This document shows positions 1-64,000 of a stretch of 64,000 nucleotides of DNA, one piece after another. Origin of the DNA: an uncultured Selenomonadales bacterium (GTDB lineage: Bacteria > Bacillota > Negativicutes > Acidaminococcales > Acidaminococcaceae); assembly GCA_900316935.1 (NCBI GenBank), contig ONEW01000003.1, positions 1-64,000 of the forward strand, written 5' to 3'. How positions within the stretch are numbered: the first letter of the stretch is position 1; each line of letters begins with the position of its first letter. The notes beneath the pieces were generated by a model. The model had not been told where the DNA came from. It saw only the letters and a program-made list of their open reading frames with translations, and did not search any database. A program made the translations under genes and the position numbers.

Positions 1-40
1 CAGTACTATTTTTTTCTTAAATTCATAGTTGTGTTTTGCC

Positions 41-93
41 ATAAAAAACTGACCCCCAATTGTTAGATTTTTGGTCTAACAATTGGGGGTCAG
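41..93 (-). terminator. Intrinsic terminator after the small exported protein
   Basis: A perfect 19-bp inverted repeat (49-67 and 75-93) with a 7-nt loop is followed on the minus strand by a run of six T (43-48). It lies 50 bp beyond the stop at 143. The stem is AT-richer and longer than other terminators in this window. Confidence 0.8.
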
Positions 94-142
94 CTCAACC
101 GTTTCAAACGGCACTCCCTTTCTTTTTGCCTTGCCGGCGGCC

Positions 143-601
143 TCAGTTGCCTTTATAGCTCATGAAGGCGGCATCGCCGTATTTGACGATGCAGTTCCAG
201 ATGACGAGGCCCTTGCGGACATCCTGTTTTTCCACGTTGTTGATGACATCGCTGCCACTGACCGGCAGGGTCTGTCCTTTATAGACCACCTGGCGGATAT
301 AGAACAGTTCGGAATCCTTGACGTCGAAAATCACTTTGCCGCCGGCATCAGCCACGGCCTTCAGGTCATGGCCTTTCGTCGTGTTGTAGACCATGGTGAC
401 GCCCGGAATCGGCTGCCGGTCCGGCGTCATGAAGAAGTAGACCAGCTTGGCGGAACCGGGATGGCGCAGCATGGCCGCTTCCTTCGTGTAATTGTTCTTG
501 TAAGGATTTTCGCTGCCCGTGTCGGCTGCGAAGGCTGCCACGGACAGGCAGGTCATGATCACCGTCAGGGCGGCGATCAACAGTGCTCTCAGTTTCTTCA
601 T
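143..601 (-). CDS. Small exported protein of unknown function (152 aa)
   Basis: I do not recognise the family. Residues 1-25 form a clear Sec signal peptide (MKKLRALLIAA..., ending near AFAA) and the rest is a soluble domain of about 125 residues with one Cys, near the C terminus. The start is fixed by a GGAGG ribosome binding site 8-9 bases upstream and by the signal peptide. The LUD gene lies upstream on the same strand, 119 bp away. That gap holds an extended -10 (TGGTATAAT, minus strand near 663), so it may have its own promoter. A perfect hairpin terminator follows. The envelope location is inferred from the signal peptide. Confidence 0.75.
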   Translation of the reverse strand: MKKLRALLIAALTVIMTCLSVAAFAADTGSENPYKNNYTKEAAMLRHPGSAKLVYFFMTPDRQPIPGVTMVYNTTKGHDLKAVADAGGKVIFDVKDSELFYIRQVVYKGQTLPVSGSDVINNVEKQDVRKGLVIWNCIVKYGDAAFMSYKGN

Positions 602-720
602 GGTGATTCCCTCCGATGTATGCTGCATTTCATGTCGTACGTTTGTTACAGGCATATATTCATTATACCATATTTTTCCGGTCCGGTACCACCCCGTCCC
701 GGATTTCCCGCTGCAGGGGC

Positions 721-1380
721 TCAGAAGCCCACTTCCCTGCCGACCAGGATGACCTTGATCCTGCCGATGGGTTTGCTGCGGCGCACGGTCAGGATATAGT
801 TGCACATGGTGTCCGGCATATTGCAGTCGAAGCAGACGCCCGTCTTCTGGCAGGGCGTTGCACTGCCGGGGAAGCGTTTCCCGTTGATGACCGCCGCCGT
901 CATGTGGGCGCGGTCCAGGGCCGACTGCAGGGTCTTGCAGACCTTGTTCAGGCCGATGACCGCGATAATCTGGCGCGGCCCGTACAGGACAGCCGCCGTG
1001 CGGTTTCCATTCCCGTCGATATAGACCAGTTCGCCGTCTGCCGTAATGGCATTGGCGCTGGTCAGGAAGGTATCGCACAGCAGGGCCTGCCGCATGAGTT
1101 CCGCCCGTTCTTCCGGTGTCTTGGCCGTATCGCGGTCAATGACCTTGTAATGCTCCCGGCAGTACTGCTGCAGCCCGATTTCCCCGATGGTCACAGAGCC
1201 TCCCCAGGACACGGTATGGTCCTTGGGAATCAGGGCCAGGGCCTGCTGCAGGGCCTCTTCCTCCGTCGCGCAGTACCAGGCGCCGAACCCGCGGTTCTTC
1301 AGACGCTGCACCAGCGTGGCGCCAAGCTGTTCATTCCGTTCCTTTTTGCACGTTGCCACCAATTCATCTACCATGGACAT
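721..1380 (-). CDS. LUD-domain lactate utilization protein (LutC/YkgG-like)
   Basis: 219 aa, the size of a single-domain LUD (DUF162) protein. The fold is suggested by the N-terminal helical part, the W-G-G-S-V-T-I-G-E-I-G-L segment near residues 60-75 and the G-N-R-T-A-A-V-L-Y-G-P region near 130. LUD proteins such as LutC belong to L-lactate oxidation systems, but LutA and LutB are not adjacent, so the substrate is open. The gene starts 28 bp after pyrR with an AAGGAGGAGG ribosome binding site and is probably the last gene of the lspA-rluD-pyrR operon. Confidence 0.7.
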   Translation of the reverse strand: MSMVDELVATCKKERNEQLGATLVQRLKNRGFGAWYCATEEEALQQALALIPKDHTVSWGGSVTIGEIGLQQYCREHYKVIDRDTAKTPEERAELMRQALLCDTFLTSANAITADGELVYIDGNGNRTAAVLYGPRQIIAVIGLNKVCKTLQSALDRAHMTAAVINGKRFPGSATPCQKTGVCFDCNMPDTMCNYILTVRRSKPIGRIKVILVGREVGF

Positions 1381-1408
1381 GATTCCTCCTCCTTTTCCGC
1401 TACCGGCT

Positions 1409-1969
<561 letters not shown>

Positions 1970-2023
1970 TCATTTCTTTTCAAAACGATGTATCCTTCCG
2001 CCCGGACCGCAAAAACAGGCCGT

Positions 2024-3010
2024 TCAGAACTGGCCGTTCCGCAGACGGGTCAGGATCTTCCGCATATCTTCAGGCAGCGGCGCCTCGAAATGCATGGGCC
2101 GCCCCGTGCGGGGATGGAGGAAGTCCAACGTCAGCGAATGGAGGGCCTGCCCTTTGATGGCGAACGGCACCTTCATGGGGGAATACTTGGGGTCGCCTGC
2201 CAGAGGATGGCCCAGGTACTCCATGTGGACGCGGATCTGATGGGTCCGGCCCGTCTTCAGGCTGCACTGCACGACAGTATATTTGCCGTACCGTTCCAGC
2301 ACCTTGTAGTCCGTTACGGCCTCGCGGCCGCCTTCCTTCACGACAGCCATCTTTTTGCGGTCGTCTTTGTCCCGGGCAATCTGTGTCCTGATTTCGCCGG
2401 AATCGGTCTTCACATTGCCCCTGACCACGGCGAGATACGTACGCCGCGCCGTCTTATCGGCAATCTGTTTGGACAGGGACAGGTGGGCCTCATCGTTCTT
2501 GGCGGCAATCATGACACCGCTCGTATCCTTATCGAGGCGGTGCACAATGCCCGGCCGGATGACGCCGTTGATGCCGGACAGGTCCCGGCAGTGGAACAGC
2601 AGGGCATTGACGAGGGTTCCCGCATAATGGCCCGCGGCCGGATGGACCACCATGCCACGCGGTTTGTTGATGACGATGACATCGTCATCCTCGTACAGGA
2701 TATCGAGCGGGATGTCTTCCGGCTGCGCTTCCAGCGGAATCAGCCTGGGCATCTCCACCTGGATCACATCCCCCGCCTTCACCTTGTAGTTGGCCTTCAG
2801 CACCTTGCTGCCCTTGCGGGCCCGGCCTTCCCCCAGCAGGATCTGCACGTGGGACCGGGTACAGCCGAGCTGCCCCGCCAGCCAGACATCAGCGCGGGTA
2901 CCGGCGTCCTCCGGAGCCGCGCGGACGGTCCGTTCCTCTTCCCAATCCTGGTCGTCCGTCCCCTCAGGGACGGCAGCCGGATCGGTATGCAGCACCTCAT
3001 GTTCTGTCAT
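2024..3010 (-). CDS. rluD: RluD-type 23S rRNA pseudouridine synthase
   Basis: 328 aa. An S4 RNA-binding domain lies at about residues 35-100, followed by the RluA/RluD catalytic domain with the HRLDKDTSG motif, whose Asp is the catalytic nucleophile, and a G-R-T-H-Q-I-R-V-H-M segment near 240. RluD-like enzymes isomerise uridines in helix 69 of 23S rRNA. The chosen ATG has a GGGAGAAG site and overlaps the end of lspA by 14 bp, so the two are translationally coupled. An upstream in-frame extension reads through lspA in another frame and was discarded. Exact target uridines cannot be told from sequence. Confidence 0.9.
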   Translation of the reverse strand: MTEHEVLHTDPAAVPEGTDDQDWEEERTVRAAPEDAGTRADVWLAGQLGCTRSHVQILLGEGRARKGSKVLKANYKVKAGDVIQVEMPRLIPLEAQPEDIPLDILYEDDDVIVINKPRGMVVHPAAGHYAGTLVNALLFHCRDLSGINGVIRPGIVHRLDKDTSGVMIAAKNDEAHLSLSKQIADKTARRTYLAVVRGNVKTDSGEIRTQIARDKDDRKKMAVVKEGGREAVTDYKVLERYGKYTVVQCSLKTGRTHQIRVHMEYLGHPLAGDPKYSPMKVPFAIKGQALHSLTLDFLHPRTGRPMHFEAPLPEDMRKILTRLRNGQF

Positions 3011-3467
3011 GGTTCTTCTCCCTGCCCTGCTCTGCCGCTTCCCTGCGGAACAGGGAAAGGACGATGAGGGCCACGCCGGTGCAGATGGCGATGTCTGCCA
3101 CATTGAAGACCGGCCAGATGCGGAAATCCAGGAAATCGATGACCAGTCCCGTCCGGAAACGGTCCCACAGGTTGCCCAGGGCCCCGCCCACAAAGAGCGC
3201 CGCCCCAGCCCGCACGGCCAGATCTTCCGCCAGGATTTCCTTGCGGAAATACCAGACGGCCGCCAGCGCGGCCAGCCCCACCACCAGGAACAGGCTCCGG
3301 CTGTGGGCCAGCATCCCGAACGCCGCACCGGGGTTCAGGACGAACGTGATATGGAAAATGTTGGGAAGGACGGGAATGCTCTCCCCTTCCGTCATATGTG
3401 TGGTGATAAGCAGTTTGGTGAGCCGGTCCGCCACAAAGACCAGGGCTCCCAGCCAGATAAGGATCAT
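2997..3467 (-). CDS. lspA: Lipoprotein signal peptidase (signal peptidase II)
   Basis: 156 aa from the ATG at 3467, which has an AGGAGA site; an upstream ATG at 3509 would add 14 residues without hydrophobicity. Four membrane segments are visible. The two catalytic Asp motifs of the aspartic peptidase are present: N-x-x-D in GGALGNLWDR and FNVADIAI. It cleaves prolipoproteins at the lipobox Cys after diacylglyceryl transfer in the cytoplasmic membrane. Candidate substrates in this window are MetQ and the RND adaptor, both with lipoboxes. It is first in the lspA-rluD-pyrR-LUD operon. Confidence 0.93.
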   Translation of the reverse strand: MILIWLGALVFVADRLTKLLITTHMTEGESIPVLPNIFHITFVLNPGAAFGMLAHSRSLFLVVGLAALAAVWYFRKEILAEDLAVRAGAALFVGGALGNLWDRFRTGLVIDFLDFRIWPVFNVADIAICTGVALIVLSLFRREAAEQGREKNHDRT

Positions 3468-3540
3468 GGTTGCGGAATCTCCTGCGGCACCGGGCCGCCT
3501 TGTTTGCAAAAAGAATCGGCCGTATACCGGAATTATAACA

Positions 3541-3579
3541 AAAAAAGCCGTTGTTTGTCATTCAACAACGGCTTTTTTT
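3541..3579. terminator. Bidirectional terminator between acyl-CoA dehydrogenase and lspA
   Basis: GCCGTTGTT (3547-3555) pairs with AACAACGGC (3564-3572). The stem has an A-run on the left and a T-run on the right, so it can stop transcription both ways. It ends the acyl-CoA dehydrogenase unit on the minus strand. Confidence 0.88.
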
Positions 3580-3598
3580 ACTTTATCTGTCGGATGGA

Positions 3599-4738
3599 TC
3601 AGTAGATGACCTTGTTGGCAATGACCAGACGCTGGATCTGGTTCGTGCCTTCGTAAATCTGCATGATTTTGGCATCACGCATACGTTTTTCCGCCGGATA
3701 TTCCTTGGAATAGCCGTAACCACCCATGATCTGGATGGCATCGGTGGTGACTGCCATCGCCGTATCGGCAGCGTAGCACTTGGCCATGGCGGCTTCCTTC
3801 GTGAAGGTCATGCCCTGGTCGCGCATCCAGCAGGCACGGTAGACGAGCAGGCGCGCTGCATCGACCTTCATGGCCATATCGGCAATCATGGACTGGATCA
3901 TTTCAAACGAAGCAATCGGCTGGCCGAACTGATGGCGTTCCTTGGCGTAGGCGACAGCTTCGTCCAGGGCCGCCTGCGCCAGACCCACTGCCACGGCACC
4001 GACGAAGGGCCGTGCGGAATCCAGGGTGTTCATGGCGATACGGAAGCCCTGCCCTTCCCGGCCGACGCGGTTCTCTTCCGGAATGACCACGTCTTCCAGG
4101 ATCAGTTCGCACGTATTCGAAGGACGGATGCCCATCTTGTTCTCTTTTTTACCCACCTTGAAGCCCGGCGTATCGCGCGGCACGATGAACGCCGTCAGAC
4201 CGCGGATGCCGCCGTCCTTGCGGGTGTTCGCGAAAATCAGGTAGATGTCGGCGATTCCGCCGTTGGTGATGAAGGTCTTGGTCCCGTTCAGGGTATAGGT
4301 CTTCTTTTCCTTGTCATGGACGGCACGGGTGGAAACGCTGCCGGCATCAGAACCAGCGCCCGGTTCGGTGAGGGCGAAGGCAGCCAGGCCGCCGTTGTTC
4401 AGCACGTCGCACCACATCTTCTTCTGGGCGTCATTCCCGGCCAGCAGGACAGGCGCCGTAGCGAGGGAATTGGCTGCCATGGACGTGGCCACGCCGGCAC
4501 AGCCCTTGCCCAGTTCTTCATAAATGGCGGCGACAGTGACGCTGTCCAGTCCCGGACCACCGTACTCCTCAGGGACGATAACGTTCAGCAGGCCCATTTG
4601 TTCCGCTATTTTGAACAGTTCCGGCCGCGTGGCGTTTTCCTCATCCAGCTGGCCGGCAATCGGCGTGATTTCCTTCTCTACAAACTCGCGCACCATCTGC
4701 TGAAACTCCAGCTGGTCCTCGTTTAACGCAAAATCCAT
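3599..4738 (-). CDS. Acyl-CoA dehydrogenase, short-chain type
   Basis: 379 aa, the normal length. The FAD-containing fold is seen from the N-terminal helical domain (MDFALNEDQ...), the beta domain with ALTEPGAGSDAGS and FITNGG, and the C-terminal helices with QIMGGYGYSKEYPAEK and IYEGTNQIQ. The Glu of YEGTN is the expected catalytic base. The best-known relatives are butyryl-CoA dehydrogenases that work with electron-transfer flavoprotein in anaerobes, but no etf genes are adjacent, so chain-length preference is inferred. The start at 4738 has an AGGAGG site; a longer reading to 4768 lacks one. It is monocistronic, with its own promoter and a terminator. Confidence 0.9.
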   Translation of the reverse strand: MDFALNEDQLEFQQMVREFVEKEITPIAGQLDEENATRPELFKIAEQMGLLNVIVPEEYGGPGLDSVTVAAIYEELGKGCAGVATSMAANSLATAPVLLAGNDAQKKMWCDVLNNGGLAAFALTEPGAGSDAGSVSTRAVHDKEKKTYTLNGTKTFITNGGIADIYLIFANTRKDGGIRGLTAFIVPRDTPGFKVGKKENKMGIRPSNTCELILEDVVIPEENRVGREGQGFRIAMNTLDSARPFVGAVAVGLAQAALDEAVAYAKERHQFGQPIASFEMIQSMIADMAMKVDAARLLVYRACWMRDQGMTFTKEAAMAKCYAADTAMAVTTDAIQIMGGYGYSKEYPAEKRMRDAKIMQIYEGTNQIQRLVIANKVIY

Positions 4739-4834
4739 TGTCATCCTCCTAAGCACGTCTGTATCCATTGTATTCCGTTTGTTTGCCGGAAAAACAGACC
4801 ATCCGGTCAGCTCTCCTGGTCAAACGCTTTCTGT

Positions 4835-4885
4835 ATTTTACCACAAGTCAGGAATTTAGACAACTTAAAAAATATCTATAGATAT
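4835..4885 (-). promoter_or_regulatory. Promoter of the acyl-CoA dehydrogenase with an upstream palindrome
   Basis: On the minus strand TTGTCT (4858-4863) and TAAAAT (4835-4840) are 17 bp apart. A perfect 14-bp palindrome, ATATCTATAGATAT (4872-4885), lies 8 bp upstream of the -35 and could be a regulator site. Confidence 0.6.
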
Positions 4886-4951
4886 AATTTTTCATTTCCC
4901 GGTCTGTGGCGCGCTCTCCGTGCCTCCGGGGGACGGATTCCGCGGCGTGCG

Positions 4952-6856
4952 TCAGTCCAGGATGTTCTGGCTGTAATCGTGGTAACGCTGTACCATTTCA
5001 TCGCGCAGACGCTGCATTTCCAGGAATTTTTCCGACGCCGTGCTGAAATCGCCGGCTTCGAAGGCCTTGCGGATCTGCGTGAACACGCACGATGTACGGG
5101 CCGAATCCTTCGCCAATTTCTCCCGTACGGCCTCGACCTTCTTCCAGGCCGCCTTGTCGTAGGCCGTGGCCGTATCATCATGCAGCTTCTTCGCCGCCAT
5201 GACCTGGCCCCGGACTTCCGGGATGATGCGGTCCAGGATCTCCGTCTTCCAGCGGATGAGGGCGCCTTCCCGGAAGGACTGCATCACCTTGTCCGTCAGG
5301 ATGCCGCCGGCCATGAGGGCCTTCTTCTTGGCAGGGAACTTCTCCCAGCCCTGCATATTCTCCCAGACCGTGGCAGGCGGTTCGCCGAACAGCTTCTGCC
5401 GCTCTTCGGCCGTAAAGTGTTCGAACACGTCCTGTTCCGTGCGGTATTCACGGTCCTTTTCCAGATAGAAGCCCTCCGTGCCGCACTTCTTGGAAATCTC
5501 CTTCTCCATGGCCGCCAGCGTCTTGCCGCTGGCGGCGCAGGCCTTCATACCGTCGAGGGCGGCCAGGTAGAAGGCCGCAATGGCGATATAGGTGTTCGTA
5601 TAGGGGTTGGGCGAACGCATTTCGATGCGCGTCGCCAGCGGATTGTCGATATCGCGGATCAGGCCGGCCAGGATGGTGCGGTTGCGGGACGGCACTTCGG
5701 GCGAATGACCCAGCGACGTGACGACGCAGACCGGCGCCTCAAAGCCCGGTTTCAGGCGGTTGAAAGCGTCCGACGTGGCGGAAATGAAGGGGTTCACGGC
5801 CTCGTAGTTCTTCAGGATGCCCATTATGGCGCCGTAGCCCAGGGTGGACAAAAAATCCTTGTGCATGTCCGCCGGCGCAAAGAGGTTGATGACGCGGCCG
5901 TCCTTCATTTTCGCGGCCAGGCCTACATGGGTGTGTTCCCCGCTGCCGGCCACGCCCTGGATCGGTTTGGCCTGGAACGAGACTTCCATACCGTTCAGGC
6001 GGAACAGTTCCTTGATGACGATGCGCGCCAGAATCTCATTATCGGCCGTCTGCAGGCCCGTGTTGTATTTCCAGTCCACTTCGAGCTGTTCGTTGATGTG
6101 GGTCATATGGCCCGTCTCATCAATCTGCCCTTTGACGCCGCCGCATTCCTTGTGCCCCATTTCCGGTTCCAGGCCGTACTGTTCCAGCGTCTCGATGGTC
6201 TGTTCCAAGGCCGTGCGGACATTACCACGCGTACGCTGCCAGTACTGTTCCTGCATCACCTGGGACGAAGACAGGGCTTCAATCGGGGATTTTTCCCGCG
6301 GCGACTTGACCCAGAATTCCAGTTCCGTCGCCGTCGTGAAGAGAAGGTGGTCGATTTCGGCCACGTCCACCTGTTCCAGGCCGGGCATATGCGGATAGTT
6401 CCGCAGCAGGGCCAGGATCTCCTTTTCCATATAGGAAAGGGTCTGCTTCAGGATGGACCGGGAATCGACGCAGGTGCCGTTATGGATCAGGAAGCAGGGC
6501 AGGCGCAGGGTGCCTGCGATGCGTCCCGTGTTCTCATCGACATGTTCGAAGTTGTAATCGACATACCAGTTCACATCGCGGTCGACCTGCATATCGACGC
6601 GGGCATCGTTCAGCGTGGCGATGCCGGGCAGCACGACGGAAGAACCGTCCGTCTGGGCGGCGCTGCCGAAGAGGAACTTGTCCAAATCGTGCAGGAAGAT
6701 GCTGATGGGGATCTTTTCGTCCGTATCGTTGCCGGCCAGATCGACGCCCATAAGGGACACATAGCGGATCTCTTTGTGATCCGACAGGATCTGCAGCAGC
6801 GATTCCTTGTTCTGCTGGGACGGTTTGATGATGTACAACAAAGCGGATTTTTCCAT
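4952..6856 (-). CDS. Glutamine synthetase, long (about 630 aa) GlnA-family form
   Basis: 634 aa, well above the 440-470 aa of GSI-alpha. The catalytic domain is recognisable: ATELEFWV near residue 175, EMGHKECGGVKGQIDE (metal-binding Glu) near 230, GSGEHTHVGL (substrate His) near 310, and RIEMRSPNPYTNTY near 415. The last 150 residues or so are an extra, helical, charged tail typical of this long subgroup in Firmicutes. It makes glutamine from glutamate, ammonia and ATP. The start ATG has no close Shine-Dalgarno; an AAGGGGGTAAGG lies further upstream, separated by a GGCGGCC/GGCCGCC hairpin. holA lies upstream on the same strand across a 157-bp AT-rich gap likely to hold the promoter. Confidence 0.85.
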   Translation of the reverse strand: MEKSALLYIIKPSQQNKESLLQILSDHKEIRYVSLMGVDLAGNDTDEKIPISIFLHDLDKFLFGSAAQTDGSSVVLPGIATLNDARVDMQVDRDVNWYVDYNFEHVDENTGRIAGTLRLPCFLIHNGTCVDSRSILKQTLSYMEKEILALLRNYPHMPGLEQVDVAEIDHLLFTTATELEFWVKSPREKSPIEALSSSQVMQEQYWQRTRGNVRTALEQTIETLEQYGLEPEMGHKECGGVKGQIDETGHMTHINEQLEVDWKYNTGLQTADNEILARIVIKELFRLNGMEVSFQAKPIQGVAGSGEHTHVGLAAKMKDGRVINLFAPADMHKDFLSTLGYGAIMGILKNYEAVNPFISATSDAFNRLKPGFEAPVCVVTSLGHSPEVPSRNRTILAGLIRDIDNPLATRIEMRSPNPYTNTYIAIAAFYLAALDGMKACAASGKTLAAMEKEISKKCGTEGFYLEKDREYRTEQDVFEHFTAEERQKLFGEPPATVWENMQGWEKFPAKKKALMAGGILTDKVMQSFREGALIRWKTEILDRIIPEVRGQVMAAKKLHDDTATAYDKAAWKKVEAVREKLAKDSARTSCVFTQIRKAFEAGDFSTASEKFLEMQRLRDEMVQRYHDYSQNILD

Positions 6857-7013
6857 GATGCCGGCGGCCTGGCCGCCTTACCCCCTTTTCTTACTCTGAA
6901 GTCTCTGACGTGCAACTTTTGCTTCTGTTTTTTAACAATACATTAATATCAATATTGTAACACACCTTGCGTTGTCCGTACATAGGCGGTCATGCCGTAT
7001 CTCCCGATACAGC

Positions 7014-8147
7014 CTAGGCGCACAGCACAATGAGGATCTCCTCCAGGCGCCGGTACTGCTGTTCCACATCCCCGGCGCGGCCCAGGGTGATATCCTCGGT
7101 CAGGCGGTCCAGCTCCCACAGGGCCCGCGTAAGCTGCTGCGCCGTGTAGTGTGCGCCGTCGCGTTTCCACATGTTGACGACGAAAGGCGATTTGCCGATC
7201 TTCTTGGCCAGAGCCGGTCCTGGAAAAAGCGGCGCCGCCTCCTTGACGCGGACCAGGTTGCGCAGGCCCGCCGTCAGTTTCGCGAGGATCAGGACGGGCG
7301 ACACCTTGCGTTTCCGCTGGTCCCCCAGCAGGAGCAGCAGGTCACGCCCGCTTTTCGCGCCGACGGCCTTGCCCATAGCGAAATTGCCGGCCTCCGGCAG
7401 ACCCGCGAACAGGGCGGTCACATCGGCCTCGGTCCATTCCTTGCGCTCCCCGGCGAAGAGGCTGATTTTTTCCACTTCGCCTTTCAGGATCAGCAGCGGC
7501 GGTTCCTTGTCCGCCGTTTCCACGTATTCCAGGATGGCGCCCACGGCTTCCGGTGTGAACCGTCCCCCGTACCGGGCCGCCTCCTTCTGGAGCCACGCAG
7601 GCAGGTATTTCGCTGTAATGGGGTCGCAGGCCACGTAGCACGCATTCTGTTTCAGGAACTTCGTCAGCGGGCGCCGGCCGTCCATTTTGTCCGTCTGGAT
7701 GACGGCCGTCCCGAAATCAGGCACGTCGGACAGGATCTGCTGCAGCCGTTCCTGGGGCGGCAGGTCCTCCCGCCGCGGCGGGGCAGCCTTCTTCCCCCGC
7801 TTCGGGGTCCCCTTCTTCGCACTCTCGCGCTGCGGCGGGTTCAGCAGCACAGGATCCGTGATGCAGACCACGGAACGGCCGCCAAAGAACGGATAGCTGT
7901 TCAGCTGCGTCTCCAGCTGCTGCAGGTCCGTCTTTTCGGCAAACACGTCCAGACTGCGGTCCTCTTCGGGCGTATCGCCGAACAGCACCTCCCACAGCTT
8001 GTGGTGCGCCAGGTCGCGGTAGTAGGCCTCTTCCCCGACGATGCAGATGACCGGCGGCACATTGTCCGGCGTCAGGTTCCGCACAAAGATTTCCGGCGTG
8101 ACGACACCCTGGAGCGCGCTGCCGGCCTCCTTGCCATTCCCAGTCAT
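7014..8147 (-). CDS. holA: DNA polymerase III delta subunit
   Basis: 377 aa. The N-terminal AAA+-like part has CIVGEEAYYRD near residue 35 and a long L-N-S-Y-P-F-F-G-G-R segment near 82-91, typical of HolA; the C-terminal helical collar domain ends with RRLEEILIVLCA. Delta opens the sliding clamp in the clamp-loader complex. A Lys/Arg/Pro-rich insertion near residues 108-130 looks like a linker. The gene follows comEC by 26 bp on the same strand, the common comEC-holA order. The start has a GAAAGAGG site. Confidence 0.88.
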   Translation of the reverse strand: MTGNGKEAGSALQGVVTPEIFVRNLTPDNVPPVICIVGEEAYYRDLAHHKLWEVLFGDTPEEDRSLDVFAEKTDLQQLETQLNSYPFFGGRSVVCITDPVLLNPPQRESAKKGTPKRGKKAAPPRREDLPPQERLQQILSDVPDFGTAVIQTDKMDGRRPLTKFLKQNACYVACDPITAKYLPAWLQKEAARYGGRFTPEAVGAILEYVETADKEPPLLILKGEVEKISLFAGERKEWTEADVTALFAGLPEAGNFAMGKAVGAKSGRDLLLLLGDQRKRKVSPVLILAKLTAGLRNLVRVKEAAPLFPGPALAKKIGKSPFVVNMWKRDGAHYTAQQLTRALWELDRLTEDITLGRAGDVEQQYRRLEEILIVLCA

Positions 8148-8173
8148 GACATACCTCTTTCCGCCGCCGTCCC

Positions 8174-10489
8174 TCAGGGGATGAAACGGTCTTTTTGATA
8201 TCTATAACTATACCATTGCAGGCCCGAATCGTCAAAAACCACCCGGATGGCCCCCAGCTGGTCCGTCCGCAGCGGCCGGATGCCATGCTCCTGCAGCCGT
8301 TCCAGCAGTTCCGGCGCAGGGTGCCCGTATTTGTTGCCCCGGCCCGAAGAAATGACGGCCGCCTGGGGCGCCAGCCTGTGCAGGAAATGCGGAGAGGAGG
8401 ACGTCTTCGAGCCGTGGTGTCCCGCCTTCAGCAGATCGCACGGGCCAAGCCAGGGCAAGGACGCCTCTTCCGTATCCCAGTCCGCATCGCCGGGAAACAC
8501 GAGGGAATGCCGCCCTTCCCGCAGCTGCAGGATCAGGGAATCCCGGTTCGCCGGCGTCGCGTCCACAGTGCGTACGATGCCCTCCCCGCCGCCGGCGGCG
8601 GCCACCGTGAAGTCAGCCCGGCCGATGCGCCACCGTTCGCCCCGGCGCAGACGGGTCACTGCCAGGGCAGACGGCGCCTGCCGCAACAGGGTCGCCAGTT
8701 CCGGCGTGTCCTCCCCCTGTCCCAAAAAGAGGTGCCGCACCGGCAGGCTGGCCAATACCGACCGGGCCCCGCCGATATGGTCAAAATCGCCGTGGCTCAG
8801 AATCAGGGCGTCCAGCCTGTCGATGCCCAGATAGCGCAGATACGGCACCACAATCTGCCGGCCCGTATCGTAACCGCCCCGTGTGCCGCCCGTGTCAAGC
8901 AGCACGGTTTTGCCGTCCGACGTGCGCACCAAAGCCGCGTCCCCCTGCCCTACGTCCATGAAATGGACCTCCAGCGGCCGGGCCTGCCAGGTCTGCCGGC
9001 AGGACGGCAGCAGAAACAGGGCCAGCAGGACGGCCAGACAGCAGCGGCGCCGCCGGCCGGTCCACTGCAGGAAAGGTCCCCGGTCGGCCCACAGGGCCAG
9101 CAGGCCGTAGTACACCAGGGAACGCCATAGTCCCCAGTCCCCCACCGTCACGGCCGCACCGGGCAGCCGCGCCAGCAGGACACCCGCCTTAAGGACGCCG
9201 GCCAGCAGGAACTCTGCCGGCCACGCGGCGGCACCGGCCAGCGATGGCAGCAGCGGGGCCAGGAACAGGGCCGGCAGGAAAAGCAGTACCGCCGCTTCCA
9301 GCGCAGGTACCAGGAGCAGATTGCTGACCAGAGACAAAGGTACGAGATGGTGGAAATAGAAGACCAGAAACGGCACCGTGACCAGCTGGGCAGTCAGGGG
9401 GACCGCCGCGGCCGCGCGCAGCCAGGACGGCAGGAAGGCGGGCAGCCGTCCCTGCACAACCGGGCCGAGCAGGACCAGGCCTGCCACCGTCACAAAGGAG
9501 AGCTGGAACCCGGGGTCCACCAGCCAGAGCGGGCAGACCAGCAGCAGGGTCCAGGCCACCAGGATCAGCAGACGCAGCGGGTCCGCCGTCCGGCCTCGCT
9601 GCCGCCCCCACCACAACGCCAGGCACAAGAGGACCGCCCGCAGGACGGCCGGCCGCAGGCCGCAGGCCACGGCGTACAGGACGAGCACGGCGGCAAGGCA
9701 GAAGTCCTTCCCCCGCCCCTGCCAGTGCCGCGTCAGCAGCAGCAGGAAAGCCGCCAGAAGCGCTACGTGGGTGCCGGAGACGGCCATCAGGTGGGCCAGT
9801 CCGTTATTCCGCAGCACTTCCGCATCCTCTGCCCGCACGCCCTCGTATCCACCCAGCACCATGCCGGGCAGCAGGGCACTTTCCGGACGGTGCAGCCTTT
9901 CCATCAGCTGCCGCTTCCAACGCAGGACGGCTCCGTCCACCCGCTTGCGCAGGGAAACCGGACCGTCCCGGTATATCACGGCGCCGGCCGGCACAGTCAT
10001 GCGGCCGTATACGCCCCGGATCCGTGCCGTCAAGGGCCCGTTGATGCCGCCCGGATTATAATGGAACGTCTGTTCCTGCAGCCGGCCCCGCACGCGGAGC
10101 GGCTGCTCTTCCAACCGCCCGTCCTGTATAAAGATACGGATTTTGCCGGGCAGCGGGTTCCGTACCTCGAGCACGCCGGATACACCGCCCTCCCGCACCT
10201 GCAGGGACGCCGGGTCCCATTCCCCTTCCAGGGTCACAGTCCGGCCCACTAAGTCCTGCCAGGCGGTGCGGACCGGCTCGTCACCGGTACCGGCCAGAAG
10301 ACCGCCGGCCAGGGCCAGGAGCAGGAACAACGGCAGCAGCCGCTCCCGTAGCCGGAAGGACACTGCCAGCGCCGCCGCAAGACAGCCCGCAAAAGCCGGA
10401 ACCAGGGACGGGAAAGAAGCCCGGAAGATACCCAGGGCATCGCCGGCGCAAAAGAAAAGGAACGACCAGCCCAAAAAAGTTTTGAACAT
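8174..10489 (-). CDS. comEC: ComEC/Rec2 DNA uptake channel
   Basis: 771 aa. It has N-terminal membrane segments with a DUF4131-type soluble domain (about 60-170), a competence domain with many membrane helices (LMAVSGTHVALL near 235, then about 250-480), and a C-terminal metallo-beta-lactamase domain with SHGDFDHIGG near 570 and AGHHGSKTSSS near 700. ComEC carries one DNA strand across the inner membrane in natural transformation. The N terminus has no clear Shine-Dalgarno, so the start is less certain. The gene is divergent from an M20 amidohydrolase, and the ComEA-like gene lies beyond that, so the usual comEA-comEC order is broken. Confidence 0.9.
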   Translation of the reverse strand: MFKTFLGWSFLFFCAGDALGIFRASFPSLVPAFAGCLAAALAVSFRLRERLLPLFLLLALAGGLLAGTGDEPVRTAWQDLVGRTVTLEGEWDPASLQVREGGVSGVLEVRNPLPGKIRIFIQDGRLEEQPLRVRGRLQEQTFHYNPGGINGPLTARIRGVYGRMTVPAGAVIYRDGPVSLRKRVDGAVLRWKRQLMERLHRPESALLPGMVLGGYEGVRAEDAEVLRNNGLAHLMAVSGTHVALLAAFLLLLTRHWQGRGKDFCLAAVLVLYAVACGLRPAVLRAVLLCLALWWGRQRGRTADPLRLLILVAWTLLLVCPLWLVDPGFQLSFVTVAGLVLLGPVVQGRLPAFLPSWLRAAAAVPLTAQLVTVPFLVFYFHHLVPLSLVSNLLLVPALEAAVLLFLPALFLAPLLPSLAGAAAWPAEFLLAGVLKAGVLLARLPGAAVTVGDWGLWRSLVYYGLLALWADRGPFLQWTGRRRRCCLAVLLALFLLPSCRQTWQARPLEVHFMDVGQGDAALVRTSDGKTVLLDTGGTRGGYDTGRQIVVPYLRYLGIDRLDALILSHGDFDHIGGARSVLASLPVRHLFLGQGEDTPELATLLRQAPSALAVTRLRRGERWRIGRADFTVAAAGGGEGIVRTVDATPANRDSLILQLREGRHSLVFPGDADWDTEEASLPWLGPCDLLKAGHHGSKTSSSPHFLHRLAPQAAVISSGRGNKYGHPAPELLERLQEHGIRPLRTDQLGAIRVVFDDSGLQWYSYRYQKDRFIP

Positions 10490-10494
10490 AGATG

Positions 10495-10523
10495 TTTACA
10501 ACCACGTTAAAAATTTATACAAT
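10495..10523 (+). promoter_or_regulatory. Promoter of the M20 amidohydrolase
   Basis: TTTACA (10495-10500) and TACAAT (10518-10523) are 17 bp apart in an AT-rich divergent gap of 80 bp shared with comEC. Confidence 0.6.
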
Positions 10524-10569
10524 TAATAGTATCTTTTACAAGAAGTATTTTTTGAAGAAGGAACGCATC

Positions 10570-11829
10570 ATGATTTCGCAAGAACGACTGCAGGCACAAA
10601 TCGACCATATGGATACCATCACGACCCACGCCCACGGCGCCAAAGGCATCAACCGCGTCGCCTTCACGACCACGGACTGGGAGGGCCGTCACTATCTCCT
10701 GTCCCTCATGGAGGAAGCCGGTCTGGAAATCCGGACCGACGCCTTCGGCAATGTCATCGGCCACCGCCGGGGATTGCGCGAGGACCTGCCCGCCGTCATG
10801 TGCGGCTCCCATTCGGACAGCGTACCCGAGGGCGGCAACTATGACGGGGTCTGCGGCATCCTTGGCGCCATCGAAGTAGCCCGCAGCATGGAGGAAGACC
10901 ATTTCCGGAACGAACGTCCCCTGGAAATCGTCCTCTTCATGTGCGAGGAATCCAGCCGTTTCGGCTGTTCCACGGCAGGCAGCAAATTCATGCGCGGGTT
11001 CCTGAAACAGGAAGACCTGTACAAATACCACGACAAGTGGGGCAACAGTATGTACGAAGTGCTTCAGAGCCGCGGCCTGCGTCCGGACGACATAGAGACA
11101 TGCCACTACACGAAGCCCCTGGCGGCTTACCTGGAAATGCACATCGAACAGGGCAAAGTCCTGGAACAGGAGCAGCTGCAGATGGGCGTCGTAACAGGCA
11201 TTGCCGCCCCCACGCGCCTCAAAGTCCGCTTCCACGGCAGTGCCGACCACAGCGGCGCCACACCCATGGCGATGCGCCAGGACGGTCTCTGTGCCGCTTC
11301 CGAAGTCATCCTGGCCGTTGAGCAGGCCGCCAAAAACCAGACGGACCCGCCCGTCGTCGGAACCGTCGGCGTCATCGACGTCGACCCCAACGCCATGAAC
11401 GTCGTCCCCGGGGAAACGGGCATCGGCATCGACATCCGCAGTATTTCCCAGCAGGCCAAGGACGACGTTCTCCGCCAGGTCATCAGCCAGACGCACGCCA
11501 TCGCGGCCCGGCGGCACATCCCCGTCACGGTGGAACCGCTCTACAACGACGCGCCGGTGCCACTGCACCCTGCCATGATCCGCTTCCTGTCGGAGTGCTG
11601 CGAAGCGGAAAAGGCATCCTTCAAACAGATGCCCAGCGGCGCCGGGCACGACGCCATGAACTGGGCCTCCTGCACGCCGACGGGTATGCTCTTCATTCCC
11701 TGCCGCAACGGCGTCAGCCACGCGCCGGAAGAATATGCCGACATCGGCGACATCACACGGGCCGTCCGCGTCATGGAACGGGTCCTGCGTACCCTGTCCC
11801 GGGCCGATGTCGACCTGACGCACTGCTGA
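10570..11829 (+). CDS. M20-family amidohydrolase (N-carbamoyl amino acid / allantoate hydrolase type)
   Basis: 419 aa. It carries the metal-site signatures of the hydantoinase/carbamoylase branch of M20: CGSHSDSVPEGGNYDGV near residues 77-93, MCEESSRFGCSTAGS near 122-136, LEMHIEQGKVLE near 186, and GAGHDAM near 355. These enzymes release ammonia or carbamate from N-carbamoyl amino acids or allantoate; the exact substrate cannot be read. The ATG at 10570 has an AAGGAA site; an earlier reading from 10492 overlaps the promoter and was rejected. It stands alone between comEC and the ComEA-like gene. Confidence 0.85.
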   Translation: MISQERLQAQIDHMDTITTHAHGAKGINRVAFTTTDWEGRHYLLSLMEEAGLEIRTDAFGNVIGHRRGLREDLPAVMCGSHSDSVPEGGNYDGVCGILGAIEVARSMEEDHFRNERPLEIVLFMCEESSRFGCSTAGSKFMRGFLKQEDLYKYHDKWGNSMYEVLQSRGLRPDDIETCHYTKPLAAYLEMHIEQGKVLEQEQLQMGVVTGIAAPTRLKVRFHGSADHSGATPMAMRQDGLCAASEVILAVEQAAKNQTDPPVVGTVGVIDVDPNAMNVVPGETGIGIDIRSISQQAKDDVLRQVISQTHAIAARRHIPVTVEPLYNDAPVPLHPAMIRFLSECCEAEKASFKQMPSGAGHDAMNWASCTPTGMLFIPCRNGVSHAPEEYADIGDITRAVRVMERVLRTLSRADVDLTHC

Positions 11830-11870
11830 ACAGGACACGCGGTATTCCCGTACACCAGCAGCTATCCCGC

Positions 11871-12314
11871 TTACCCATGAAGGCGGCCCTCCGGGGCCGC
11901 CTTCTGCATTTGCCGGAGTTCCTGCAGCCGCCGCTGCGACAGACGCGGCACGCGGATATGCGTCCCGTCCTTGCAGGGCTTCGCCAGATTGACGCGGTCC
12001 GGATCGGCATCGGCCGTATACCCCCCGGCCCGCACAATGATCTCCTGCGCCCGCGTCCCTTTCGCCACCGTATAGAGACCGGGCTGCTGAACGGCGCCGC
12101 TGACGCATACCGTCACCTGCACCGCCCGGGCCCCTGTGTCCCGCGTCCCTCCGCCTTGCCGTTCCCCCACGGCGGAACCCGTCCGCACAATGTCCGGCGT
12201 CCCCTGATTCTCCGCGCCGGGCAGGGTCCCTGCACCTCCGAACCAGGCCATGGCTCCGCAAAGGAGCACACTGCCGCAAAGGAATGCCAGTTTCGTTTTT
12301 TGGGTTTCCAACAT
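11871..12314 (-). CDS. ComEA-like exported SLBB protein lacking the HhH domain
   Basis: 147 aa. A membrane anchor or signal segment (residues 8-25), a Gly/Thr-rich linker, then an SLBB beta-grasp domain (about 65-125: VQVTVCVSGAVQQPGLY, IIVRAGGYTADAD, RVNLAKPCKDGTHIRVP). In ComEA this domain is followed by two helix-hairpin-helix motifs that bind DNA; here the protein stops after about 22 Gln/Arg-rich residues. The AAGGAAGG site and signal anchor fix the start. It lies near comEC but is separated by a gene on the other strand. It could be a truncated ComEA or a separate SLBB protein. Confidence 0.75.
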   Translation of the reverse strand: MLETQKTKLAFLCGSVLLCGAMAWFGGAGTLPGAENQGTPDIVRTGSAVGERQGGGTRDTGARAVQVTVCVSGAVQQPGLYTVAKGTRAQEIIVRAGGYTADADPDRVNLAKPCKDGTHIRVPRLSQRRLQELRQMQKAAPEGRLHG

Positions 12315-12364
12315 ATTTACCTTCCTTTCTTCCCGGTGTTCCGGGAGCTTGTCACAGGCATACG

Positions 12365-12422
12365 AAAAGGGGGGATTCCCGGTTCCGGTACCGAAGTACA
12401 CGGAAACGGAAATCCCCCCTTT
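12365..12422. terminator. Terminator beyond leuS, also upstream of the ComEA-like gene
   Basis: AAAGGGGGGATT pairs with AATCCCCCCTTT across a 32-base loop that itself can fold. Short T-runs follow on both strands. It lies 80 bp beyond the leuS stop. Confidence 0.65.
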
Positions 12423-12503
12423 GAAATTTTTGCCTGATTCCTGTCCGGCGCAGCCGGAGCAGGCATCCCGACCCTGATCCTGACGTCGTCGGATCAGGGT
12501 TCG

Positions 12504-14987
12504 TTATTTGACGACGAGGTTGACCAGGCGTCCCGGTACGGCGATGACCTTGCGGACGGTGCCATCCCCGATGAGTTCCTGGATGCGTTTGTCGGCCAGA
12601 GCCAGTTTTTCCAGTTCGCCCTTGTCGGCGTCGGACGGAACGACCAGCCGGTCGCGGACCTTGCCGTTGATCTGCAGCACGATTTCGACCGTGGCGACCT
12701 TCAGGGCTTCTTCGTCGTACCCCGGCCAGGTCTGGTCATGCACGCTCGTCGTGCCGTCGATCACATGATGCCACAGTTCTTCCGTGATGTGCGGAACAAA
12801 GGGAGCCAGCAGGAGCAGCAGGTCCTTGACGGTTTCGTAAACCAGTCCTGCGCAATATTCCTTCTTGGCGTCCTTATAGGCATACAGGGCGTTCACCAGT
12901 TCCATGAGGGAACTGATGGCCGTGTTGAAGTTGAAACGTTCGTCGATATCTTCCGTCACCTTCTTGATGGAAGCGTTCAAGGCGCGGCGCAGGTCCTTGT
13001 CCTTTTCGTCCAGGTCCTTGACGTCGTACGCAGCCTTTTGGGCCAGCAGGTCGCGGAAATGGTACACGATGCGCCATACGCGGTTCAGGAAACGGAAGCT
13101 GCCGTCCACGCCGCGGTCGCTCCATTCCAGTTCGCGTTCCGGCGGAGCGGCGAAGAGGATGAACAGGCGGGCCGTGTCGGCGCCGTATTTCGAAAGGATC
13201 TCTTCCGGCGATACCACATTGCCCAGGGATTTGGACATCTTGGCGCCGTCCTTGATGACCATGCCCTGCGTCAGCAGGTTGGTGAACGGTTCGTCGTAAT
13301 CGACCATGCCGGCATCGCGCAGCACCTTCAGGAAGAAGCGCGAATAGAGCAGATGCAGGATGGCGTGCTCAATGCCGCCGATGTACTGGTCGACCGGTCC
13401 CCAATAGCCATTGGCGTCTTTGGCAAAAGGCGCCTTGTCGTTATGGGGATCCGTGTAGCGCAGGTAGTACCACGAGGAGCACAGGAACGTGTCCATCGTG
13501 TCCGTTTCACGGGTGGCGTCGGCACCGCACTTCGGGCACTTGCAGTGCAGGAAGCTTTCCGACGTGGCCAGCGGGGATTTTGCGCCCGCATCGAATTTGA
13601 CATCTTCCGGCAGCAGGACGGGCAGCTGGTCTTCAGGAACCAGCACTTCGCCGCAATGCGGGCAGTAGATGATGGGAATGGGGGCACCCCAGTAACGCTG
13701 GCGGCTGATCAACCAGTCGCGCAGGCGGTAGTTGACGACACGCCTGCCCAGGCCTTTTTCCTCCATGTAGTCCATGATGGCCTTCATGGCCTTGTGCATC
13801 TCCATGCCCGTGAACTGGGCGGAGTTGACCAGCACGCCATCCTTTTCCTCGTAGGCGTGGGTCATTTCTTCCAGCTTCAGTTCCTGGCCTTTCGGCTGCA
13901 GGGTGAGGATCTTTTCAATGCCGTATTTTTCCGCGAACATCCAGTCGCGCTGGTCGCCCGAAGGCACGCCCATAACGGCGCCCGTACCGTAATCGTACAG
14001 CACGTAGTTGGTGATCCAGATGTGGACCTTGTGTCCCGTCAGCGGATGGATGCAGTCGTACCCGGTGTACATGCCGAGCTTTTCCGATTCGCTCGACGTA
14101 CGCTCGATATCCGACGTGTTCTTGATCTTGTTGCAGAAGGCTTCCAGTTCGGCCCGGCGGGGATTGTCCCTGAGGATCTTTTCCACCAGCGGGTGTTCCG
14201 GCGGGATGACGACGAAGGTGACGCCGTAAATCGTGTCGGGACGGGTCGTATAGACGGGCAGTTTTTCGCCCAGGTCGGGAATGTCGAAGCTGAATTCCAG
14301 ACCTTCGGAACGGCCGATCCAGTTCTTCTGCATGGTTTTGACGCGCTCGGGCCAGCCGGGAATCTCGTCCATGTCCTTCAGCAGCTCATCGGCGTAATCG
14401 GTGATCTTGAAGAACCACTGGCTCAGGCGTTTCTTGTGCACTTCGTTGTGGCAGCGCCAGCACTTGCCTTCGACGACCTGTTCGTTGGCCAGCACGGTGT
14501 TGCAATGGTCGCACCAGTTGACGGACGACTCCTTTTTCACAGCCAGGCCGCGCTGATAGAACAGTTCGAAGAACCACTGGGTCCATTTATAGTATTCCGG
14601 TTTGCACGTAATGACTTCCCGGTTCCAGTCATAGGACAGGCCCATGGCCTTCAGCTGCCGTGTCATGTTGGCGATGTTGTCCATGGTCCATTTCTTCGGC
14701 GGGATGCCATGCTGGATAGCGGCATTTTCGGCCGGCATGCCGAAAGAGTCGAAGCCCATGGGATGCAGGACATTGAAGCCCCTCATGGTGCGGAAACGCG
14801 CCACTACATCGCCGATGGAGTAGTTGCGCACATGACCCATATGCAGGTTGCCCGACGGATACGGGAACATTTCCAGCACATAGGATTTCGGTTTCGATTC
14901 GTCTTTTTCACGTCTGAAAGCTTTATGCTCTTCCCAATATTGCTGCCATTTTGCTTCTATGGCATGGGGCGCATATTTTTCTTCCAT
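12504..14987 (-). CDS. leuS: Leucyl-tRNA synthetase
   Basis: 827 aa, class I synthetase. The HIGH-type motif is in [15 protein letters not shown] near residue 45, a zinc-type cysteine cluster is at C-x-x-C-N (about 160) and CPKCGAD, the editing CP1 domain is at about 225-420, and [10 protein letters not shown] (KMSKS) is near 575. It charges tRNA-Leu with leucine and edits mischarged tRNA. The start at 14987 has a GGGAGGG site; an upstream extension to 15299 runs through the promoter. No T-box precedes it, unlike leuA and leuCDB, so it is probably not controlled by tRNA-Leu charging. Confidence 0.96.
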
Positions 14988-15005
14988 AAATAAACCCTCC
15001 CAGGT

Positions 15006-15019
15006 CAAATGATCATTTG
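15006..15019. promoter_or_regulatory. 14-bp palindrome in the leuS leader
   Basis: CAAATGATCATTTG is a perfect dyad 18 bp upstream of the leuS start and just before its ribosome binding site, inside the transcribed leader. It could be an operator or a small RNA hairpin. Confidence 0.4.
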
Positions 15020-15089
15020 CGGGATGCTTTTCCCCTCCGCCGGACAGGCGGAAAAAGCGGCCCTCCGGACAAGCCGCCATAACTATTAC

Positions 15090-15118
15090 ATTATACAATG
15101 CGCCCCGGTGTAAGTCAA
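15090..15118 (-). promoter_or_regulatory. Promoter of leuS
   Basis: TTGACT (15113-15118) and TATAAT (15090-15095) are separated by 17 bp on the minus strand, near consensus. The leader to the leuS ATG would be about 95 nt. Confidence 0.8.
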
Positions 15119-15261
15119 TTTTCCGCGGCCCTCCCAACCCGTTCCCCGCCACCTGCCAGACGGGTCCGGAGCCAGGGAACGACGCTTTTGTTACATATTT
15201 TACAAAAGACAGTCGATTTTCCCCCTGTTTTTGTTTCTTTCCACAAAAACAGAAAAATCCT

Positions 15262-15290
15262 TTGACAGAAAACGGGAAACCCTTTAACAT
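15262..15290 (+). promoter_or_regulatory. Promoter of metQ
   Basis: TTGACA (15262-15267) and TAACAT (15285-15290) are 17 bp apart. The leader to metQ is about 130 nt. I saw no S-box, T-box or other known methionine riboswitch in it. Confidence 0.72.
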
Positions 15291-15425
15291 GGGGAACAAG
15301 TTCCTAAATCACATGGATTTCACGGCATAACCGCTTTTGCCATATTTCGCCTTGTTGTGGAGCGGAGCGGGTTGTGCAGGAACCGAAAACACTTTATCTG
15401 ACTCACTAACAAGGAGGAATGTCAA

Positions 15426-16256
15426 ATGAAACTCAGAAAAACCATCGTATCCCTCGTAGCGCTGGCCTTCCTGGCCCTCGGTGCCGCCGGTTGCGGCGGC
15501 GGTGACAAAAAGGCGGCCGCCCCGGACGGCGGCGGCAAAGTCATCAAGATCGGCGCTACTGCCGGCGCCCATGCCGAAGTGGTCCACGCCGTGGCGGCGG
15601 AAGCCAAAAAACAGGGCCTGGACGTGCAAGTCGTCGAATTCACGGACTACATCACGCCCGACAAGGCACTGGCCGAAGGCAACCTGGACCTGAACGCCTA
15701 CCAGCACGTACCGTTCCTGAACAACTTCAACAAGCAGAACAACACCAAGCTGGTCCCCATCGGCAATACGATCCTCATCCGCCAGGGCATCATCAGCAAT
15801 AAGGTGCACGACCTGAAGGACGTTCCCGACGGCGCCACCGTCGCCATCCCCAATGACCCGACCAACGGCGGCCGCGGCTTACTGCTCCTGCAGCAGGCCG
15901 GTCTCCTCAAGCTGAAGGACGGGACCGGCTACAAAGCGACGCCGAAAGATGTCGTGGAAAACCCGAAGCACCTGAAATTCAAGGAACTGGAAGCAGCCCA
16001 GCTGCCCCGCAGCCTGGACGACGTCGACCTGGCCACCATCACCATGAACTACGTGCTCAGTTCCGGTATCGATGTCAAAAAACAGGGCCTCTTCTGGGAA
16101 AAGAAGGACGAACCCCTGGCCGTCATGGTCCTCGCCGCCCGCGAGCAGGACAAGGACCGGCCGGAATTCAAGAAGATCGTCGCCATCTACAAATCCGACG
16201 CCATCAAGAAATTCATTGAAGAAAAATTCCACGGAACCATCACCTCCGCGAACTGA
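15426..16256 (+). CDS. metQ: MetQ/NlpA-family substrate-binding lipoprotein
   Basis: 276 aa. A signal peptide ends with the lipobox LGAAGC (Cys 23), followed by a Gly/Lys/Ala linker. The mature NLPA lipoprotein domain begins KVIKIGATAGAHAEV and continues with VVEFTDYITPDKALAEGNLDLNAYQH. It is the binding component of a MetNI-type D/L-methionine importer, anchored in the membrane. The AAGGAGGAATG site fixes the start. No metN or metI is adjacent; both sides are occupied by unrelated genes and a terminator, so it must work with a transporter encoded elsewhere. Other amino-acid specificity is possible in this family. Confidence 0.88.
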   Translation: MKLRKTIVSLVALAFLALGAAGCGGGDKKAAAPDGGGKVIKIGATAGAHAEVVHAVAAEAKKQGLDVQVVEFTDYITPDKALAEGNLDLNAYQHVPFLNNFNKQNNTKLVPIGNTILIRQGIISNKVHDLKDVPDGATVAIPNDPTNGGRGLLLLQQAGLLKLKDGTGYKATPKDVVENPKHLKFKELEAAQLPRSLDDVDLATITMNYVLSSGIDVKKQGLFWEKKDEPLAVMVLAAREQDKDRPEFKKIVAIYKSDAIKKFIEEKFHGTITSAN

Positions 16257-16300
16257 TTCCCTGCCGGACCGGAACGCGTGAGCATCATTCCGTCAGCATC

Positions 16301-16357
16301 AAAAAGGGCTGTGTCACCAGGACAAGGATTGCTACTGTCCGTGACACAGCCCTTTTT
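16301..16357. terminator. Bidirectional terminator between metQ and the GlcD-type dehydrogenase
   Basis: A 17-bp inverted repeat (16301-16317 and 16341-16357) built on AAAAAGGGCTGTGTCAC has A- and T-runs at its two edges. It serves two converging genes. Confidence 0.92.
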
Positions 16358-16387
16358 CTGTCTATGTTCCTTTCCCGCGGCCAGGCA

Positions 16388-17788
16388 TCAGATGTCGAAC
16401 ACTTTGCCCGGGTTCAGGATATCCTTGGGATCCATGGCCCGCTTGATGGTCTTCATGATGGCCAGTTCCCCCTTGGGCGTGAACTCCTCCATATATTTCA
16501 GCTTCTTGGCGCCGATGCCGTGTTCGCCCGCCAGGCGGCCGCCGACACTGTACGCATAGCGGTACACTTCCTGGTGGAATGCCTCCACGTTGCGTTCCCA
16601 TTCCTCCTCGGTCAGGTTGACCTTGCACAGCACGATATGCATGTTGCCGTCGCCGATATGGGCGTTGATCTTGACCTCGAAGGGATACTTTTCCCCTATT
16701 TCCATAACCGTTTGGATGGCCTTGCCGATACGGTTCACCGGCACGACCACGTCATCCGTCAGGAACACGCTGCTGATGAGCTCTACCGAAGTCTGGCAGT
16801 TGCGCCGCATGTTCCAGATGCGGTCGTCGGCCTCCAGCACGTCGACGGCGCCTGATTCCTCGCAGATTTCGCTGACCGTCTCCATCTTCGTGTCGACCTC
16901 GTCCTCCGTATAGGTCTCCACCGTGATGATGACGTAGATGCCGTCCTCGTAATGGGGGACATCGTTGTATTTGCAGTAATCCGCCGTGCCGCGCACATAG
17001 GAATTGTCCATGTATTCGAGGCTCGTCGGATTGATACCGGCCTTAAGCAGTTTCGGCACCATTCCCAGCGCCTGCACGGGATCCGTATAGACGGCGAGGA
17101 TGTCGAAGCGGTACGGCGGCAACGGAACGAGCTTCACCGTCACCTTCGTCACGATGCCCAGCGTCCCCTCGCTGCCGATGATGAGCTGATCCAGGCAGTA
17201 GCCGGTCGTGCATTTCTTCAGATTGGCACCCACCGTCGTGATGTCGCCCGTCGGGGTCACGATTTCCAGAGAATAGACCTGGTTGCGCGTCACGCCGTAA
17301 CGCACGGCTTTCAGACCGCCCGCATTGGTCGCCATGTTGCCGCCGATGAGGGAGCTTTCGGAGCTCGACGGATCTCCGGCATAGAGGAATCCGCGCTTTT
17401 TCGCCTCATTCTGCAGGTCGATGGTGCGTACCCCGGCTTCCGCCGTCAGATACATGCCTTCCTCATCGACTTCGAGAATCTTGTTGAGCCGCTCCATGCA
17501 GAGCACCACGCCGCCGCAGACCGGAATGGCCCCGTCCGCCAGGCTCGTGCCGCCGCCGCGCACCGTGATGGGGAATTCGAATTCATTCGCCAGTTTCACG
17601 ATTGCCGCGATTTCCTCAGGACCGGCCGGATGGACCGCCGCCTCGGGCATGTGGAAATAACGCGGGTTCGATTCGTAGTCCGTCTGATACTGCATCAGGA
17701 TATCGTGATCGGTCTTGACATATTTATCGCCAACGATGGCTTTCAGTTTCGCGATGACTTCGGAAGTAACAGGTTTATAGGTCCGCAT
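16388..17788 (-). CDS. FAD-binding 2-hydroxyacid dehydrogenase (GlcD / D-lactate dehydrogenase type)
   Basis: 466 aa. The FAD-binding-4 (VAO-type) domain spans about residues 40-180 with ITVRGGGTSLADGAIP and GDPSSSESSLIGGNMATNAGG. The FAD-oxidase C-terminal domain ends with HIGDGNMH and AGEHGIGAKK, the flavin and metal contacts of this family. It oxidises 2-hydroxyacids such as D-lactate or glycolate. In anaerobes related proteins couple to electron-transfer flavoprotein, but no etf genes lie beside it, so coupling and substrate are inferred. An AGGAGG site precedes the start. It appears monocistronic. Confidence 0.88.
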   Translation of the reverse strand: MRTYKPVTSEVIAKLKAIVGDKYVKTDHDILMQYQTDYESNPRYFHMPEAAVHPAGPEEIAAIVKLANEFEFPITVRGGGTSLADGAIPVCGGVVLCMERLNKILEVDEEGMYLTAEAGVRTIDLQNEAKKRGFLYAGDPSSSESSLIGGNMATNAGGLKAVRYGVTRNQVYSLEIVTPTGDITTVGANLKKCTTGYCLDQLIIGSEGTLGIVTKVTVKLVPLPPYRFDILAVYTDPVQALGMVPKLLKAGINPTSLEYMDNSYVRGTADYCKYNDVPHYEDGIYVIITVETYTEDEVDTKMETVSEICEESGAVDVLEADDRIWNMRRNCQTSVELISSVFLTDDVVVPVNRIGKAIQTVMEIGEKYPFEVKINAHIGDGNMHIVLCKVNLTEEEWERNVEAFHQEVYRYAYSVGGRLAGEHGIGAKKLKYMEEFTPKGELAIMKTIKRAMDPKDILNPGKVFDI

Positions 17789-17850
17789 GGTGAAAATCCT
17801 CCTGCATTACAAAAAATTTGTTTCATTTTACCATGATTTCCCTCTTTTTT

Positions 17851-17912
17851 AAAGCACCGCCTTGCAGCCAAACAAAAAAGGCCGCTGCTGGGCGGCAGCG
17901 GCCTCCTTGCAG
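17851..17912. repeat. 62-bp direct repeat, copy 1 (contains a terminator)
   Basis: Matches 18733-18794 at 61 of 62 positions; the one difference is T at 17889 against C at 18771. The repeat starts AAAGCACCGCCTTGCAGCC. It includes the terminator hairpin of the exported-protein gene at 17916. Confidence 0.95.
17873..17904 (-). terminator. Terminator of the exported IPAG protein gene
   Basis: AGGCCGCTGC (17879-17888) pairs with GCAGCGGCCT (17895-17904), followed on the minus strand by six T. It lies 12 bp beyond the stop at 17916. Confidence 0.88.
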
Positions 17913-17915
17913 CAA

Positions 17916-18626
17916 TTACCGGATGGAAATGGAAACCCCGTGAGGTTTCTCCGGGTTCATCGCTTCCTGCAAATCTTTCAAACTGGTTTTCAAATCCGTA
18001 TCGTTCTTCACTTTCGCCGCAAACTTCGTACCGGCCGGAATTGATACATTCTTCCCTTTCATAAGGAATCCCCCGAGAATGGAGACCACGGCTGTCACAG
18101 CAATCGCACCACCGTCGGAGCCTGCCTGTATTTTTCCCATGTATTCCAGCGGAATATCCACCCCGTTGATGGTACGGACTTTATCGATACTGAAAATCAA
18201 CTTGCCGGCACGTCCGAAAAACCCGGAGCTGGTAGCCTTTGTCACCTTTCCTTCCACTTCTGCCCCGGCAGGAACTACAATGACATCGTTCAAAATCAAA
18301 TTTTCCATCATCTTGAAACGGACTATGTCGCCAGTCCTTGCCGTTTTGGAATGCAGTGCCGTAACCAATTCGACATTCAATTGCGTACCACCGGGAATAT
18401 ACGCTTCCCCGGCAGGCATTTTGGAGATTTCCGCCTGCGCCATTTTTGCTTTCAGCCGTTCCTTAAAAGACAGCGGCTCCCCGTTTTCCGCCGTGGCCGT
18501 CTCCTTCTGTGGCTGAATCTGTTCCAGCTGCGGATCGGCATACGCCGGTGCGGCCGCCACAAACGGGGCGGCAAAGACCGCTGTACTCAGGACGATTGCC
18601 AAAACTTTCTCCTTGCGGGTCTGCAT
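17916..18626 (-). CDS. Exported protein with paired IPAG/VPAG beta-type segments, unknown function
   Basis: 236 aa with a signal peptide of about 35 residues ending near AYA. The mature part has two similar strands-and-turn segments, AYIPGGTQLNVEL near 80 and NVSIPAGTKFAAKV near 200, with VVPAGAEVEGKV between; this pattern recalls the C-terminal beta domain of VirB10/TrbI-like proteins, but the match is weak and I name no family. The start at 18626 has a GGGAGGAA site; an ATG at 18641 lies within that site. By eye it is less GC-rich than its neighbours. It is flanked by a 62-bp direct repeat. Confidence 0.7.
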   Translation of the reverse strand: MQTRKEKVLAIVLSTAVFAAPFVAAAPAYADPQLEQIQPQKETATAENGEPLSFKERLKAKMAQAEISKMPAGEAYIPGGTQLNVELVTALHSKTARTGDIVRFKMMENLILNDVIVVPAGAEVEGKVTKATSSGFFGRAGKLIFSIDKVRTINGVDIPLEYMGKIQAGSDGGAIAVTAVVSILGGFLMKGKNVSIPAGTKFAAKVKNDTDLKTSLKDLQEAMNPEKPHGVSISIR

Positions 18627-18732
18627 AATGGTTCCTCCCATCTACATTTTTTGTCCTCTTCAGACCGAAATCTGACGGTATGTTCATTATATAGATTCCC
18701 CTGGACATAAGATGTCGCAACCGGTTGAACCC

Positions 18733-18794
18733 AAAGCACCGCCTTGCAGCCAAACAAAAAAGGCCGCTGCCGGGCGGCAGCGGCCTCCTTGCAG
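18733..18794. repeat. 62-bp direct repeat, copy 2 (orphan terminator)
   Basis: Second copy of the repeat at 17851-17912, 882 bp away in the same orientation. Its hairpin (18761-18770 with 18777-18786) plus T-run points along the minus strand, but no minus-strand gene lies directly upstream of it, so here the terminator serves no visible gene. Confidence 0.95.
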
Positions 18795-18812
18795 GAGAGG
18801 CATCGTATTCCA

Positions 18813-18840
18813 TTGACAATGCCGCAAACGACTTTATAAT
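18813..18840 (+). promoter_or_regulatory. Promoter of the threonine-aldolase-type gene
   Basis: TTGACA (18813-18818) and TATAAT (18835-18840), both consensus, with 16-bp spacing. The leader to the ATG is about 27 nt. Confidence 0.85.
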
Positions 18841-18873
18841 GAACTTAAATCCGATATAAAGGAGGAAACCCCT

Positions 18874-19926
18874 ATGTATTCTTTTGCTTGCGATTATCTG
18901 GAAGGATGCCATGAAGAAGTACTGAAGGCACTCTGCCAGACCAATCTGGAACAGACCCCCGGCTACGGGGCGGACCGTTTTACCAAGGCGGCCACGGAAA
19001 AAATCCGGCAGCTCTGCCGGGATGACGCGGCGGCAGTCTATTTTGTGAATGGCGGCACGCAGGCCAACCAACTGGTCATCGACACTATGCTGCAGCCCTA
19101 TGAAGGCGTCGTGGCGGCCCAGTCCGGCCATGTGAACGTGCACGAGGCCGGGGCCATCGAATTTTCCGGGCACAAAGTCCTGGCCATCCCGTCCGCGCGG
19201 CACGACGGAAAACTCGCGGCGGCTGATGCAGACGCCTTCGTAAAAGCCTTCTATGCCGACCCGAACCACGAGCACATGGTCTTTCCCGGCATGGTGTACA
19301 TTTCCCATCCCACGGAATACGGCACGCTGTACACGGCGCAGGAACTGCGCGAGCTCTCCGCGGTCTGCCGCCGGCACCACATGTCTCTCTATCTGGACGG
19401 GGCGCGGCTCGTCTACGGCCTGGCGGCCTACGGTACCGATGTCACCCTGTCCCTCCTCGATGAACTCTGCGACGTCTTCTACATCGGCGGCACCAAAGCA
19501 GGCGCCCTGAACGGCGAAGCCATCGTCTTCCCGCGCGGCGCGGAACCCCCGCATTTTCTGACCCGCATCAAGCAGCACGGGGCCCTTTCCGCCAAAGGCC
19601 GCCTGATTGGCACCCAGTTTGCGGCCCTGTTGGAAAACGACCTCTATTTCCGCATCGGCCGCCATGCCATCGACATGGCGCGGGAAATCCGGAAGATTTT
19701 CCAGGATGCCGGCTGCCGCTTCTACCTGGATTCCCCGACGAACCAGCAGTTCGTCATTCTGGAAAACGAGTCCCTCCGGAAATTGTCTGCCTGGGTGGGC
19801 TTTGAATTCTGGGAACCGTACGATGCGGCGCACGCAGTGGTACGCTTCGCCTCGAGCTGGGCAACAACGCCCGCAGGCATCGCGGAACTGAGGAAGGCCG
19901 TCGCTCTCTGCCTGCCCCGGAAATGA
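18874..19926 (+). CDS. PLP-dependent beta-eliminating lyase, low-specificity threonine aldolase type
   Basis: 350 aa, fold-type I PLP enzyme of the threonine aldolase family. YFVNGGTQANQLV near residue 60 binds the cofactor phosphate, LYLDGARLVYGL near 170 carries the PLP-contacting Asp, and FYIGGTKAGALNGEA near 205 carries the Schiff-base Lys. It cleaves threonine or allo-threonine to glycine and acetaldehyde, though relatives act on other beta-hydroxy amino acids. An AAAGGAGG site and strong promoter precede it. A GNAT acetyltransferase follows 40 bp later and is probably co-transcribed. Confidence 0.85.
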   Translation: MYSFACDYLEGCHEEVLKALCQTNLEQTPGYGADRFTKAATEKIRQLCRDDAAAVYFVNGGTQANQLVIDTMLQPYEGVVAAQSGHVNVHEAGAIEFSGHKVLAIPSARHDGKLAAADADAFVKAFYADPNHEHMVFPGMVYISHPTEYGTLYTAQELRELSAVCRRHHMSLYLDGARLVYGLAAYGTDVTLSLLDELCDVFYIGGTKAGALNGEAIVFPRGAEPPHFLTRIKQHGALSAKGRLIGTQFAALLENDLYFRIGRHAIDMAREIRKIFQDAGCRFYLDSPTNQQFVILENESLRKLSAWVGFEFWEPYDAAHAVVRFASSWATTPAGIAELRKAVALCLPRK

Positions 19927-19966
19927 CGGGACAGCGGCGCGGCACTCTGGAAAGGAAAGATTTATA

Positions 19967-20479
19967 ATGAAACTTGTATTGGCGCAGGAAAAAGACTTTA
20001 AAATGGCCATGCAGATGATCAATGATGCCAAAAAGCACCTGCACGACTGCGGTATCGACCAGTGGCAGAACGGCTACCCTGACGAAGACTGCATCCGGGA
20101 GGACATCCGCCTCCGGAAAGGCTATTTTGCGGAAGAGGACGGCACCAGAATCGGCTACCTCTGCATCGACTACGGCGGCGAACCGGCCTACGCCCACCTG
20201 AATGGCACGTGGGGCACGGAAGAACCCTACGTGGTAGTACACCGCATGGCCTTCTCTGCGGACATGCGGGGCAAAGGGATCAGCAGCGCCGTCTTCCGCC
20301 TCGTAGAAGAGCTGAGCCGCCAGAAAGGCGTCCGTTCCTTCCGCGTCGATACCGACGAGGACAACCACAAAATGAAGCATATCCTGGCAAAATCCGGCTT
20401 CACATACCGCGGTACCATCTGGTTCGACAACAGCGTAAAAATCGCTTACGACAAACCGTTAGCCGGAGGAATCCGATAA
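19967..20479 (+). CDS. GNAT-family N-acetyltransferase
   Basis: 170 aa. The GNAT acetyl-CoA site is in VVVHRMAFSADMRGKGISSAVF (residues about 88-109), with R-G-K-G-I-S as the pyrophosphate loop, and DEDNHKMKHILAKSGFTYRG near the end is the typical motif-B region. The substrate cannot be inferred. A GAAAGGAAAG site lies upstream. It is the second gene of the unit that starts with the threonine-aldolase-type lyase. Confidence 0.85.
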   Translation: MKLVLAQEKDFKMAMQMINDAKKHLHDCGIDQWQNGYPDEDCIREDIRLRKGYFAEEDGTRIGYLCIDYGGEPAYAHLNGTWGTEEPYVVVHRMAFSADMRGKGISSAVFRLVEELSRQKGVRSFRVDTDEDNHKMKHILAKSGFTYRGTIWFDNSVKIAYDKPLAGGIR

Positions 20480-20494
20480 GGAAGTATGGCAAAA

Positions 20495-20538
20495 AAGTAC
20501 CGGGGCCTGCCGCTGCAATCCGGAACGGGTGCGCAGGC
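20495..20538 (-). terminator. Hairpin with minus-strand T-run
   Basis: AAGTACCGG (about 20496-20504) pairs with CCGGTACTT (20531-20539) and inner GC pairs. On the minus strand six T follow. It may serve converging transcription; on the plus strand it lacks a T-run. Confidence 0.55.
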
Positions 20539-20571
20539 TTCCGGTACTTCGTATTGCAGGGCACCTTCCAA

Positions 20572-20588
20572 TATAACAGTTTGTTATA
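20572..20588. promoter_or_regulatory. Orphan dyad TATAACA-GTT-TGTTATA
   Basis: A perfect 7-bp inverted repeat with a 3-bp spacer in gene-free AT-rich DNA. Its ATAAC/GTTAT arms resemble LysR-type boxes and the dyad at 24826-24843. No intact gene uses it. Confidence 0.4.
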
Positions 20589-20664
20589 AACCAATAAAAA
20601 CAAAGTCTTTTACTTATATGTCAATCCTCCTTATACGGAAGGTACAGAAAAAATCACGCATCCC

Positions 20665-20820
20665 TCAGTGATGCAATCCATTCCGTACCGGAGGTAAGGA
20701 AAAACGGGGATCCTCCATGGGCAGCCGCACCAGACCGGGGCCGACCTTCTCGTTGTATTCCAGGGGCACCACGGCCAGGGACAATCCTTCTTCCGCAAAG
20801 CGGACGCCGCTCCATACCCT
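20665..20820 (-). pseudogene. Remnant of a LysR-type regulator C terminus (tentative)
   Basis: The minus frame ending at 20665 reads FAEEGLSLAVVPLEYNE then PGLVRLPMEDPRF, which resembles the last strand-helix region of a LysR effector domain. There is no start codon except in the tRNA terminator just upstream, and no N-terminal helix-turn-helix. A small hairpin with a T-run (about 20652-20676) follows the stop, as for a real gene end. The match is by eye and short, so this is tentative. Confidence 0.4.
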
Positions 20821-20834
20821 GGCGCAAACAAAAA

Positions 20835-20860
20835 ATCCGCGGTGCATACGCACCGCGGAT
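20835..20860 (-). terminator. Terminator of tRNA-Arg
   Basis: ATCCGCGGTG (20835-20844) pairs perfectly with CACCGCGGAT (20851-20860). A T-run follows on the minus strand, 9 bp beyond the CCA end. Confidence 0.92.
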
Positions 20861-20869
20861 CATGTTTCA

Positions 20870-20946
<77 letters not shown>

Positions 20947-20972
20947 ATGTACTGTTTTTCAACAGCAAGATT

Positions 20973-21001
20973 ATTATAACTGAACGGGAACCCCTTGTCA
21001 A
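20973..21001 (-). promoter_or_regulatory. Promoter of tRNA-Arg
   Basis: Consensus TTGACA (20996-21001) and TATAAT (20973-20978) with 17-bp spacing on the minus strand. It begins 22 bp after the stop of the phosphoesterase gene. Confidence 0.9.
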
Positions 21002-21023
21002 TGATTTTTTGGTTTTTTCCGGC

Positions 21024-21734
21024 TTACCCGATCCGAACCGGCGTAAACCCGTTCGTATCGCAGGAAACCAGGCGGAACGTGCAAGCGCCGCGCCGCCCCT
21101 GGAACACCTGTCCCGCGCCTTCTTCCCCGTGGATATGGCCGAAGACGCAGCGCCGCACGCCGAATTCCTCAATCAGGTCATAAAACGGCGAGGCTTCGTC
21201 GGACGTGTAAAAGGGCGGATAGTGCAGGGCCAGGATGATGTCTCTGCACCCGGCTTTCCGCGCCGCTTCGAGGGATGCGCGCACGCGCAGCACCTCGTGG
21301 TCCAGGATCTTCCGGTCTTTGGCCGGGTCGAAATTCTCCCAGCCCGGCAGCGGCCAGCCCCGGCTGCCGCAAAGGGCCACGGTCCCGTCCCCTGTTTCCA
21401 CAGGCTGGAAACTGTTGCGCAAAAAGGCGAAGGCCCCTTGCGTGGCTTCCGTCATTTTCTTGACGGAAGTCCACCAGTAGTCATGGTTGCCTTCAATCAC
21501 GACTTTGTGCCCTGGCAGGGCTGCAACAGCCTCCAGGTCCGGCAGGGCATCGGACAGCTTCATGCCCCACGACAGGTCGCCGCACAGCACGACCCAGTCG
21601 TCAGGCGCCACCACGGCGGTCCAGTTGCGGATCACCTTGTCCCGGTGATCCCGCCAGTGTTCCCCGAAGATATCCATGGGCTTCCGGGGCGGCATTCCGG
21701 AAAAATGCAGGTCCCCTATGGCATATACCGACAT
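21024..21734 (-). CDS. Calcineurin-like metallophosphoesterase
   Basis: 236 aa. All metal-site motifs of the family are in order: IGDLHFS (D8, H10), CGDLSWG near 52, EGNHDYWW near 82, ALHYPP near 170 and FGHIHG near 197. These enzymes hydrolyse phosphomono- or diesters with two metal ions; the substrate is unknown. An AAAGGAGG site precedes the ATG. It follows the SGNH hydrolase by 60 bp on the same strand and probably shares its transcript. Confidence 0.88.
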   Translation of the reverse strand: MSVYAIGDLHFSGMPPRKPMDIFGEHWRDHRDKVIRNWTAVVAPDDWVVLCGDLSWGMKLSDALPDLEAVAALPGHKVVIEGNHDYWWTSVKKMTEATQGAFAFLRNSFQPVETGDGTVALCGSRGWPLPGWENFDPAKDRKILDHEVLRVRASLEAARKAGCRDIILALHYPPFYTSDEASPFYDLIEEFGVRRCVFGHIHGEEGAGQVFQGRRGACTFRLVSCDTNGFTPVRIG

Positions 21735-21794
21735 GGCGTCCCTCCTTTCCTGTCCCTGGATTCATTGTACCGGAAATGCGGCCGCGCCGCACAG

Positions 21795-23267
21795 TCAGTT
21801 GCCGTAGTAGCGGGCCAGGACATCGTCCCACTGCTCGTTGATGGCTTCGGCCATGAGCCGTTTTCCCTCAACCCCTACATGCAGGCCGTCGATGGCGAGG
21901 CTCGTCGGCAGGGCCTGGTTTTCCGTGAACTTAGTGTACAGCTCGATATGGGGCTGTGTGCGGATGTATGCATTGATCTTCGCCAATTTCGACATCCAGG
22001 CCGGATCCGTCGGCTCGTTGAAGGCTTTGGCAATGTTGTCCGGGTTGATGGGCGGAATGGTCAGGAAGACCGGCTTGATGCCGTTGTCCACGCATTTCTG
22101 CCGGATGGCGTCCAGGTCGCCGATGATGGAGCGGGCCGAATAGGAGGCACGCAGGCTGTTCGACCCGGTCATGATGATCAGATATTCCGGATGGAACGGC
22201 AGTACATCGTCCTCGAAACGCGCCAGGGTCGCTTCGCTCGTGTCGCCGCTCTGGCCCAGGTTGATGGTGTCGAACTTCAGGTAGGACTGGTAATCGTACT
22301 CCCAGTCCGACGGCGCGCCGGACACGCTGCCGCCGCCGTGGGTGATGCTGTCGCCCAGGGTGCCCACCGTATAGTGCTTCCGGGGATTCGTCTCAAACTG
22401 CTGGGGCGGGCAGAACACGCCGATGGGTCTGCCCTGTGCGTCCAGGGCCCGCACGCGCCAGTACATGGGCTGCGACGACACCTGTTTTTGCGGATCGTAG
22501 AGGTCGAAGTGGGTGCTGTAGGCCCTCTCAATCACCTTTTCCGCCGGTGCCGGCTCCGCGTCGGACGCAGGCAGGGAGTTCAGCACTTCGATTTCGTACG
22601 TTTCCCCGCCGTTCACGCGGATCCATTTATACACCTGGTTGATGGCCGTCGTGCCATTGTGGTGCGGGAACACTTCGGGCGCCACCAGGCCGGCCGGCAC
22701 ATTTTCCGCCCGGGCCGGCACATAGGCCCCGTTCTTTTTGGGCAGGCCCGCCCGGGCGCCCAGATCCGTGTCTTCCAGCAGATTGCGGCCGTTCATGGGG
22801 ATTGGGTAGATTACCGGGTTCACTTTCGGATCCACATAGACCCTCCGCGACTGGGAAAACGCCGTCGTCGGCTGCAGGTCCAGGTTCAGGGCCCGTACCT
22901 GCCACTCGAAGGAATTCCCCTTGAAATCGGCCGGCAGGACTACGTGGAAACCATTCACGTAAATATGCTGCGACGAAAAGAACACCTTGCCGTCCTGCAT
23001 AAGGCGCAGTTCGTACGCCACATCGTCGCGCACCTTGTGCCAGCGTAAAAACAGGTTCCGGCCCGCCGGATCCGACTTGGGATAGTCGGAGATGGGTACC
23101 GGTGCAGGCAGCAGAACCGCCGGTGCCGCCGCGGCCGTTGCGCCCTGGAACGCAGCATAGGCGCGGCATTGCGTGCAGGCAAGGACATTCCACATTGCCA
23201 CGCCGCCGGCCAGCAGCACGCCGGCCAGCACCGCGTGGAACCATTTCGTATGGAACAGAGGATGCAT
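21795..23267 (-). CDS. Exported SGNH/GDSL-family hydrolase with an N-terminal beta-type region
   Basis: 490 aa. One membrane or signal segment lies at residues 10-30. Residues about 60-310 contain two fibronectin-like stretches (FLRWHKVRDDVAYELRLM; YKWIRVNGGETYEIEVL), and the C-terminal SGNH domain (about 325-490) has GTLGDSITHGG with the Ser nucleophile, IIMTGSNSL with the Asn, and DGLHVGVEG with the Asp-His pair. It likely de-esterifies a surface glycan or lipid. The AAAGGAGAAA site fixes the start at 23267, and the signal segment directs it out of the cytoplasm. Confidence 0.82.
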   Translation of the reverse strand: MHPLFHTKWFHAVLAGVLLAGGVAMWNVLACTQCRAYAAFQGATAAAAPAVLLPAPVPISDYPKSDPAGRNLFLRWHKVRDDVAYELRLMQDGKVFFSSQHIYVNGFHVVLPADFKGNSFEWQVRALNLDLQPTTAFSQSRRVYVDPKVNPVIYPIPMNGRNLLEDTDLGARAGLPKKNGAYVPARAENVPAGLVAPEVFPHHNGTTAINQVYKWIRVNGGETYEIEVLNSLPASDAEPAPAEKVIERAYSTHFDLYDPQKQVSSQPMYWRVRALDAQGRPIGVFCPPQQFETNPRKHYTVGTLGDSITHGGGSVSGAPSDWEYDYQSYLKFDTINLGQSGDTSEATLARFEDDVLPFHPEYLIIMTGSNSLRASYSARSIIGDLDAIRQKCVDNGIKPVFLTIPPINPDNIAKAFNEPTDPAWMSKLAKINAYIRTQPHIELYTKFTENQALPTSLAIDGLHVGVEGKRLMAEAINEQWDDVLARYYGN

Positions 23268-23413
23268 CGTATATTTCTCCTTTTCTATGCAATTACGGTT
23301 TCTATGCAAACACTTTCGCGTGAAAATTATAGCACGAATTGCCCTGCTGTGTTATGCTTGTTCCTGATGGACAGCCATACATCCGGCACATACCATGGAA
23401 AGGAGCATGCCTT

Positions 23414-23863
23414 ATGCGCGCAGTCGTAACCAGAGTGAAAGATGCCTCCGTCACCATCGGCGGCAAAGTACAGGGACAGATCGGGCAGGGCTTCCTGGTC
23501 CTGCTCGGCGTCGGTCCCGGGGACACGGAGGAAACAGCCCGCAAACTGGCCGGCAAAATCTGCTGTCTCCGTGTTTTCGAGGACGAAAACGGCAAAATGA
23601 ATAAGAGCCTGGAACAGGTCCGGGGAGCCCTCCTCGTCGTCTCCCAGTTCACGCTGTACGCGGACCTCAAGAGCCGCCGCCCCGGATTTTCCCACGCCGC
23701 TGCCCCGGATCTTGCCCGGGATTTGTACGAAAAGTTCCTCGGCTTTTGCGCCGACGCCGGCTTCCCGCCGCAGCACGGCGAATTCGGGGCCGACATGCAG
23801 GTCGCATCCGTCAACGACGGCCCCGTCACGCTGTTGTTCGACACGGATGCCCAGGGGAAATGA
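23414..23863 (+). CDS. dtd: D-aminoacyl-tRNA deacylase
   Basis: 149 aa, the normal DTD length. The N terminus MRAVVTRVKDASVTI, the LVVSQFTLYAD motif with catalytic Thr near residue 80, and the NDGPVTLLFD motif near 137 are diagnostic. It hydrolyses D-amino acids (and glycine on tRNA-Ala) from tRNA. The chosen ATG has a GAAAGGAG site; an earlier in-frame ATG at 23339 lacks one and adds residues foreign to the family. It is divergent from the SGNH hydrolase. Confidence 0.95.
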   Translation: MRAVVTRVKDASVTIGGKVQGQIGQGFLVLLGVGPGDTEETARKLAGKICCLRVFEDENGKMNKSLEQVRGALLVVSQFTLYADLKSRRPGFSHAAAPDLARDLYEKFLGFCADAGFPPQHGEFGADMQVASVNDGPVTLLFDTDAQGK

Positions 23864-23878
23864 AGCGATCCTGCAGCA

Positions 23879-24751
23879 CTATTTGTCCAGGGACAGGGAG
23901 CGGAGAAACAGTTCCGCAATCGGACTGAAGACCTGGTACTTTTTCCAGATAAGGTACAGCTGCGAACGCAACGGCGGATCCAGCGGCCGGAAACACAGCC
24001 CGCTTTCGGGGCTGACATCCGCCAGATACTCAAAGGTCAGCAGACAGCCCAGCCCGGACTTCACGCAAACCGACCCGTTGTAGAACAGGTTCACCGTTCC
24101 GGCGAAGTGGAGCCGGTCCAGTCCCTCCCCGCACCACCTGGGAAAATCCGCCCGAATGGATTGCGGGGAAGCAAATAACGGGATGCCGCAAAGGTCCTCA
24201 AAACGGACCTTTTCTTTTTTTGCCAGGGGGTCCGTACTCAGCATCACCAGTCCCCACGTATCGGCCGCAGGCAGTTTCACATAATTGTATTTGGACAGAT
24301 CCGGCGGTTCCACGATGATGCCGAAATCCAGCAGGCCCCGTTCCAGCCGTTCCGTCGTCAACATCGTGTCCCCGCTGGTAATGTGGATCCGCAGCCCGGG
24401 ATGGTCGTTCCGGAAGGCCTTCAGGGCATCCGTCAGAAAGCGGATATGGCAGGATTCCGCACAACCGAGGCGGATATCGCCTCCCGTCAGGTCATTCCAG
24501 GTCCGGAACTCGTCCAGGGTCTTGTCCGTCAGGCTGAGGATGTCTTCCGACCGGCGGCGCAGCAGCCGTCCGGCCTCTGTCAGCCGGATCCGGTAGTTGG
24601 TCCGGACATAGAGGCGGGTCCCCAGTTCGTTTTCCAGATCTTTCAGTTGTTTGGAAAGGGCCGGCTGCGAAATATGGAGGACCTTGGAGGCCCCCGTGAT
24701 GCTTCCTTCCCTTGCCACGACCAGAAAATAACGCAACACCCGTATTTCCAC
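23879..24751 (-). CDS. LysR-family transcriptional regulator
   Basis: 290 aa from a GTG at 24751 with a GGGAGGT site; an ATG reading from 24823 adds 24 atypical residues. The N-terminal winged helix-turn-helix has ITGASKVLHISQPALSKQLKDLE, and the effector domain begins near residue 90 (DIRLGCAESCHIRFLTDALKAF). It is divergent from the exported alpha/beta hydrolase at 24980. A LysR-like dyad lies in the shared gap, so it probably controls that gene and itself. The effector is unknown. Confidence 0.9.
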   Translation of the reverse strand: MEIRVLRYFLVVAREGSITGASKVLHISQPALSKQLKDLENELGTRLYVRTNYRIRLTEAGRLLRRRSEDILSLTDKTLDEFRTWNDLTGGDIRLGCAESCHIRFLTDALKAFRNDHPGLRIHITSGDTMLTTERLERGLLDFGIIVEPPDLSKYNYVKLPAADTWGLVMLSTDPLAKKEKVRFEDLCGIPLFASPQSIRADFPRWCGEGLDRLHFAGTVNLFYNGSVCVKSGLGCLLTFEYLADVSPESGLCFRPLDPPLRSQLYLIWKKYQVFSPIAELFLRSLSLDK

Positions 24752-24825
24752 GATGTACCTCCCCTTTGTGTTCCGGAAATTCCTTTCTAACAGCATCATA
24801 CCTCGTCCGGTTATATTTTTCAAGA

Positions 24826-24843
24826 ATAACTAGAAATAGTTAT
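24826..24843. promoter_or_regulatory. Candidate LysR operator
   Basis: ATAACTAGAAATAGTTAT is a 7-bp inverted repeat with a 4-bp spacer in the gap between the divergent LysR and hydrolase genes, as expected for a LysR box. Confidence 0.5.
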
Positions 24844-24879
24844 AAAGTATTTGTAATTTCTTGGCCGTAAAATTACAAT

Positions 24880-24926
24880 AAAAAAGGACGGAACGTCACC
24901 TTCTAAGGGAAACAACGTCCCGTCCG
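24880..24926 (-). terminator. Terminator-like hairpin in the LysR/hydrolase gap
   Basis: GGACGGAACGT pairs with ACGTCCCGTCC with one mismatch. A T-run follows on the minus strand. No minus-strand gene ends nearby, so it may be a leader attenuator for the LysR gene or a relic. Confidence 0.45.
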
Positions 24927-24979
24927 GACTATGCGATGTTTGGAAAAACCAGAAGACAATGGAAAGGAGAGGAAAGCAG

Positions 24980-26068
24980 ATGAAACTGCTCAAGGCCACC
25001 CTGGCCCTCACACTACTCTTAATCGGAATGGCTGCCGGCACCGGAGCCGCTGCGCCGGCCGGCAATACGGCGCCCCTGACACCGGGCGTACAGAATGAAC
25101 ACCTGAAACTGACAAGCGCATGGGATAAAAAGTTCCCCCGGAGCGACAAGGTAACGCATCAAAAGGTTACGTTCCACAATCGCTACGGCATCACGCTCGC
25201 CGCCGATGTCTATGCACCGAAAGGGGCAACAGGCAGACTGGCGGCCATCGCAGTCTGCGGCCCTTTCGGCGCCGTAAAGGAAATGGCATCGGGACTGTAC
25301 GCCCAGACCCTGGCGGAACGGGGCTTCCTGACCCTCGCCTTTGATCCGTCCTTTACCGGGGAAAGCGGCGGCACACCGCGGAACGTGGCCTCCCCCGACA
25401 TCAATACGGAAGATTTCCAGGCCGCCGTTGATTTCCTCTCCGTGCAGGATAACGTCGACCCGGAACGCATCGGCATCCTGGGAATCTGCGGCTGGGGCGG
25501 CATGGCGCTCAATACGGCGGCGCTCGACACCCGCATCAAGGCAACGGTTACCTCCACCATGTACGACATGACCCGCGTCACCGCCAACGGGTATTTTGAC
25601 GGGGAAAACACGGAGGCGCAGCGTTATGCGAAAAAACAGGCCTTGAACGCGCAGCGGACGCAGGACTACCGGAACGGCACGTTCCGCCGCAACGGCGGGC
25701 TGCCCGCAGTGGCGCCGTCTGACGCCCCGCAGTTCGTGAAGGATTACGTGGCCTATTATATGGATCCCCGCCGCGGTTACCACAAACGCTGTCCAAACGC
25801 CAACGGCGGCTGGAACATGACCTCGGACCTTGCCTTCCTCAATTACCGCATCAACGGATACAGTGACGAAATCCGCAGCGCCGTCCTCATGATCCACGGC
25901 GACGCAGCCCACTCCGCCTATTTCACGAAGGATGCCTTCAAAAAACTGAAGGGGGACAACAAAGAGCTGCTCCTCATTCCCGGCGCGGTACATACGGACC
26001 TCTACGACCAGGTTGACAAGATCCCCTTCGACAAGATTGAAGCGTTCTATAAGAAGTATCTTCAGTAA
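24980..26068 (+). CDS. Exported alpha/beta hydrolase (dienelactone-hydrolase / YcjY-like)
   Basis: 362 aa with a signal peptide (residues 1-27). The alpha/beta fold is seen from VTFHNRYGITLAADVYAP near 60, an oxyanion segment AVCGPFGAVKE, the nucleophile elbow GILGICGWGGMALN near 165-178, SAVLMIHGDAAHS near 300 and IPGAVHTDLYD near 336 with the catalytic His. The elbow has Cys rather than Ser, as in dienelactone hydrolase. The substrate is unknown. An AAAGGAGAGG site fixes the start. It is divergent from LysR and ends at a large hairpin, so it is a single-gene target. Confidence 0.82.
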   Translation: MKLLKATLALTLLLIGMAAGTGAAAPAGNTAPLTPGVQNEHLKLTSAWDKKFPRSDKVTHQKVTFHNRYGITLAADVYAPKGATGRLAAIAVCGPFGAVKEMASGLYAQTLAERGFLTLAFDPSFTGESGGTPRNVASPDINTEDFQAAVDFLSVQDNVDPERIGILGICGWGGMALNTAALDTRIKATVTSTMYDMTRVTANGYFDGENTEAQRYAKKQALNAQRTQDYRNGTFRRNGGLPAVAPSDAPQFVKDYVAYYMDPRRGYHKRCPNANGGWNMTSDLAFLNYRINGYSDEIRSAVLMIHGDAAHSAYFTKDAFKKLKGDNKELLLIPGAVHTDLYDQVDKIPFDKIEAFYKKYLQ

Positions 26069-26128
26069 GGACGGCAAAACAAGGGAATGAAAGGCGTCAC
26101 ATACACCAGTTGAATATTCCGCGCAAAC

Positions 26129-26199
26129 AAACAGGCAGGGATGTTTCCCCAAGGGCGGGCAATGCCCGGGGAACCCATCCCTGCCTGTTAATTTTTTAC
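26129..26199 (+). terminator. Terminator of the exported hydrolase
   Basis: AACAGGCAGGGATG pairs with CATCCCTGCCTGTT across a GC-rich inner hairpin, followed by AATTTTTT on the plus strand. Confidence 0.8.
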
Positions 26200-26246
26200 G
26201 GGAATCCAGGGAGTGCGGGAAGCATCCCTGTAGATAAATTCCGCCC

Positions 26247-27626
26247 TTATTCCTGGATTCCCGGAATCTTCGGCAGCTTATCCATGCTCTTGTGCAGTTC
26301 CGCGTCTGTGGGGACGTAGTCCTGCATCGTGCCAGCCATGTAGGATTCGTAGGCCGTCATGTCGAAGAAGCCCGTGCCGGTCAGGCCGAAGAGGATCGTT
26401 TCCGACCGGCCTTCCTCTTTGCAGCGCAGGGCTTCCTTGATGGCGCCCCAGATGGCGTGAGCCGATTCGGGAGCGGGCAGGATGCTTTCCTGGCGTGCGA
26501 ACAGGGTGGCGGCATCGAAAACATTCGTCTGCGTAACCGATTCCGCCTCCATATACCCGTCATGATACAGCTTGGACAGGATCGGAGCCATGCCGTGGTA
26601 GCGCAGGCCGCCGGCGTGAATCGGGGAGGGCGTGAAGGTGCAGCCCAGGGTATACATGCGCGCCATGGGCGTGATTTTGCCCGTGTCGCAGAAGTCGTAC
26701 GCATAACGGCCGCGGGTCAGGGACGGGCACGAAGCCGGTTCCACGGCCACAAGGCGCGGATCGGCCTTGCCCAGGATCTTGTCGCGGGCAAAGGGGGCGA
26801 TGAGGCCGCCCAGATTGGAGCCGCCGCCGGCGCAGCCGACAACGACGTCCGGATATTCGCCCAGCAGTTCCATGGCCTGGGCACTCTCCAGGCCGATGAT
26901 GGACTGGTGCAGCAGGACCTGGTTCAGCACCGACCCCAGCACATAGCGTACATTGTCGCCTTTGACGGCCCGCTCGACCGCTTCGGAAATGGCGCAGCCC
27001 AGGCTGCCCGGGTTCGCCGGGTCTTCCGCCAGCAGTTTGCGGCCTGCGTCGGTCGTGTCACTGGGGCTGGCGATGACTTCGGCTCCAAAGGTGTGCATAA
27101 TGGCCTTGCGGAAGGGTTTCTGCTGGTACGATGCCTTGACCATGAACACGGTCAGGGGCAGGCCGAAATAGGCGCAGGCTTCCGACAGGGCCGTGCCCCA
27201 CTGGCCGGCGCCGGTCTCCGTCGTCACACCGTTCAGGCCCTGCTCCCTGGCATAGTAGGCCTGGGCGATGGCGCTGTTCAGCTTATGGCTGCCCGACGTG
27301 TTGTTGCCTTCGAATTTATAGTAGATCCGGGCCGGCGTGTCCAGGGCCTTTTCCAAATTGTAGGCCCGGCACAGCGGCGACGGACGGTAGTTCTTGTACA
27401 TGTCCAGCACGGCGCCGGGAATATCGACGAACCGCGTGTCATTGTCCAGCTCCTGATGGGCCAGCTTTTTGCAGAATACCGGGTACAGGTCTTCTTCCAC
27501 GCACGGTTTGCCCGTGGCGGGATTCAGCATGGGGTCCGGCTTTTCCTTCATGTCGGCGCGCAGGTTGTACCAGGCCGTCGGCATCTGGTCTTCCGTCAAA
27601 TACAGTCTGTGGGGAATCTTGGCCAT
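26247..27626 (-). CDS. TrpB-like PLP-dependent enzyme (TrpB2 type)
   Basis: 459 aa, longer than the 400 aa of classical TrpB, with the TrpB2-type N-terminal extension. The PLP Lys is in NNTSGSHKLNSA near residue 112, followed by TETGAGQWGTALS, CAGGGSNLGGLI (phosphate site) near 270 and GLTGTGFFDM near the end. TrpB2 proteins make tryptophan from indole and serine or act on related substrates. No trpA or other trp gene lies nearby, which fits indole salvage or a different amino-acid reaction. The ATG at 27626 has an AAGGAGAGAG site. It seems monocistronic. Confidence 0.88.
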   Translation of the reverse strand: MAKIPHRLYLTEDQMPTAWYNLRADMKEKPDPMLNPATGKPCVEEDLYPVFCKKLAHQELDNDTRFVDIPGAVLDMYKNYRPSPLCRAYNLEKALDTPARIYYKFEGNNTSGSHKLNSAIAQAYYAREQGLNGVTTETGAGQWGTALSEACAYFGLPLTVFMVKASYQQKPFRKAIMHTFGAEVIASPSDTTDAGRKLLAEDPANPGSLGCAISEAVERAVKGDNVRYVLGSVLNQVLLHQSIIGLESAQAMELLGEYPDVVVGCAGGGSNLGGLIAPFARDKILGKADPRLVAVEPASCPSLTRGRYAYDFCDTGKITPMARMYTLGCTFTPSPIHAGGLRYHGMAPILSKLYHDGYMEAESVTQTNVFDAATLFARQESILPAPESAHAIWGAIKEALRCKEEGRSETILFGLTGTGFFDMTAYESYMAGTMQDYVPTDAELHKSMDKLPKIPGIQE

Positions 27627-27734
27627 TGTTACTCTCTCCTTTGTAACATCCTTGTCCGGCCCCTCTTCTGGCTGCAATTTCTCTACGGGGCCACTAACAA
27701 GTAGCTTATACTATCCACCACGTAAATGCAAGCA

Positions 27735-28931
27735 TTATTGCGCCTTGACCGCCGCCGCAAACTCACGGCCGAACTGCTCGCACTGCGCCAGGTGTGCCTC
27801 ATCGGGATTCCACATCATGCGCAGGCCGTCGTTGACCATGGCGAAACCGGATTTCTGCAGCGATTCCGTAATCTCTTTCGCTGCCTCGCCGCTCCAGCCG
27901 TAGCTGCCGAAGGCCGCGGCCTTCTTTTTTTTGAACTTGCAGCCGTGGAGCAGCTCCAGGATGCCTGCCGTATAGTAGGACACGCCGTAGTTGATGGTCG
28001 GGGAACCGACGAGGATGGCCTTCGATTTCATGACTTCCGTCACAATATCGTTCTTGTCCGCCCTGGCGCAGTTGCAGACCTTCACGACCACCGACGGGTC
28101 GGCTGCCTCGATGCCTTTTACGATGGCTTCGGCCATGTGGCGCGTCGAATTCCACATGGTATCGTAAATCACGGTGATCTGGTTTTCCTGGTAATCGGCC
28201 GCCCAGTCCGCGTAAAGCTTCAGGATCCGGCCCGGATTTTTGCGCCAGATGATGCCGTGGCTCGGGCAGATCATCCGGATCGGCAGGTCCAGGGCCTGGA
28301 CTTCTTTCAATTTGCGCGTCACCATCGGATTATACGTCATCACGATATTGGCGTAATATTTCATGGCTTCGCGCAGGGCCGCGTCCAGGTCGCACGTATC
28401 GTCGAAGAGCTCTTCCGACGCAAAGTGCTGGCCGAAGGCATCCGTGCTGAATAAGATGTCCTCCCCCGTCAGGTAGGAAAACATGGTGTCAGGCCAGTGC
28501 AGCATAGGGGCTTCGATGAAGTGCAGCTGCGTTTCGCCCAGGTCCAGCACGTCGCCGGTCTTCACGTTGACGAAGTTCCAGTCCTGGTGGTACATGCCGC
28601 GCAAGATTGCTTCGCCCTTCCTGGTGCAGTATACCGGCGTGCCGGGAATCTCGGCCAGCAGCTCCGGCAGGGCACCGCTGTGGTCGATTTCGTTGTGGTC
28701 CATGACGATGTAGTCAATCTGTTTCAGGTCGATTTCCTTCTTCAGGTTCTCTACAAACTCCTTGTCATACGGTTTCCAGGCCGTATCAATCAGCGCCACC
28801 TTCTTGTCGCGGATCAGATAGGCATTATAGGAAGACCCGCGGCGGGTGGACAATTCGTGTCCATGGAAAAAGACCAGTTCCCAGTCGATCTTCCCCACCC
28901 ATGTCACTTTATCCGTAATCTTTTTACCCAT
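27735..28931 (-). CDS. Flavodiiron protein (A-type flavoprotein, FprA-like)
   Basis: 398 aa in two domains. The metallo-beta-lactamase-like diiron domain (1-250) has VMDHNEIDHSGALPEL, giving the H-x-E-x-D-H ligands, PMLHWPDTMFSYL, FSTDAFGQH and CPSHGIIWR. The flavodoxin domain (255-398) starts TVIYDTMWNSTRHMAEAI and binds FMN. These enzymes reduce O2 to water or NO to N2O in anaerobes, receiving electrons from rubredoxin or other carriers. No rubredoxin gene is adjacent. The start has an AAAGGAGT site. It fits oxidative-stress defence in a strict anaerobe. Confidence 0.95.
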   Translation of the reverse strand: MGKKITDKVTWVGKIDWELVFFHGHELSTRRGSSYNAYLIRDKKVALIDTAWKPYDKEFVENLKKEIDLKQIDYIVMDHNEIDHSGALPELLAEIPGTPVYCTRKGEAILRGMYHQDWNFVNVKTGDVLDLGETQLHFIEAPMLHWPDTMFSYLTGEDILFSTDAFGQHFASEELFDDTCDLDAALREAMKYYANIVMTYNPMVTRKLKEVQALDLPIRMICPSHGIIWRKNPGRILKLYADWAADYQENQITVIYDTMWNSTRHMAEAIVKGIEAADPSVVVKVCNCARADKNDIVTEVMKSKAILVGSPTINYGVSYYTAGILELLHGCKFKKKKAAAFGSYGWSGEAAKEITESLQKSGFAMVNDGLRMMWNPDEAHLAQCEQFGREFAAAVKAQ

Positions 28932-28977
28932 GGCAGACTCCTTTCGTTGCCGGAATGCCCGGCACCCTCCTCTTCCC

Positions 28978-29703
28978 TTACAGGTTCCCCGCCTTTTTCT
29001 CCATGTTCAGGTCAATCAGCCCCGAAGCATAGGGGCCGATCTCGTAGGGCATGAACATGAAATGGATATAGCCCTGCTCGTCTACATAATAATTTTGCGG
29101 CAGCTTCTTCAGGCCATGGAAATCAGGGAAGAAAGCGTCATTCATCGCATATTGGCTGGTCAGCAGCTTCTGGTTGATGGCTGCCAGCGTAAAGGCTCCT
29201 TTATCGGCCGGACGGACCAGGTCTTTCCATTTCAAGAGTTTCCCCGTCACCGCGTTGAATGTGAGCCCTTCCTTGCCATACAGCGGATGGGCGGCATATT
29301 CCGCATAATAATAATGGTACAGGTTCAAGCTGAAATAGCGTCCGTCGTTGCATTTGACCTCATAGCCCAGGTCGTTCGACTCATTGCCCGCATCGGGTTT
29401 GCTGCGCCTGGAAACGTAATTCTGGGCGAACTTCCATGCCCGTTCCGACAACTCTTCCGAAATCTCCTCGGCCGCCTCGGTATGCTGCGCACTCATCACC
29501 CAGGGATAGACGATCTTGCAGACAAACCCCTTCGTGTTGCGCCCGTACTGGCCGGACAATTCGACAATCTCCAAAGGGCGCGGTGCCGCTGCATCCGCCG
29601 CTGCCGCAAAGGGCACGGGCAGGGCGGCCAGGCCGGCGGCAAGCGCTGCAGCGCACAGCCAGCGGGAAAGATGCAGACGGTGGGATGGATTCAGCATAAG
29701 CAT
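28978..29703 (-). CDS. Exported protein with a DUF3298/RsiV-like domain
   Basis: About 241 aa. The signal peptide covers roughly residues 1-36. The mature part resembles RsiV-type DUF4163/DUF3298 proteins: Y-F-S-L-N-L-Y-H-Y-Y-Y, NAVTGKLLKWKDLV, and a final FMFMPYEIGPYASG. In RsiV this domain binds lysozyme, but many members are of unknown role and no sigma factor is nearby. Three in-frame ATGs lie close together (29706, 29703, 29697); I chose 29703, whose spacing from AGGAGG is best. A related C-terminal domain may be present in the protein at 45122-46807. Confidence 0.7.
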   Translation of the reverse strand: MLMLNPSHRLHLSRWLCAAALAAGLAALPVPFAAAADAAAPRPLEIVELSGQYGRNTKGFVCKIVYPWVMSAQHTEAAEEISEELSERAWKFAQNYVSRRSKPDAGNESNDLGYEVKCNDGRYFSLNLYHYYYAEYAAHPLYGKEGLTFNAVTGKLLKWKDLVRPADKGAFTLAAINQKLLTSQYAMNDAFFPDFHGLKKLPQNYYVDEQGYIHFMFMPYEIGPYASGLIDLNMEKKAGNL

Positions 29704-29882
29704 CATTACCTCCTGATAACCAAACGTTGAATACGGCAGATTTCTCTCCCCTTCTCCCCTGTTTACCGGATAATTATACTTATACTATACCATATTTTCG
29801 TTCATTATATCTGTCGCAGGGCTGCCGGGGCAACAAAATTTTTCCCAACGGGGGATTTCCCGCCCCAAACGGCGGCAGGCCT

Positions 29883-31235
29883 TCACTCCATCCGGTGTTT
29901 CTTGAAGAAATCCAGCGCCACTTCGGGGAACATGATGTAGCTCAGCAAATCTTCTTCACTGGCCTCCGGAAATCCCTGGACGGCCAGCTTGGCCCGCATG
30001 GCGTCCACTTGCGGCGGGATGTCGTCGGCCGGGCGGTGGTCGATGAGGGTGGCGTCCCCGAGGATGCGTTTCCTGATGTCCCACTTGATGGGACCGGGCG
30101 TGCGGCCGTATTTGCCGCGGACCAGGTCCTTGACTTCCCTCGGAACCATGCGGTACCGTCCCAGTGCGACGTTCAGCACCGCCATGGTGCCCACGATCTG
30201 GCTCGTCGGCGTGACCAGGGGCGGATAGCCCAGTTCCTTGCGCACGCGGGGCATTTCCTCCAGCACTTCGTCCATCTTGTCGGCGATGCCGATCTGCTTC
30301 ATCTGGTTCATAAGGTTGGACATCATGCCGCCGGGGATCTGGCTGACCAGCACCTGCGGGGTGAGGCTCAGGTCCGCATTGAGGTTGAAGATCTGCACCA
30401 GGTCCGTGCGGACTTTCCGGAAATGGGCGGCCAGCTGTTCCAGCAGCTTCGCGTCCAGGCCTGTGTCACGCGGGGTGGGTCGCAGGGCGGCCACGAACGA
30501 TTCCGTGCAGGGCTGGCTCGTCAGGCCGGAAAAGGGGGAAATTGCCGTATCGATGATATCCACGCCGGCTTCGATGGCCTTCAGGTATGTCATTTCACCG
30601 AGGCCCGTCGTGCAATGGGTATGCAGTTCCAGGGGCACTTTCAGCTCCGCTTTCAGGGCCTTCACCAGGTCGTACGCCGTGCAGGGCAGGAGCAGGCCGG
30701 CCATATCCTTGATGCAGATGGAGTCGGCGCCCATGTCTTCCAGCTGTTTGGCGATGCGGACGAAATCCTCCGTCTTGTGGTAAGGGCTCGTCGTGTAAAT
30801 CAGGGTTCCCTGGGCGACGGCCCCTTCCTTCTTCGTGGCCCGCATCGCTGTTTCCAGGTTCCGGACATCGTTCAGGGCGTCGAAGATGCGGATGATGGTG
30901 ACGCCGTTCTCGACACTGCGCCCTACGAAATCTTCCACCACGTCATCGGCATAATGGGAATAGCCGAGCAGATTCTGCCCGCGCAGCAGCATCTGGATCG
31001 GCGTTTTCCGCAGGTGGCGCCGCAACGTGCGCAGCCGTTCCCACGGATCTTCATCCAGGAAGCGCAGGCAGGCGTCGAATGTCGCACCGCCCCACGCCTC
31101 GACGGCATGGTAGCCCACCTCGTCCATGATATCCAGGACCGGGAGCATGTCCCCCGTCCGCATCCGCGTAGCGGTCAGGGACTGATGCCCGTCCCGCAGC
31201 ACCGTTTCCGTGATCTGTACCGGTCTGTCGTTCAT
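29883..31235 (-). CDS. Carboxyltransferase subunit, oxaloacetate decarboxylase alpha / pyruvate carboxylase B type, without biotin domain
   Basis: 450 aa. It is an HMGL-like TIM barrel with TETVLRDGHQSLTATRM (metal-binding Asp) near residue 10, YHAVEAWGGATFDACLRFL, DSICIKDMAGLLLP with the Lys near 177 and LHTHCTTGL metal His residues near 205, then a conserved carboxylase domain. It should transfer CO2 between biotin and pyruvate/oxaloacetate. The biotinyl domain usually fused at the C terminus is absent and no biotin carrier or membrane beta subunit is adjacent, so partners lie elsewhere. The ATG at 31235 has a GGGGAGGA site. The promoter carries a 15-bp palindrome. Confidence 0.88.
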   Translation of the reverse strand: MNDRPVQITETVLRDGHQSLTATRMRTGDMLPVLDIMDEVGYHAVEAWGGATFDACLRFLDEDPWERLRTLRRHLRKTPIQMLLRGQNLLGYSHYADDVVEDFVGRSVENGVTIIRIFDALNDVRNLETAMRATKKEGAVAQGTLIYTTSPYHKTEDFVRIAKQLEDMGADSICIKDMAGLLLPCTAYDLVKALKAELKVPLELHTHCTTGLGEMTYLKAIEAGVDIIDTAISPFSGLTSQPCTESFVAALRPTPRDTGLDAKLLEQLAAHFRKVRTDLVQIFNLNADLSLTPQVLVSQIPGGMMSNLMNQMKQIGIADKMDEVLEEMPRVRKELGYPPLVTPTSQIVGTMAVLNVALGRYRMVPREVKDLVRGKYGRTPGPIKWDIRKRILGDATLIDHRPADDIPPQVDAMRAKLAVQGFPEASEEDLLSYIMFPEVALDFFKKHRME

Positions 31236-31292
31236 GATGTCCTCCCCGGAAATCGCAGCTGTATCAGCACTAAGAATTTCAACCAAATATCC

Positions 31293-31307
31293 TGTATACA
31301 GTATACA
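31293..31307. promoter_or_regulatory. 15-bp palindromic operator candidate over the carboxyltransferase promoter
   Basis: TGTATACAGTATACA is a perfect dyad with one central base. On the minus strand it overlaps a -10 (TATACT or TATACA) fed by TTGCGG or TTGTCC. The form resembles GntR-family sites, a family-level analogy only. Confidence 0.6.
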
Positions 31308-31340
31308 TGAATTTGGACAAATCCGCAATCAACGGGAACA

Positions 31341-31381
31341 GCCTCCAAGTAACCACCTGTTCCGGTGTCTTACTTGGAGGC
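31341..31381 (-). other. Strong hairpin after leuA
   Basis: GCCTCCAAGTAA (31341-31352) pairs perfectly with TTACTTGGAGGC (31370-31381), with an inner CACC/GGTG. It lies 86 bp beyond the leuA stop. There is no clear T-run on either strand, so termination is only possible. Confidence 0.5.
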
Positions 31382-31466
31382 CGTCTCTCTCTTTCCCTTC
31401 CGTATGCTTTTGTTTTTTATGTCATTTGATGTTCTGGCGGGATTCCAAATGGCGCAGTTCCTTCCG

Positions 31467-33203
31467 TCACCACTGCTTTTGCCGCTGCGGCACGAACACC
31501 GGCCGGCCCGCTTTCTGGTTTTCGGCGCGGTTGATGGCGCAAATGATGCCCAGCAGCGAGGCCACGACGATGCCGTTGTGGATGCCGACGCCGTAAATGC
31601 TGCCGCCATCGGGTTTCTGCAGGTGGATATAGCAGATGGCCCGGGAATCGGAACCGCCCGTGATGGCATGTTCATCATAGTCAATGAAGTTATAGCCCGT
31701 GACGCCGACCTGCCTGAGGGCCTGGAAAAAGGCGTCGATGGGGCCGTTGCCCTCGCCGACCACTTCGTATCCCACGCCGTTGACGGCGATTTCACCCGTG
31801 AAGGTCGTGTGGTTCGCTTCCTTCTGGGCATCCTCGTCGCTGTAGTCGAAGCGGCGTTCCAGCAGTTTGTACTTGCCTGTGCAGTCGATGAACTCATGCT
31901 GGAAGAGGTCCACAATCTGCTGTTCGTCCAGCTCGTCGCCGTACGCATCGGCTGCCGCCTTGACGACGTCGCCGAATTCCGGCTGCATGGCTTTGGGCAT
32001 GCGGTATCCCTTGGCCTGTTCCAGGACGTAGGCCGCGCCGCCCTTGCCGGACTGGCTGTTGATGCGGATGATCGGCTCATACTGCCGGTTGATGTCGGCC
32101 GGGTTGATGGGCAGGTACGGAACCTCCCAGTATTCGCAGCCTGTGTCACGCATAAAGTCGAAGCCCTTCTTGATGGCATCCTGATGCGAACCGGAGAAGG
32201 CCGTGAAGGCCAGTTTGCCCGCATAGGGCTGGCGGGGCGGAATGGTCATCTTGGTGCATTCCTCGTAGACCTTCGCCACGGATAAGATGTCGTGGAAATC
32301 CAGTTTGGGATCGACACCCTGGGTATACATGTTCAAGGCCACGGTGACAATGTCCAGGTTGCCCGTACGCTCGCCGTTGCCGAAGAGGCAGCCCTCGATG
32401 CGCTCCGCGCCGGCCAGCAGGCCCAGTTCGGCGCAGGCCACGCCCGTGCCGCGGTCATTGTGCGGATGGAGGCTGATGATGGCGGCTTCACGGTCCGGCA
32501 GGTGCTTGATGAAGTATTCAATCTGGTCGGCATAGGTGTTCGGCGTACACATTTCCACCGTCGCCGGCAGGTTGATGATGACCGGCCGTTCCTTCGTGGC
32601 GCCCAGGGTCTTCATGACCTCGTGGCAGATGCGGACGGCAAAATCCTGTTCCGTGCCCGTGTAACTTTCCGGCGAATATTCGTAGCGGATGTTCATGCCG
32701 CTGCGGGCCACTTCCTCTTCCGTCAGGCGGCGGATGAGTTCCGCCCCTTCCACAGCGATGTCCACGATGCCGTCCATGTCCTTCCGGAACACGATTTTGC
32801 GCTGCAGCGTCGACGTGGAGTTGTAAAAGTGGATGATGACGTTCTTGGCCCCCTTCACGGCTTCGAAGGTCTTCCTGATCAGTTCGGGACGGGCCTGGAC
32901 GAGGACCTGCAGCGTCACGTCGTCCGGCACCAGATGCTTTTCAATCAGGGTGCGGATGATCTCGTATTCCGTTTCCGACGCGGACGGGAACCCGACTTCG
33001 ATTTCCTTGAATCCGATGTCGGTCAGCGTCTTGAACATGCGGAGCTTTTCGTGCTTCTGCATGGGCGTCACCAGGGCCTGGTTGCCGTCGCGCAGGTCGA
33101 CGCTGCACCAGACGGGTGCCTTGTCGATGATGTGGTCCGGCCAGTCGCGGTGTTCCAGATGGATCTGGTGAAACGGAATGTACTTTTTGACGGGTTGCTG
33201 CAT
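31467..33203 (-). CDS. leuA: 2-isopropylmalate synthase, long (type 2) form
   Basis: 578 aa. The catalytic TIM barrel has WCSVDLRDGNQALVTPM near residue 34 and SLHPHNDRGTGVACAELG near 247 with zinc His residues. The subdomains and the C-terminal LeuA regulatory domain (about 465-565, with AITGGSDSRAICYIH) follow. The N-terminal extension and motif spellings are of the actinobacterial/fungal-like subgroup, not the 510-aa form. It condenses acetyl-CoA with 2-oxoisovalerate, the first leucine step, and the regulatory domain implies feedback by leucine. The AAGGAG site lies 11 bases upstream. A leucine T-box controls transcription. Confidence 0.95.
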   Translation of the reverse strand: MQQPVKKYIPFHQIHLEHRDWPDHIIDKAPVWCSVDLRDGNQALVTPMQKHEKLRMFKTLTDIGFKEIEVGFPSASETEYEIIRTLIEKHLVPDDVTLQVLVQARPELIRKTFEAVKGAKNVIIHFYNSTSTLQRKIVFRKDMDGIVDIAVEGAELIRRLTEEEVARSGMNIRYEYSPESYTGTEQDFAVRICHEVMKTLGATKERPVIINLPATVEMCTPNTYADQIEYFIKHLPDREAAIISLHPHNDRGTGVACAELGLLAGAERIEGCLFGNGERTGNLDIVTVALNMYTQGVDPKLDFHDILSVAKVYEECTKMTIPPRQPYAGKLAFTAFSGSHQDAIKKGFDFMRDTGCEYWEVPYLPINPADINRQYEPIIRINSQSGKGGAAYVLEQAKGYRMPKAMQPEFGDVVKAAADAYGDELDEQQIVDLFQHEFIDCTGKYKLLERRFDYSDEDAQKEANHTTFTGEIAVNGVGYEVVGEGNGPIDAFFQALRQVGVTGYNFIDYDEHAITGGSDSRAICYIHLQKPDGGSIYGVGIHNGIVVASLLGIICAINRAENQKAGRPVFVPQRQKQW

Positions 33204-33289
33204 TTTTTCTCTCTCCTTACTCCTGGTGCAGGTTCTGCCTGCTTGTTCGGAATTTCCCTTTTTAACTCTCTTGCCCTTAGAATCGCAAT

Positions 33290-33584
33290 GAAAAACTCCC
33301 CGCCCCTTTTCTCTCTAAAAGGGGCGGGGAGATAGATTCCACGCTGTACCACCCTTATTCAGCCGGGGTTGCCCCGGCCCTCTCAGCCTCCAACAAGGCC
33401 TTTACCAGTAACGCGGTTCGATACGTCCTGCCCTAAACGCAGCCGTTTCAGGCAGGCAGCTCGGGGACCAGTCATGCATATGGCTGCCGCTGCCGGTTTG
33501 CACCAACCACCGGTTCTCTGAAGCCCTGCAGGCCATATCTTTTTCCCGTCATCGCCTTTATGCGGTGAAGAATTTTCAATTGAT
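33290..33584 (-). promoter_or_regulatory. T-box leader of leuA (Leu, specifier read as CTG)
   Basis: On the minus strand the T-box core AAGGGTGGTACAGCGTGGAA lies at about 33338-33357. It is followed by a terminator hairpin (33296-33331, CTCCCCGCCCCTTTT stem) and a T-run. Stem I occupies about 33470-33570. Counting back from the conserved region, the specifier reads CTG in GCATGACTGGTCCCC. Uncharged tRNA-Leu should favour readthrough. Confidence 0.9.
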
Positions 33585-33590
33585 GGACCT

Positions 33591-33619
33591 AGTATAACAA
33601 TTTCATCCGTGAAAGTCAA
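33591..33619 (-). promoter_or_regulatory. Promoter of the leuA T-box leader
   Basis: TTGACT (33614-33619) and TATACT (33591-33596) with 17-bp spacing on the minus strand. Confidence 0.82.
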
Positions 33620-33693
33620 TTCCCTGTAGAGCGGATACGGACAATCCTTTTCCTTTTTTGCGGAAAGTGTAACATTTGACATCTTTCCGGCAT

Positions 33694-33722
33694 TTGACGG
33701 AACCCGGTGTTTTCATTATACT
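33694..33722 (+). promoter_or_regulatory. Promoter of the CNNM/CBS protein gene
   Basis: TTGACG (33694-33699) and TATACT (33717-33722) with 17-bp spacing. The leader is about 30 nt. Confidence 0.75.
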
Positions 33723-33759
33723 GATTATACTGATAGTGATCAAAAGAAAGGAAATCTGT

Positions 33760-35052
33760 ATGGAAGACGCTGCTCTCACTGTCTATATCATCGCCCTGTT
33801 CGCGCTGCTGTGCTGTTCGGCCTTCTTCTCGTCGGCCGAGACATCCCTCACGAGCGTGAACAAGATCCGCCTGAAGAACATGGCGCGCAAAGGGGACGCC
33901 CGGGCCCAGCTGTGCCTCAAACTGCTGGAGGACTTCGATTCCGTGCTCTCGACGATCCTCGTGGGCAACAACATCGTCAACATCGCCGCCGCGTCCATCG
34001 CCACGGTGGTCTTCATCCAGCTGATGGGGTCCAAGGGCGTCACGGTATCCACCATCGTCACGACGGTCGTCATCCTGATTTTCGGCGAAATCTCGCCGAA
34101 GAGCCTCGCCAAGGAATTTCCCGAAAAGGTCCTCTTGTGGGCCTGTCCGGCGCTGCTTTTCCTGACCCGGGTCTTTACGCCGGTCAACTTTTTCTTCAAC
34201 CAGCTGAAAAAGGCCCTGAGCCGCCGCATCGCCGGCAAGAAACAGGCCCAGGGCATCACGGAGGCGGAGCTCAAGGTCATGGTGGACGAGGTCCAGTTGG
34301 GCGGCACCATCGACCGCGACGAAGGGGACCTGATCAAGGCCGCCATTGAATTCAACGACGTGCGCGTCAAGGAGATCCTCACGCCCCGCGTCGACATGAC
34401 CGCCTGCAACATTACGGACAGCAATGCCGAAATCTACCGGCTTTTCTCGTCCCACACCTTTTCGCGCCTGCCCGTGTATGACCTGGAGGAAAACAACCTC
34501 ATCGGCCTGATCCATTCCAAGGATTTTTATAATTCCTACATGAAGGACCCGAAATTCAAGCTCAAGACGATCCTCAAGCCCATCGGCTACGTACACCGCT
34601 CCACCAAGGTGTCCGTCGTCCTCAAGAACATGCAGCGCCACAAGCTGCAGATGGCCGCCGTCATCGACAGCTACGGCAGCGTGGCCGGCATCGTCACCAT
34701 CGAGGACATCATCGAGGAACTCGTCGGGGAAATCTGGGACGAGCACGACACGGCCGTGTCCGTGTTCCACAAGCTGGGCAGCCACAAGTACCTGGTGTCC
34801 TGTGACTCCAGTTCCCGCAACGCCAGCCTGCGCGACATGTTCGAATACATGCGCCTGGATTTCGACCTGTACGGTCTTGAGAACCAGCCTATCGCCGGCT
34901 GGGTCATCGAGTCCTTCGGCCAGATTCCCCAGAAGGGGGACACCTTCACGTACCAGGATCTGCAGGTCGAGGTCAGCAAGGTCGACCAGAACCGCGTCAA
35001 GGAAATCATCGTCACCCACCTGCCGGCACCGGCGGAAGCGCCGGAATCCTGA
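33760..35052 (+). CDS. CNNM/CBS-domain membrane protein (hemolysin C / CorC-type)
   Basis: 430 aa. The N-terminal DUF21/CNNM membrane domain (about 1-190) has SSAETSLTSVNKIRLKNM and VIFGEISPKSLAKEF-type signatures. Two CBS domains follow (about 205-330: ILTPRVDMTACNI, IVTIEDIIEELVGEIWDEHD), then the CorC_HlyC domain to the end. Such proteins are linked to magnesium or other cation export and resistance; the older name hemolysin is historical. The ATG at 33760 has an AAAGGAAA site. It is a single-gene unit between its promoter and a bidirectional terminator. Confidence 0.9.
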   Translation: MEDAALTVYIIALFALLCCSAFFSSAETSLTSVNKIRLKNMARKGDARAQLCLKLLEDFDSVLSTILVGNNIVNIAAASIATVVFIQLMGSKGVTVSTIVTTVVILIFGEISPKSLAKEFPEKVLLWACPALLFLTRVFTPVNFFFNQLKKALSRRIAGKKQAQGITEAELKVMVDEVQLGGTIDRDEGDLIKAAIEFNDVRVKEILTPRVDMTACNITDSNAEIYRLFSSHTFSRLPVYDLEENNLIGLIHSKDFYNSYMKDPKFKLKTILKPIGYVHRSTKVSVVLKNMQRHKLQMAAVIDSYGSVAGIVTIEDIIEELVGEIWDEHDTAVSVFHKLGSHKYLVSCDSSSRNASLRDMFEYMRLDFDLYGLENQPIAGWVIESFGQIPQKGDTFTYQDLQVEVSKVDQNRVKEIIVTHLPAPAEAPES

Positions 35053-35082
35053 GGGGTCCGTCCCCCTGCACCGTCTGAAACA

Positions 35083-35131
35083 GAAAATTCCAAGCTGTCA
35101 CTGGAGCAGCCAGTGCGGCTTGGAATTTTTT
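35083..35131. terminator. Bidirectional terminator between CNNM protein and P-type ATPase
   Basis: AAAATTCCAAGC pairs with GCTTGGAATTTT around an inner TCACTGG/CCAGTG-type hairpin, with T-runs on the plus strand and A/T edges on the other. It serves converging genes. Confidence 0.88.
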
Positions 35132-35145
35132 TGCCTTTTTTCCGT

Positions 35146-37818
35146 TTATGCGGCGGCACCGGGCTTGCCGCGGGATGCCAGCAGATTCCGGATGATTTTG
35201 CGCACCCAGTCGGCCACGATGATGGTCAGGGCCGTCACGATGACGACGCCCCATTCCGCCCCGTTCAGCGGCGCCGTACGGAGCACGCGCCCGCCGAACC
35301 AGGTCAGGGCCACCTGGATGACCACGATGAGGGCCATCACGTACAGGAACGCCGGGTTCTTCGTGATATGGTCCAGCAGGTTCAGGCCGTCGCTGCGCAC
35401 GTTGAAGCCATTCGCCACGGCCATGAAGATGTAGGCGCAGAAAAAGCCCGTATAGGTATAGATATGGTCCGGCGCATTGCGGAACAGATGGTCCACGGCA
35501 GGGCTCGTGTAGAAGATGACGGCCATGGCCGTCATCCACAGGCCGGCCAGGGTCAGCGTCACGAGCATGGACCGCGAGACGAGGGGTGCCGTACGCTGTT
35601 TCGGGGCTTCGTCCATATATTTCTCCAGAGCCGGTTCCCCGCCAAAGGCGAGGGCCGCCAGGGTGTCCATGACGAGGTTGATCCACAGGATCTGGATGAT
35701 CGTCAGGGGCTTTTCAATGCCGATGAAGGGCGCCATGAAGTTGATCAGCACGGCTGAAAAGTTGATGGACAGCTGGAACGTGATGAATTTGCAGATGGAA
35801 TGATAGATGGTGCGGCCATAGAGGATGGCCTGCTTGATGCTCAGGAAATTGTCGTCGAGGATGACGATGTCGCCGGCCTCCTTGGCCACTTCCGTGCCGC
35901 TGCCCATGGCGAATCCGACGTCGGCGCGCTTGAGGGCCGGTGAATCGTTGACGCCGTCGCCGGTCATGCCGACGACGAGGTTCATCTGCTGGGCCAGGTT
36001 GACGAGGCGCAGCTTATCCATCGGCAGGGCGCGCGAAACAACCCGCAGGTGCCGCAGGCTCAGCTTGATTTCCTCGTCGCTCATGGCGGCCAGGTCCTGG
36101 CTCGTCCAGACCAGGTCGCGGGGATCCGTCAGCAGCCCTGCGTCTTTCGCGATGGCCACGGCCGTTTCCTTGCGGTCGCCCGTGATCATGACGATCTGCA
36201 CGCCGGCCCGTTTCACCTGTCTGATGGCCTGTACCGCCTCGGGCCGCACTTCGTCGCGGATGGCGAGGATGCCTGTCAGGGTCAGTCCGCCGTCCGGCAC
36301 CTTGTTTCCCCCGGCGGGCCCGCCGTATGTGCACAGAGCCAGCATGCGGATGGCTTTGGCAGCCAGTTCCAGCATGCGGTCGTCCAGGGCCTTCTTCATG
36401 GCCTCCGTCAGCGGCTGCCGCTGCCCGTCCTTGTCCCAGTAGGACCCGCAGGCCTGGAGCAGCTTTTCCGGCGCCCCCTTGATCAGGGTGTACACTTCGC
36501 CGCCGTGGACAGGCATGCCGGCGTGTCCGCGGACAACGGCAAAGGAATATTTGCTGGCACTGTTGAACGGTTCGAAACGCAGCCGGGTACTTCCGTAGGG
36601 AGACCGGTAGGTGCCGATGTAGCGGTTCAGGGCCCGTTCGGTAATGTTGCCGCCCACGATGCTGCCTTCCGTCACCACGGCCGACGTGTTCTGCACCACG
36701 TTTTCGTAAGTATATTCCTTCAGGGTTTCCGGCAGCTTGCCGAAGGACCCGTATTCGTCCAGGGCGCCCGTCAGGAAGCCCACGACTTCGAGTTGTCCTT
36801 TCGTGATGGTGCCTGTCTTGTCCGTAAAAAGCAGGTTCAGGCTGCCCGCCGTCTCAATGCCCGTCAGTTTGCGGACGAGCACATGGTCCCGCAGCATCTT
36901 CTTCATGTTGAGGGACGACACGATGGCGATCATCAAGGGCAGGCCTTCGGGGACGGCCATGACGATGATGATGATGGCCAGGATGAGGGCCTGGAGCATG
37001 TCGCCGATCACGACGGACGGATTGGCCGTATAGCGGGCGAAGCCGCCGGCCAGGAGCATTTTATGGAGCAGTACGGCCAGAAAGATCAGCACAGCGCCGG
37101 CGTAGCCGAAATAGCTGATCTTACGGGCCAGGTTCTTCAGTTTGACCTTCAGGGGGCTGTCGCGGTCGACCTCCTTCAGTTCCTGCGTCAGCTGCCCGTA
37201 GACGGAGGCGTCGCCCACCTTTTCCGCCCGCATCAGGCCCTGGCCTTCCACCACGACGGAGCCGCGGTACAGGCGGCAGGGATTCAGGAAATCCGTTTCC
37301 GTGCCCCAGGTGAAATCCGCCGGGGCCGGCTGTTTTTCCGCTTCTTCGCTTTCGCCGTTCAGGGCGGCCTGATCCAGTTTCACCGAACCGGACAGCAGCA
37401 CGCCGTCGACGGCCACCTTGTCGCCTGCTTCGAGCTGCACGGCGTCGCCCGTCACGATGTCGTCGATGGGCAGTTCCACCGGTTCGCCGTCACGCCAGAC
37501 CTTGCACGTGATGCGGCCCGCCTCTTCCTGCAGTTTGCGGAAGGCGTTCTCGTTGCTGTATTCGGCCCACGTCGAAACGAAGGTCGCCAGAAGGATGGCA
37601 ACAAAAATGCCGACCGTTTCCAGGACATCCGCCTGGCCCATGTAGACGAACACGACGTTCACCAACAGGGCCACGAGCAGGATGCGGATGATCGGATCGT
37701 TGAAATTGCCCAGCAGCTTGCGGAAGAACGTTTCCCGGGGAGGCGTGGAGAGGGCGTTATTACCGTGCGCCACCAGGGAAAGCCGGGCTTCTTCCGTAGT
37801 TAACCCGATGTTTGACAT
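35146..37818 (-). CDS. P-type cation ATPase, calcium-transporting (PMCA/SERCA-like) type
   Basis: 890 aa. It has an N-terminal cation-ATPase domain, an actuator domain with LNGESEEAEKQ near residue 155, VPEGLPLMIAI in M4 near 290, the phosphorylation site FTDKTGTITKG near 330, the hinge MTGDGVNDSPALKRADVGFAMG near 610, and M6 WINLVMDTLAALAFG near 710. The PEGLP and N-x-x-x-D residues match Ca2+-type pumps, though Mn2+ or other ions are possible. It starts 17 bp after the YbjN-like gene and is likely the last gene of the ABC exporter-YbjN-ATPase unit. Confidence 0.92.
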   Translation of the reverse strand: MSNIGLTTEEARLSLVAHGNNALSTPPRETFFRKLLGNFNDPIIRILLVALLVNVVFVYMGQADVLETVGIFVAILLATFVSTWAEYSNENAFRKLQEEAGRITCKVWRDGEPVELPIDDIVTGDAVQLEAGDKVAVDGVLLSGSVKLDQAALNGESEEAEKQPAPADFTWGTETDFLNPCRLYRGSVVVEGQGLMRAEKVGDASVYGQLTQELKEVDRDSPLKVKLKNLARKISYFGYAGAVLIFLAVLLHKMLLAGGFARYTANPSVVIGDMLQALILAIIIIVMAVPEGLPLMIAIVSSLNMKKMLRDHVLVRKLTGIETAGSLNLLFTDKTGTITKGQLEVVGFLTGALDEYGSFGKLPETLKEYTYENVVQNTSAVVTEGSIVGGNITERALNRYIGTYRSPYGSTRLRFEPFNSASKYSFAVVRGHAGMPVHGGEVYTLIKGAPEKLLQACGSYWDKDGQRQPLTEAMKKALDDRMLELAAKAIRMLALCTYGGPAGGNKVPDGGLTLTGILAIRDEVRPEAVQAIRQVKRAGVQIVMITGDRKETAVAIAKDAGLLTDPRDLVWTSQDLAAMSDEEIKLSLRHLRVVSRALPMDKLRLVNLAQQMNLVVGMTGDGVNDSPALKRADVGFAMGSGTEVAKEAGDIVILDDNFLSIKQAILYGRTIYHSICKFITFQLSINFSAVLINFMAPFIGIEKPLTIIQILWINLVMDTLAALAFGGEPALEKYMDEAPKQRTAPLVSRSMLVTLTLAGLWMTAMAVIFYTSPAVDHLFRNAPDHIYTYTGFFCAYIFMAVANGFNVRSDGLNLLDHITKNPAFLYVMALIVVIQVALTWFGGRVLRTAPLNGAEWGVVIVTALTIIVADWVRKIIRNLLASRGKPGAAA

Positions 37819-37835
37819 GTAAGGTTCCTTTCCGT

Positions 37836-38381
37836 TCAGTTTCCGGCAGGGGCGCCGGCCGGGCCTTCTTCCGCCTCGCGGCGGCCCGGTTCGTTCACAT
37901 CCAGTTCCGTGCCGACGACGGCCGGCAGGCGTTTCAGCTCGTCATCCAGGTACGGTACCCCGACCTGGAGCAGCATGACGAGGATCATCTGGGGGTCGAA
38001 ATGCACTTCGTCGGCGATGAGGCAGATATCCAGCTCGATACTGCCTTCCGCTGTCACGACGAATTTAAAGGCCAGACCGCGGTTGTTCAGGCGGTTCAGG
38101 TACTGCAGCACCTTGTCCTCGTTTTCCGTGTTCACGACCCGGTAGCCGCACAAGATCTTGATGTACGTGTAGATCGCGTCGTTCATGAGGACCTGGACCT
38201 TGCAGCTCTGGCCATTGGCCGTGACGCTGCTGTAATAGCCGACCGTGCGGAATTCGTCGTCGTACTCCTGTTTCACGAACCCCGTCACCTGATGGTCCGC
38301 CATGAATTTATCGAACATTTGCGCCTTGACGCGGGGTTTCCTGTTTTGTTCCACTTGTGCCTTCAATTCTTCCAATGCCAT
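37836..38381 (-). CDS. YbjN-like domain protein
   Basis: 181 aa, soluble and without a signal peptide. The region from about 35 to 150 (CKVQVLMNDAIYTYIKILCG, VLQYLNRLNNRGLAFKFVV, DEVHFDPQMILVMLLQVG) has the repeated beta-alpha pattern of YbjN/type-III chaperone-like domains. The last 25 residues are Glu/Ala/Pro-rich. The function is unknown. An AAAGGAGA site precedes it. It sits between the SbmA-type exporter (46 bp) and the P-type ATPase (17 bp), so it is probably co-expressed with them. Confidence 0.7.
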   Translation of the reverse strand: MALEELKAQVEQNRKPRVKAQMFDKFMADHQVTGFVKQEYDDEFRTVGYYSSVTANGQSCKVQVLMNDAIYTYIKILCGYRVVNTENEDKVLQYLNRLNNRGLAFKFVVTAEGSIELDICLIADEVHFDPQMILVMLLQVGVPYLDDELKRLPAVVGTELDVNEPGRREAEEGPAGAPAGN

Positions 38382-38426
38382 TGTAACCGTCTCCTTTTTT
38401 ATGCGGATTCCCTGCTCCCCCGCGGC

Positions 38427-40193
38427 TCAAACGGCCGGTACGGGGCGGCGCAGGGTCTGTGTCGCTTTATCTAAGTATAGCACGTCTGTATGATACTTTG
38501 CCAGGGTACTGCGGTGCCCTACCGAAACCAGTGTGGTCCGTGGCGCCTGCTGCTGCAGCATGCCGTACACGCGGGCCTCCGTTTCTTCGTCCAGGGCCGA
38601 CGACGCCTCGTCAAGGAAGAGCCACCGGGGCTGGTAGATCAGGGCCCGCGCGAAGGCCAGGCGCTGCTGTTCGCCGATGGACAGGACATGGCCCCAGTCC
38701 GCCTCGACATGCAGTTTTTCCGCCAGGTAGCCGATGCGGCAGGTCTCCATGTATTGCCGCACCTCGTCATCGGGCAGGTCCTTCGTGCCCGGATACAGGA
38801 TGGCCTCCTTCAACGTCCCCAAAGGCAGGTAAGGCCGCTGGGGGATGAACATGACGGCCGCGCCGTCCGGCATGGCCAGGTGTCCCTTCGTAAAAGGCCA
38901 GATGCCTGCCAGTACGCGCAGGAGCGTGCTCTTGCCGCTGCCCGAAACGCCCTTGATCAGCACGTTGCGGCCCGGCTCCAGCGTAAAGTCCGCCGGACGG
39001 ATGAGGGGCGTGCCGTTGGGCAGGTCGATTTCCAGCCCCCGGGCCTCCACATCGTCCCGGGCACTGACGGACCGCACGAGCCGGTCCTGCCGGTGCGTTT
39101 CCTTCACCTGCACCATGTGGAGCCCGAAGCCCGTAAGTCGTTCGACCACGGCCTGCCACTCGGCGATGGACGTGTACATGTCGACGAAGTAGGACAGGGA
39201 TTCCTGCACGCGTCCAAAGGCGCTGGCAATCTGCATGAGGCCGCCCAGGGTGATTTCGTGTGCCAGGAAACGCGGCATGGCCACGACGAGGGGGAAGATG
39301 ATGGCGATCTGCGAATACCCGCTGTTCAGCCAGATCAGCTGCTTCTGCTTCCGGATGATGCTCCAGAAATTGTCCAGCAGCAGGCGGAACCGTTTCTTGA
39401 AGATGGACCGCTCGCGGTCCTCGCCGTTGTAGAACGCCACGCTTTCGCAGTTTTCGCGCATGCGCATCATGGAGAAACGGAAATCGGCCTCAAAGCGCTG
39501 CTGCACGAAGTTCAGGCCGACCAGCCTGTTGCCGACCTTCCAGGTCAGCCACGTGCCGATTCCCGAATAGAGCAGGGCCGTCCAGACCATGTAGCCCGGA
39601 ACGTGCACGGGCAGGGAGCCGATGCGGAAATCAAGGGGCCCCGACAGCTGATAGAGCACGAAGACGAAGGAGATGAACGTCACCAGGGCCTTCAGGATGC
39701 CGATGCCGAACTGCAGGGTGTAGTCCACGAAGAGCCGCACATCCTCACTGATGCGCTGGTCCGGGTTATCCGTCGCCGTCCCGAACATCTGCAGGCGGTA
39801 GTAGGTCTTGTCCTCCATCCAGCGGTCGATATAGGCGTTCGTCAGCCAACGCCGCCAGCGGATGGCCAGGACCTGCCGCAGGTAGAAGGCGTACACGGCC
39901 AGTATGATGTAGAGGAACGCCAGCCAGCAAAAGCGCACCAGCTCGTGGAAAATCTTTTCCGTTTCGTAGTTCTGCAGCGCACTGTAGAACGTGTTGTACC
40001 ACTGATTGATCTGCACGAGCATGAAGACCACGCCCAGCGTAAGGGCGATGATGGCCCCCAGCAGCAAAAAGGCGCGTTTCTTTTCCTCGCTCTGCCAATA
40101 GCTCCTTGTCAGGAGCCATACGTTTTTAAAGAAGCGGAGGCTCGCCACGGGTTTCTGCCGCGTGCCGGCCGCCTCCCTGCCTTGATCCTTCAT
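38427..40193 (-). CDS. SbmA/BacA-YddA-type ABC exporter, fused membrane and ATPase domains
   Basis: 588 aa from the ATG at 40193. Six membrane helices (about 25-330) of the ABC_membrane_2/SbmA-BacA type are followed by the ATPase with Walker A GVSGSGKSTLL near 425, signature LSIGEQQRLAFARAL near 515 and Walker B RWLFLDEASSALDEE. The ABCD/YddA family includes peptide and vitamin B12-like transporters; the substrate is open. A GTG at 40262 would add 23 residues but lies almost at the predicted transcription start. The better start at 40193 has an AAAGGAGAGG site separated by a GC-rich hairpin. It heads a unit with the YbjN-like protein and the Ca-type ATPase. Confidence 0.85.
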   Translation of the reverse strand: MKDQGREAAGTRQKPVASLRFFKNVWLLTRSYWQSEEKKRAFLLLGAIIALTLGVVFMLVQINQWYNTFYSALQNYETEKIFHELVRFCWLAFLYIILAVYAFYLRQVLAIRWRRWLTNAYIDRWMEDKTYYRLQMFGTATDNPDQRISEDVRLFVDYTLQFGIGILKALVTFISFVFVLYQLSGPLDFRIGSLPVHVPGYMVWTALLYSGIGTWLTWKVGNRLVGLNFVQQRFEADFRFSMMRMRENCESVAFYNGEDRERSIFKKRFRLLLDNFWSIIRKQKQLIWLNSGYSQIAIIFPLVVAMPRFLAHEITLGGLMQIASAFGRVQESLSYFVDMYTSIAEWQAVVERLTGFGLHMVQVKETHRQDRLVRSVSARDDVEARGLEIDLPNGTPLIRPADFTLEPGRNVLIKGVSGSGKSTLLRVLAGIWPFTKGHLAMPDGAAVMFIPQRPYLPLGTLKEAILYPGTKDLPDDEVRQYMETCRIGYLAEKLHVEADWGHVLSIGEQQRLAFARALIYQPRWLFLDEASSALDEETEARVYGMLQQQAPRTTLVSVGHRSTLAKYHTDVLYLDKATQTLRRPVPAV

Positions 40194-40273
40194 AACTGTA
40201 TGCACGGCGGCCTTCCCCCGGCCTGCCGCCCTCTCCTTTCCTGGCAGTTGTTGTCTTGCCACTGCATGATTCC

Positions 40274-40302
40274 ATTGTAACGAAAAGGAAAAAGCCTGAC
40301 AA
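40274..40302 (-). promoter_or_regulatory. Promoter of the ABC exporter unit, overlapping the RND terminator
   Basis: TTGTCA (40297-40302) and TACAAT (40274-40279) with 17-bp spacing on the minus strand. The -35 lies inside the downstream arm of the terminator hairpin of the RND operon. Confidence 0.6.
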
Positions 40303-40329
40303 GATTAAGATACCATAATCTTGCCAGGC
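40294..40329 (-). terminator. Terminator of the adaptor-RND operon
   Basis: GCCTGACAAGATTA pairs with TAATCTTGCCAGGC with one mismatch. TTTTTCCTTTT follows on the minus strand, 54 bp after the RND stop. Confidence 0.85.
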
Positions 40330-40382
40330 AAATTCTGAACAAAATGTAATTTTACGGTTTCACGTCCGGGCCGCCTCAGGCG

Positions 40383-43300
40383 TCAGTCCGCCGGGGTGGC
40401 CGGTTCGTTTTCCTTATTTTTGCGGCGCCGGAAAGGATTCCGCGGTTTCGGCGTGTTGCTGAAGAACCGTTCAACCACGACGAACAGCACCGGAATCAGG
40501 AAGATGCCGACGAAGGTGTTGAAGGTCATGCCGCCGACGACGGCGTTACCCATGGATACACGGGACCCGGCGCCAGGGCCGGTGGCGATGGCCAGGGGCA
40601 CACAGCCCAGGATGAACGCGAAGGACGTCATCAGGATGGGGCGCAGACGGAGATGGGCCGCATTGACGGCTGCCGTTACCACGTCCTGCCCGTTTTCCAG
40701 GTTCATCTTCGCATATTCGACAATCAGGATGGCGTTCTTTGCCGCCAGGCCGATCAGCATGATCATGGCGACCTGCATGTAGATATCGTTGTTCTGGCCG
40801 CGGATGTACTGCGAAGCCAGGCAGCCGAGGACGGCAGGCGGTACGGAAAGCATAACGGCGATAGGGATCGTCCAGCTTTCATACAGGGCACAGAGGACCA
40901 GGAAGACGAAGACCATGGAAATGGCATACAGGGCATACGCCTGGTTGCCTGCTTCCAGTTCGTCGCGGCTCTGGTCGACCCACTGGTAGGTGTAGGTCGT
41001 CGGCAGCACTTCTTTGGCGATCTCCTCCAAGGCGTTCATGGCCTGGCCGGTGGAATATCCGTCCGCCGGGGAGCCGGCGATCTTAAAGGCGCTGGCGCCG
41101 TTGAAACGGGACACGGAAGGAACCGTCATATCCGGATTCGCCGTGACAAGGGTGTCCAGGGGCACCATGTCGCCGTTGTTGCTCTTGACGAAGAAGAAAC
41201 GCATGTTCTTGACGTCGTCGCGGTATTCAGGCTGGGCCTGGACGACGACCTTCCACGTACGGCCGAAGTTGTTGAAGTCGTTGACTTCCGAACCGCCCAG
41301 GAAGGCCTGGAGGGTGGTGAACACGCTCGAAACGGGCACATTCAGGGATTCCGCCTTTTCACGGTCCACGACGAACTTGTAACCCGGCGTATCCGTGTTG
41401 AACGTCGTGTAGGCGACGCCGATTTCCGGACGCTGGTTGGCCTTGGCCACGAACTGCTGGGCGTAGGTGTTCATGGTGTTGACATCGTCACCGCCGAGGT
41501 TCATGACATACAGGGACAGGGAGCCCGTGGAAGACAGGCCCGGCAGGGCCGGTTCCGGGAAGGCCATGATGTTCAGGCCGGGGTATTTGGGAGCCAGGGC
41601 ATAGACGGATTTGATGGCGTTGAACACCGTATTGGTGCGTTTGTCATACTCCTCCATCATGACCGGCAGGATGCCGGCGCTCGATTTCTGGGCCATGGTC
41701 AGGATGTCGAAGCCGTTGACCGGCATAACGTAACGGACACCGTCAATCTTGGCGACATCGCGGGAAAGCTCGATCATGGACTGGATACCGCGGTTGGACG
41801 ACGCGCCTTCCTGCATGTTGTAGGAAACCAGGAACATGCCCTGGTCTTCGTCCGGCACGTAGCCCGTCGGCGTAATCTTGAAGAAGACACCGGCCAGTAC
41901 GACGATGGCGACCAGGCCGAGCATCATCACCTTGGAATGCTCGATGCAGCGGCGCACCTGACGCGTATATTTCTCCAGCGTCTTGTTGTACCAGACGTTG
42001 AAATAGTAGATGACCTTGCCGACGAGGCCCTTTTTCGCTTCTTCACTCGTCACGGCGTGCTGCGGCTTCAACAGTTTCGCACACAGGGCCGGCGTAAGGG
42101 TCAGGGCGACCAGGGCCGACAGGGCCATGGACACGGAAATGGTCAGGGCGAACTGTTTGTACAGCTGCCCCGTGGACCCGCTCATGAACGAAATCGGTAC
42201 GAATACGGCAGCCAGCACACACGCGATGGCGACGACAGGGCCCGAAACCTCCTTCATGGCCCGGTACGTGGCTTCCCGCGGGGACAAGCCCGTATCCTGG
42301 ATATGATGCTCCACCGCTTCGACGACGACGATGGCGTCGTCGACGACCAGGCCGATGGCCAGGATCATGGCGAACATGGACAACGTGTTAATGGAGAACC
42401 CTAAGACCTGGAAGGCCGCAAATGTACCGACCAGCGATACGGGGATGGCCAGCATGGGGACCATGGTGGCGCGGAAGTTGCCCAGGAAGACGTACACGAC
42501 GATCAGTACCAGGATCAGGGCTTCCACGAAGGTGTGGGCCACTTTGATCAGGGACTCGCGTACGAACTGGGTCTTATCGCTGGCAATGACCAGCTTCATG
42601 TCCGGCGGGAAACGGGTTTCCGCGTCGGCCAGCACTTTCTTGATTTCTGCAACCGTATCGAGGGCATTGGCATCGGTGGTCAGGGCCACCGGGTAGGTGA
42701 CGGATTCGCCGCCCTTGCCTTCGTCCAGGAAGTAGGACAACGGCGTGTCCATACGGGCGCCTTCATACACTTTGGCAATGTCCTTCAGTTTCAGGATGCT
42801 GCCGTCGCTTGCACGGACGATGATGTTGCCGAATTCTTCCGGCGTCTTCAGACGGCCCTGGGCGCTGGCGGAGTATTTGAACTCCTGGTCGTTCTTCGTC
42901 GGACGGGAACCGATGGAGCCGACAGGCGCCTGGATGTTCTGGGTCTGGATGGCGTTCTGGACATCGGAAACGGTGATGCCTTCCTTGGCCATCAGGTCCG
43001 GTTTCAATTCCACGCGCATGGAGTATTCCGGCCCGTATTCATCAACGGACGAAACGCCTTTGACACGTTTGACGGGGTCGACGACGTTGGACGCGGCATA
43101 GGCCTTCAGGAACATGGAATCATAGGTGCCGCCCGGTGACGTCAGAACGAAGTACATGATCGTCTGGGACGACTTCTTCGTCGTCGTGACACCGTAACTC
43201 GTCACTTCCGACGGCAGGGAGGCCTTCGCCTGGTCGACACGGTTCTGGACTTCGACGGACGCGATGTCGCCGTTCTTTTCCAGATTGAAGTAGACGTCGA

Positions 43301-43568
43301 GGGTGTACCCGCCGGTGTTCGTCGACGTGGAACGCATGTCGCGCATGTTCTCGACGCCGTTGACTTTCTGTTCAACGGCCTGGGCGATGGATTCCTCAAC
43401 CGTCGTCGAGTTGGCGCCTACGTACGTCGTCGACACTTCAATCTGCGGTTTGGTGATATTCGGATACTGCGCGATTGGCAGGTTGAACCCCGAAATGATG
43501 CCTGTAAAGACGATGATCAGGGACAGGGCAATCGCGAAGATAGGCCGATCGATAAAAAACTTAGCCAC
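40383..43568 (-). CDS. RND multidrug efflux permease (HAE1, AcrB/MexB-like)
   Basis: 1061 aa with the full HAE1 layout: N-terminal FFIDRPIFAIALSLIIV, twelve membrane helices, two large periplasmic loops, and the proton-relay Asp pair in AIGLVVDDAIVVVE near residue 405. It is a proton-driven inner-membrane pump for drugs or lipophilic compounds, showing that the cell has an outer membrane. The start is a GTG with an AGGAGG site 8 bases away. It follows its membrane-fusion protein by 15 bp. No TolC-type gene follows; a terminator does. Confidence 0.95.
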   Translation of the reverse strand: MAKFFIDRPIFAIALSLIIVFTGIISGFNLPIAQYPNITKPQIEVSTTYVGANSTTVEESIAQAVEQKVNGVENMRDMRSTSTNTGGYTLDVYFNLEKNGDIASVEVQNRVDQAKASLPSEVTSYGVTTTKKSSQTIMYFVLTSPGGTYDSMFLKAYAASNVVDPVKRVKGVSSVDEYGPEYSMRVELKPDLMAKEGITVSDVQNAIQTQNIQAPVGSIGSRPTKNDQEFKYSASAQGRLKTPEEFGNIIVRASDGSILKLKDIAKVYEGARMDTPLSYFLDEGKGGESVTYPVALTTDANALDTVAEIKKVLADAETRFPPDMKLVIASDKTQFVRESLIKVAHTFVEALILVLIVVYVFLGNFRATMVPMLAIPVSLVGTFAAFQVLGFSINTLSMFAMILAIGLVVDDAIVVVEAVEHHIQDTGLSPREATYRAMKEVSGPVVAIACVLAAVFVPISFMSGSTGQLYKQFALTISVSMALSALVALTLTPALCAKLLKPQHAVTSEEAKKGLVGKVIYYFNVWYNKTLEKYTRQVRRCIEHSKVMMLGLVAIVVLAGVFFKITPTGYVPDEDQGMFLVSYNMQEGASSNRGIQSMIELSRDVAKIDGVRYVMPVNGFDILTMAQKSSAGILPVMMEEYDKRTNTVFNAIKSVYALAPKYPGLNIMAFPEPALPGLSSTGSLSLYVMNLGGDDVNTMNTYAQQFVAKANQRPEIGVAYTTFNTDTPGYKFVVDREKAESLNVPVSSVFTTLQAFLGGSEVNDFNNFGRTWKVVVQAQPEYRDDVKNMRFFFVKSNNGDMVPLDTLVTANPDMTVPSVSRFNGASAFKIAGSPADGYSTGQAMNALEEIAKEVLPTTYTYQWVDQSRDELEAGNQAYALYAISMVFVFLVLCALYESWTIPIAVMLSVPPAVLGCLASQYIRGQNNDIYMQVAMIMLIGLAAKNAILIVEYAKMNLENGQDVVTAAVNAAHLRLRPILMTSFAFILGCVPLAIATGPGAGSRVSMGNAVVGGMTFNTFVGIFLIPVLFVVVERFFSNTPKPRNPFRRRKNKENEPATPAD

Positions 43569-43583
43569 TTACACTGCCTCCTG

Positions 43584-44783
43584 TCATTTACTGGAAGAGC
43601 CGCTGCCGGAAGAAGCACTGTCGCCGGTCGTGTCGATGGCCGTATCCAAATCGGCCTCGGTCATGGGCGTCGCTTTGACTTCGGAGCCCTTGCTGACCTT
43701 CTGCACGCCTTCCACGACGAGGTTCTCATTGCCTTCCAGGCCCGATTCCACAATGTAGAACCGGCCTACGCGGGCCCCCAGTTTGACTTCCTTCATGTCC
43801 ACCTTGTTGTCGGAACCGATGACGAAGACGAACTTCTTATACAGCATCTCCTTCACGGCGCGCTGCGGAATCAGGATGGCGTTCTGCAGGGTGCCGGCAT
43901 TGGCCTGGACGCGGGCGAACATGCCCGGCATGAGCATATGGTTCGGGTTGTCGTACCGTGCCTTCAGGGTCAGGGTACCCGTGCCGCTCGTGATTTCCCG
44001 GTTGGCCTGGTCCACCACGCCGCGGGCAGAGTAAACGGTGCCATCGGACAGGATCAGCTTCAGGTCTTCCAGCGATTTGACGCCGTTTTCGGAATAGGCC
44101 TTGGCCAGCTGCAGGTATTCATTTTCTGAGATACTGAACTTGATGCGGACAGGGTCGAGGTTGCTCATGGTGGCGAGCACGGTCTGGCCGGCCGTCACAT
44201 AGTTGCCTACCGACAGGTCGCTCGTGTCGATGCGGCCCGAGAAGGGAGCCACGACTTCCGTATCGTGCATACTGATCCGGGCATTTTCCAACAGGGCCTG
44301 GTATGCGTCTACCGAAGCCTGCGCCTGGTCGCGCTGGGCGATGGCGTTGTCGTAAGTCTGCTTGGAAACGGCATGCTGGTTATACAGCTGGGTATAGCGG
44401 TCGGCATCGCGGTTGAGGCGGATCAGTTCCGACCTGGCATTCGCCAGGTCGGCCTGGGCCTTCAGCACGTTGGCCTGGTACGTGCGCTGGTCGATGGTGA
44501 ACAGCACCTGGCCGGCCTGTACGTAGTCGCCGCCGTTGAAACTCTTGCTCGTAATGCGGCCGGAGACGTTGGCCGTAATGCTGGCTTCCTGCTGGGCCTC
44601 CACGAAGCCCGTGAATTCGTGCGTGTCCGGCGTGTCCTGCCGTTTGACCTGCATGGACTTGACAGGTATCACGTTGCTCTTGGCCTGCTGGTTCTGTCCG
44701 CAACCGGCAAAGGCCATCATACCGGCAAGAGCCAGTGTCACAGCAATTCCTTTGCTCCACTTGCTGTTCCGAATGCTTAGCAT
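43584..44783 (-). CDS. RND membrane-fusion (periplasmic adaptor) lipoprotein, AcrA/MexA-like
   Basis: 399 aa. A signal peptide with lipobox AFAGC (Cys near 27) anchors it in the inner membrane. The barrel-sandwich half-motifs (ASITANVSGRITSKSF; TEVVAPFSGRIDTSDLSVGNYV) flank an alpha-hairpin (about 95-165, Ala/Gln/Asp-rich), and beta-barrel and membrane-proximal domains follow. The C terminus is Ser/Gly-rich. It links the HAE1 permease downstream to an outer-membrane channel. A GGGAGGA site fixes the start. It is likely processed by the signal peptidase II encoded at 2997-3467. Confidence 0.93.
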   Translation of the reverse strand: MLSIRNSKWSKGIAVTLALAGMMAFAGCGQNQQAKSNVIPVKSMQVKRQDTPDTHEFTGFVEAQQEASITANVSGRITSKSFNGGDYVQAGQVLFTIDQRTYQANVLKAQADLANARSELIRLNRDADRYTQLYNQHAVSKQTYDNAIAQRDQAQASVDAYQALLENARISMHDTEVVAPFSGRIDTSDLSVGNYVTAGQTVLATMSNLDPVRIKFSISENEYLQLAKAYSENGVKSLEDLKLILSDGTVYSARGVVDQANREITSGTGTLTLKARYDNPNHMLMPGMFARVQANAGTLQNAILIPQRAVKEMLYKKFVFVIGSDNKVDMKEVKLGARVGRFYIVESGLEGNENLVVEGVQKVSKGSEVKATPMTEADLDTAIDTTGDSASSGSGSSSK

Positions 44784-44905
44784 ATAACAATCCTCCCTGA
44801 ATTGAAAACCGCGGCGGCAGGCCCTCATTCCCGCCGTCCGGCATCGAAAGCTATATCATGCGGGACCGCCGGAAGGCGATAATTCCCTACATTGACATAT
44901 TGGTA

Positions 44906-44934
44906 ATTATACTGGATAAGGCAGCAAAACGCAA
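44906..44934 (-). promoter_or_regulatory. Promoter of the adaptor-RND operon
   Basis: TTGCGT (44929-44934) and TATAAT (44906-44911) are 17 bp apart on the minus strand. The leader is about 115 nt. Confidence 0.65.
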
Positions 44935-45003
44935 CCAAGATTATCCGGATTTTTACTTAAAATTCTCCGTCTTTCTTGTATTTTCTTTGATTTTTAAAAA
45001 AGT

Positions 45004-45019
45004 CTGACTGGGCAGTCAG
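45004..45019. promoter_or_regulatory. Dyad CTGACTG-GG-CAGTCAG upstream of the efflux operon
   Basis: A perfect 7-bp inverted repeat lies 70 bp upstream of the efflux promoter. On the minus strand a CTTTTTT run follows, so it could be a second terminator for the gene at 45122; it also has the form of a TetR-type operator. Confidence 0.4.
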
Positions 45020-45063
45020 TTTGACGGATATTTTACAGTTTTGCCACATTTCCTGACACTTGG

Positions 45064-45097
45064 AAAAAAGGAGGCGGATTCACTGTTCCGCCTCCTT
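45064..45097 (-). terminator. Terminator of the exported protein gene at 45122
   Basis: AAGGAGGCGGA (45068-45078) pairs perfectly with TCCGCCTCCTT (45087-45097). Six T follow on the minus strand. Confidence 0.9.
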
Positions 45098-45121
45098 CCC
45101 TGTCCGTTTTCAATTCATCCT

Positions 45122-46807
45122 TCAAGACGCGAACAAGGACGCATCCTTCACAAAGTTGTCCAGGTTCTCCTGGTCGACGGAAGCACGGTGGACGGCCTCC
45201 TCATCCTGGAATCCCGCTTCGAGGATCCGGTCCGCGAACACGACCTGGCTGCCTTCCCGGAACCAGTAGGCCGGTTCCGCTTTTTCGAAGGCATTTTTCG
45301 GCTTGCCCGTCAGGTTGATGATTTTCCGGAAGTCCGGGTTCCTGACAGTGAAAGCATCTGCCAGGGACACCTCGGCCCCGGTCCGCATGTCGAAGTTGAA
45401 AATCCGGCGGGCCACGCCGTCATCGGGCAGGCGCCGCCCCGCTTCGATGCAGAGCAGGTTCTTGCCGGCGTACTTCACCTGGTACGCCCGTTCCCCGTCG
45501 GCGCGGCCTTCGTGCAGCCACCCGTCCAGCGCATCGTTGACGCGGTTCTGGATTTCCGGGCTGCCACTGACGGAAACGACGGGCCACTGGATGACCCGTT
45601 CGCCGACCCAGGCCGTCTGCGGATAGAGGCGCCAGTCACCGGCGGCCGCGGTCTGCACCAGGGCAGCCTCTGTATCTTTCTTGCCGCGGGGGCCGGGCTG
45701 CCAGGACACGTCCACAGGAGTCCAGGAGCCGTCTTCCCCTCCGGACCAGCGCACACGGAGTGTGCCCAGGACGGATTTCTTGTCTGCCGCCAGCACATCC
45801 TGCGTCGTAAACAGCTGACCGAGCCAGGCCGACAGCGAGGTGACGGACGTCACATGGGGGTGCAGGTAAGGCCGTGCTATGCCCCCGTCTTCCCCGTACA
45901 CTCCCAGCACGTTTTCCGCCCGCCCCGTGAACTCCAGGGCCGACGTCACGGCGCGGCCGGGGATTTTCACGGCCACGCGGTACCGGTAATCCGGCAGGTA
46001 GGCCGCATCCGCTGTGATACCCAGGCTGTCCACGCCTGTAAATTCCACAACCGCCTTCTTCGGCTGCGTGAAATTGAGCAGGCGCCCGTCCACGGCGCCT
46101 TCGCTGCCGCCCCGCCCCGCCAGGAGCAGGATGCGGTCATAGCCGTCGTCTTTCGCCCGGGACTGTTTCTGCTCCCTGGCAAAGAGTCCGTCCACGGCCT
46201 TCTGCGATTCCTCGTTCAGCCGGACCATTTCCTTGTCCATGGCGTCCATGCGTTCCTGGAACTCCTTCCGGTCCTTCATCATATCCTTCAGGAAGGCCTT
46301 CTGCTCTTCCGTCATGATATCCTGCATTTCTTCGAGCAGGGACTGCTGCGACCGCTCCACGGCCTTCTGCCGTTCCCTGATCAGGGTCTCCATATCCGTC
46401 TCGTTACGGGTCGACATCATGGTTTCGCCTTTTTGGCGGGCCGGGTTGGGCGCGGCCTCGGACCCGTCCGTCTTCCGGGCCGCCCCGTCCTTCGCCTCTG
46501 CGTTCCGGTCGGCCTCTTCCATGGCCTTGCGGGATGGCACGCGGCGCAGCAGACAGTTGTATCCGCCGTTCAGGTCCGGGTTCCAGACTCCCAGCAGATC
46601 ACCCCCGGCGTTGCGCACCACGACCAGCAGATGCTGGTAATAGTTGCTGTCGCCGGGCATCTTGTCGCCCTGCAGTTCCACCGTTTCCACCGCGCTGTCG
46701 CCGGTCACGTCGGCCTGCACGGAAGCCAGCGTCGCTGCAAACGCCCCGGACACCGGTGCCTGCAGTAAAAAGGCGGCCCCCATCGTCAATGCAAGTTTCT
46801 TCCACAT
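45122..46807 (-). CDS. Large exported protein, unknown function, with C-terminal DUF3298-like region
   Basis: 561 aa. A signal peptide (MWKKLALTMGAAFLLQ...) covers residues 1-26. Residues about 95-190 form a strongly charged coiled-coil stretch rich in Glu, Lys, Arg, Met and Gln. Residues 200-340 are beta-rich and 400-561 resemble DUF3298/RsiV-type domains (RIFNFDMRTGAEVSLADAF, PAYWFREGSQVVFADR). I do not know the role. A reading frame open to 47431 runs back through the SLC13 gene, but the signal peptide marks 46807 as the start. Its GAGGT site is weak and distant. A strong terminator follows. Confidence 0.7.
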   Translation of the reverse strand: MWKKLALTMGAAFLLQAPVSGAFAATLASVQADVTGDSAVETVELQGDKMPGDSNYYQHLLVVVRNAGGDLLGVWNPDLNGGYNCLLRRVPSRKAMEEADRNAEAKDGAARKTDGSEAAPNPARQKGETMMSTRNETDMETLIRERQKAVERSQQSLLEEMQDIMTEEQKAFLKDMMKDRKEFQERMDAMDKEMVRLNEESQKAVDGLFAREQKQSRAKDDGYDRILLLAGRGGSEGAVDGRLLNFTQPKKAVVEFTGVDSLGITADAAYLPDYRYRVAVKIPGRAVTSALEFTGRAENVLGVYGEDGGIARPYLHPHVTSVTSLSAWLGQLFTTQDVLAADKKSVLGTLRVRWSGGEDGSWTPVDVSWQPGPRGKKDTEAALVQTAAAGDWRLYPQTAWVGERVIQWPVVSVSGSPEIQNRVNDALDGWLHEGRADGERAYQVKYAGKNLLCIEAGRRLPDDGVARRIFNFDMRTGAEVSLADAFTVRNPDFRKIINLTGKPKNAFEKAEPAYWFREGSQVVFADRILEAGFQDEEAVHRASVDQENLDNFVKDASLFAS

Positions 46808-46930
46808 AAACAATCTGATTACCTCGATTTGTAAAAACTGACGGACCTGCCAGTCCATCATCATCTTATTATAACAAGTTTGCCCTATCATTTGTGAAAA
46901 ATCTTGCACGGGATTGTTACAAAACTGTAA

Positions 46931-46975
46931 CAAAAAAGACGGCCCGTAACGAAATTTGCGGACCGCCGGGCAGGT
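46931..46975 (-). terminator. Probable terminator of the SLC13 carrier gene
   Basis: GGCCCG pairs with CGGACC (one mismatch) plus outer GC pairs, followed by TTTTTTG on the minus strand. The hairpin is imperfect. Confidence 0.5.
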
Positions 46976-46986
46976 TATACCGTGCC

Positions 46987-48396
46987 TTACAGGCTGGAAA
47001 AATAAGGGAGGAGCCTCATGCAGGCATAACAGACAAGCGCCGTCATGACGACATTCAGCAAGGTCAGCTTGATGCCTTCCCGAATCTGGACGCCCGCGTC
47101 GAGGCCGAAGGAGACGGGAATCGCGCGGGTCGATACCGGCAGCACGTAAGCGCAGCTCTGGGCCACGATGGTGCAGAGCACGTAGGGGACGGGGTTCAGG
47201 GACAAGGCCTGGCAGATGCTCGTCACGACAGGAATGGAGATGGACGCCGCCGCCGTATTGCTCGAGATTTCGGCCATGAGGGTCGTAAAGGCCGCGAAGA
47301 CGAGGAGCGTCACAATGCCGCCGTCCAGGTGCATGCCGGCGATGAGGACGGCCAGTCTGCCCACGGCGCCGGTCTGGATGATCATCTGGCCCAGGGCGAT
47401 GCCGCTGGCGAAAAGGAAATACATACCCCACATAGCGTGGCTTTCGGCGTATTTCCAGTCCAGCATGACCCGGCCCTTTTCATCCTTCAGGACGAAGGTC
47501 AGCAGGCCCAGCAGCAAAAAGCAGTAGGCCGGTTTCATGGCCGGCAGGATGTCCGCGAACAAGGGCCGCGCAAAGGCCAGGATGGTGGCCAGGACAAACA
47601 GCGTCAGGGCGGTTTTTTCCCCTTTCTTCATGGGGCCGAATCCGGCATACGTCCGGCGGAAGAATTCGCGGCTTCCGTTCAGCTCCTTTGCCGGCAGTTT
47701 CAGGCGCCACAGGAAGAGCAGGTTCAGGAGGAACACGCAGGCCAGGATCGGCAGGAACCGCACGACCCAGTCCAGGTACATGAACTCGTGGCCCGTCATC
47801 TTTTCTATGTAACTGATGGCCACCAGGTTGGCACTGCTGCCTATCGGCGACCCGAACCCGCCGAACCCGGACCCCCAGCCGATGGCCAGGAAGATCGGCA
47901 CGGCCAGCCTGCTCTTCCGGATATCCTGTTCCCCGACGAAATGGAACATCGCGACGGCGATGGGGCAGAAGATTTCCGCGACCACCACGTTCGGCAGGAA
48001 GATGGACAGCCCCGCCGAGGCCAGCAGCCAGACGAAGATCTGCTGCTTCATGGACGGCCCGATGGCACACAGGGCCTTCACGGACACGCGTTTGTCGAGC
48101 CCTGTCAGGGTCCAGGTCATGCAGATCATGTCCGACCCCAGGAGCAGGACCACGATTTCCGAAAAATACTTGCTGATGACGACGCTGTTCGGCACCAGGG
48201 CAAACCAGGCGTTGATGACGATGGGCAGCAGCGAAGTCACGGAGATGGAGACAGGCCGGAAAATCCACCACGCCGCCATCCAGACCGCCGTCGCCAGGGC
48301 CGTGGCGCCCTTGAAGCCGAAAGACTCCCGCAGCAGCACGACCGTCAGGGCGAACAACACAGGGCCGGACAGCAATGCCGCCGTCCTCTTATTCAT
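46987..48396 (-). CDS. SLC13/DASS-family anion symporter
   Basis: 469 aa with about 12 membrane helices. Two re-entrant-loop signatures of the family are visible: GSPIGSSANLVAISY near residue 195 and EISSNTAAASISIPVVTS near 385. These carriers import di- or tricarboxylates (or sulfate) with sodium, or exchange them. The ATG at 48396 has an AAGGAGGGG site. It is divergent from a LysR regulator 153 bp away, a common arrangement for regulated organic-acid uptake; substrate and control by that LysR are inferred. Confidence 0.82.
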   Translation of the reverse strand: MNKRTAALLSGPVLFALTVVLLRESFGFKGATALATAVWMAAWWIFRPVSISVTSLLPIVINAWFALVPNSVVISKYFSEIVVLLLGSDMICMTWTLTGLDKRVSVKALCAIGPSMKQQIFVWLLASAGLSIFLPNVVVAEIFCPIAVAMFHFVGEQDIRKSRLAVPIFLAIGWGSGFGGFGSPIGSSANLVAISYIEKMTGHEFMYLDWVVRFLPILACVFLLNLLFLWRLKLPAKELNGSREFFRRTYAGFGPMKKGEKTALTLFVLATILAFARPLFADILPAMKPAYCFLLLGLLTFVLKDEKGRVMLDWKYAESHAMWGMYFLFASGIALGQMIIQTGAVGRLAVLIAGMHLDGGIVTLLVFAAFTTLMAEISSNTAAASISIPVVTSICQALSLNPVPYVLCTIVAQSCAYVLPVSTRAIPVSFGLDAGVQIREGIKLTLLNVVMTALVCYACMRLLPYFSSL

Positions 48397-48549
48397 AAAG
48401 ACCCCTCCTTCCCTTTTCCTTTGCACTTTCATTATACCGCCTTACATTATCGAAATAAAACTGTTATAATTTGTTCATACTACAGTATTTTTATTGTGCA
48501 AGATGTCCCGGTGCGCAGCACCCGGAAAGGTTCGGAAAGAAGGCTTACC

Positions 48550-49482
48550 ATGAACTTCCTGACAATGGATTATTTCACGGCGTTGGCGGAAGAGCGCAAC
48601 TTCACCCACGCCGCCATGCGGCTGCACATTACGCAGCAGACCCTGAGCGCCCACATCGCCGCCCTGGAAAAGGAGGTCGGCGCGCCCCTCTTCGTGCGCC
48701 ACGTGCCGCTGGAACTGACCTATGCCGGCCAGGTCTTCTACCGCTATGCCGCCGACATCCAGAAAGATTACCGCAGCCTGCGCCAGACCCTGGCCGGCGT
48801 GACGGACCAGGAAATCGGGGAAATCCGCATCGGGACGGCCGCCACCCGAGAACGCATCGTTCTGCCGGAACTGCTGGCCGCCTTCCAGAAACTGTATCCG
48901 CGCATCCGCTTCCTGTTGACCGAAGGTTCGAACCTGAACCTGCGCCAGCGCCTGCTGGACGGCCAGATCGACCTGGCCATCGCCCTCTTCGGGAAATCCG
49001 TCCCGGGTCTGGAACTGCATCCATTTTATAAGGAAAAGATCGTCCTCGTCTGCTCCGCCGCCCTTTGGGGAAAAACCGCTCCGGAAGCCGGCCTGGAAAA
49101 GGATACGGAAGCCGTTTCGGACACACCGGCCTGGCGGGCCTTCCTGCAGCAGTGCCCCGTGCTTCTCAACGGGGACACCAATATCGCCGGCCAGACAGCC
49201 CGCCGCTTATTTTCCCGTTACGGTGTCCAGCCGGACATCCGCATCGAATCCAACAATCTGGAAACCCTTCTCTCCCTGTGCGTCCTCGGCACGGGCGCCA
49301 TGTTCAGCCCGGACAACCTCGTCGCGCGGCTCCTGCAGCCGGACGAAGCGCAGCGCGTACGCATCTTCGCCCTGCCGGACGCATCCTACACCATTTCCTT
49401 CGGCTGCAGGCGGCACCGGGACCGGTGGATCATGCTGGACCGGTTCATGAAATTTGCGAGGGAGAAGATGGGAACGCGGTAA
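48550..49482 (+). CDS. LysR-family transcriptional regulator
   Basis: 310 aa. The helix-turn-helix is in FTHAAMRLHITQQTLSAHIAALEKEVG (residues 18-44) and the effector domain starts near 92 (GEIRIGTAATRERIVLPELLAAFQ). The start ATG has a GAAAGAAGG site. Divergent orientation suggests that it controls the SLC13-type carrier. A GC-rich hairpin without a T-run lies after the stop (49499-49519). Confidence 0.9.
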   Translation: MNFLTMDYFTALAEERNFTHAAMRLHITQQTLSAHIAALEKEVGAPLFVRHVPLELTYAGQVFYRYAADIQKDYRSLRQTLAGVTDQEIGEIRIGTAATRERIVLPELLAAFQKLYPRIRFLLTEGSNLNLRQRLLDGQIDLAIALFGKSVPGLELHPFYKEKIVLVCSAALWGKTAPEAGLEKDTEAVSDTPAWRAFLQQCPVLLNGDTNIAGQTARRLFSRYGVQPDIRIESNNLETLLSLCVLGTGAMFSPDNLVARLLQPDEAQRVRIFALPDASYTISFGCRRHRDRWIMLDRFMKFAREKMGTR

Positions 49483-49575
49483 TCCTCCCTTCCGATGACG
49501 GCCCGGTTCCAACGGGCCGGTTCCCGTCTCCCGGATTTCTCCCGGCGCAATACACTGGAAGGCCGGTTTACGGTT

Positions 49576-49624
49576 TCTTTATATCTTGTTAGAAAATCTT
49601 TAAAGCCGCCTCACGGTTTCTTTA
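49576..49624 (+). promoter_or_regulatory. Triple TCTTTA direct repeat upstream of the methyltransferase-like gene
   Basis: TCTTTA begins at 49576, 49597 and 49619, spaced 21 and 22 bp, and the first and last are part of an identical ACGGTTTCTTTA. The last repeat covers the -35 position of a -10-like TAGAAT at 49636-49641. This suits a response-regulator-type activator. Confidence 0.5.
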
Positions 49625-49726
49625 AATTAAATCGCTAGAATGATGTCAAAAAACGAGAGAGAGGTCTTGCAAATGCAATCAGCGTTACCAGGCACCATAC
49701 AGGCAAGGCCAAGGGAGGAACATGTC

Positions 49727-50335
49727 ATGACCCGTTTTTTGACGGATTACCGTACCCGTATTTCCCAGTTCGTCGGCGCATTGTTCGTTTTGCTTTACAC
49801 GGTTTCCGGGAAACTGCTTCCGGCGGAACATGCCGCCCTGTCGGGCGCCCTGTTCCTGCTGGGCTGCATCCTGGTCGGCGCCGGCGCGGTCGGACGCATC
49901 TGGTGCGCCCAGTACATTGCCGGATACAAGAACGGTGTCCTTGTCCGGGAAGGCCCCTACTCCATCTGCCGCAACCCCCTGTATTTCTTCAGTCTGCTTG
50001 GCTGCATCGGCGTCGGACTCTGCACGGAATCCCTGGTCCTGACGCTGCTGCTCGGCGCCTTGTACGCCTTGGAATATCCCCTCGTCATCCGTTCCGAGGA
50101 AGCCAGACTGTCGCGCCTGTTCGGGGCTGAATACGGGCAGTACGTCCGGGAAGTGCCCCGCTTCCTGCCCGACCTGAGCCTGTACCACGAACCGGTGGAT
50201 TACGTCGTCAAACCGAAAGTCTTCCGCCATGCCGTCCGCGATGTCATGTGGTTCATTTTCGCCGTCGGCATCCTCGAATGCATTGAAGGAATCCAGGAAG
50301 CGGGCCTGATTCCGGCGTTGCTGCAGTTATATTGA
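49727..50335 (+). CDS. Isoprenylcysteine-carboxyl-methyltransferase-like membrane protein
   Basis: 202 aa with four or five membrane segments. The SAM-binding motif of the ICMT/PEMT superfamily is clear: REGPYSICRNPLYFFSLLGCIG near residues 82-103, then RSEEARLSRLFGAEYGQYVREVPRFLP near 128-155. Bacterial members methylate lipids or small molecules in the membrane; the substrate is unknown. The ATG at 49727 has a GGGAGGAA site; an ATG at 49640 lies in the promoter region. Upstream TCTTTA repeats suggest activator control. Confidence 0.82.
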   Translation: MTRFLTDYRTRISQFVGALFVLLYTVSGKLLPAEHAALSGALFLLGCILVGAGAVGRIWCAQYIAGYKNGVLVREGPYSICRNPLYFFSLLGCIGVGLCTESLVLTLLLGALYALEYPLVIRSEEARLSRLFGAEYGQYVREVPRFLPDLSLYHEPVDYVVKPKVFRHAVRDVMWFIFAVGILECIEGIQEAGLIPALLQLY

Positions 50336-50372
50336 CACGACAACCCATCCAGAACCCGTACTGAAACACAAC

Positions 50373-50443
50373 GCCCCATGACGTCAATCCGGGGCCGGAA
50401 GCGAAGCGCTTGCGTGCCCGGATTGCTGTGTCATGGGGCTGTT
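50373..50443. terminator. Long bidirectional terminator
   Basis: GCCCCATGAC (50373-50382) pairs with GTCATGGGGC (50430-50439), with further inner pairing (CAATCCGGG with CCCGGATTG). TGTTTTA follows on the plus strand. It separates converging genes. Confidence 0.78.
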
Positions 50444-50466
50444 TTATGCAGCGGTGGAAATTCCCG

Positions 50467-51264
50467 TCATTCCTTACGCGGCGGAACCGCCGTCACCCAC
50501 TGCCGCTCCTGTTCGCCTTTTTTAAACAGGTGGGCATCGAACCACATATAGTAGAAGCGCTGGGCTGGAACGAGGCCGTAGCCGTCCTGCAGGTGGTCCG
50601 TCGTGTCGTAGGGGTCGGCGAGGATCAGGACGTCGTTGGCGTCCTGGTCGTCGCCCATGGTGTCGTACCCGATGATGACGCGCCAGTGCCCGCCCCAGTC
50701 GATGTTTTCCACCATGATGGGCGTGCCGGCCCGGAGGTTTTTCAGGACGAAGGCCCGGAACGCTTTGAAGTCCTTGGGCGACCCGTCTTTGAGGGCGTTG
50801 TGCACGATCCAGCCTTTCTGCTCAAAGTAGCGGGACATGCCGCGGGTGTTGGTGCCGGGGTCTTGCATGGCCGCCGTGTGGGTCCCCATGATTTTGGCGA
50901 TGGCCATCTCGTCGTCCGGGGCCGTGCCCAAAAAATGGGTCGTCACCGTCCAGGCGGCGGCCGGACCGCAGGTGTATTCCGTATGCTGCTGCGTGGTCCT
51001 GTACTGTTCCAGGATGGTCAGGGACCCGCCGTTCCTGAGGTTGTACACATCGACGTGTTTGAAGTACGGCGAGTCCTTCACGTCGGCCTGGTGCAGGACG
51101 GCATAAGGACCGCCGCCGTCCTGCCGGAGCAGGGCGATGATGCCGTTGGCCGCGCGCGCCAGGGGGCCCGCCTCTCCGGCATCGGCGTGCTGCAGTACGT
51201 TGAGGCCTGTCACGACGGCGGCAAGTGCCGCGGCCAGGGCAACATATTTAAGCGTGCGGGGCAT
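50467..51264 (-). CDS. Exported C39-like papain-fold peptidase
   Basis: 265 aa. One N-terminal membrane or signal segment (residues 4-24). The peptidase C39-like fold has YTCGPAAAWTVTTHFLG with the Cys nucleophile near residue 99, GGHWRVIIGYD with the His near 196 and ILADPYD with the Asp near 217. It is not fused to an ABC transporter, so it is not a bacteriocin processor of the usual kind; a role in cell-envelope proteolysis is inferred. The start overlaps the end of cca by 17 bp and has an AAGGAGGAA site, so the two are coupled. Confidence 0.8.
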   Translation of the reverse strand: MPRTLKYVALAAALAAVVTGLNVLQHADAGEAGPLARAANGIIALLRQDGGGPYAVLHQADVKDSPYFKHVDVYNLRNGGSLTILEQYRTTQQHTEYTCGPAAAWTVTTHFLGTAPDDEMAIAKIMGTHTAAMQDPGTNTRGMSRYFEQKGWIVHNALKDGSPKDFKAFRAFVLKNLRAGTPIMVENIDWGGHWRVIIGYDTMGDDQDANDVLILADPYDTTDHLQDGYGLVPAQRFYYMWFDAHLFKKGEQERQWVTAVPPRKE

Positions 51265-52888
51265 CTTCGGTTCCTCCTTTTTGCAGTTCCCGGTCAAGTT
51301 TGCGCCGGAGCAGTTCTTTCAGGGGTTCGGCGTCGTTGGCGGCGCCGCCGCTCTGCACGCGCCGAAGCAGGTATTGCAGGGCTTCGCCCACCGTCAGGGG
51401 ACTTTGCGGAGGCAGAAGTCCCTGGACATCGCTGCCGGAAAGGGCCAGGTCGCCGGTGTGGACCGGCATTTCGGCGGCGGCAATGTGCACCACTTCGCGG
51501 GCCAGGGCGCGGCCGTCGTCCAGGACGGGGTCCTGGCGGATGCCGGACCAGGTGGCGCCCATGTCGGCCAGAAAGACGGCGGCTACCTGGGCGTAGGCCT
51601 CCGCCAGTTCGGCTTCGTTGCGGAAACGGCCGCTGGCGGCTTCGCTGCGGACCCAGCGATACAAGGTGTTCTTTTTGGCAATGAGCATGGGGGCGAAGCG
51701 CATGTGGTTGGCAATGAGCCACACGGCCCGTTTCACAAAGGGACGGGCATAGCCGAGGCGGGAAAAGATTCCCTGGGCCAGTTCGGCGCTTTCCTTTTCG
51801 TGGCCGTGGTCGCTGGGCTGTCCTTCTTTATTGACGCCCCGCACGCCGGGCAGGCCTTTGGCTGCATCGTGCAGGAGCAGGGCCCAGCGCAGGATCAGGT
51901 CGCGCGGGCCGTTGTCCACGGCCTGCAGGGTGTGTTCCCAGACATCGTAGCAATGGTAGCGGGGATTCTGGTGCAGGTTCACCAGGTGGCGCAGTTCCGG
52001 CAGGACGGGCACACAGGTGTCCCGTCCGCCTTCGCGGATGCGGCAGGAACAGTCCGACAGGCCGGTGGCCACGTACAGCATCAGGCCTTTGCCGGCCGCT
52101 TTGGCCGTGAGCATCTTCTCCAGTTCCGTCCGGACCCGTTCCAGGGACAGTTCCCGGCAGCGGGAGGTATCGAACACGTAGCGTTTGCGCAGGAAGTAGG
52201 GCGTGCCGGGCATGCCGAACCCGTACGGCATGCCGGTCTCCGCCTCAAAGGCAGCTGCTTCGGCGGCGCCGCGGCGCAGGTTGTCCGCCAAGGGCTGTGC
52301 GGGATCGTAATCCCAGCGCACGCCGTCCGGTGTGTCGCCGTCTTCCACATAGGTAAAGTCGAGCTGGGCGACGAAACGGCAGGCCCGGTACATACGCAGG
52401 GCGTCTTCGGCGTAGCGCCGCCGCGGGTCGCCGACGGTACGCAGGACGCGCCGCTTCAGGTCCTGCCGGCCGCCGTAATAGTCGTAGATCCGGCCGGCCA
52501 GATCCATGGCCATGGCGTTCACCGTAAAGTCGCGGCGGGACAGGTCATCCTGCAGGTTGTCACAGAACCAGACTTCGGCGGGGCGGTGGACATCCGTACG
52601 GTAGCGTTCGCCGCGGAAGGTCGCCACTTCGACGCCGTGGCCGTCCACGACGACTACGACCACGCCCATGTTCCGGCCCAGTTTGTCCACAACCTTCCAG
52701 CCGTTGCGGCCGGCAATTTCGCAGACCTGTTCCGGCCGGGCGGACGTCGTCACATCGTAATCCCCCGGTGTCAGGCCCAGGAGCAGGTCCCGCACGGCAC
52801 CGCCCACGACGTAGGCTTCCTGCCCCGCGGCCGTCAGGGCCGACAGGAGCTGCACTATATATGGAGGGAACCGTGTGAACATGACCAT
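51248..52888 (-). CDS. cca: CCA tRNA nucleotidyltransferase / poly(A)-polymerase family with HD domain
   Basis: 546 aa. The nucleotidyltransferase head has YVVGGAVRDLLLGLTPGDYDV near residues 26-46 and RRDFTVNAMAMDL near 117; the neck follows, then an HD domain (LLLHDAAKG near 345, HGHEKESAELA) and a helical tail. It adds or repairs the CCA end of tRNAs, which matters little for tRNA-Arg here as its CCA is encoded. I chose the ATG at 52888, spaced best from AAGGAAG; a longer reading to 52939 lacks a site. It is coupled to the C39-like gene. Confidence 0.88.
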   Translation of the reverse strand: MVMFTRFPPYIVQLLSALTAAGQEAYVVGGAVRDLLLGLTPGDYDVTTSARPEQVCEIAGRNGWKVVDKLGRNMGVVVVVVDGHGVEVATFRGERYRTDVHRPAEVWFCDNLQDDLSRRDFTVNAMAMDLAGRIYDYYGGRQDLKRRVLRTVGDPRRRYAEDALRMYRACRFVAQLDFTYVEDGDTPDGVRWDYDPAQPLADNLRRGAAEAAAFEAETGMPYGFGMPGTPYFLRKRYVFDTSRCRELSLERVRTELEKMLTAKAAGKGLMLYVATGLSDCSCRIREGGRDTCVPVLPELRHLVNLHQNPRYHCYDVWEHTLQAVDNGPRDLILRWALLLHDAAKGLPGVRGVNKEGQPSDHGHEKESAELAQGIFSRLGYARPFVKRAVWLIANHMRFAPMLIAKKNTLYRWVRSEAASGRFRNEAELAEAYAQVAAVFLADMGATWSGIRQDPVLDDGRALAREVVHIAAAEMPVHTGDLALSGSDVQGLLPPQSPLTVGEALQYLLRRVQSGGAANDAEPLKELLRRKLDRELQKGGTEDAPHA

Positions 52889-52939
52889 CTGCTTCCTTTC
52901 CGCGGCCCCCCGTTCCGGGCGCCGCTTCCTTGCAGTCAA

Positions 52940-52970
52940 ACAGGCCCCCGGACATTGCCCGGGGGCCTGT
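52940..52970 (-). terminator. Terminator of the leuCDB operon
   Basis: CAGGCCCCCGG (52941-52951) pairs with CCGGGGGCCTG (52959-52969). Only TTTGACT follows on the minus strand, so it is strong in stem and weak in T-run. Confidence 0.75.
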
Positions 52971-53014
52971 ACCTTATCTTATTGTAATACATTTCCGGGG
53001 CGGAACGCAATTCC

Positions 53015-54091
53015 TTACCTGGCGGCCAGCACAGCCTGCGCCACCAGTCCGCCCAGCTGCGCCGTGCTGACCTTCGTCAGGCCTGCGCCGGCCAGGTCCG
53101 GCGTGCGGTATCCGCCGGCATAGACCTTGTCCACTGCCGCTTCGATGGCATCGGCCGCCTCCGGCTTGTCCAGGGAATAACGGAACATCATGGCCGCCGA
53201 CAGGATGGTGCCCGTCGGATTGGCGATACCCTGCCCGGCGATATCCGGCGCGCTGCCGTGGATCGGTTCGTAGAGGCCCGTGCCGTCGCCGAGGCTGGCG
53301 CTGGGCAACAGGCCGATGGAGCCGCCCAAAACGGACGCTTCATCCGATAAGATGTCGCCGAAAATGTTGTTCGTCAAAATGACGTCGAACTGGGCCGGGT
53401 TGAGGACAAGCTGCATGGCGCAATTGTCCACGTAGAAATGGTTCAGTTCCACACCGGGATAATCCGTTTCCTGCATTTCCGTCACAATGCGGCGCCACAG
53501 GCGCGATTCCGCCAGCACGTTCGCCTTATCGACGGACGATACCTTGCCGCGGCGCTTTTTCGCCGCTTCGAAGGCCTTGCGGGCAATGCGTTCCACTTCG
53601 GGGCGGGTGTAGAGGTCCACGTCCGATGCCGTTTCCACGCCGTCCACGAGGGCCGCCTCATTGTGGGTACCGAAATAGATGCCGCCCGTCAGCTCGCGGA
53701 CGATAAGCAGGTCTGTGCCGGCCACGCGGTCCTCCTTCAGCGGGGACAGATGGGTCGTGAAGCGGCTGACCTTCATGGGACGCAGGTTGCAGTACAGGCC
53801 CAGGGATTTCCGGATGCGCAGCAGTCCCTTTTCAGGACGGATGGACGGATCCACGTGGTCCCATTTCGGGCCGCCAACGGCACCGAGCATGACGGCGTCC
53901 GCCGCGCGGGCCGCCTTTTCCGTCCCTTCCGGAAAGGGATCCCCGCAGGCGTCGATGGCGCAGCCGCCCAGCAGCTGCTTATCGTATTCCAGGGCAAAGC
54001 CGAACTTTTTGGCTGCCGCGTCCATGACGCTGACCGTGGCATCCATGATCTCCGGGCCGATTCCGTCGCCCGGCAGCAACACTATCTTCAT
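53015..54091 (-). CDS. leuB: 3-isopropylmalate dehydrogenase
   Basis: 358 aa. Family signatures are present: [11 protein letters not shown] at the N terminus, [10 protein letters not shown] near residue 70, [14 protein letters not shown] near 135, VDKANVL near 190, and [34 protein letters not shown] (divalent-metal Asp residues). It oxidises and decarboxylates 3-isopropylmalate with NAD+. The ATG has a GGGAGGA site and lies 14 bp after leuD. It is the last gene of leuCDB, ending at a GC-rich hairpin. Confidence 0.96.
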
Positions 54092-54105
54092 GAATGGATC
54101 CTCCC

Positions 54106-54591
54106 TCACTGTTCCAACTGGCTCTTGACGTAGTTCACCAGGCCCCCTGCCTCGCCGATATGGCGGCAGAAATCGGGCAACGGCTTCGTCCTGATCGTGA
54201 TTCCCTTGTTCTTCACCACCACCGTACCGGTCCGGGTGTCCACTTCGACATCGTCGCCGGCCTCGATCTGTTCGACCTCTTTCCCGATTTCCAGCACCGG
54301 CAGGCCGATGTTGATGGCATTGCGGTAGAAGATGCGGGCGAAGCTGTCCGCCACGATGCACTTGACGCCCTTCACTTTGAGGACGACGGGCGCGTGCTCC
54401 CGGGAAGAGCCGCAGCCGAAGTTCTTGCCGGCCACGATGACGTCGCCGGGCTGCACGTTCGGTGCGAACGATGTATCAATATCTTCCATGGCGTGTTCCG
54501 CCAGTTCCTTGAAATCTGCAATGTTCAGGTAGCGGGCCGGAATGATGACATCCGTGTCCACGTGGTCTCCATAACGCCAGATCCTGCTCAT
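54106..54591 (-). CDS. leuD: 3-isopropylmalate dehydratase small subunit
   Basis: 161 aa, the short bacterial/archaeal LeuD form. The swivelling-domain motifs [14 protein letters not shown] near residue 9 and [14 protein letters not shown] near 55 are clear. It pairs with LeuC to isomerise 2- to 3-isopropylmalate. Its ATG overlaps the leuC stop by 4 bp (ATGA), with AGGAGG in the leuC end. Confidence 0.96.
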
Positions 54592-55853
54592 TTTCCCAGC
54601 ACCTCCTCTGCCGAAGCGATATAGCCTTTGACGGCGCTGGCCGCCGCCGTGTAGGGACTGGCCAGGTAGACTTCGCTGTCCACGTGTCCCATGCGGCCGC
54701 GGAAATTGCGGTTCGTCGTGGACACACAGCGTTCGCCGGCCGCCAGGATCCCCATGTAGCCGCCCAGGCAGGGGCCGCACGTAGGCGTCGAAACGGCCGC
54801 GTCGGCCTGGATGAAGGTGTCGATATAGCCGAGGCGGATGGCCTCCTCGTAAATTTCCTGCGTGGCCGGGATGATGATGCAGCGCACATGGTCGCAAACC
54901 TTATGGCCTTTCAGCACTTCCGCGGCCTGGGCCAGATCTTCCAGCCGGCCGTTCGTGCAGGACCCGATGACGACCTGGTCGATGGCGATGTCATGGGATT
55001 CGCTGACGGGATGCGTGTTTTCCGGCAGATGCGGATAGGCTGTGACCGGCACCAGTTTGCTCAAGTCAATCGGGACGGTACGCACGTAATGGGCGTCCGG
55101 ATCCGGTTCCACGGCTTCCCACGGACGGGTGACGCGGCCCTTCAGGAAGGCTTCCGTCTTGTCGTCCACCGGGAAGATGCCGTTCTTGCCGCCGGCTTCG
55201 ATGGCCATGTTGCAGATGGTGAAACGGTCCGACATATCCAGTTCATGGACGCCGGAACCCGTGAATTCCAGACCCTGGTAGCGGGCGCCATCCACACCGA
55301 TCAGGCCGATCAGGGTGAGGATCAGGTCTTTGCCCTTGACATACCTGGGCATCTTCCCCGTCAATTCGACCTTGATGGCCGCCGGTACCTTGAACCAGGC
55401 CGTGCCGCTGGCCATGGCGCAGCCGATATCGGTCTGCCCCATGCCGGTGGACAGGGCGTTCAGGGCACCGTAGGTGCAGGTATGGGAGTCGGCGCCGACG
55501 ATGATCTCGCCGGGGGCGACGAGGCCCTTGTTCGGCAGCAGGGCGTGTTCAATGCCCATGCGGCCTACTTCGAAATAATTCGTGATCCGGTGTTGGCGGG
55601 CAAAATCACGCATCTGCTTGCACAGCGTGGCGGACTTGATGTCCTTGCACGGCGAAAAATGGTCCGGCACCAAGGCGATCTTGTCCTTGTCGAAGACCGG
55701 CACGCCGATTTCATTGAACACGTTGATGGCGGGCGGCCCCGTAATGTCGTTCGCCAGCACCAGATCCACCTGGGAGACCAGCAGGTCCCCTTCTTCCACA
55801 AAAGGACGGCCCACATGCCTGGCCAGAATCTTCTGTGTCATCGTCATTCCCAT
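54588..55853 (-). CDS. leuC: 3-isopropylmalate dehydratase large subunit
   Basis: 421 aa, the 420-residue LeuC form. Aconitase-type [4Fe-4S] ligands appear in [13 protein letters not shown] near residue 300 and in [13 protein letters not shown] near 360, with the substrate segment [12 protein letters not shown] near 118. It is first in leuCDB and follows a leucine T-box. An AAGGAGAG site lies 9 bases before the ATG. Confidence 0.96.
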
Positions 55854-55907
55854 AACAATACACTCTCCTTCTCTTGCGGGCAGTCTGCCTGTCCTGTGGT
55901 TTCACCA

Positions 55908-56155
55908 AAAGGAAACGCCCCTGCCTGCTCTTGCAGACAGGGGCGAAAATTCGCGGTACCACCCTGGTTTATCACTTCATTGTGCACTGCTTGACGCGCT
56001 GCCACGGCAGCCGGTACTCTGTTCCCGGCCACGGCTCCCGGCCCAGATGACCACCCCTCCGCGGAAGCTCGCACCGGCCGCTTCCTCTCTTCAGCGGGTC
56101 GAAGATGGTCAATTTCCGTTCTTCGCCTTTCTTTGTCCCAATGCATCAGGACTAC
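55908..56155 (-). promoter_or_regulatory. T-box leader of leuCDB (Leu, specifier read as CTG)
   Basis: The T-box core AGGGTGGTACCGCG lies at about 55952-55965 on the minus strand, followed by a terminator hairpin (55916-55945, CGCCCCTGTCTGC stem) and TTTCCTTTT. By alignment with the leuA leader the specifier is CTG in GGTCATCTGGGCC. Uncharged tRNA-Leu should favour readthrough into leuC. Confidence 0.9.
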
Positions 56156-56161
56156 TGTTAC

Positions 56162-56190
56162 ATTATCGCAAATATCTGCATACAAGTCAA
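56162..56190 (-). promoter_or_regulatory. Promoter of the leuCDB T-box leader
   Basis: TTGACT (56185-56190) and GATAAT (56162-56167) with 17-bp spacing on the minus strand. Confidence 0.78.
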
Positions 56191-56222
56191 CATGAAATGT
56201 AAATTTATATTTGTAAAGTTCG

Positions 56223-57611
56223 TTACAATAAGATGTACTTGCAGATGAAGATGACCGCCAGCACGTACATCAGCGGGCTGACCCGTCTGGCATGGCCCGT
56301 AAGGGTGTTGATGATGGCATAGGAAATGATGCCGAAGGAGATGCCTTCCGAAATGCTGTAGGCGAACGGCATGGCGATGATGCAGATGTACGCCGGGATT
56401 GCTTCCGTCAGGTTCGTGAAGTCAATCTTCGTGATGGACGAAACCATGAGGAATCCGACGATGACCAGGGCGGGAGCCGTAGCGAAGGCCGGAATGGCCA
56501 TGAAGACCGGCGACAGGAACAGGGACAGGAAGAAGAGGACGGCGACGGTGACGCTCGTCAGGCCCGTGCGGCCGCCTTCGCTGACACCCGAGGCGCTTTC
56601 GACGAAGGTTGTGATGGTGCTGGTGCCCATCAGGGCGCCGAGCACAGTGCCGCAGGCATCGGCCATGAGGGCGCCCTTGATACGGGGCAGGGTCCCGTCG
56701 GGACGCAGCATGTCGGCTTTCGAGGCAACGCCCATCAGCGTGCCCAGCGTATCAAAGAGGTCGACGAAGAGGAAGGCCAGGACGACGACCAGGAAATCCA
56801 GGGACGCGGCCCGGGACAGGTCGAGTTTCAGGAAAATCGGCGACGGATCGGCCGGCAGGAACGAGGCCACGCCGGCGGAAAAGTCCGGCAGCACGCTGAA
56901 CAGGCCCAGTTTCGGGTTGGGCACGTACAGGCCCGTCAACTCGCACACGACGCCCAGCAGCCAGGTCAGCAGGATACCCCAGAGGATATTGCCCTTGATG
57001 TTCTTGGCCATCATGATGCCCGTGGCCAGAATGCCGATCAGGGACAGGACGACGGTGATGCCGACGCTGTGGAACGTGCCGTCCAGCAGGGACTGCTTGA
57101 AGGAGAACAGGGCGATCTTCGTCGCCGGGTTCGCCACAATGACATGGGCGTTGAACAGGCCGATGAGGGCGATGAACAAGCCGATGCCGACGGACACGGC
57201 CTGCTTCATGCTCAGGGGAATCGTGTTGAAGATGGCCTGCCGGATGTTGGTCAGGGACATGACGATGAAGATGACACCTTCCACAAAGACCGCGGCCAGG
57301 GCCATTTCCCAGGAATAGCCCATCTGCTTGACGACGGTGAAGGCGAAATACGCGTTCAGACCCATGCCGGCGGACAGGGCGAAGGGATAGTTGGCAAAAG
57401 CCGCCATCATCAGGGTCGCAATGCACGACGCCAGCGCCGTGACGGTCAGCAGGGCCCCCTTATCCATCCCGGTGACGCTCAAAATCGACGGGTTGACGGC
57501 CAGGATATAGGCCATGGTCATGAACGTGGTCAGGCCGGCCATAAGCTCCGTACGGACCGTCGTCCCGTTTTCCTTCAAATGAAAGACCTTCTCTAAGATA
57601 CCCTCTTGCAT
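56223..57611 (-). CDS. NCS2-family purine permease (AzgA/PbuG-like, guanine/hypoxanthine/adenine)
   Basis: 462 aa with 12-14 membrane helices. Signatures of the AzgA-like branch are NPSILSVTGMD near residue 40, FALSAGMGLNAYFAFTVV near 77, VDLFDTLGTLMGVASKAD near 285 and GTSTITTFVESASGVSEGGRTGL near 325. It is a proton symporter for nucleobases in the cytoplasmic membrane. The start has a GAGGGAGG site. The upstream region has a -10 TGATATAAT (minus strand near 57676) but no purine riboswitch core that I could find. Confidence 0.9.
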   Translation of the reverse strand: MQEGILEKVFHLKENGTTVRTELMAGLTTFMTMAYILAVNPSILSVTGMDKGALLTVTALASCIATLMMAAFANYPFALSAGMGLNAYFAFTVVKQMGYSWEMALAAVFVEGVIFIVMSLTNIRQAIFNTIPLSMKQAVSVGIGLFIALIGLFNAHVIVANPATKIALFSFKQSLLDGTFHSVGITVVLSLIGILATGIMMAKNIKGNILWGILLTWLLGVVCELTGLYVPNPKLGLFSVLPDFSAGVASFLPADPSPIFLKLDLSRAASLDFLVVVLAFLFVDLFDTLGTLMGVASKADMLRPDGTLPRIKGALMADACGTVLGALMGTSTITTFVESASGVSEGGRTGLTSVTVAVLFFLSLFLSPVFMAIPAFATAPALVIVGFLMVSSITKIDFTNLTEAIPAYICIIAMPFAYSISEGISFGIISYAIINTLTGHARRVSPLMYVLAVIFICKYILL

Positions 57612-57752
57612 GATGGACCTCCCTCAGTATGCGGTGTGCCACAGGGGCACAAAAAATTATACTTCATTATATCATATGCCGCTCCGCTTGGGCAGATGTA
57701 TTTCCCGTCCCACCGCAAAATTCCCCCTTCCGTCCCCCGGTGCCGGAAGGGC

Positions 57753-57780
57753 AAAAAAAAACCGGCAGGAACCTGCCGGT
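57753..57780 (-). terminator. Terminator upstream of the purine permease
   Basis: ACCGGCAG (57761-57768) pairs with CTGCCGGT (57773-57780) with a GAAC loop. Eight or nine T follow on the minus strand. It ends either serA transcription or a separate short transcript. Confidence 0.88.
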
Positions 57781-58055
57781 ATGTACCTGCATCGTGAAAC
57801 ACAGACACGTGAAAAGAAAACAAGATATAGGATTATAAGGGAAAGAGAGTTATATTGATGAGGACCGTGCACCGGGCACAGCCCGCATTTGGCCGTTTTA
57901 CCGCAGCGCCGCAATCCGCTGCAGGGTTTGCAGGGACCCCACACTGCTAGGCTTAGTATAACAGATTCCCGGGGGAAATGCACGGGAAAGTTTGTGAATT
58001 TACTGTGTATTTCCCAACCCGGGCCGGCAGGACGGGCGGATCCTCCGCCGCGCCC
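57781..58055 (-). other. Non-coding, partly structured interval between serA and the purine permease
   Basis: No convincing gene. About 57850-57950 is GC-rich with local hairpins, for example CGGGC/GCCCG around 57870-57885 and GCAGCG/CGCTGC around 57903-57922. A minus-strand TATACT (57955-57960) lies at its upstream edge without a good -35. About 57781-57850 is AT-rich. It might be a short RNA ending at 57753, or simply the serA 3' region. Confidence 0.4.
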
Positions 58056-59633
58056 TCACATGCGGATGTTGGCCGCTTTGGTGATGCCTTCGAAGGCCTG
58101 GATCGTGTGCAGCGTCGCCGGATCGACCGCGCTGTCGACGGTCATGAGCATCATGGCGACGTCGTTCTTGGCATTGCGGCTGACCTGCATGTTGCCGATG
58201 TTGACGTTTTCCGCGCCGAGCACCGTGCCGATGCGGCCGATCATGCCGGGTTTATCGACGTTGTTGATGCCGAGCATGTACGGCGCCGGTTCGCAGTCGA
58301 ACTGGTAGCCGTCGATATCCTTGATGCGGACGGCCCCTTCCGGCGTCGTATTGCCCGCCACGGTGAACTTGCCGCTCTTCGTGCAGATATTGACACGGAG
58401 CAGGCTGGCCGTGCCGGACTCCTTGCTCTCCACGACTTCCACGCCGCGGCCGTTGGCCGTGATCATGGCGTTGACGTAATTGACGCGTTCCTTCAGGACC
58501 GGTTCGAAAACGCCCTTCAGGACGGCGCGGGTGATCATGTCCGTCTCCATGTCGGCCATGGCGCCGCTATAGATGACTTCCACCTTGTTGATGGCGTCAT
58601 GCTGCAGCTGGTAATACAGTTTGCCCAAATCCTCGGCCAGGGTCATCTGCGCCTTCACGGCATCCAGCTCGCTGGCCGGCAGGGCCGGGAGGTTGACGGC
58701 GTTGGCCACGATTTCGCCGTGCAGCGCCGCAATGACTTCCTCCGCAATGGCGAGGCCCACGTTGTCCTGTGCCTCGAACGTGTCGGCGCCCAGATGCGGC
58801 GTCAGGACGCACTGCGGCAAGTCGATCAGCGGGGAAATGGGTTTCGGTTCGTCCACGAGCACGTCGATGCCGGCGCTGGCCACGATGCCTTCCCTGATGG
58901 CGCGGGCCAGGTCCTGCTCATTGTACAGGCCGCCGCGGGCGCAGTTCACGACGCGGACGCCCTTCTTGCACTTGAGCCATTCCTTGTAGGTGATCATGTT
59001 CATGGTTTCTTCGGTCTTCGGCGTATGGATGCTGATGACATCGGCGTTCTTCAGCAGTTCCTCCAGGGTCTCGCACTTGCGGGCATTGTATTTCCTGAAG
59101 CGCCCATCGGCGATGTACGGATCGTAGGCGATGATCTTCATGCCGAAAGCCTGCATGCGCGTGGCCAGCAGGCCGCCAATCCGGCCGAGGCCGATGATGC
59201 CCAGGGTCTTGCCGTACAGCTCCATGCCCTTCAGGCCGTCACGGTCCCACTTACGGCTTTCAATCATCTTATGGGCGCGCACGGTGTTGCGGCACGATGC
59301 CAGGAGCAGGCCGATGGTGTGCTCGCAGGCCGAAATGATGTTGGATTCCGGCGTGTTCACGACGATGATGCCGCGCTGCGTGGCGCCTTCCATCTCAATG
59401 TTGTCGACGCCGTTGCCGGCGCGGCCCACGACCTTCAGGCCCGTGGCATGCCCGTAAAATTCCTCGTTGATCTTCGTGACGGAGCGGACGACGATGGCGT
59501 CGTAGCCGGGAATGATCTGCAGCAGTTCCTCCCGCGGCAGGTTCAGTTTCACATCGACCTGGAAATCCTGCTGGGCCTGGAGCTTCGCCACGCCCTTGTC
59601 CGAAATGCGTTCCACTACCAATACTTTGTACAT
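58056..59633 (-). CDS. serA: D-3-phosphoglycerate dehydrogenase
   Basis: 525 aa, the long form. The substrate and NAD domains have VVGRAGNGVDNIEMEGATQRGI near residue 75, the Rossmann loop GIIGLGRIGGLLA near 145, NCARGGLYNEQDL near 230 (catalytic Arg) and LTPHLGADTFEAQ near 280 (catalytic His). An intervening ASB-type domain and a C-terminal ACT domain (about 452-525) follow, for serine feedback. It makes 3-phosphohydroxypyruvate, the first serine step. The ATG has a GAGGAGG site. A serine T-box lies upstream. Confidence 0.96.
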   Translation of the reverse strand: MYKVLVVERISDKGVAKLQAQQDFQVDVKLNLPREELLQIIPGYDAIVVRSVTKINEEFYGHATGLKVVGRAGNGVDNIEMEGATQRGIIVVNTPESNIISACEHTIGLLLASCRNTVRAHKMIESRKWDRDGLKGMELYGKTLGIIGLGRIGGLLATRMQAFGMKIIAYDPYIADGRFRKYNARKCETLEELLKNADVISIHTPKTEETMNMITYKEWLKCKKGVRVVNCARGGLYNEQDLARAIREGIVASAGIDVLVDEPKPISPLIDLPQCVLTPHLGADTFEAQDNVGLAIAEEVIAALHGEIVANAVNLPALPASELDAVKAQMTLAEDLGKLYYQLQHDAINKVEVIYSGAMADMETDMITRAVLKGVFEPVLKERVNYVNAMITANGRGVEVVESKESGTASLLRVNICTKSGKFTVAGNTTPEGAVRIKDIDGYQFDCEPAPYMLGINNVDKPGMIGRIGTVLGAENVNIGNMQVSRNAKNDVAMMLMTVDSAVDPATLHTIQAFEGITKAANIRM

Positions 59634-59702
59634 GATATGCTGCCTCCTCGCGCTGTTCCGTCCGCCGGACTCCCCGGCCGGACCACTGAAGGGACGGGGC
59701 AA

Positions 59703-59976
59703 ACTAAAAGGCTCCCGTCCCGATAAGGACGAGAGCCTGAATTCGTCTGAATCAACGCCGGGAACCGTCCCGGCCTGCCCACGTGGTGCCACCTTAGTTC
59801 GCCGGCAACTGCCTGCCGGCCTCATTTCCGGTATATCGGCCGGTGCCCGGCCAGGTTGTCACCCCTGGCTCCTCCGGAGCGGAATTCAATCTGCGGCCGG
59901 ACGGTTTGCACTGACCACCGTCTCCCTGAACGACCTACGGTCTACTTTTCTCCTTCATGGGATTGCATTTTTTGTT
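59703..59976 (-). promoter_or_regulatory. T-box leader of serA (Ser, specifier read as TCC)
   Basis: The T-box core AAGGTGGCACCACG lies at about 59783-59796 on the minus strand. The terminator hairpin (59709-59740, AGGCTC-type stem, TTTTAG tail) follows. Aligned with the leuA and leuC leaders, the specifier reads TCC within GAATTCCGCTCC, a serine codon that fits the gene. Confidence 0.88.
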
Positions 59977-59986
59977 TATACATGAA

Positions 59987-60015
59987 ATTATAGGACCCTT
60001 TGCACCGAATGTCAA
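59987..60015 (-). promoter_or_regulatory. Promoter of the serA T-box leader
   Basis: Consensus TTGACA (60010-60015) and TATAAT (59987-59992) with 17-bp spacing on the minus strand. Confidence 0.88.
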
Positions 60016-60106
60016 AGGGCAGTTTTGTCACCTTTGGAACAGAACAGCCCGATTCTTCCCTTTTTTTCCAAAAAGATGTCCCCGTCCGGCCTTCAGGAAA
60101 GACATG

Positions 60107-60556
60107 TCAGATGGCGACGTCGATCTTGGCACTCACGCCGACGCCCTGGATGCGGGTGCAGTTGGACGGATCGAGGGAATCAACCGGAATCAGGGCCTGG
60201 ATGCGGAACGTGCGGTTCAGGAATTCCCCCTCGAGGGCCAGGGCCCCTTTGCACTGCTCGACCTTCGACACAGGCCCGCTGATCTGCGCCGCCCCCACGT
60301 ACCCCTTGGTGCCTACAGCGATGATGGGCACGACTTTCGTGGCATAGTTGTCGCTGATGGGATATTTCGACGTCAGCTTATTGATGAACGTGTTGATCTG
60401 GTCCGCGTACGTATCCACCAGATATACGATGCCGCCGGTCTTTACGACGGAACCGAGGGTACCCAGCACGCCGCCGGCCTGCACCGTCGCCAGCGGCAGG
60501 GCGCTGCCGGCCAGATATCCGCACAAGGCCGCAGCCGCAATCCATTTCTTTTTCAT
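60107..60556 (-). CDS. Small exported protein of unknown function (149 aa)
   Basis: A Sec signal peptide (MKKKWIAAAALCGYLAGSALPLA..., cut near VQA) is followed by about 120 residues with two Cys (C-K-G-A near 103, N-C-T near 134) that may form a disulfide. I do not recognise the family. The AAGGAGG site fixes the start. It is divergent from the TetR-adaptor-RND operon and its promoter overlaps a palindrome that the TetR protein may bind. Confidence 0.72.
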   Translation of the reverse strand: MKKKWIAAAALCGYLAGSALPLATVQAGGVLGTLGSVVKTGGIVYLVDTYADQINTFINKLTSKYPISDNYATKVVPIIAVGTKGYVGAAQISGPVSKVEQCKGALALEGEFLNRTFRIQALIPVDSLDPSNCTRIQGVGVSAKIDVAI

Positions 60557-60597
60557 GGAAATACCTCCTTTACATCGACCATACCTGTGATATAATA

Positions 60598-60626
60598 ATT
60601 TTAAATAAACGATTAATTAATGTCAA
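60598..60626 (-). promoter_or_regulatory. Promoter of the 149-aa exported protein with embedded palindrome
   Basis: TTGACA (60621-60626) and TAAAAT (60598-60603) are 17 bp apart on the minus strand. The spacer contains the perfect 10-bp palindrome ATTAATTAAT (60612-60621), a candidate TetR site. Confidence 0.6.
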
Positions 60627-60681
60627 ATGAACTATTTGTGTCATAGCATAGCAAGATTGCTCGTGCTGAGGGGGAATCCGA

Positions 60682-61311
60682 ATGACAAAGAACGATGTCC
60701 AGGGGCCGGACACAACGGAAAAGATCCTGCAGGCGGCGACGCAGCTGTTTGCGGAAAACAATTACGAGGCCGTCTCCATCAAGGCGATTGCCGCGGCGGC
60801 GCACGTCAACAGCGCCCTCATCAGTTACCATTTCGGCGGCAAACGGCAGTTGTACGAGGCTGTCCTGAAAGCCCAGATCGACCTGTTCCATAACAGCATC
60901 CTGCGGCTGCGCAGCTCCAAATTGCCGGGGCTGCAGCGGATCCGGCAGCTCATGGACGAACAGGCGAAGATCCATCTGCAGAACAACAGCAGTATGCGCG
61001 TCATCTACCGCGAACTGTTGTCGCCGACCGAAGTGAGCGAGCGGAAGTTCGGCGCCGCCATCTACCTGTTCTACGACGATGTGGCCGAACTGTTCGACCA
61101 GGCCAAGGCGGAAGGGTCCATCCGGGCCGACGTGGAAAGTTACGCCGCCTCCTTCACCCTGTTTTCCATTCTGGCGTTCTACCTGATGACGTACCAGTAC
61201 AATCCGCACGAGCGGCGCATGAAGGGCGCCAATGATTTCGAGCGCGTCCGCGGCACCTACATGACCTATCTGCGGACGCTGCTGACAGGAAAGGAGAAGC
61301 TGGAACCATGA
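60682..61311 (+). CDS. TetR/AcrR-family regulator of the adjacent RND operon
   Basis: 209 aa. The TetR helix-turn-helix is in YEAVSIKAIAAAAHVNSALISYHFGGKRQLYEAVL (residues about 28-62). The C-terminal part resembles the CecR/DUF1956-like subgroup (IRQLMDEQAKIHL, MRVIYRELLSPTE). It is likely the repressor of its own operon and perhaps of the divergent exported-protein gene. The stop overlaps the adaptor start (ATGA at 61308-61311), so regulator and pump genes are coupled. The ligand is unknown. Confidence 0.9.
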   Translation: MTKNDVQGPDTTEKILQAATQLFAENNYEAVSIKAIAAAAHVNSALISYHFGGKRQLYEAVLKAQIDLFHNSILRLRSSKLPGLQRIRQLMDEQAKIHLQNNSSMRVIYRELLSPTEVSERKFGAAIYLFYDDVAELFDQAKAEGSIRADVESYAASFTLFSILAFYLMTYQYNPHERRMKGANDFERVRGTYMTYLRTLLTGKEKLEP

Positions 61312-62417
61312 AACTTCCGTCGGTCAAACTGACCCGTACTCATTATACCATACTGGGAGCCCTTATCGTCCTGTTCGTCCTCTGGCGCGTTTACGCCGCC
61401 CTCTTCCCGGACGTCCGGAACGAACGCATGGTCCCCGTGGTCCGCACCATCACCGTCGGGGAAACCTCCACGGACAACAAGGCCGTGTACCCCGGCACGG
61501 TACGCGGCAAATACGAAAGCAGCCTGGCCTTCCAGGTATCCGGCAAAATCATCCGCCGCAACGTCAATGTGGGCGATACGGTCCGCGCCGGCCAGGTCCT
61601 CCTGGAAATCGACCCGAAGGACGTACGCCAGTCCCTGAACGCGGCCCAGGCCGCCTGCAATGCGGCCCGGTCGGACTACAAGCTGGCCCGGGACAACTAT
61701 GCCCGCTATGCGTCCCTGTTTGAAAAAGGCGCCGTCAGCACCATGACGCGCGATCAATACAAGACCCAGTACGAAGCGGCGGAAGCTTCGCTCCGCAGTG
61801 CCGAAGCGAACCTGACCCAGGCACAGAACCAGATGGGCTACACGCAGCTCGTATCCGACCACGACGGCAGTGTATCGTCCCTGTCCGGCGAAGTGGGCCA
61901 GGTCGTGTCCGCCGGCACGCCGGTGGCGACGGTCGTCCAGTCCGGCAACCGGGAAATCCAGTTCTACGTACCGGAAAACCGTCTGGGCGAAGTCCATCCC
62001 GGCATGGACGCCACGGTCACCTTCTGGGCCCTCCACAACGTGACGGCCCGCGGCACAGTCACGGAAATCGCCTCCATGGCGGACAGCGTGACCCGCACGT
62101 ACCGCGTGCGCGTCGCCGTCGATAACTGGCCGGATGCCGCCCAACTGGGCATGACAGCCAAAGTGACCCTGGATACAGGCGTGGAAAGCGCCATCGTCAT
62201 TCCCTCCAGCGCCATTTACCAGACGGGCAGCCAGCCCCAGGTCTGGGTCGTGCGCAACCGGAAAGCCGTCAAGACCGATGTCACCGTGGCCGGTTACGAA
62301 GGCAGCAACGTCAAGATCTCCTCCGGCCTTGTCAAAGGGGACATCGTCGTCACAGGCGGTGCCAACAAGATTTCCGAAGGGGAAGAAGTCCAACTGGAAG
62401 GCAGTGAATTCAAATGA
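61308..62417 (+). CDS. RND membrane-fusion (periplasmic adaptor) protein
   Basis: 369 aa. One N-terminal membrane anchor (residues 12-32) and no lipobox, unlike the adaptor at 43584. Barrel-sandwich half-motifs (ESSLAFQVSGKIIRRNVNVGDTVRAGQVL near 65-95; SLSGEVGQVVSAGTPV near 190-205) flank an alpha-hairpin, and beta-barrel and membrane-proximal domains follow. It overlaps both the TetR gene and the permease gene by 4 bp. The short size and TetR linkage suit adaptors of the HAE1-like permease that follows. Confidence 0.92.
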   Translation: MKLPSVKLTRTHYTILGALIVLFVLWRVYAALFPDVRNERMVPVVRTITVGETSTDNKAVYPGTVRGKYESSLAFQVSGKIIRRNVNVGDTVRAGQVLLEIDPKDVRQSLNAAQAACNAARSDYKLARDNYARYASLFEKGAVSTMTRDQYKTQYEAAEASLRSAEANLTQAQNQMGYTQLVSDHDGSVSSLSGEVGQVVSAGTPVATVVQSGNREIQFYVPENRLGEVHPGMDATVTFWALHNVTARGTVTEIASMADSVTRTYRVRVAVDNWPDAAQLGMTAKVTLDTGVESAIVIPSSAIYQTGSQPQVWVVRNRKAVKTDVTVAGYEGSNVKISSGLVKGDIVVTGGANKISEGEEVQLEGSEFK

Positions 62418-64000
62418 GCAGCAACTGGGCAGAATGGTCCATCAAGCATAAGCAGGTCGTCTACTTTTTCGCTGCCCTCGTCGCCGTCATGGGTATCATT
62501 TCCTATTTCACCCTGGGGCGTCAGGAAGACCCGAACTTCGCCGTCAAGCAGATGGTCATTTCGACCAGCTGGCCCGGCGCCACGGCCAAGCAGATGGAAA
62601 TGCAGGTGACCGATAAGATTGAAAAAGTCGCCCAGACCGTGCCCGATGTGGACTACGTGACGAGTTACTCCCGTCCCGGCGTGTCCGTCGTCAACGTGTT
62701 CCTGAAGAATTCGGCCACCAGCGCGCAGATGAAGGCCCGTTGGCAGGAAGTGCGCAATCTGGTGTCGGACAACAAGCGCTACCTGCCGTCCGACATTTAC
62801 GGTCCCTACTTCGACGACCACTTCGACGATGTCTTCGGCAACGTCTATGCCATTACCTCGGACAGTTTCTCCTACGAGGAAATGCGCCGCGTGGCCAGCA
62901 AGATCAAGGACATGTTCGTCCAGGTTCCCGACGTCAAAAAGGTCGAACTGCTGGGCGTGCAGCCCGAAAAGGTCTATATCCAGGTCGACAACACGAAGCT
63001 GTCGGAACTGGGCCTGAGCGTCGACGACGTGGCCCGCGTGATTGCGGCGGAAACGTCCGTGACACCGGCCGCCATGAAGCACGACGACACGCATAACACG
63101 TACCTGCGCCTCACGGGCATCCCCGACACGGTCCGGAACATCGAATCCCTGCCGGTCAGCGGCAACGGCCGCGTCCTGCGTCTCGGCGACATCGCCGTCA
63201 TCCGCCGCGGGTATGCGGACCCGGCAGAGCCGAAGATGTATTTCAACGGCAAGCCCGCCATCGGCATCGCCATCTCCATGACCGACGGCGGCAACAACCT
63301 GCGCCTGGGCGAAAACCTGGACAGGAAGATCAAGGAGATCCGCAGCAAACTGCCCGTCGGATTCGAAATCAGCCAGGTCCTGAACCAGCCCCAGGTCGTC
63401 AAGAACTCCATCAATGACTTTATGGTGAGCCTCCTCGAAGCCATCGCCATCGTCCTCGTCGTCAGCCTCATGACCCTGGGCCGCAAGAGCGGCTACGTCA
63501 TCTCGTGCTGCATCCCCCTGGTCCTGACGTGCAGCATGGTGGGCATGTATCTGCTCGGCATAGACCTGCACAAGGTGTCCCTGGGCGCCCTGGTCATCGC
63601 CCTGGGCATGCTCGTCGATGACGCCGTCGTCGTCGTCGAGATGATTGAAAATAAGATCAACGAAGGCTGGGACCGCATCAAAGCCTGTTCCTTCGCCTTC
63701 GAAAGCTGTTCCAAACCGCTGCTGACAGGCACCATGATCACCTGCTCCAGCTTCATGCCCATCGCCTTCGCCAAATCGAACGTCGGGGAATATGCGGGCA
63801 GCCTTTTCGCGGTCATCACGGTCACCCTCATGTCGAGCTGGTTCATTGCCGCCACCGTCGCCCCGACCCTGGCCTACCAGTGGATTGTGCCGAACAACCA
63901 GGGCGCCGCGGCAGGACAGAAGATCGCCCCCGAAGACAACCCGCTCTATCAGAAACCGTTCTACAAAAAATTCCGCACCGTGCTCCGCCGGGCCCTGGAA
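62414..64000 (+). CDS. RND efflux permease, partial (runs off the window end)
   Basis: 529 codons are in the window, with no stop. The translation starts MSSNWAEWSIKHKQVVYFF and follows the RND plan: the first membrane helix, a periplasmic loop with YSRPGVSVVNVFLKN and LPVSGNGRVLRLGDIA, then helices 2-5 with the Asp pair in IALGMLVDDAVVVVEM near residue 400. It is less like AcrB than the 40383 permease; the N terminus resembles the MMPL/AcrB-like permeases that pair with short adaptors. The start overlaps the adaptor stop (ATGA). The substrate is unknown. Confidence 0.92.
   Translation, partial: MSSNWAEWSIKHKQVVYFFAALVAVMGIISYFTLGRQEDPNFAVKQMVISTSWPGATAKQMEMQVTDKIEKVAQTVPDVDYVTSYSRPGVSVVNVFLKNSATSAQMKARWQEVRNLVSDNKRYLPSDIYGPYFDDHFDDVFGNVYAITSDSFSYEEMRRVASKIKDMFVQVPDVKKVELLGVQPEKVYIQVDNTKLSELGLSVDDVARVIAAETSVTPAAMKHDDTHNTYLRLTGIPDTVRNIESLPVSGNGRVLRLGDIAVIRRGYADPAEPKMYFNGKPAIGIAISMTDGGNNLRLGENLDRKIKEIRSKLPVGFEISQVLNQPQVVKNSINDFMVSLLEAIAIVLVVSLMTLGRKSGYVISCCIPLVLTCSMVGMYLLGIDLHKVSLGALVIALGMLVDDAVVVVEMIENKINEGWDRIKACSFAFESCSKPLLTGTMITCSSFMPIAFAKSNVGEYAGSLFAVITVTLMSSWFIAATVAPTLAYQWIVPNNQGAAAGQKIAPEDNPLYQKPFYKKFRTVLRRALE

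Follow-up and report, generated by a model that had tools for sequence, protein, structure and literature searches.

A single-gene insertion or deletion, probably at terminator-like short direct repeats, in an uncultured Selenomonadales bacterium and its congeners

Why should a single gene lie between two nearly identical terminator-like repeats, when only one of them has a gene to end? This question is raised by a locus in a 64-kb stretch of DNA (64,000 nucleotides, hereafter the window) from an uncultured Selenomonadales bacterium (G000; 1.95 Mb in 46 contigs, 92.5% complete). An initial annotation of the window described a gene flanked by a 62-bp direct repeat and took the repeat-gene segment to be inserted or duplicated, and cleanly deletable by recombination between the copies. 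Here, the repeats, the gene and the corresponding junctions in related species were analyzed in order to ask how the gene came to be there.

A gene between two copies of a 62-bp repeat

The two copies (17851-17912 and 18733-18794) are identical at 61 of 62 bases, have the same orientation and lie 882 bp apart, measured start to start; identity, orientation and spacing were recomputed and agree with the initial annotation. A chance origin of the pair is excluded, because every repeated 20-mer of the 64-kb window (23/23) falls within it. One additional family of long direct repeats was found in the window, and it is imperfect. The initial annotation had also suggested searching the genome for further copies of the unit, which might reveal it as a common terminator cassette. 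Such a cassette was rejected, as the 62-bp unit has only two copies genome-wide, both at this locus. A hairpin with an identical inner stem occurs at two extra places in the genome outside the pair. The features of the locus are listed below.

16388..17788, minus strand: left neighbour, a GlcD-like FAD-linked oxidase gene
17825..17853, minus strand: promoter-like site for the GlcD-like gene, immediately next to the left repeat: TTTAAA-17-TAAAAT, the -10 preceded by TG
17851..17912, minus strand: left 62-bp copy, a terminator-like hairpin and T-run directly after the exported-protein gene
17916..18641, minus strand: exported-protein gene, 241 aa, with a signal-peptide-like start and a VirB10/TrbI C-terminal-like beta domain
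18642..18732, minus strand: upstream region of this gene, with a TATAAT-like -10 and the palindrome GACAT-CTT-ATGTC, read from the sequence and the alignment with G008
18733..18794, minus strand: right 62-bp copy, the same hairpin with a 10-bp core stem, -28.8 kcal/mol
18813..18840, plus strand: promoter-like site of the aldolase-type gene, TTGACA-16-TATAAT, 12/12
18874..19926, plus strand: right neighbour, a PLP enzyme gene of the beta-eliminating lyase / threonine aldolase type

Filled and empty sites in related species

The junction was compared with that of two congeners, G008 (uncultured Selenomonadales bacterium RUG113, contig ONAN01000030.1) and G009; all three genomes are draft assemblies (30-50 contigs), one per species. 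In G008, the gene is found at the same position adjoining the GlcD-like gene, its protein being 91% identical to that of G000. It is flanked by its own two hairpin copies, which lie 881 bp apart and share 33/34 bases over 34 bp. Between G008 and G000, however, just 25-27 of 38 alignment columns of the repeat copies are identical. In G009 the gene is missing, and a single 62-base unit (G009:C2:1097-1158) separates the GlcD-like and aldolase-type genes. This unit is 45/62 (73%) identical to the right G000 copy, ungapped, with homologous flanks on both sides. The missing gene is not explained by incompleteness of the G009 assembly, because the empty junction was read directly. A sibling allele that has a single repeat and lacks the gene, as the initial annotation had proposed to look for, thus exists, albeit in a different species rather than a strain, and the opposite outcome, that all relatives keep the gene and both copies, does not hold.

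Over the parts of the window compared, identity is mostly 91-95% between G000 and G008 and 70-86% between G000 and G009, and G009 is the outgroup to the other two. A scan of 53 kb of G008 and 12 kb of G009 yielded no long direct repeats other than the G008 pair at this locus. A literature search returned nothing on this locus.

Probable recombination at the repeats

We regard an accessory-gene indel at short direct repeats as the likely explanation, the gene being exchanged horizontally and gained or lost via homologous recombination or slippage. Two direct copies and an alternative one-copy allele are present, and in G009 the flanks join precisely at the single copy (62 bp ungapped). The initial reading of the segment as inserted or duplicated, and cleanly deletable, is supported by this one-unit allele, which fits an insertion as well as a deletion. 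Copies of 34-62 bp less than 1 kb apart suit RecA-dependent and slippage-type events. Pairing of the copies, by RecA-dependent crossover, single-strand annealing or replication slippage, would remove the gene exactly and leave one unit, while homologous integration would add the gene and result in two; the repeats or the flanks may act as homology arms for its horizontal exchange. Because one unit always remains, the GlcD-like and aldolase-type promoters would be intact in both states. The -35-like hexamer of the GlcD-like promoter reaches into the left unit at its outer edge, so that this promoter would survive an exact exchange there. The locus resembles known deletions and duplications at short direct repeats in its direct copies less than 1 kb apart, its one-copy allele and its intact flanks, but differs in that the repeat is also the terminator of the gene and in that homogenisation of the copies seems to have taken place in each of two species on its own.

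In a four-way alignment of the G000 and G008 copies, 9 columns group the copies by genome and 0 by position, the pattern of concerted evolution, here in two species. Pairing without crossover (gene conversion) would keep the copies alike. Since G008 has a matched pair of its own, the near-identity of the copies is probably due to homogenisation inside a genome and not to recent origin alone. rRNA operons are a known case of concerted evolution by gene conversion. As in intragenomic conversion, a copy resembles its partner in the same genome more than the copy at the corresponding position in the sibling, although here the copies are very short (34-62 bp), non-coding and placed around one gene. 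Alternatively, with two species compared, the grouping by genome could have arisen if two acquisitions took place separately and a duplication accompanied each of them.

Gain or loss of the gene

The initial annotation had judged the gene less GC-rich by eye. This was confirmed: in G000 the gene has a GC content of 51.8% and a GC3 of 0.59, compared with 58-63% and 0.76-0.82 for the adjoining genes, with the exception of the GNAT gene (55.6% and 0.73). In G008 its GC3 is 0.37, while most neighbours in either genome lie at 0.72-0.87. A low GC3, of about 0.63, is also found in one gene at the window's left end (143-1078). Between G000 and G008, the dS of the exported-protein gene is 0.818 and that of its neighbours 0.139-0.507. 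Because of its outlying GC3 and dS, the gene does not appear to have been simply inherited with its flanks; it was probably replaced, or acquired separately, at least once.

Between G000 and G009, dS is 0.60 for the GlcD-like gene, 0.29 for the aldolase-type gene and 0.6-1.5 for other genes. This contrast between the two flanking genes places a probable recombination boundary within or close to the repeat-gene segment, as judged from three draft genomes. The low dS to G009 covers the aldolase-type gene, and its promoter region is also closer, which suggests horizontal exchange to the right of the repeat.

The favoured recombination at the repeats can be read in either direction. That the lineage of G000 and G008 gained the gene, once or twice, through a homologous integration that duplicated the single unit comes close to an even chance. 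A circle carrying the gene and one unit, or a tandem duplication followed by loss, would be examples of possible routes. In favour of a gain are the low GC3 of the gene, its high dS and its restricted distribution, together with the grouping of the repeat copies by genome. On the other hand, neither a donor nor a circular intermediate was found, and the insertion site and an alignable upstream region are common to G000 and G008, which makes two wholly independent gains less likely.

A loss, with the unit-gene-unit arrangement already in the common ancestor and G009 dropping the gene by one crossover or slippage event, is plausible too, at slightly lower odds. The unit that remains in G009 is a terminator-like hairpin that ends no gene, much like a deletion scar, and the contrast between the ordinary divergence of the left flank of G009 (glcD dS 0.60) and the unusually low divergence of its right flank (aldolase-type 0.29) places a boundary at or near the unit. 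However, G000 and G008 each have an orphan right copy even though they retain the gene, which shows that a unit with no gene to end is not necessarily a scar. Moreover, no other member of the genus carries the close form of the gene, and G009 is the outgroup, so that G009 never having had the gene fits equally well. The remaining members of the genus do not settle the direction: the closest GlcD-like and aldolase-type genes that they carry reach only ~54-60% identity and, where the surrounding stretches were examined, adjoin neither each other nor the regulator of G008 (see below). Composition and distribution slightly favour gain, and the orphan terminator in G009 favours loss; with three species compared, the sequences are compatible with G009 either having lost the gene or never having had it.

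Terminator-like hairpins

Both units fold, on the minus strand, into a GC-rich stem with TTTTTTGTTTG after it. The exported-protein gene (17916-18641, minus strand) reaches its stop codon 3 bp before the left copy, which thus has the stem and the T-run of an intrinsic terminator just past a stop codon. At the right copy there is no such gene end on the minus strand, the next gene rightward (18874) being on the plus strand. Hairpins and gene map therefore bear out the initial assignment, in which the left copy is the terminator of the gene and the right copy ends nothing. A search for known RNA families near the repeats matched only the nearby tRNA.

It is conceivable, though unlikely, that selection keeps both terminators as insulation, the left one halting the transcript of the gene before the GlcD-like gene and the right one blocking antisense transcription from the aldolase side. 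Both folded copies carry a T-run on the same strand, and in G000 the right hairpin is the stronger of the two (-28.8 vs -25.2 kcal/mol), as the sole base difference between the copies sits at the top of the stem and gives the right copy one additional pair. In G008, in contrast, an outer pair of the right copy is broken, and its hairpin is less stable than that of the left (-20.0 vs -29.0 kcal/mol), which is compatible with the absence of strong selection there. Furthermore, no promoter-like site was found on the minus strand rightward of the right copy, scanned to 20700.

The exported-protein gene

The exported protein matches the Pfam TrbI profile with a sub-threshold score of 17 bits (cut-off 35) and the VirB10 profile with 12.2, below the curated cut-off of 220. 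The AlphaFold2 model has a mean pLDDT of 67, with roughly 80-90 in the beta domain, and a Foldseek search of the model against the PDB returned C-terminal domains of the VirB10 family (best E 7.5e-6). Type IV secretion genes were absent among the adjacent genes examined. The description that fits the product best is that of a stand-alone exported protein carrying a VirB10-CTD-like domain. It is akin to VirB10/TrbI C-terminal domain proteins in its predicted beta domain, which matches VirB10-family structures, and in its weak TrbI profile match, but differs from them in scoring below the curated cut-offs and in standing without adjacent type IV secretion genes.

The close form of the gene is restricted to G000 and G008; at the DNA level it was absent from the remaining genomes among 59 of the family. 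The nearest relatives beyond G008 are ~41% identical proteins in unrelated neighbourhoods, and distant relatives, many of them longer, occur in 56 of 61 genomes of the class. Around the distant homologues in other genera, only short matches of 67-81% to the repeats were found, and nothing comparable to the pair. The protein can be placed in a large family of stand-alone exported VirB10-CTD-like proteins that is common in the class and that no curated family names. Upstream of its gene, the palindrome GACAT-CTT-ATGTC precedes the -10-like TATAAT and is mostly conserved in G008, making it a possible regulator site.

Plasmids contained no full-length relative of the gene, the one partial match (32%) being on a Sphingobium plasmid; viral contigs held no relative, and there was no PHROG match. 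Carriage by a phage or plasmid was rejected on these searches.

It is very improbable that a mobile element or high-copy repeat (REP/BIME, MITE or integron cassette) carried the gene: hairpin-bearing repeats around a compositionally odd gene would suit one, but the genome holds two copies instead of many, their ends are direct and not inverted, and the gene of the segment and its neighbours include neither a transposase nor the integrase that would mark an integron. Like the stem-loop families of the REP/BIME type, the unit is an intergenic palindrome with a stable stem; unlike them, it has two copies in one place and a T-run on one strand. By one published account, REPs usually exceed 100 copies per genome (PMC2817692). 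An assembly artefact, which drafts of 30-50 contigs might invite, is equally hard to credit, given that G008 was assembled independently with the same architecture and different repeat sequences, that the G000 copies differ by one base and that the unit is shorter than the usual short read.

Implications

As a natural example the locus is clean: three related species together display filled sites, an empty site and homogenised repeats, which makes the role of terminator-sized repeats in the gain and loss of single genes testable. So far it is one locus, an event of a known kind for which ordinary recombination suffices as the mechanism. A wider reading, which we put forward as a distinctly doubtful conjecture, is that terminators are recurring homology arms in this clade: a gene with its terminator would recombine into a like terminator, conversion would match the copies, and the gene would cycle in and out or amplify with the neighbouring promoters unharmed. 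If common, such events would provide a transposase-free route of gene exchange that spares neighbouring transcription.

Neighbouring genes

In G008, the right repeat is separated from the aldolase-type gene by a gene for a 183-aa regulator, by eye of the XRE-cupin type (G008:C21 ~13775-14325, L029). G009 apparently has a short remnant of it, and G000 has none (window 18841-18873). Despite the missing regulator, this interval of G000 retains part of the likely operator ACTTAAATCCGATATA. Judging from these sequences, the presence or absence of the regulator may represent a second indel at the same junction. Further to the right, the GNAT acetyltransferase gene (19967-20479) is present in G000 and G008 and missing at that place in G009. 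The stretch from the GlcD-like gene to the tRNA-Arg (20870-20946) is generally variable.
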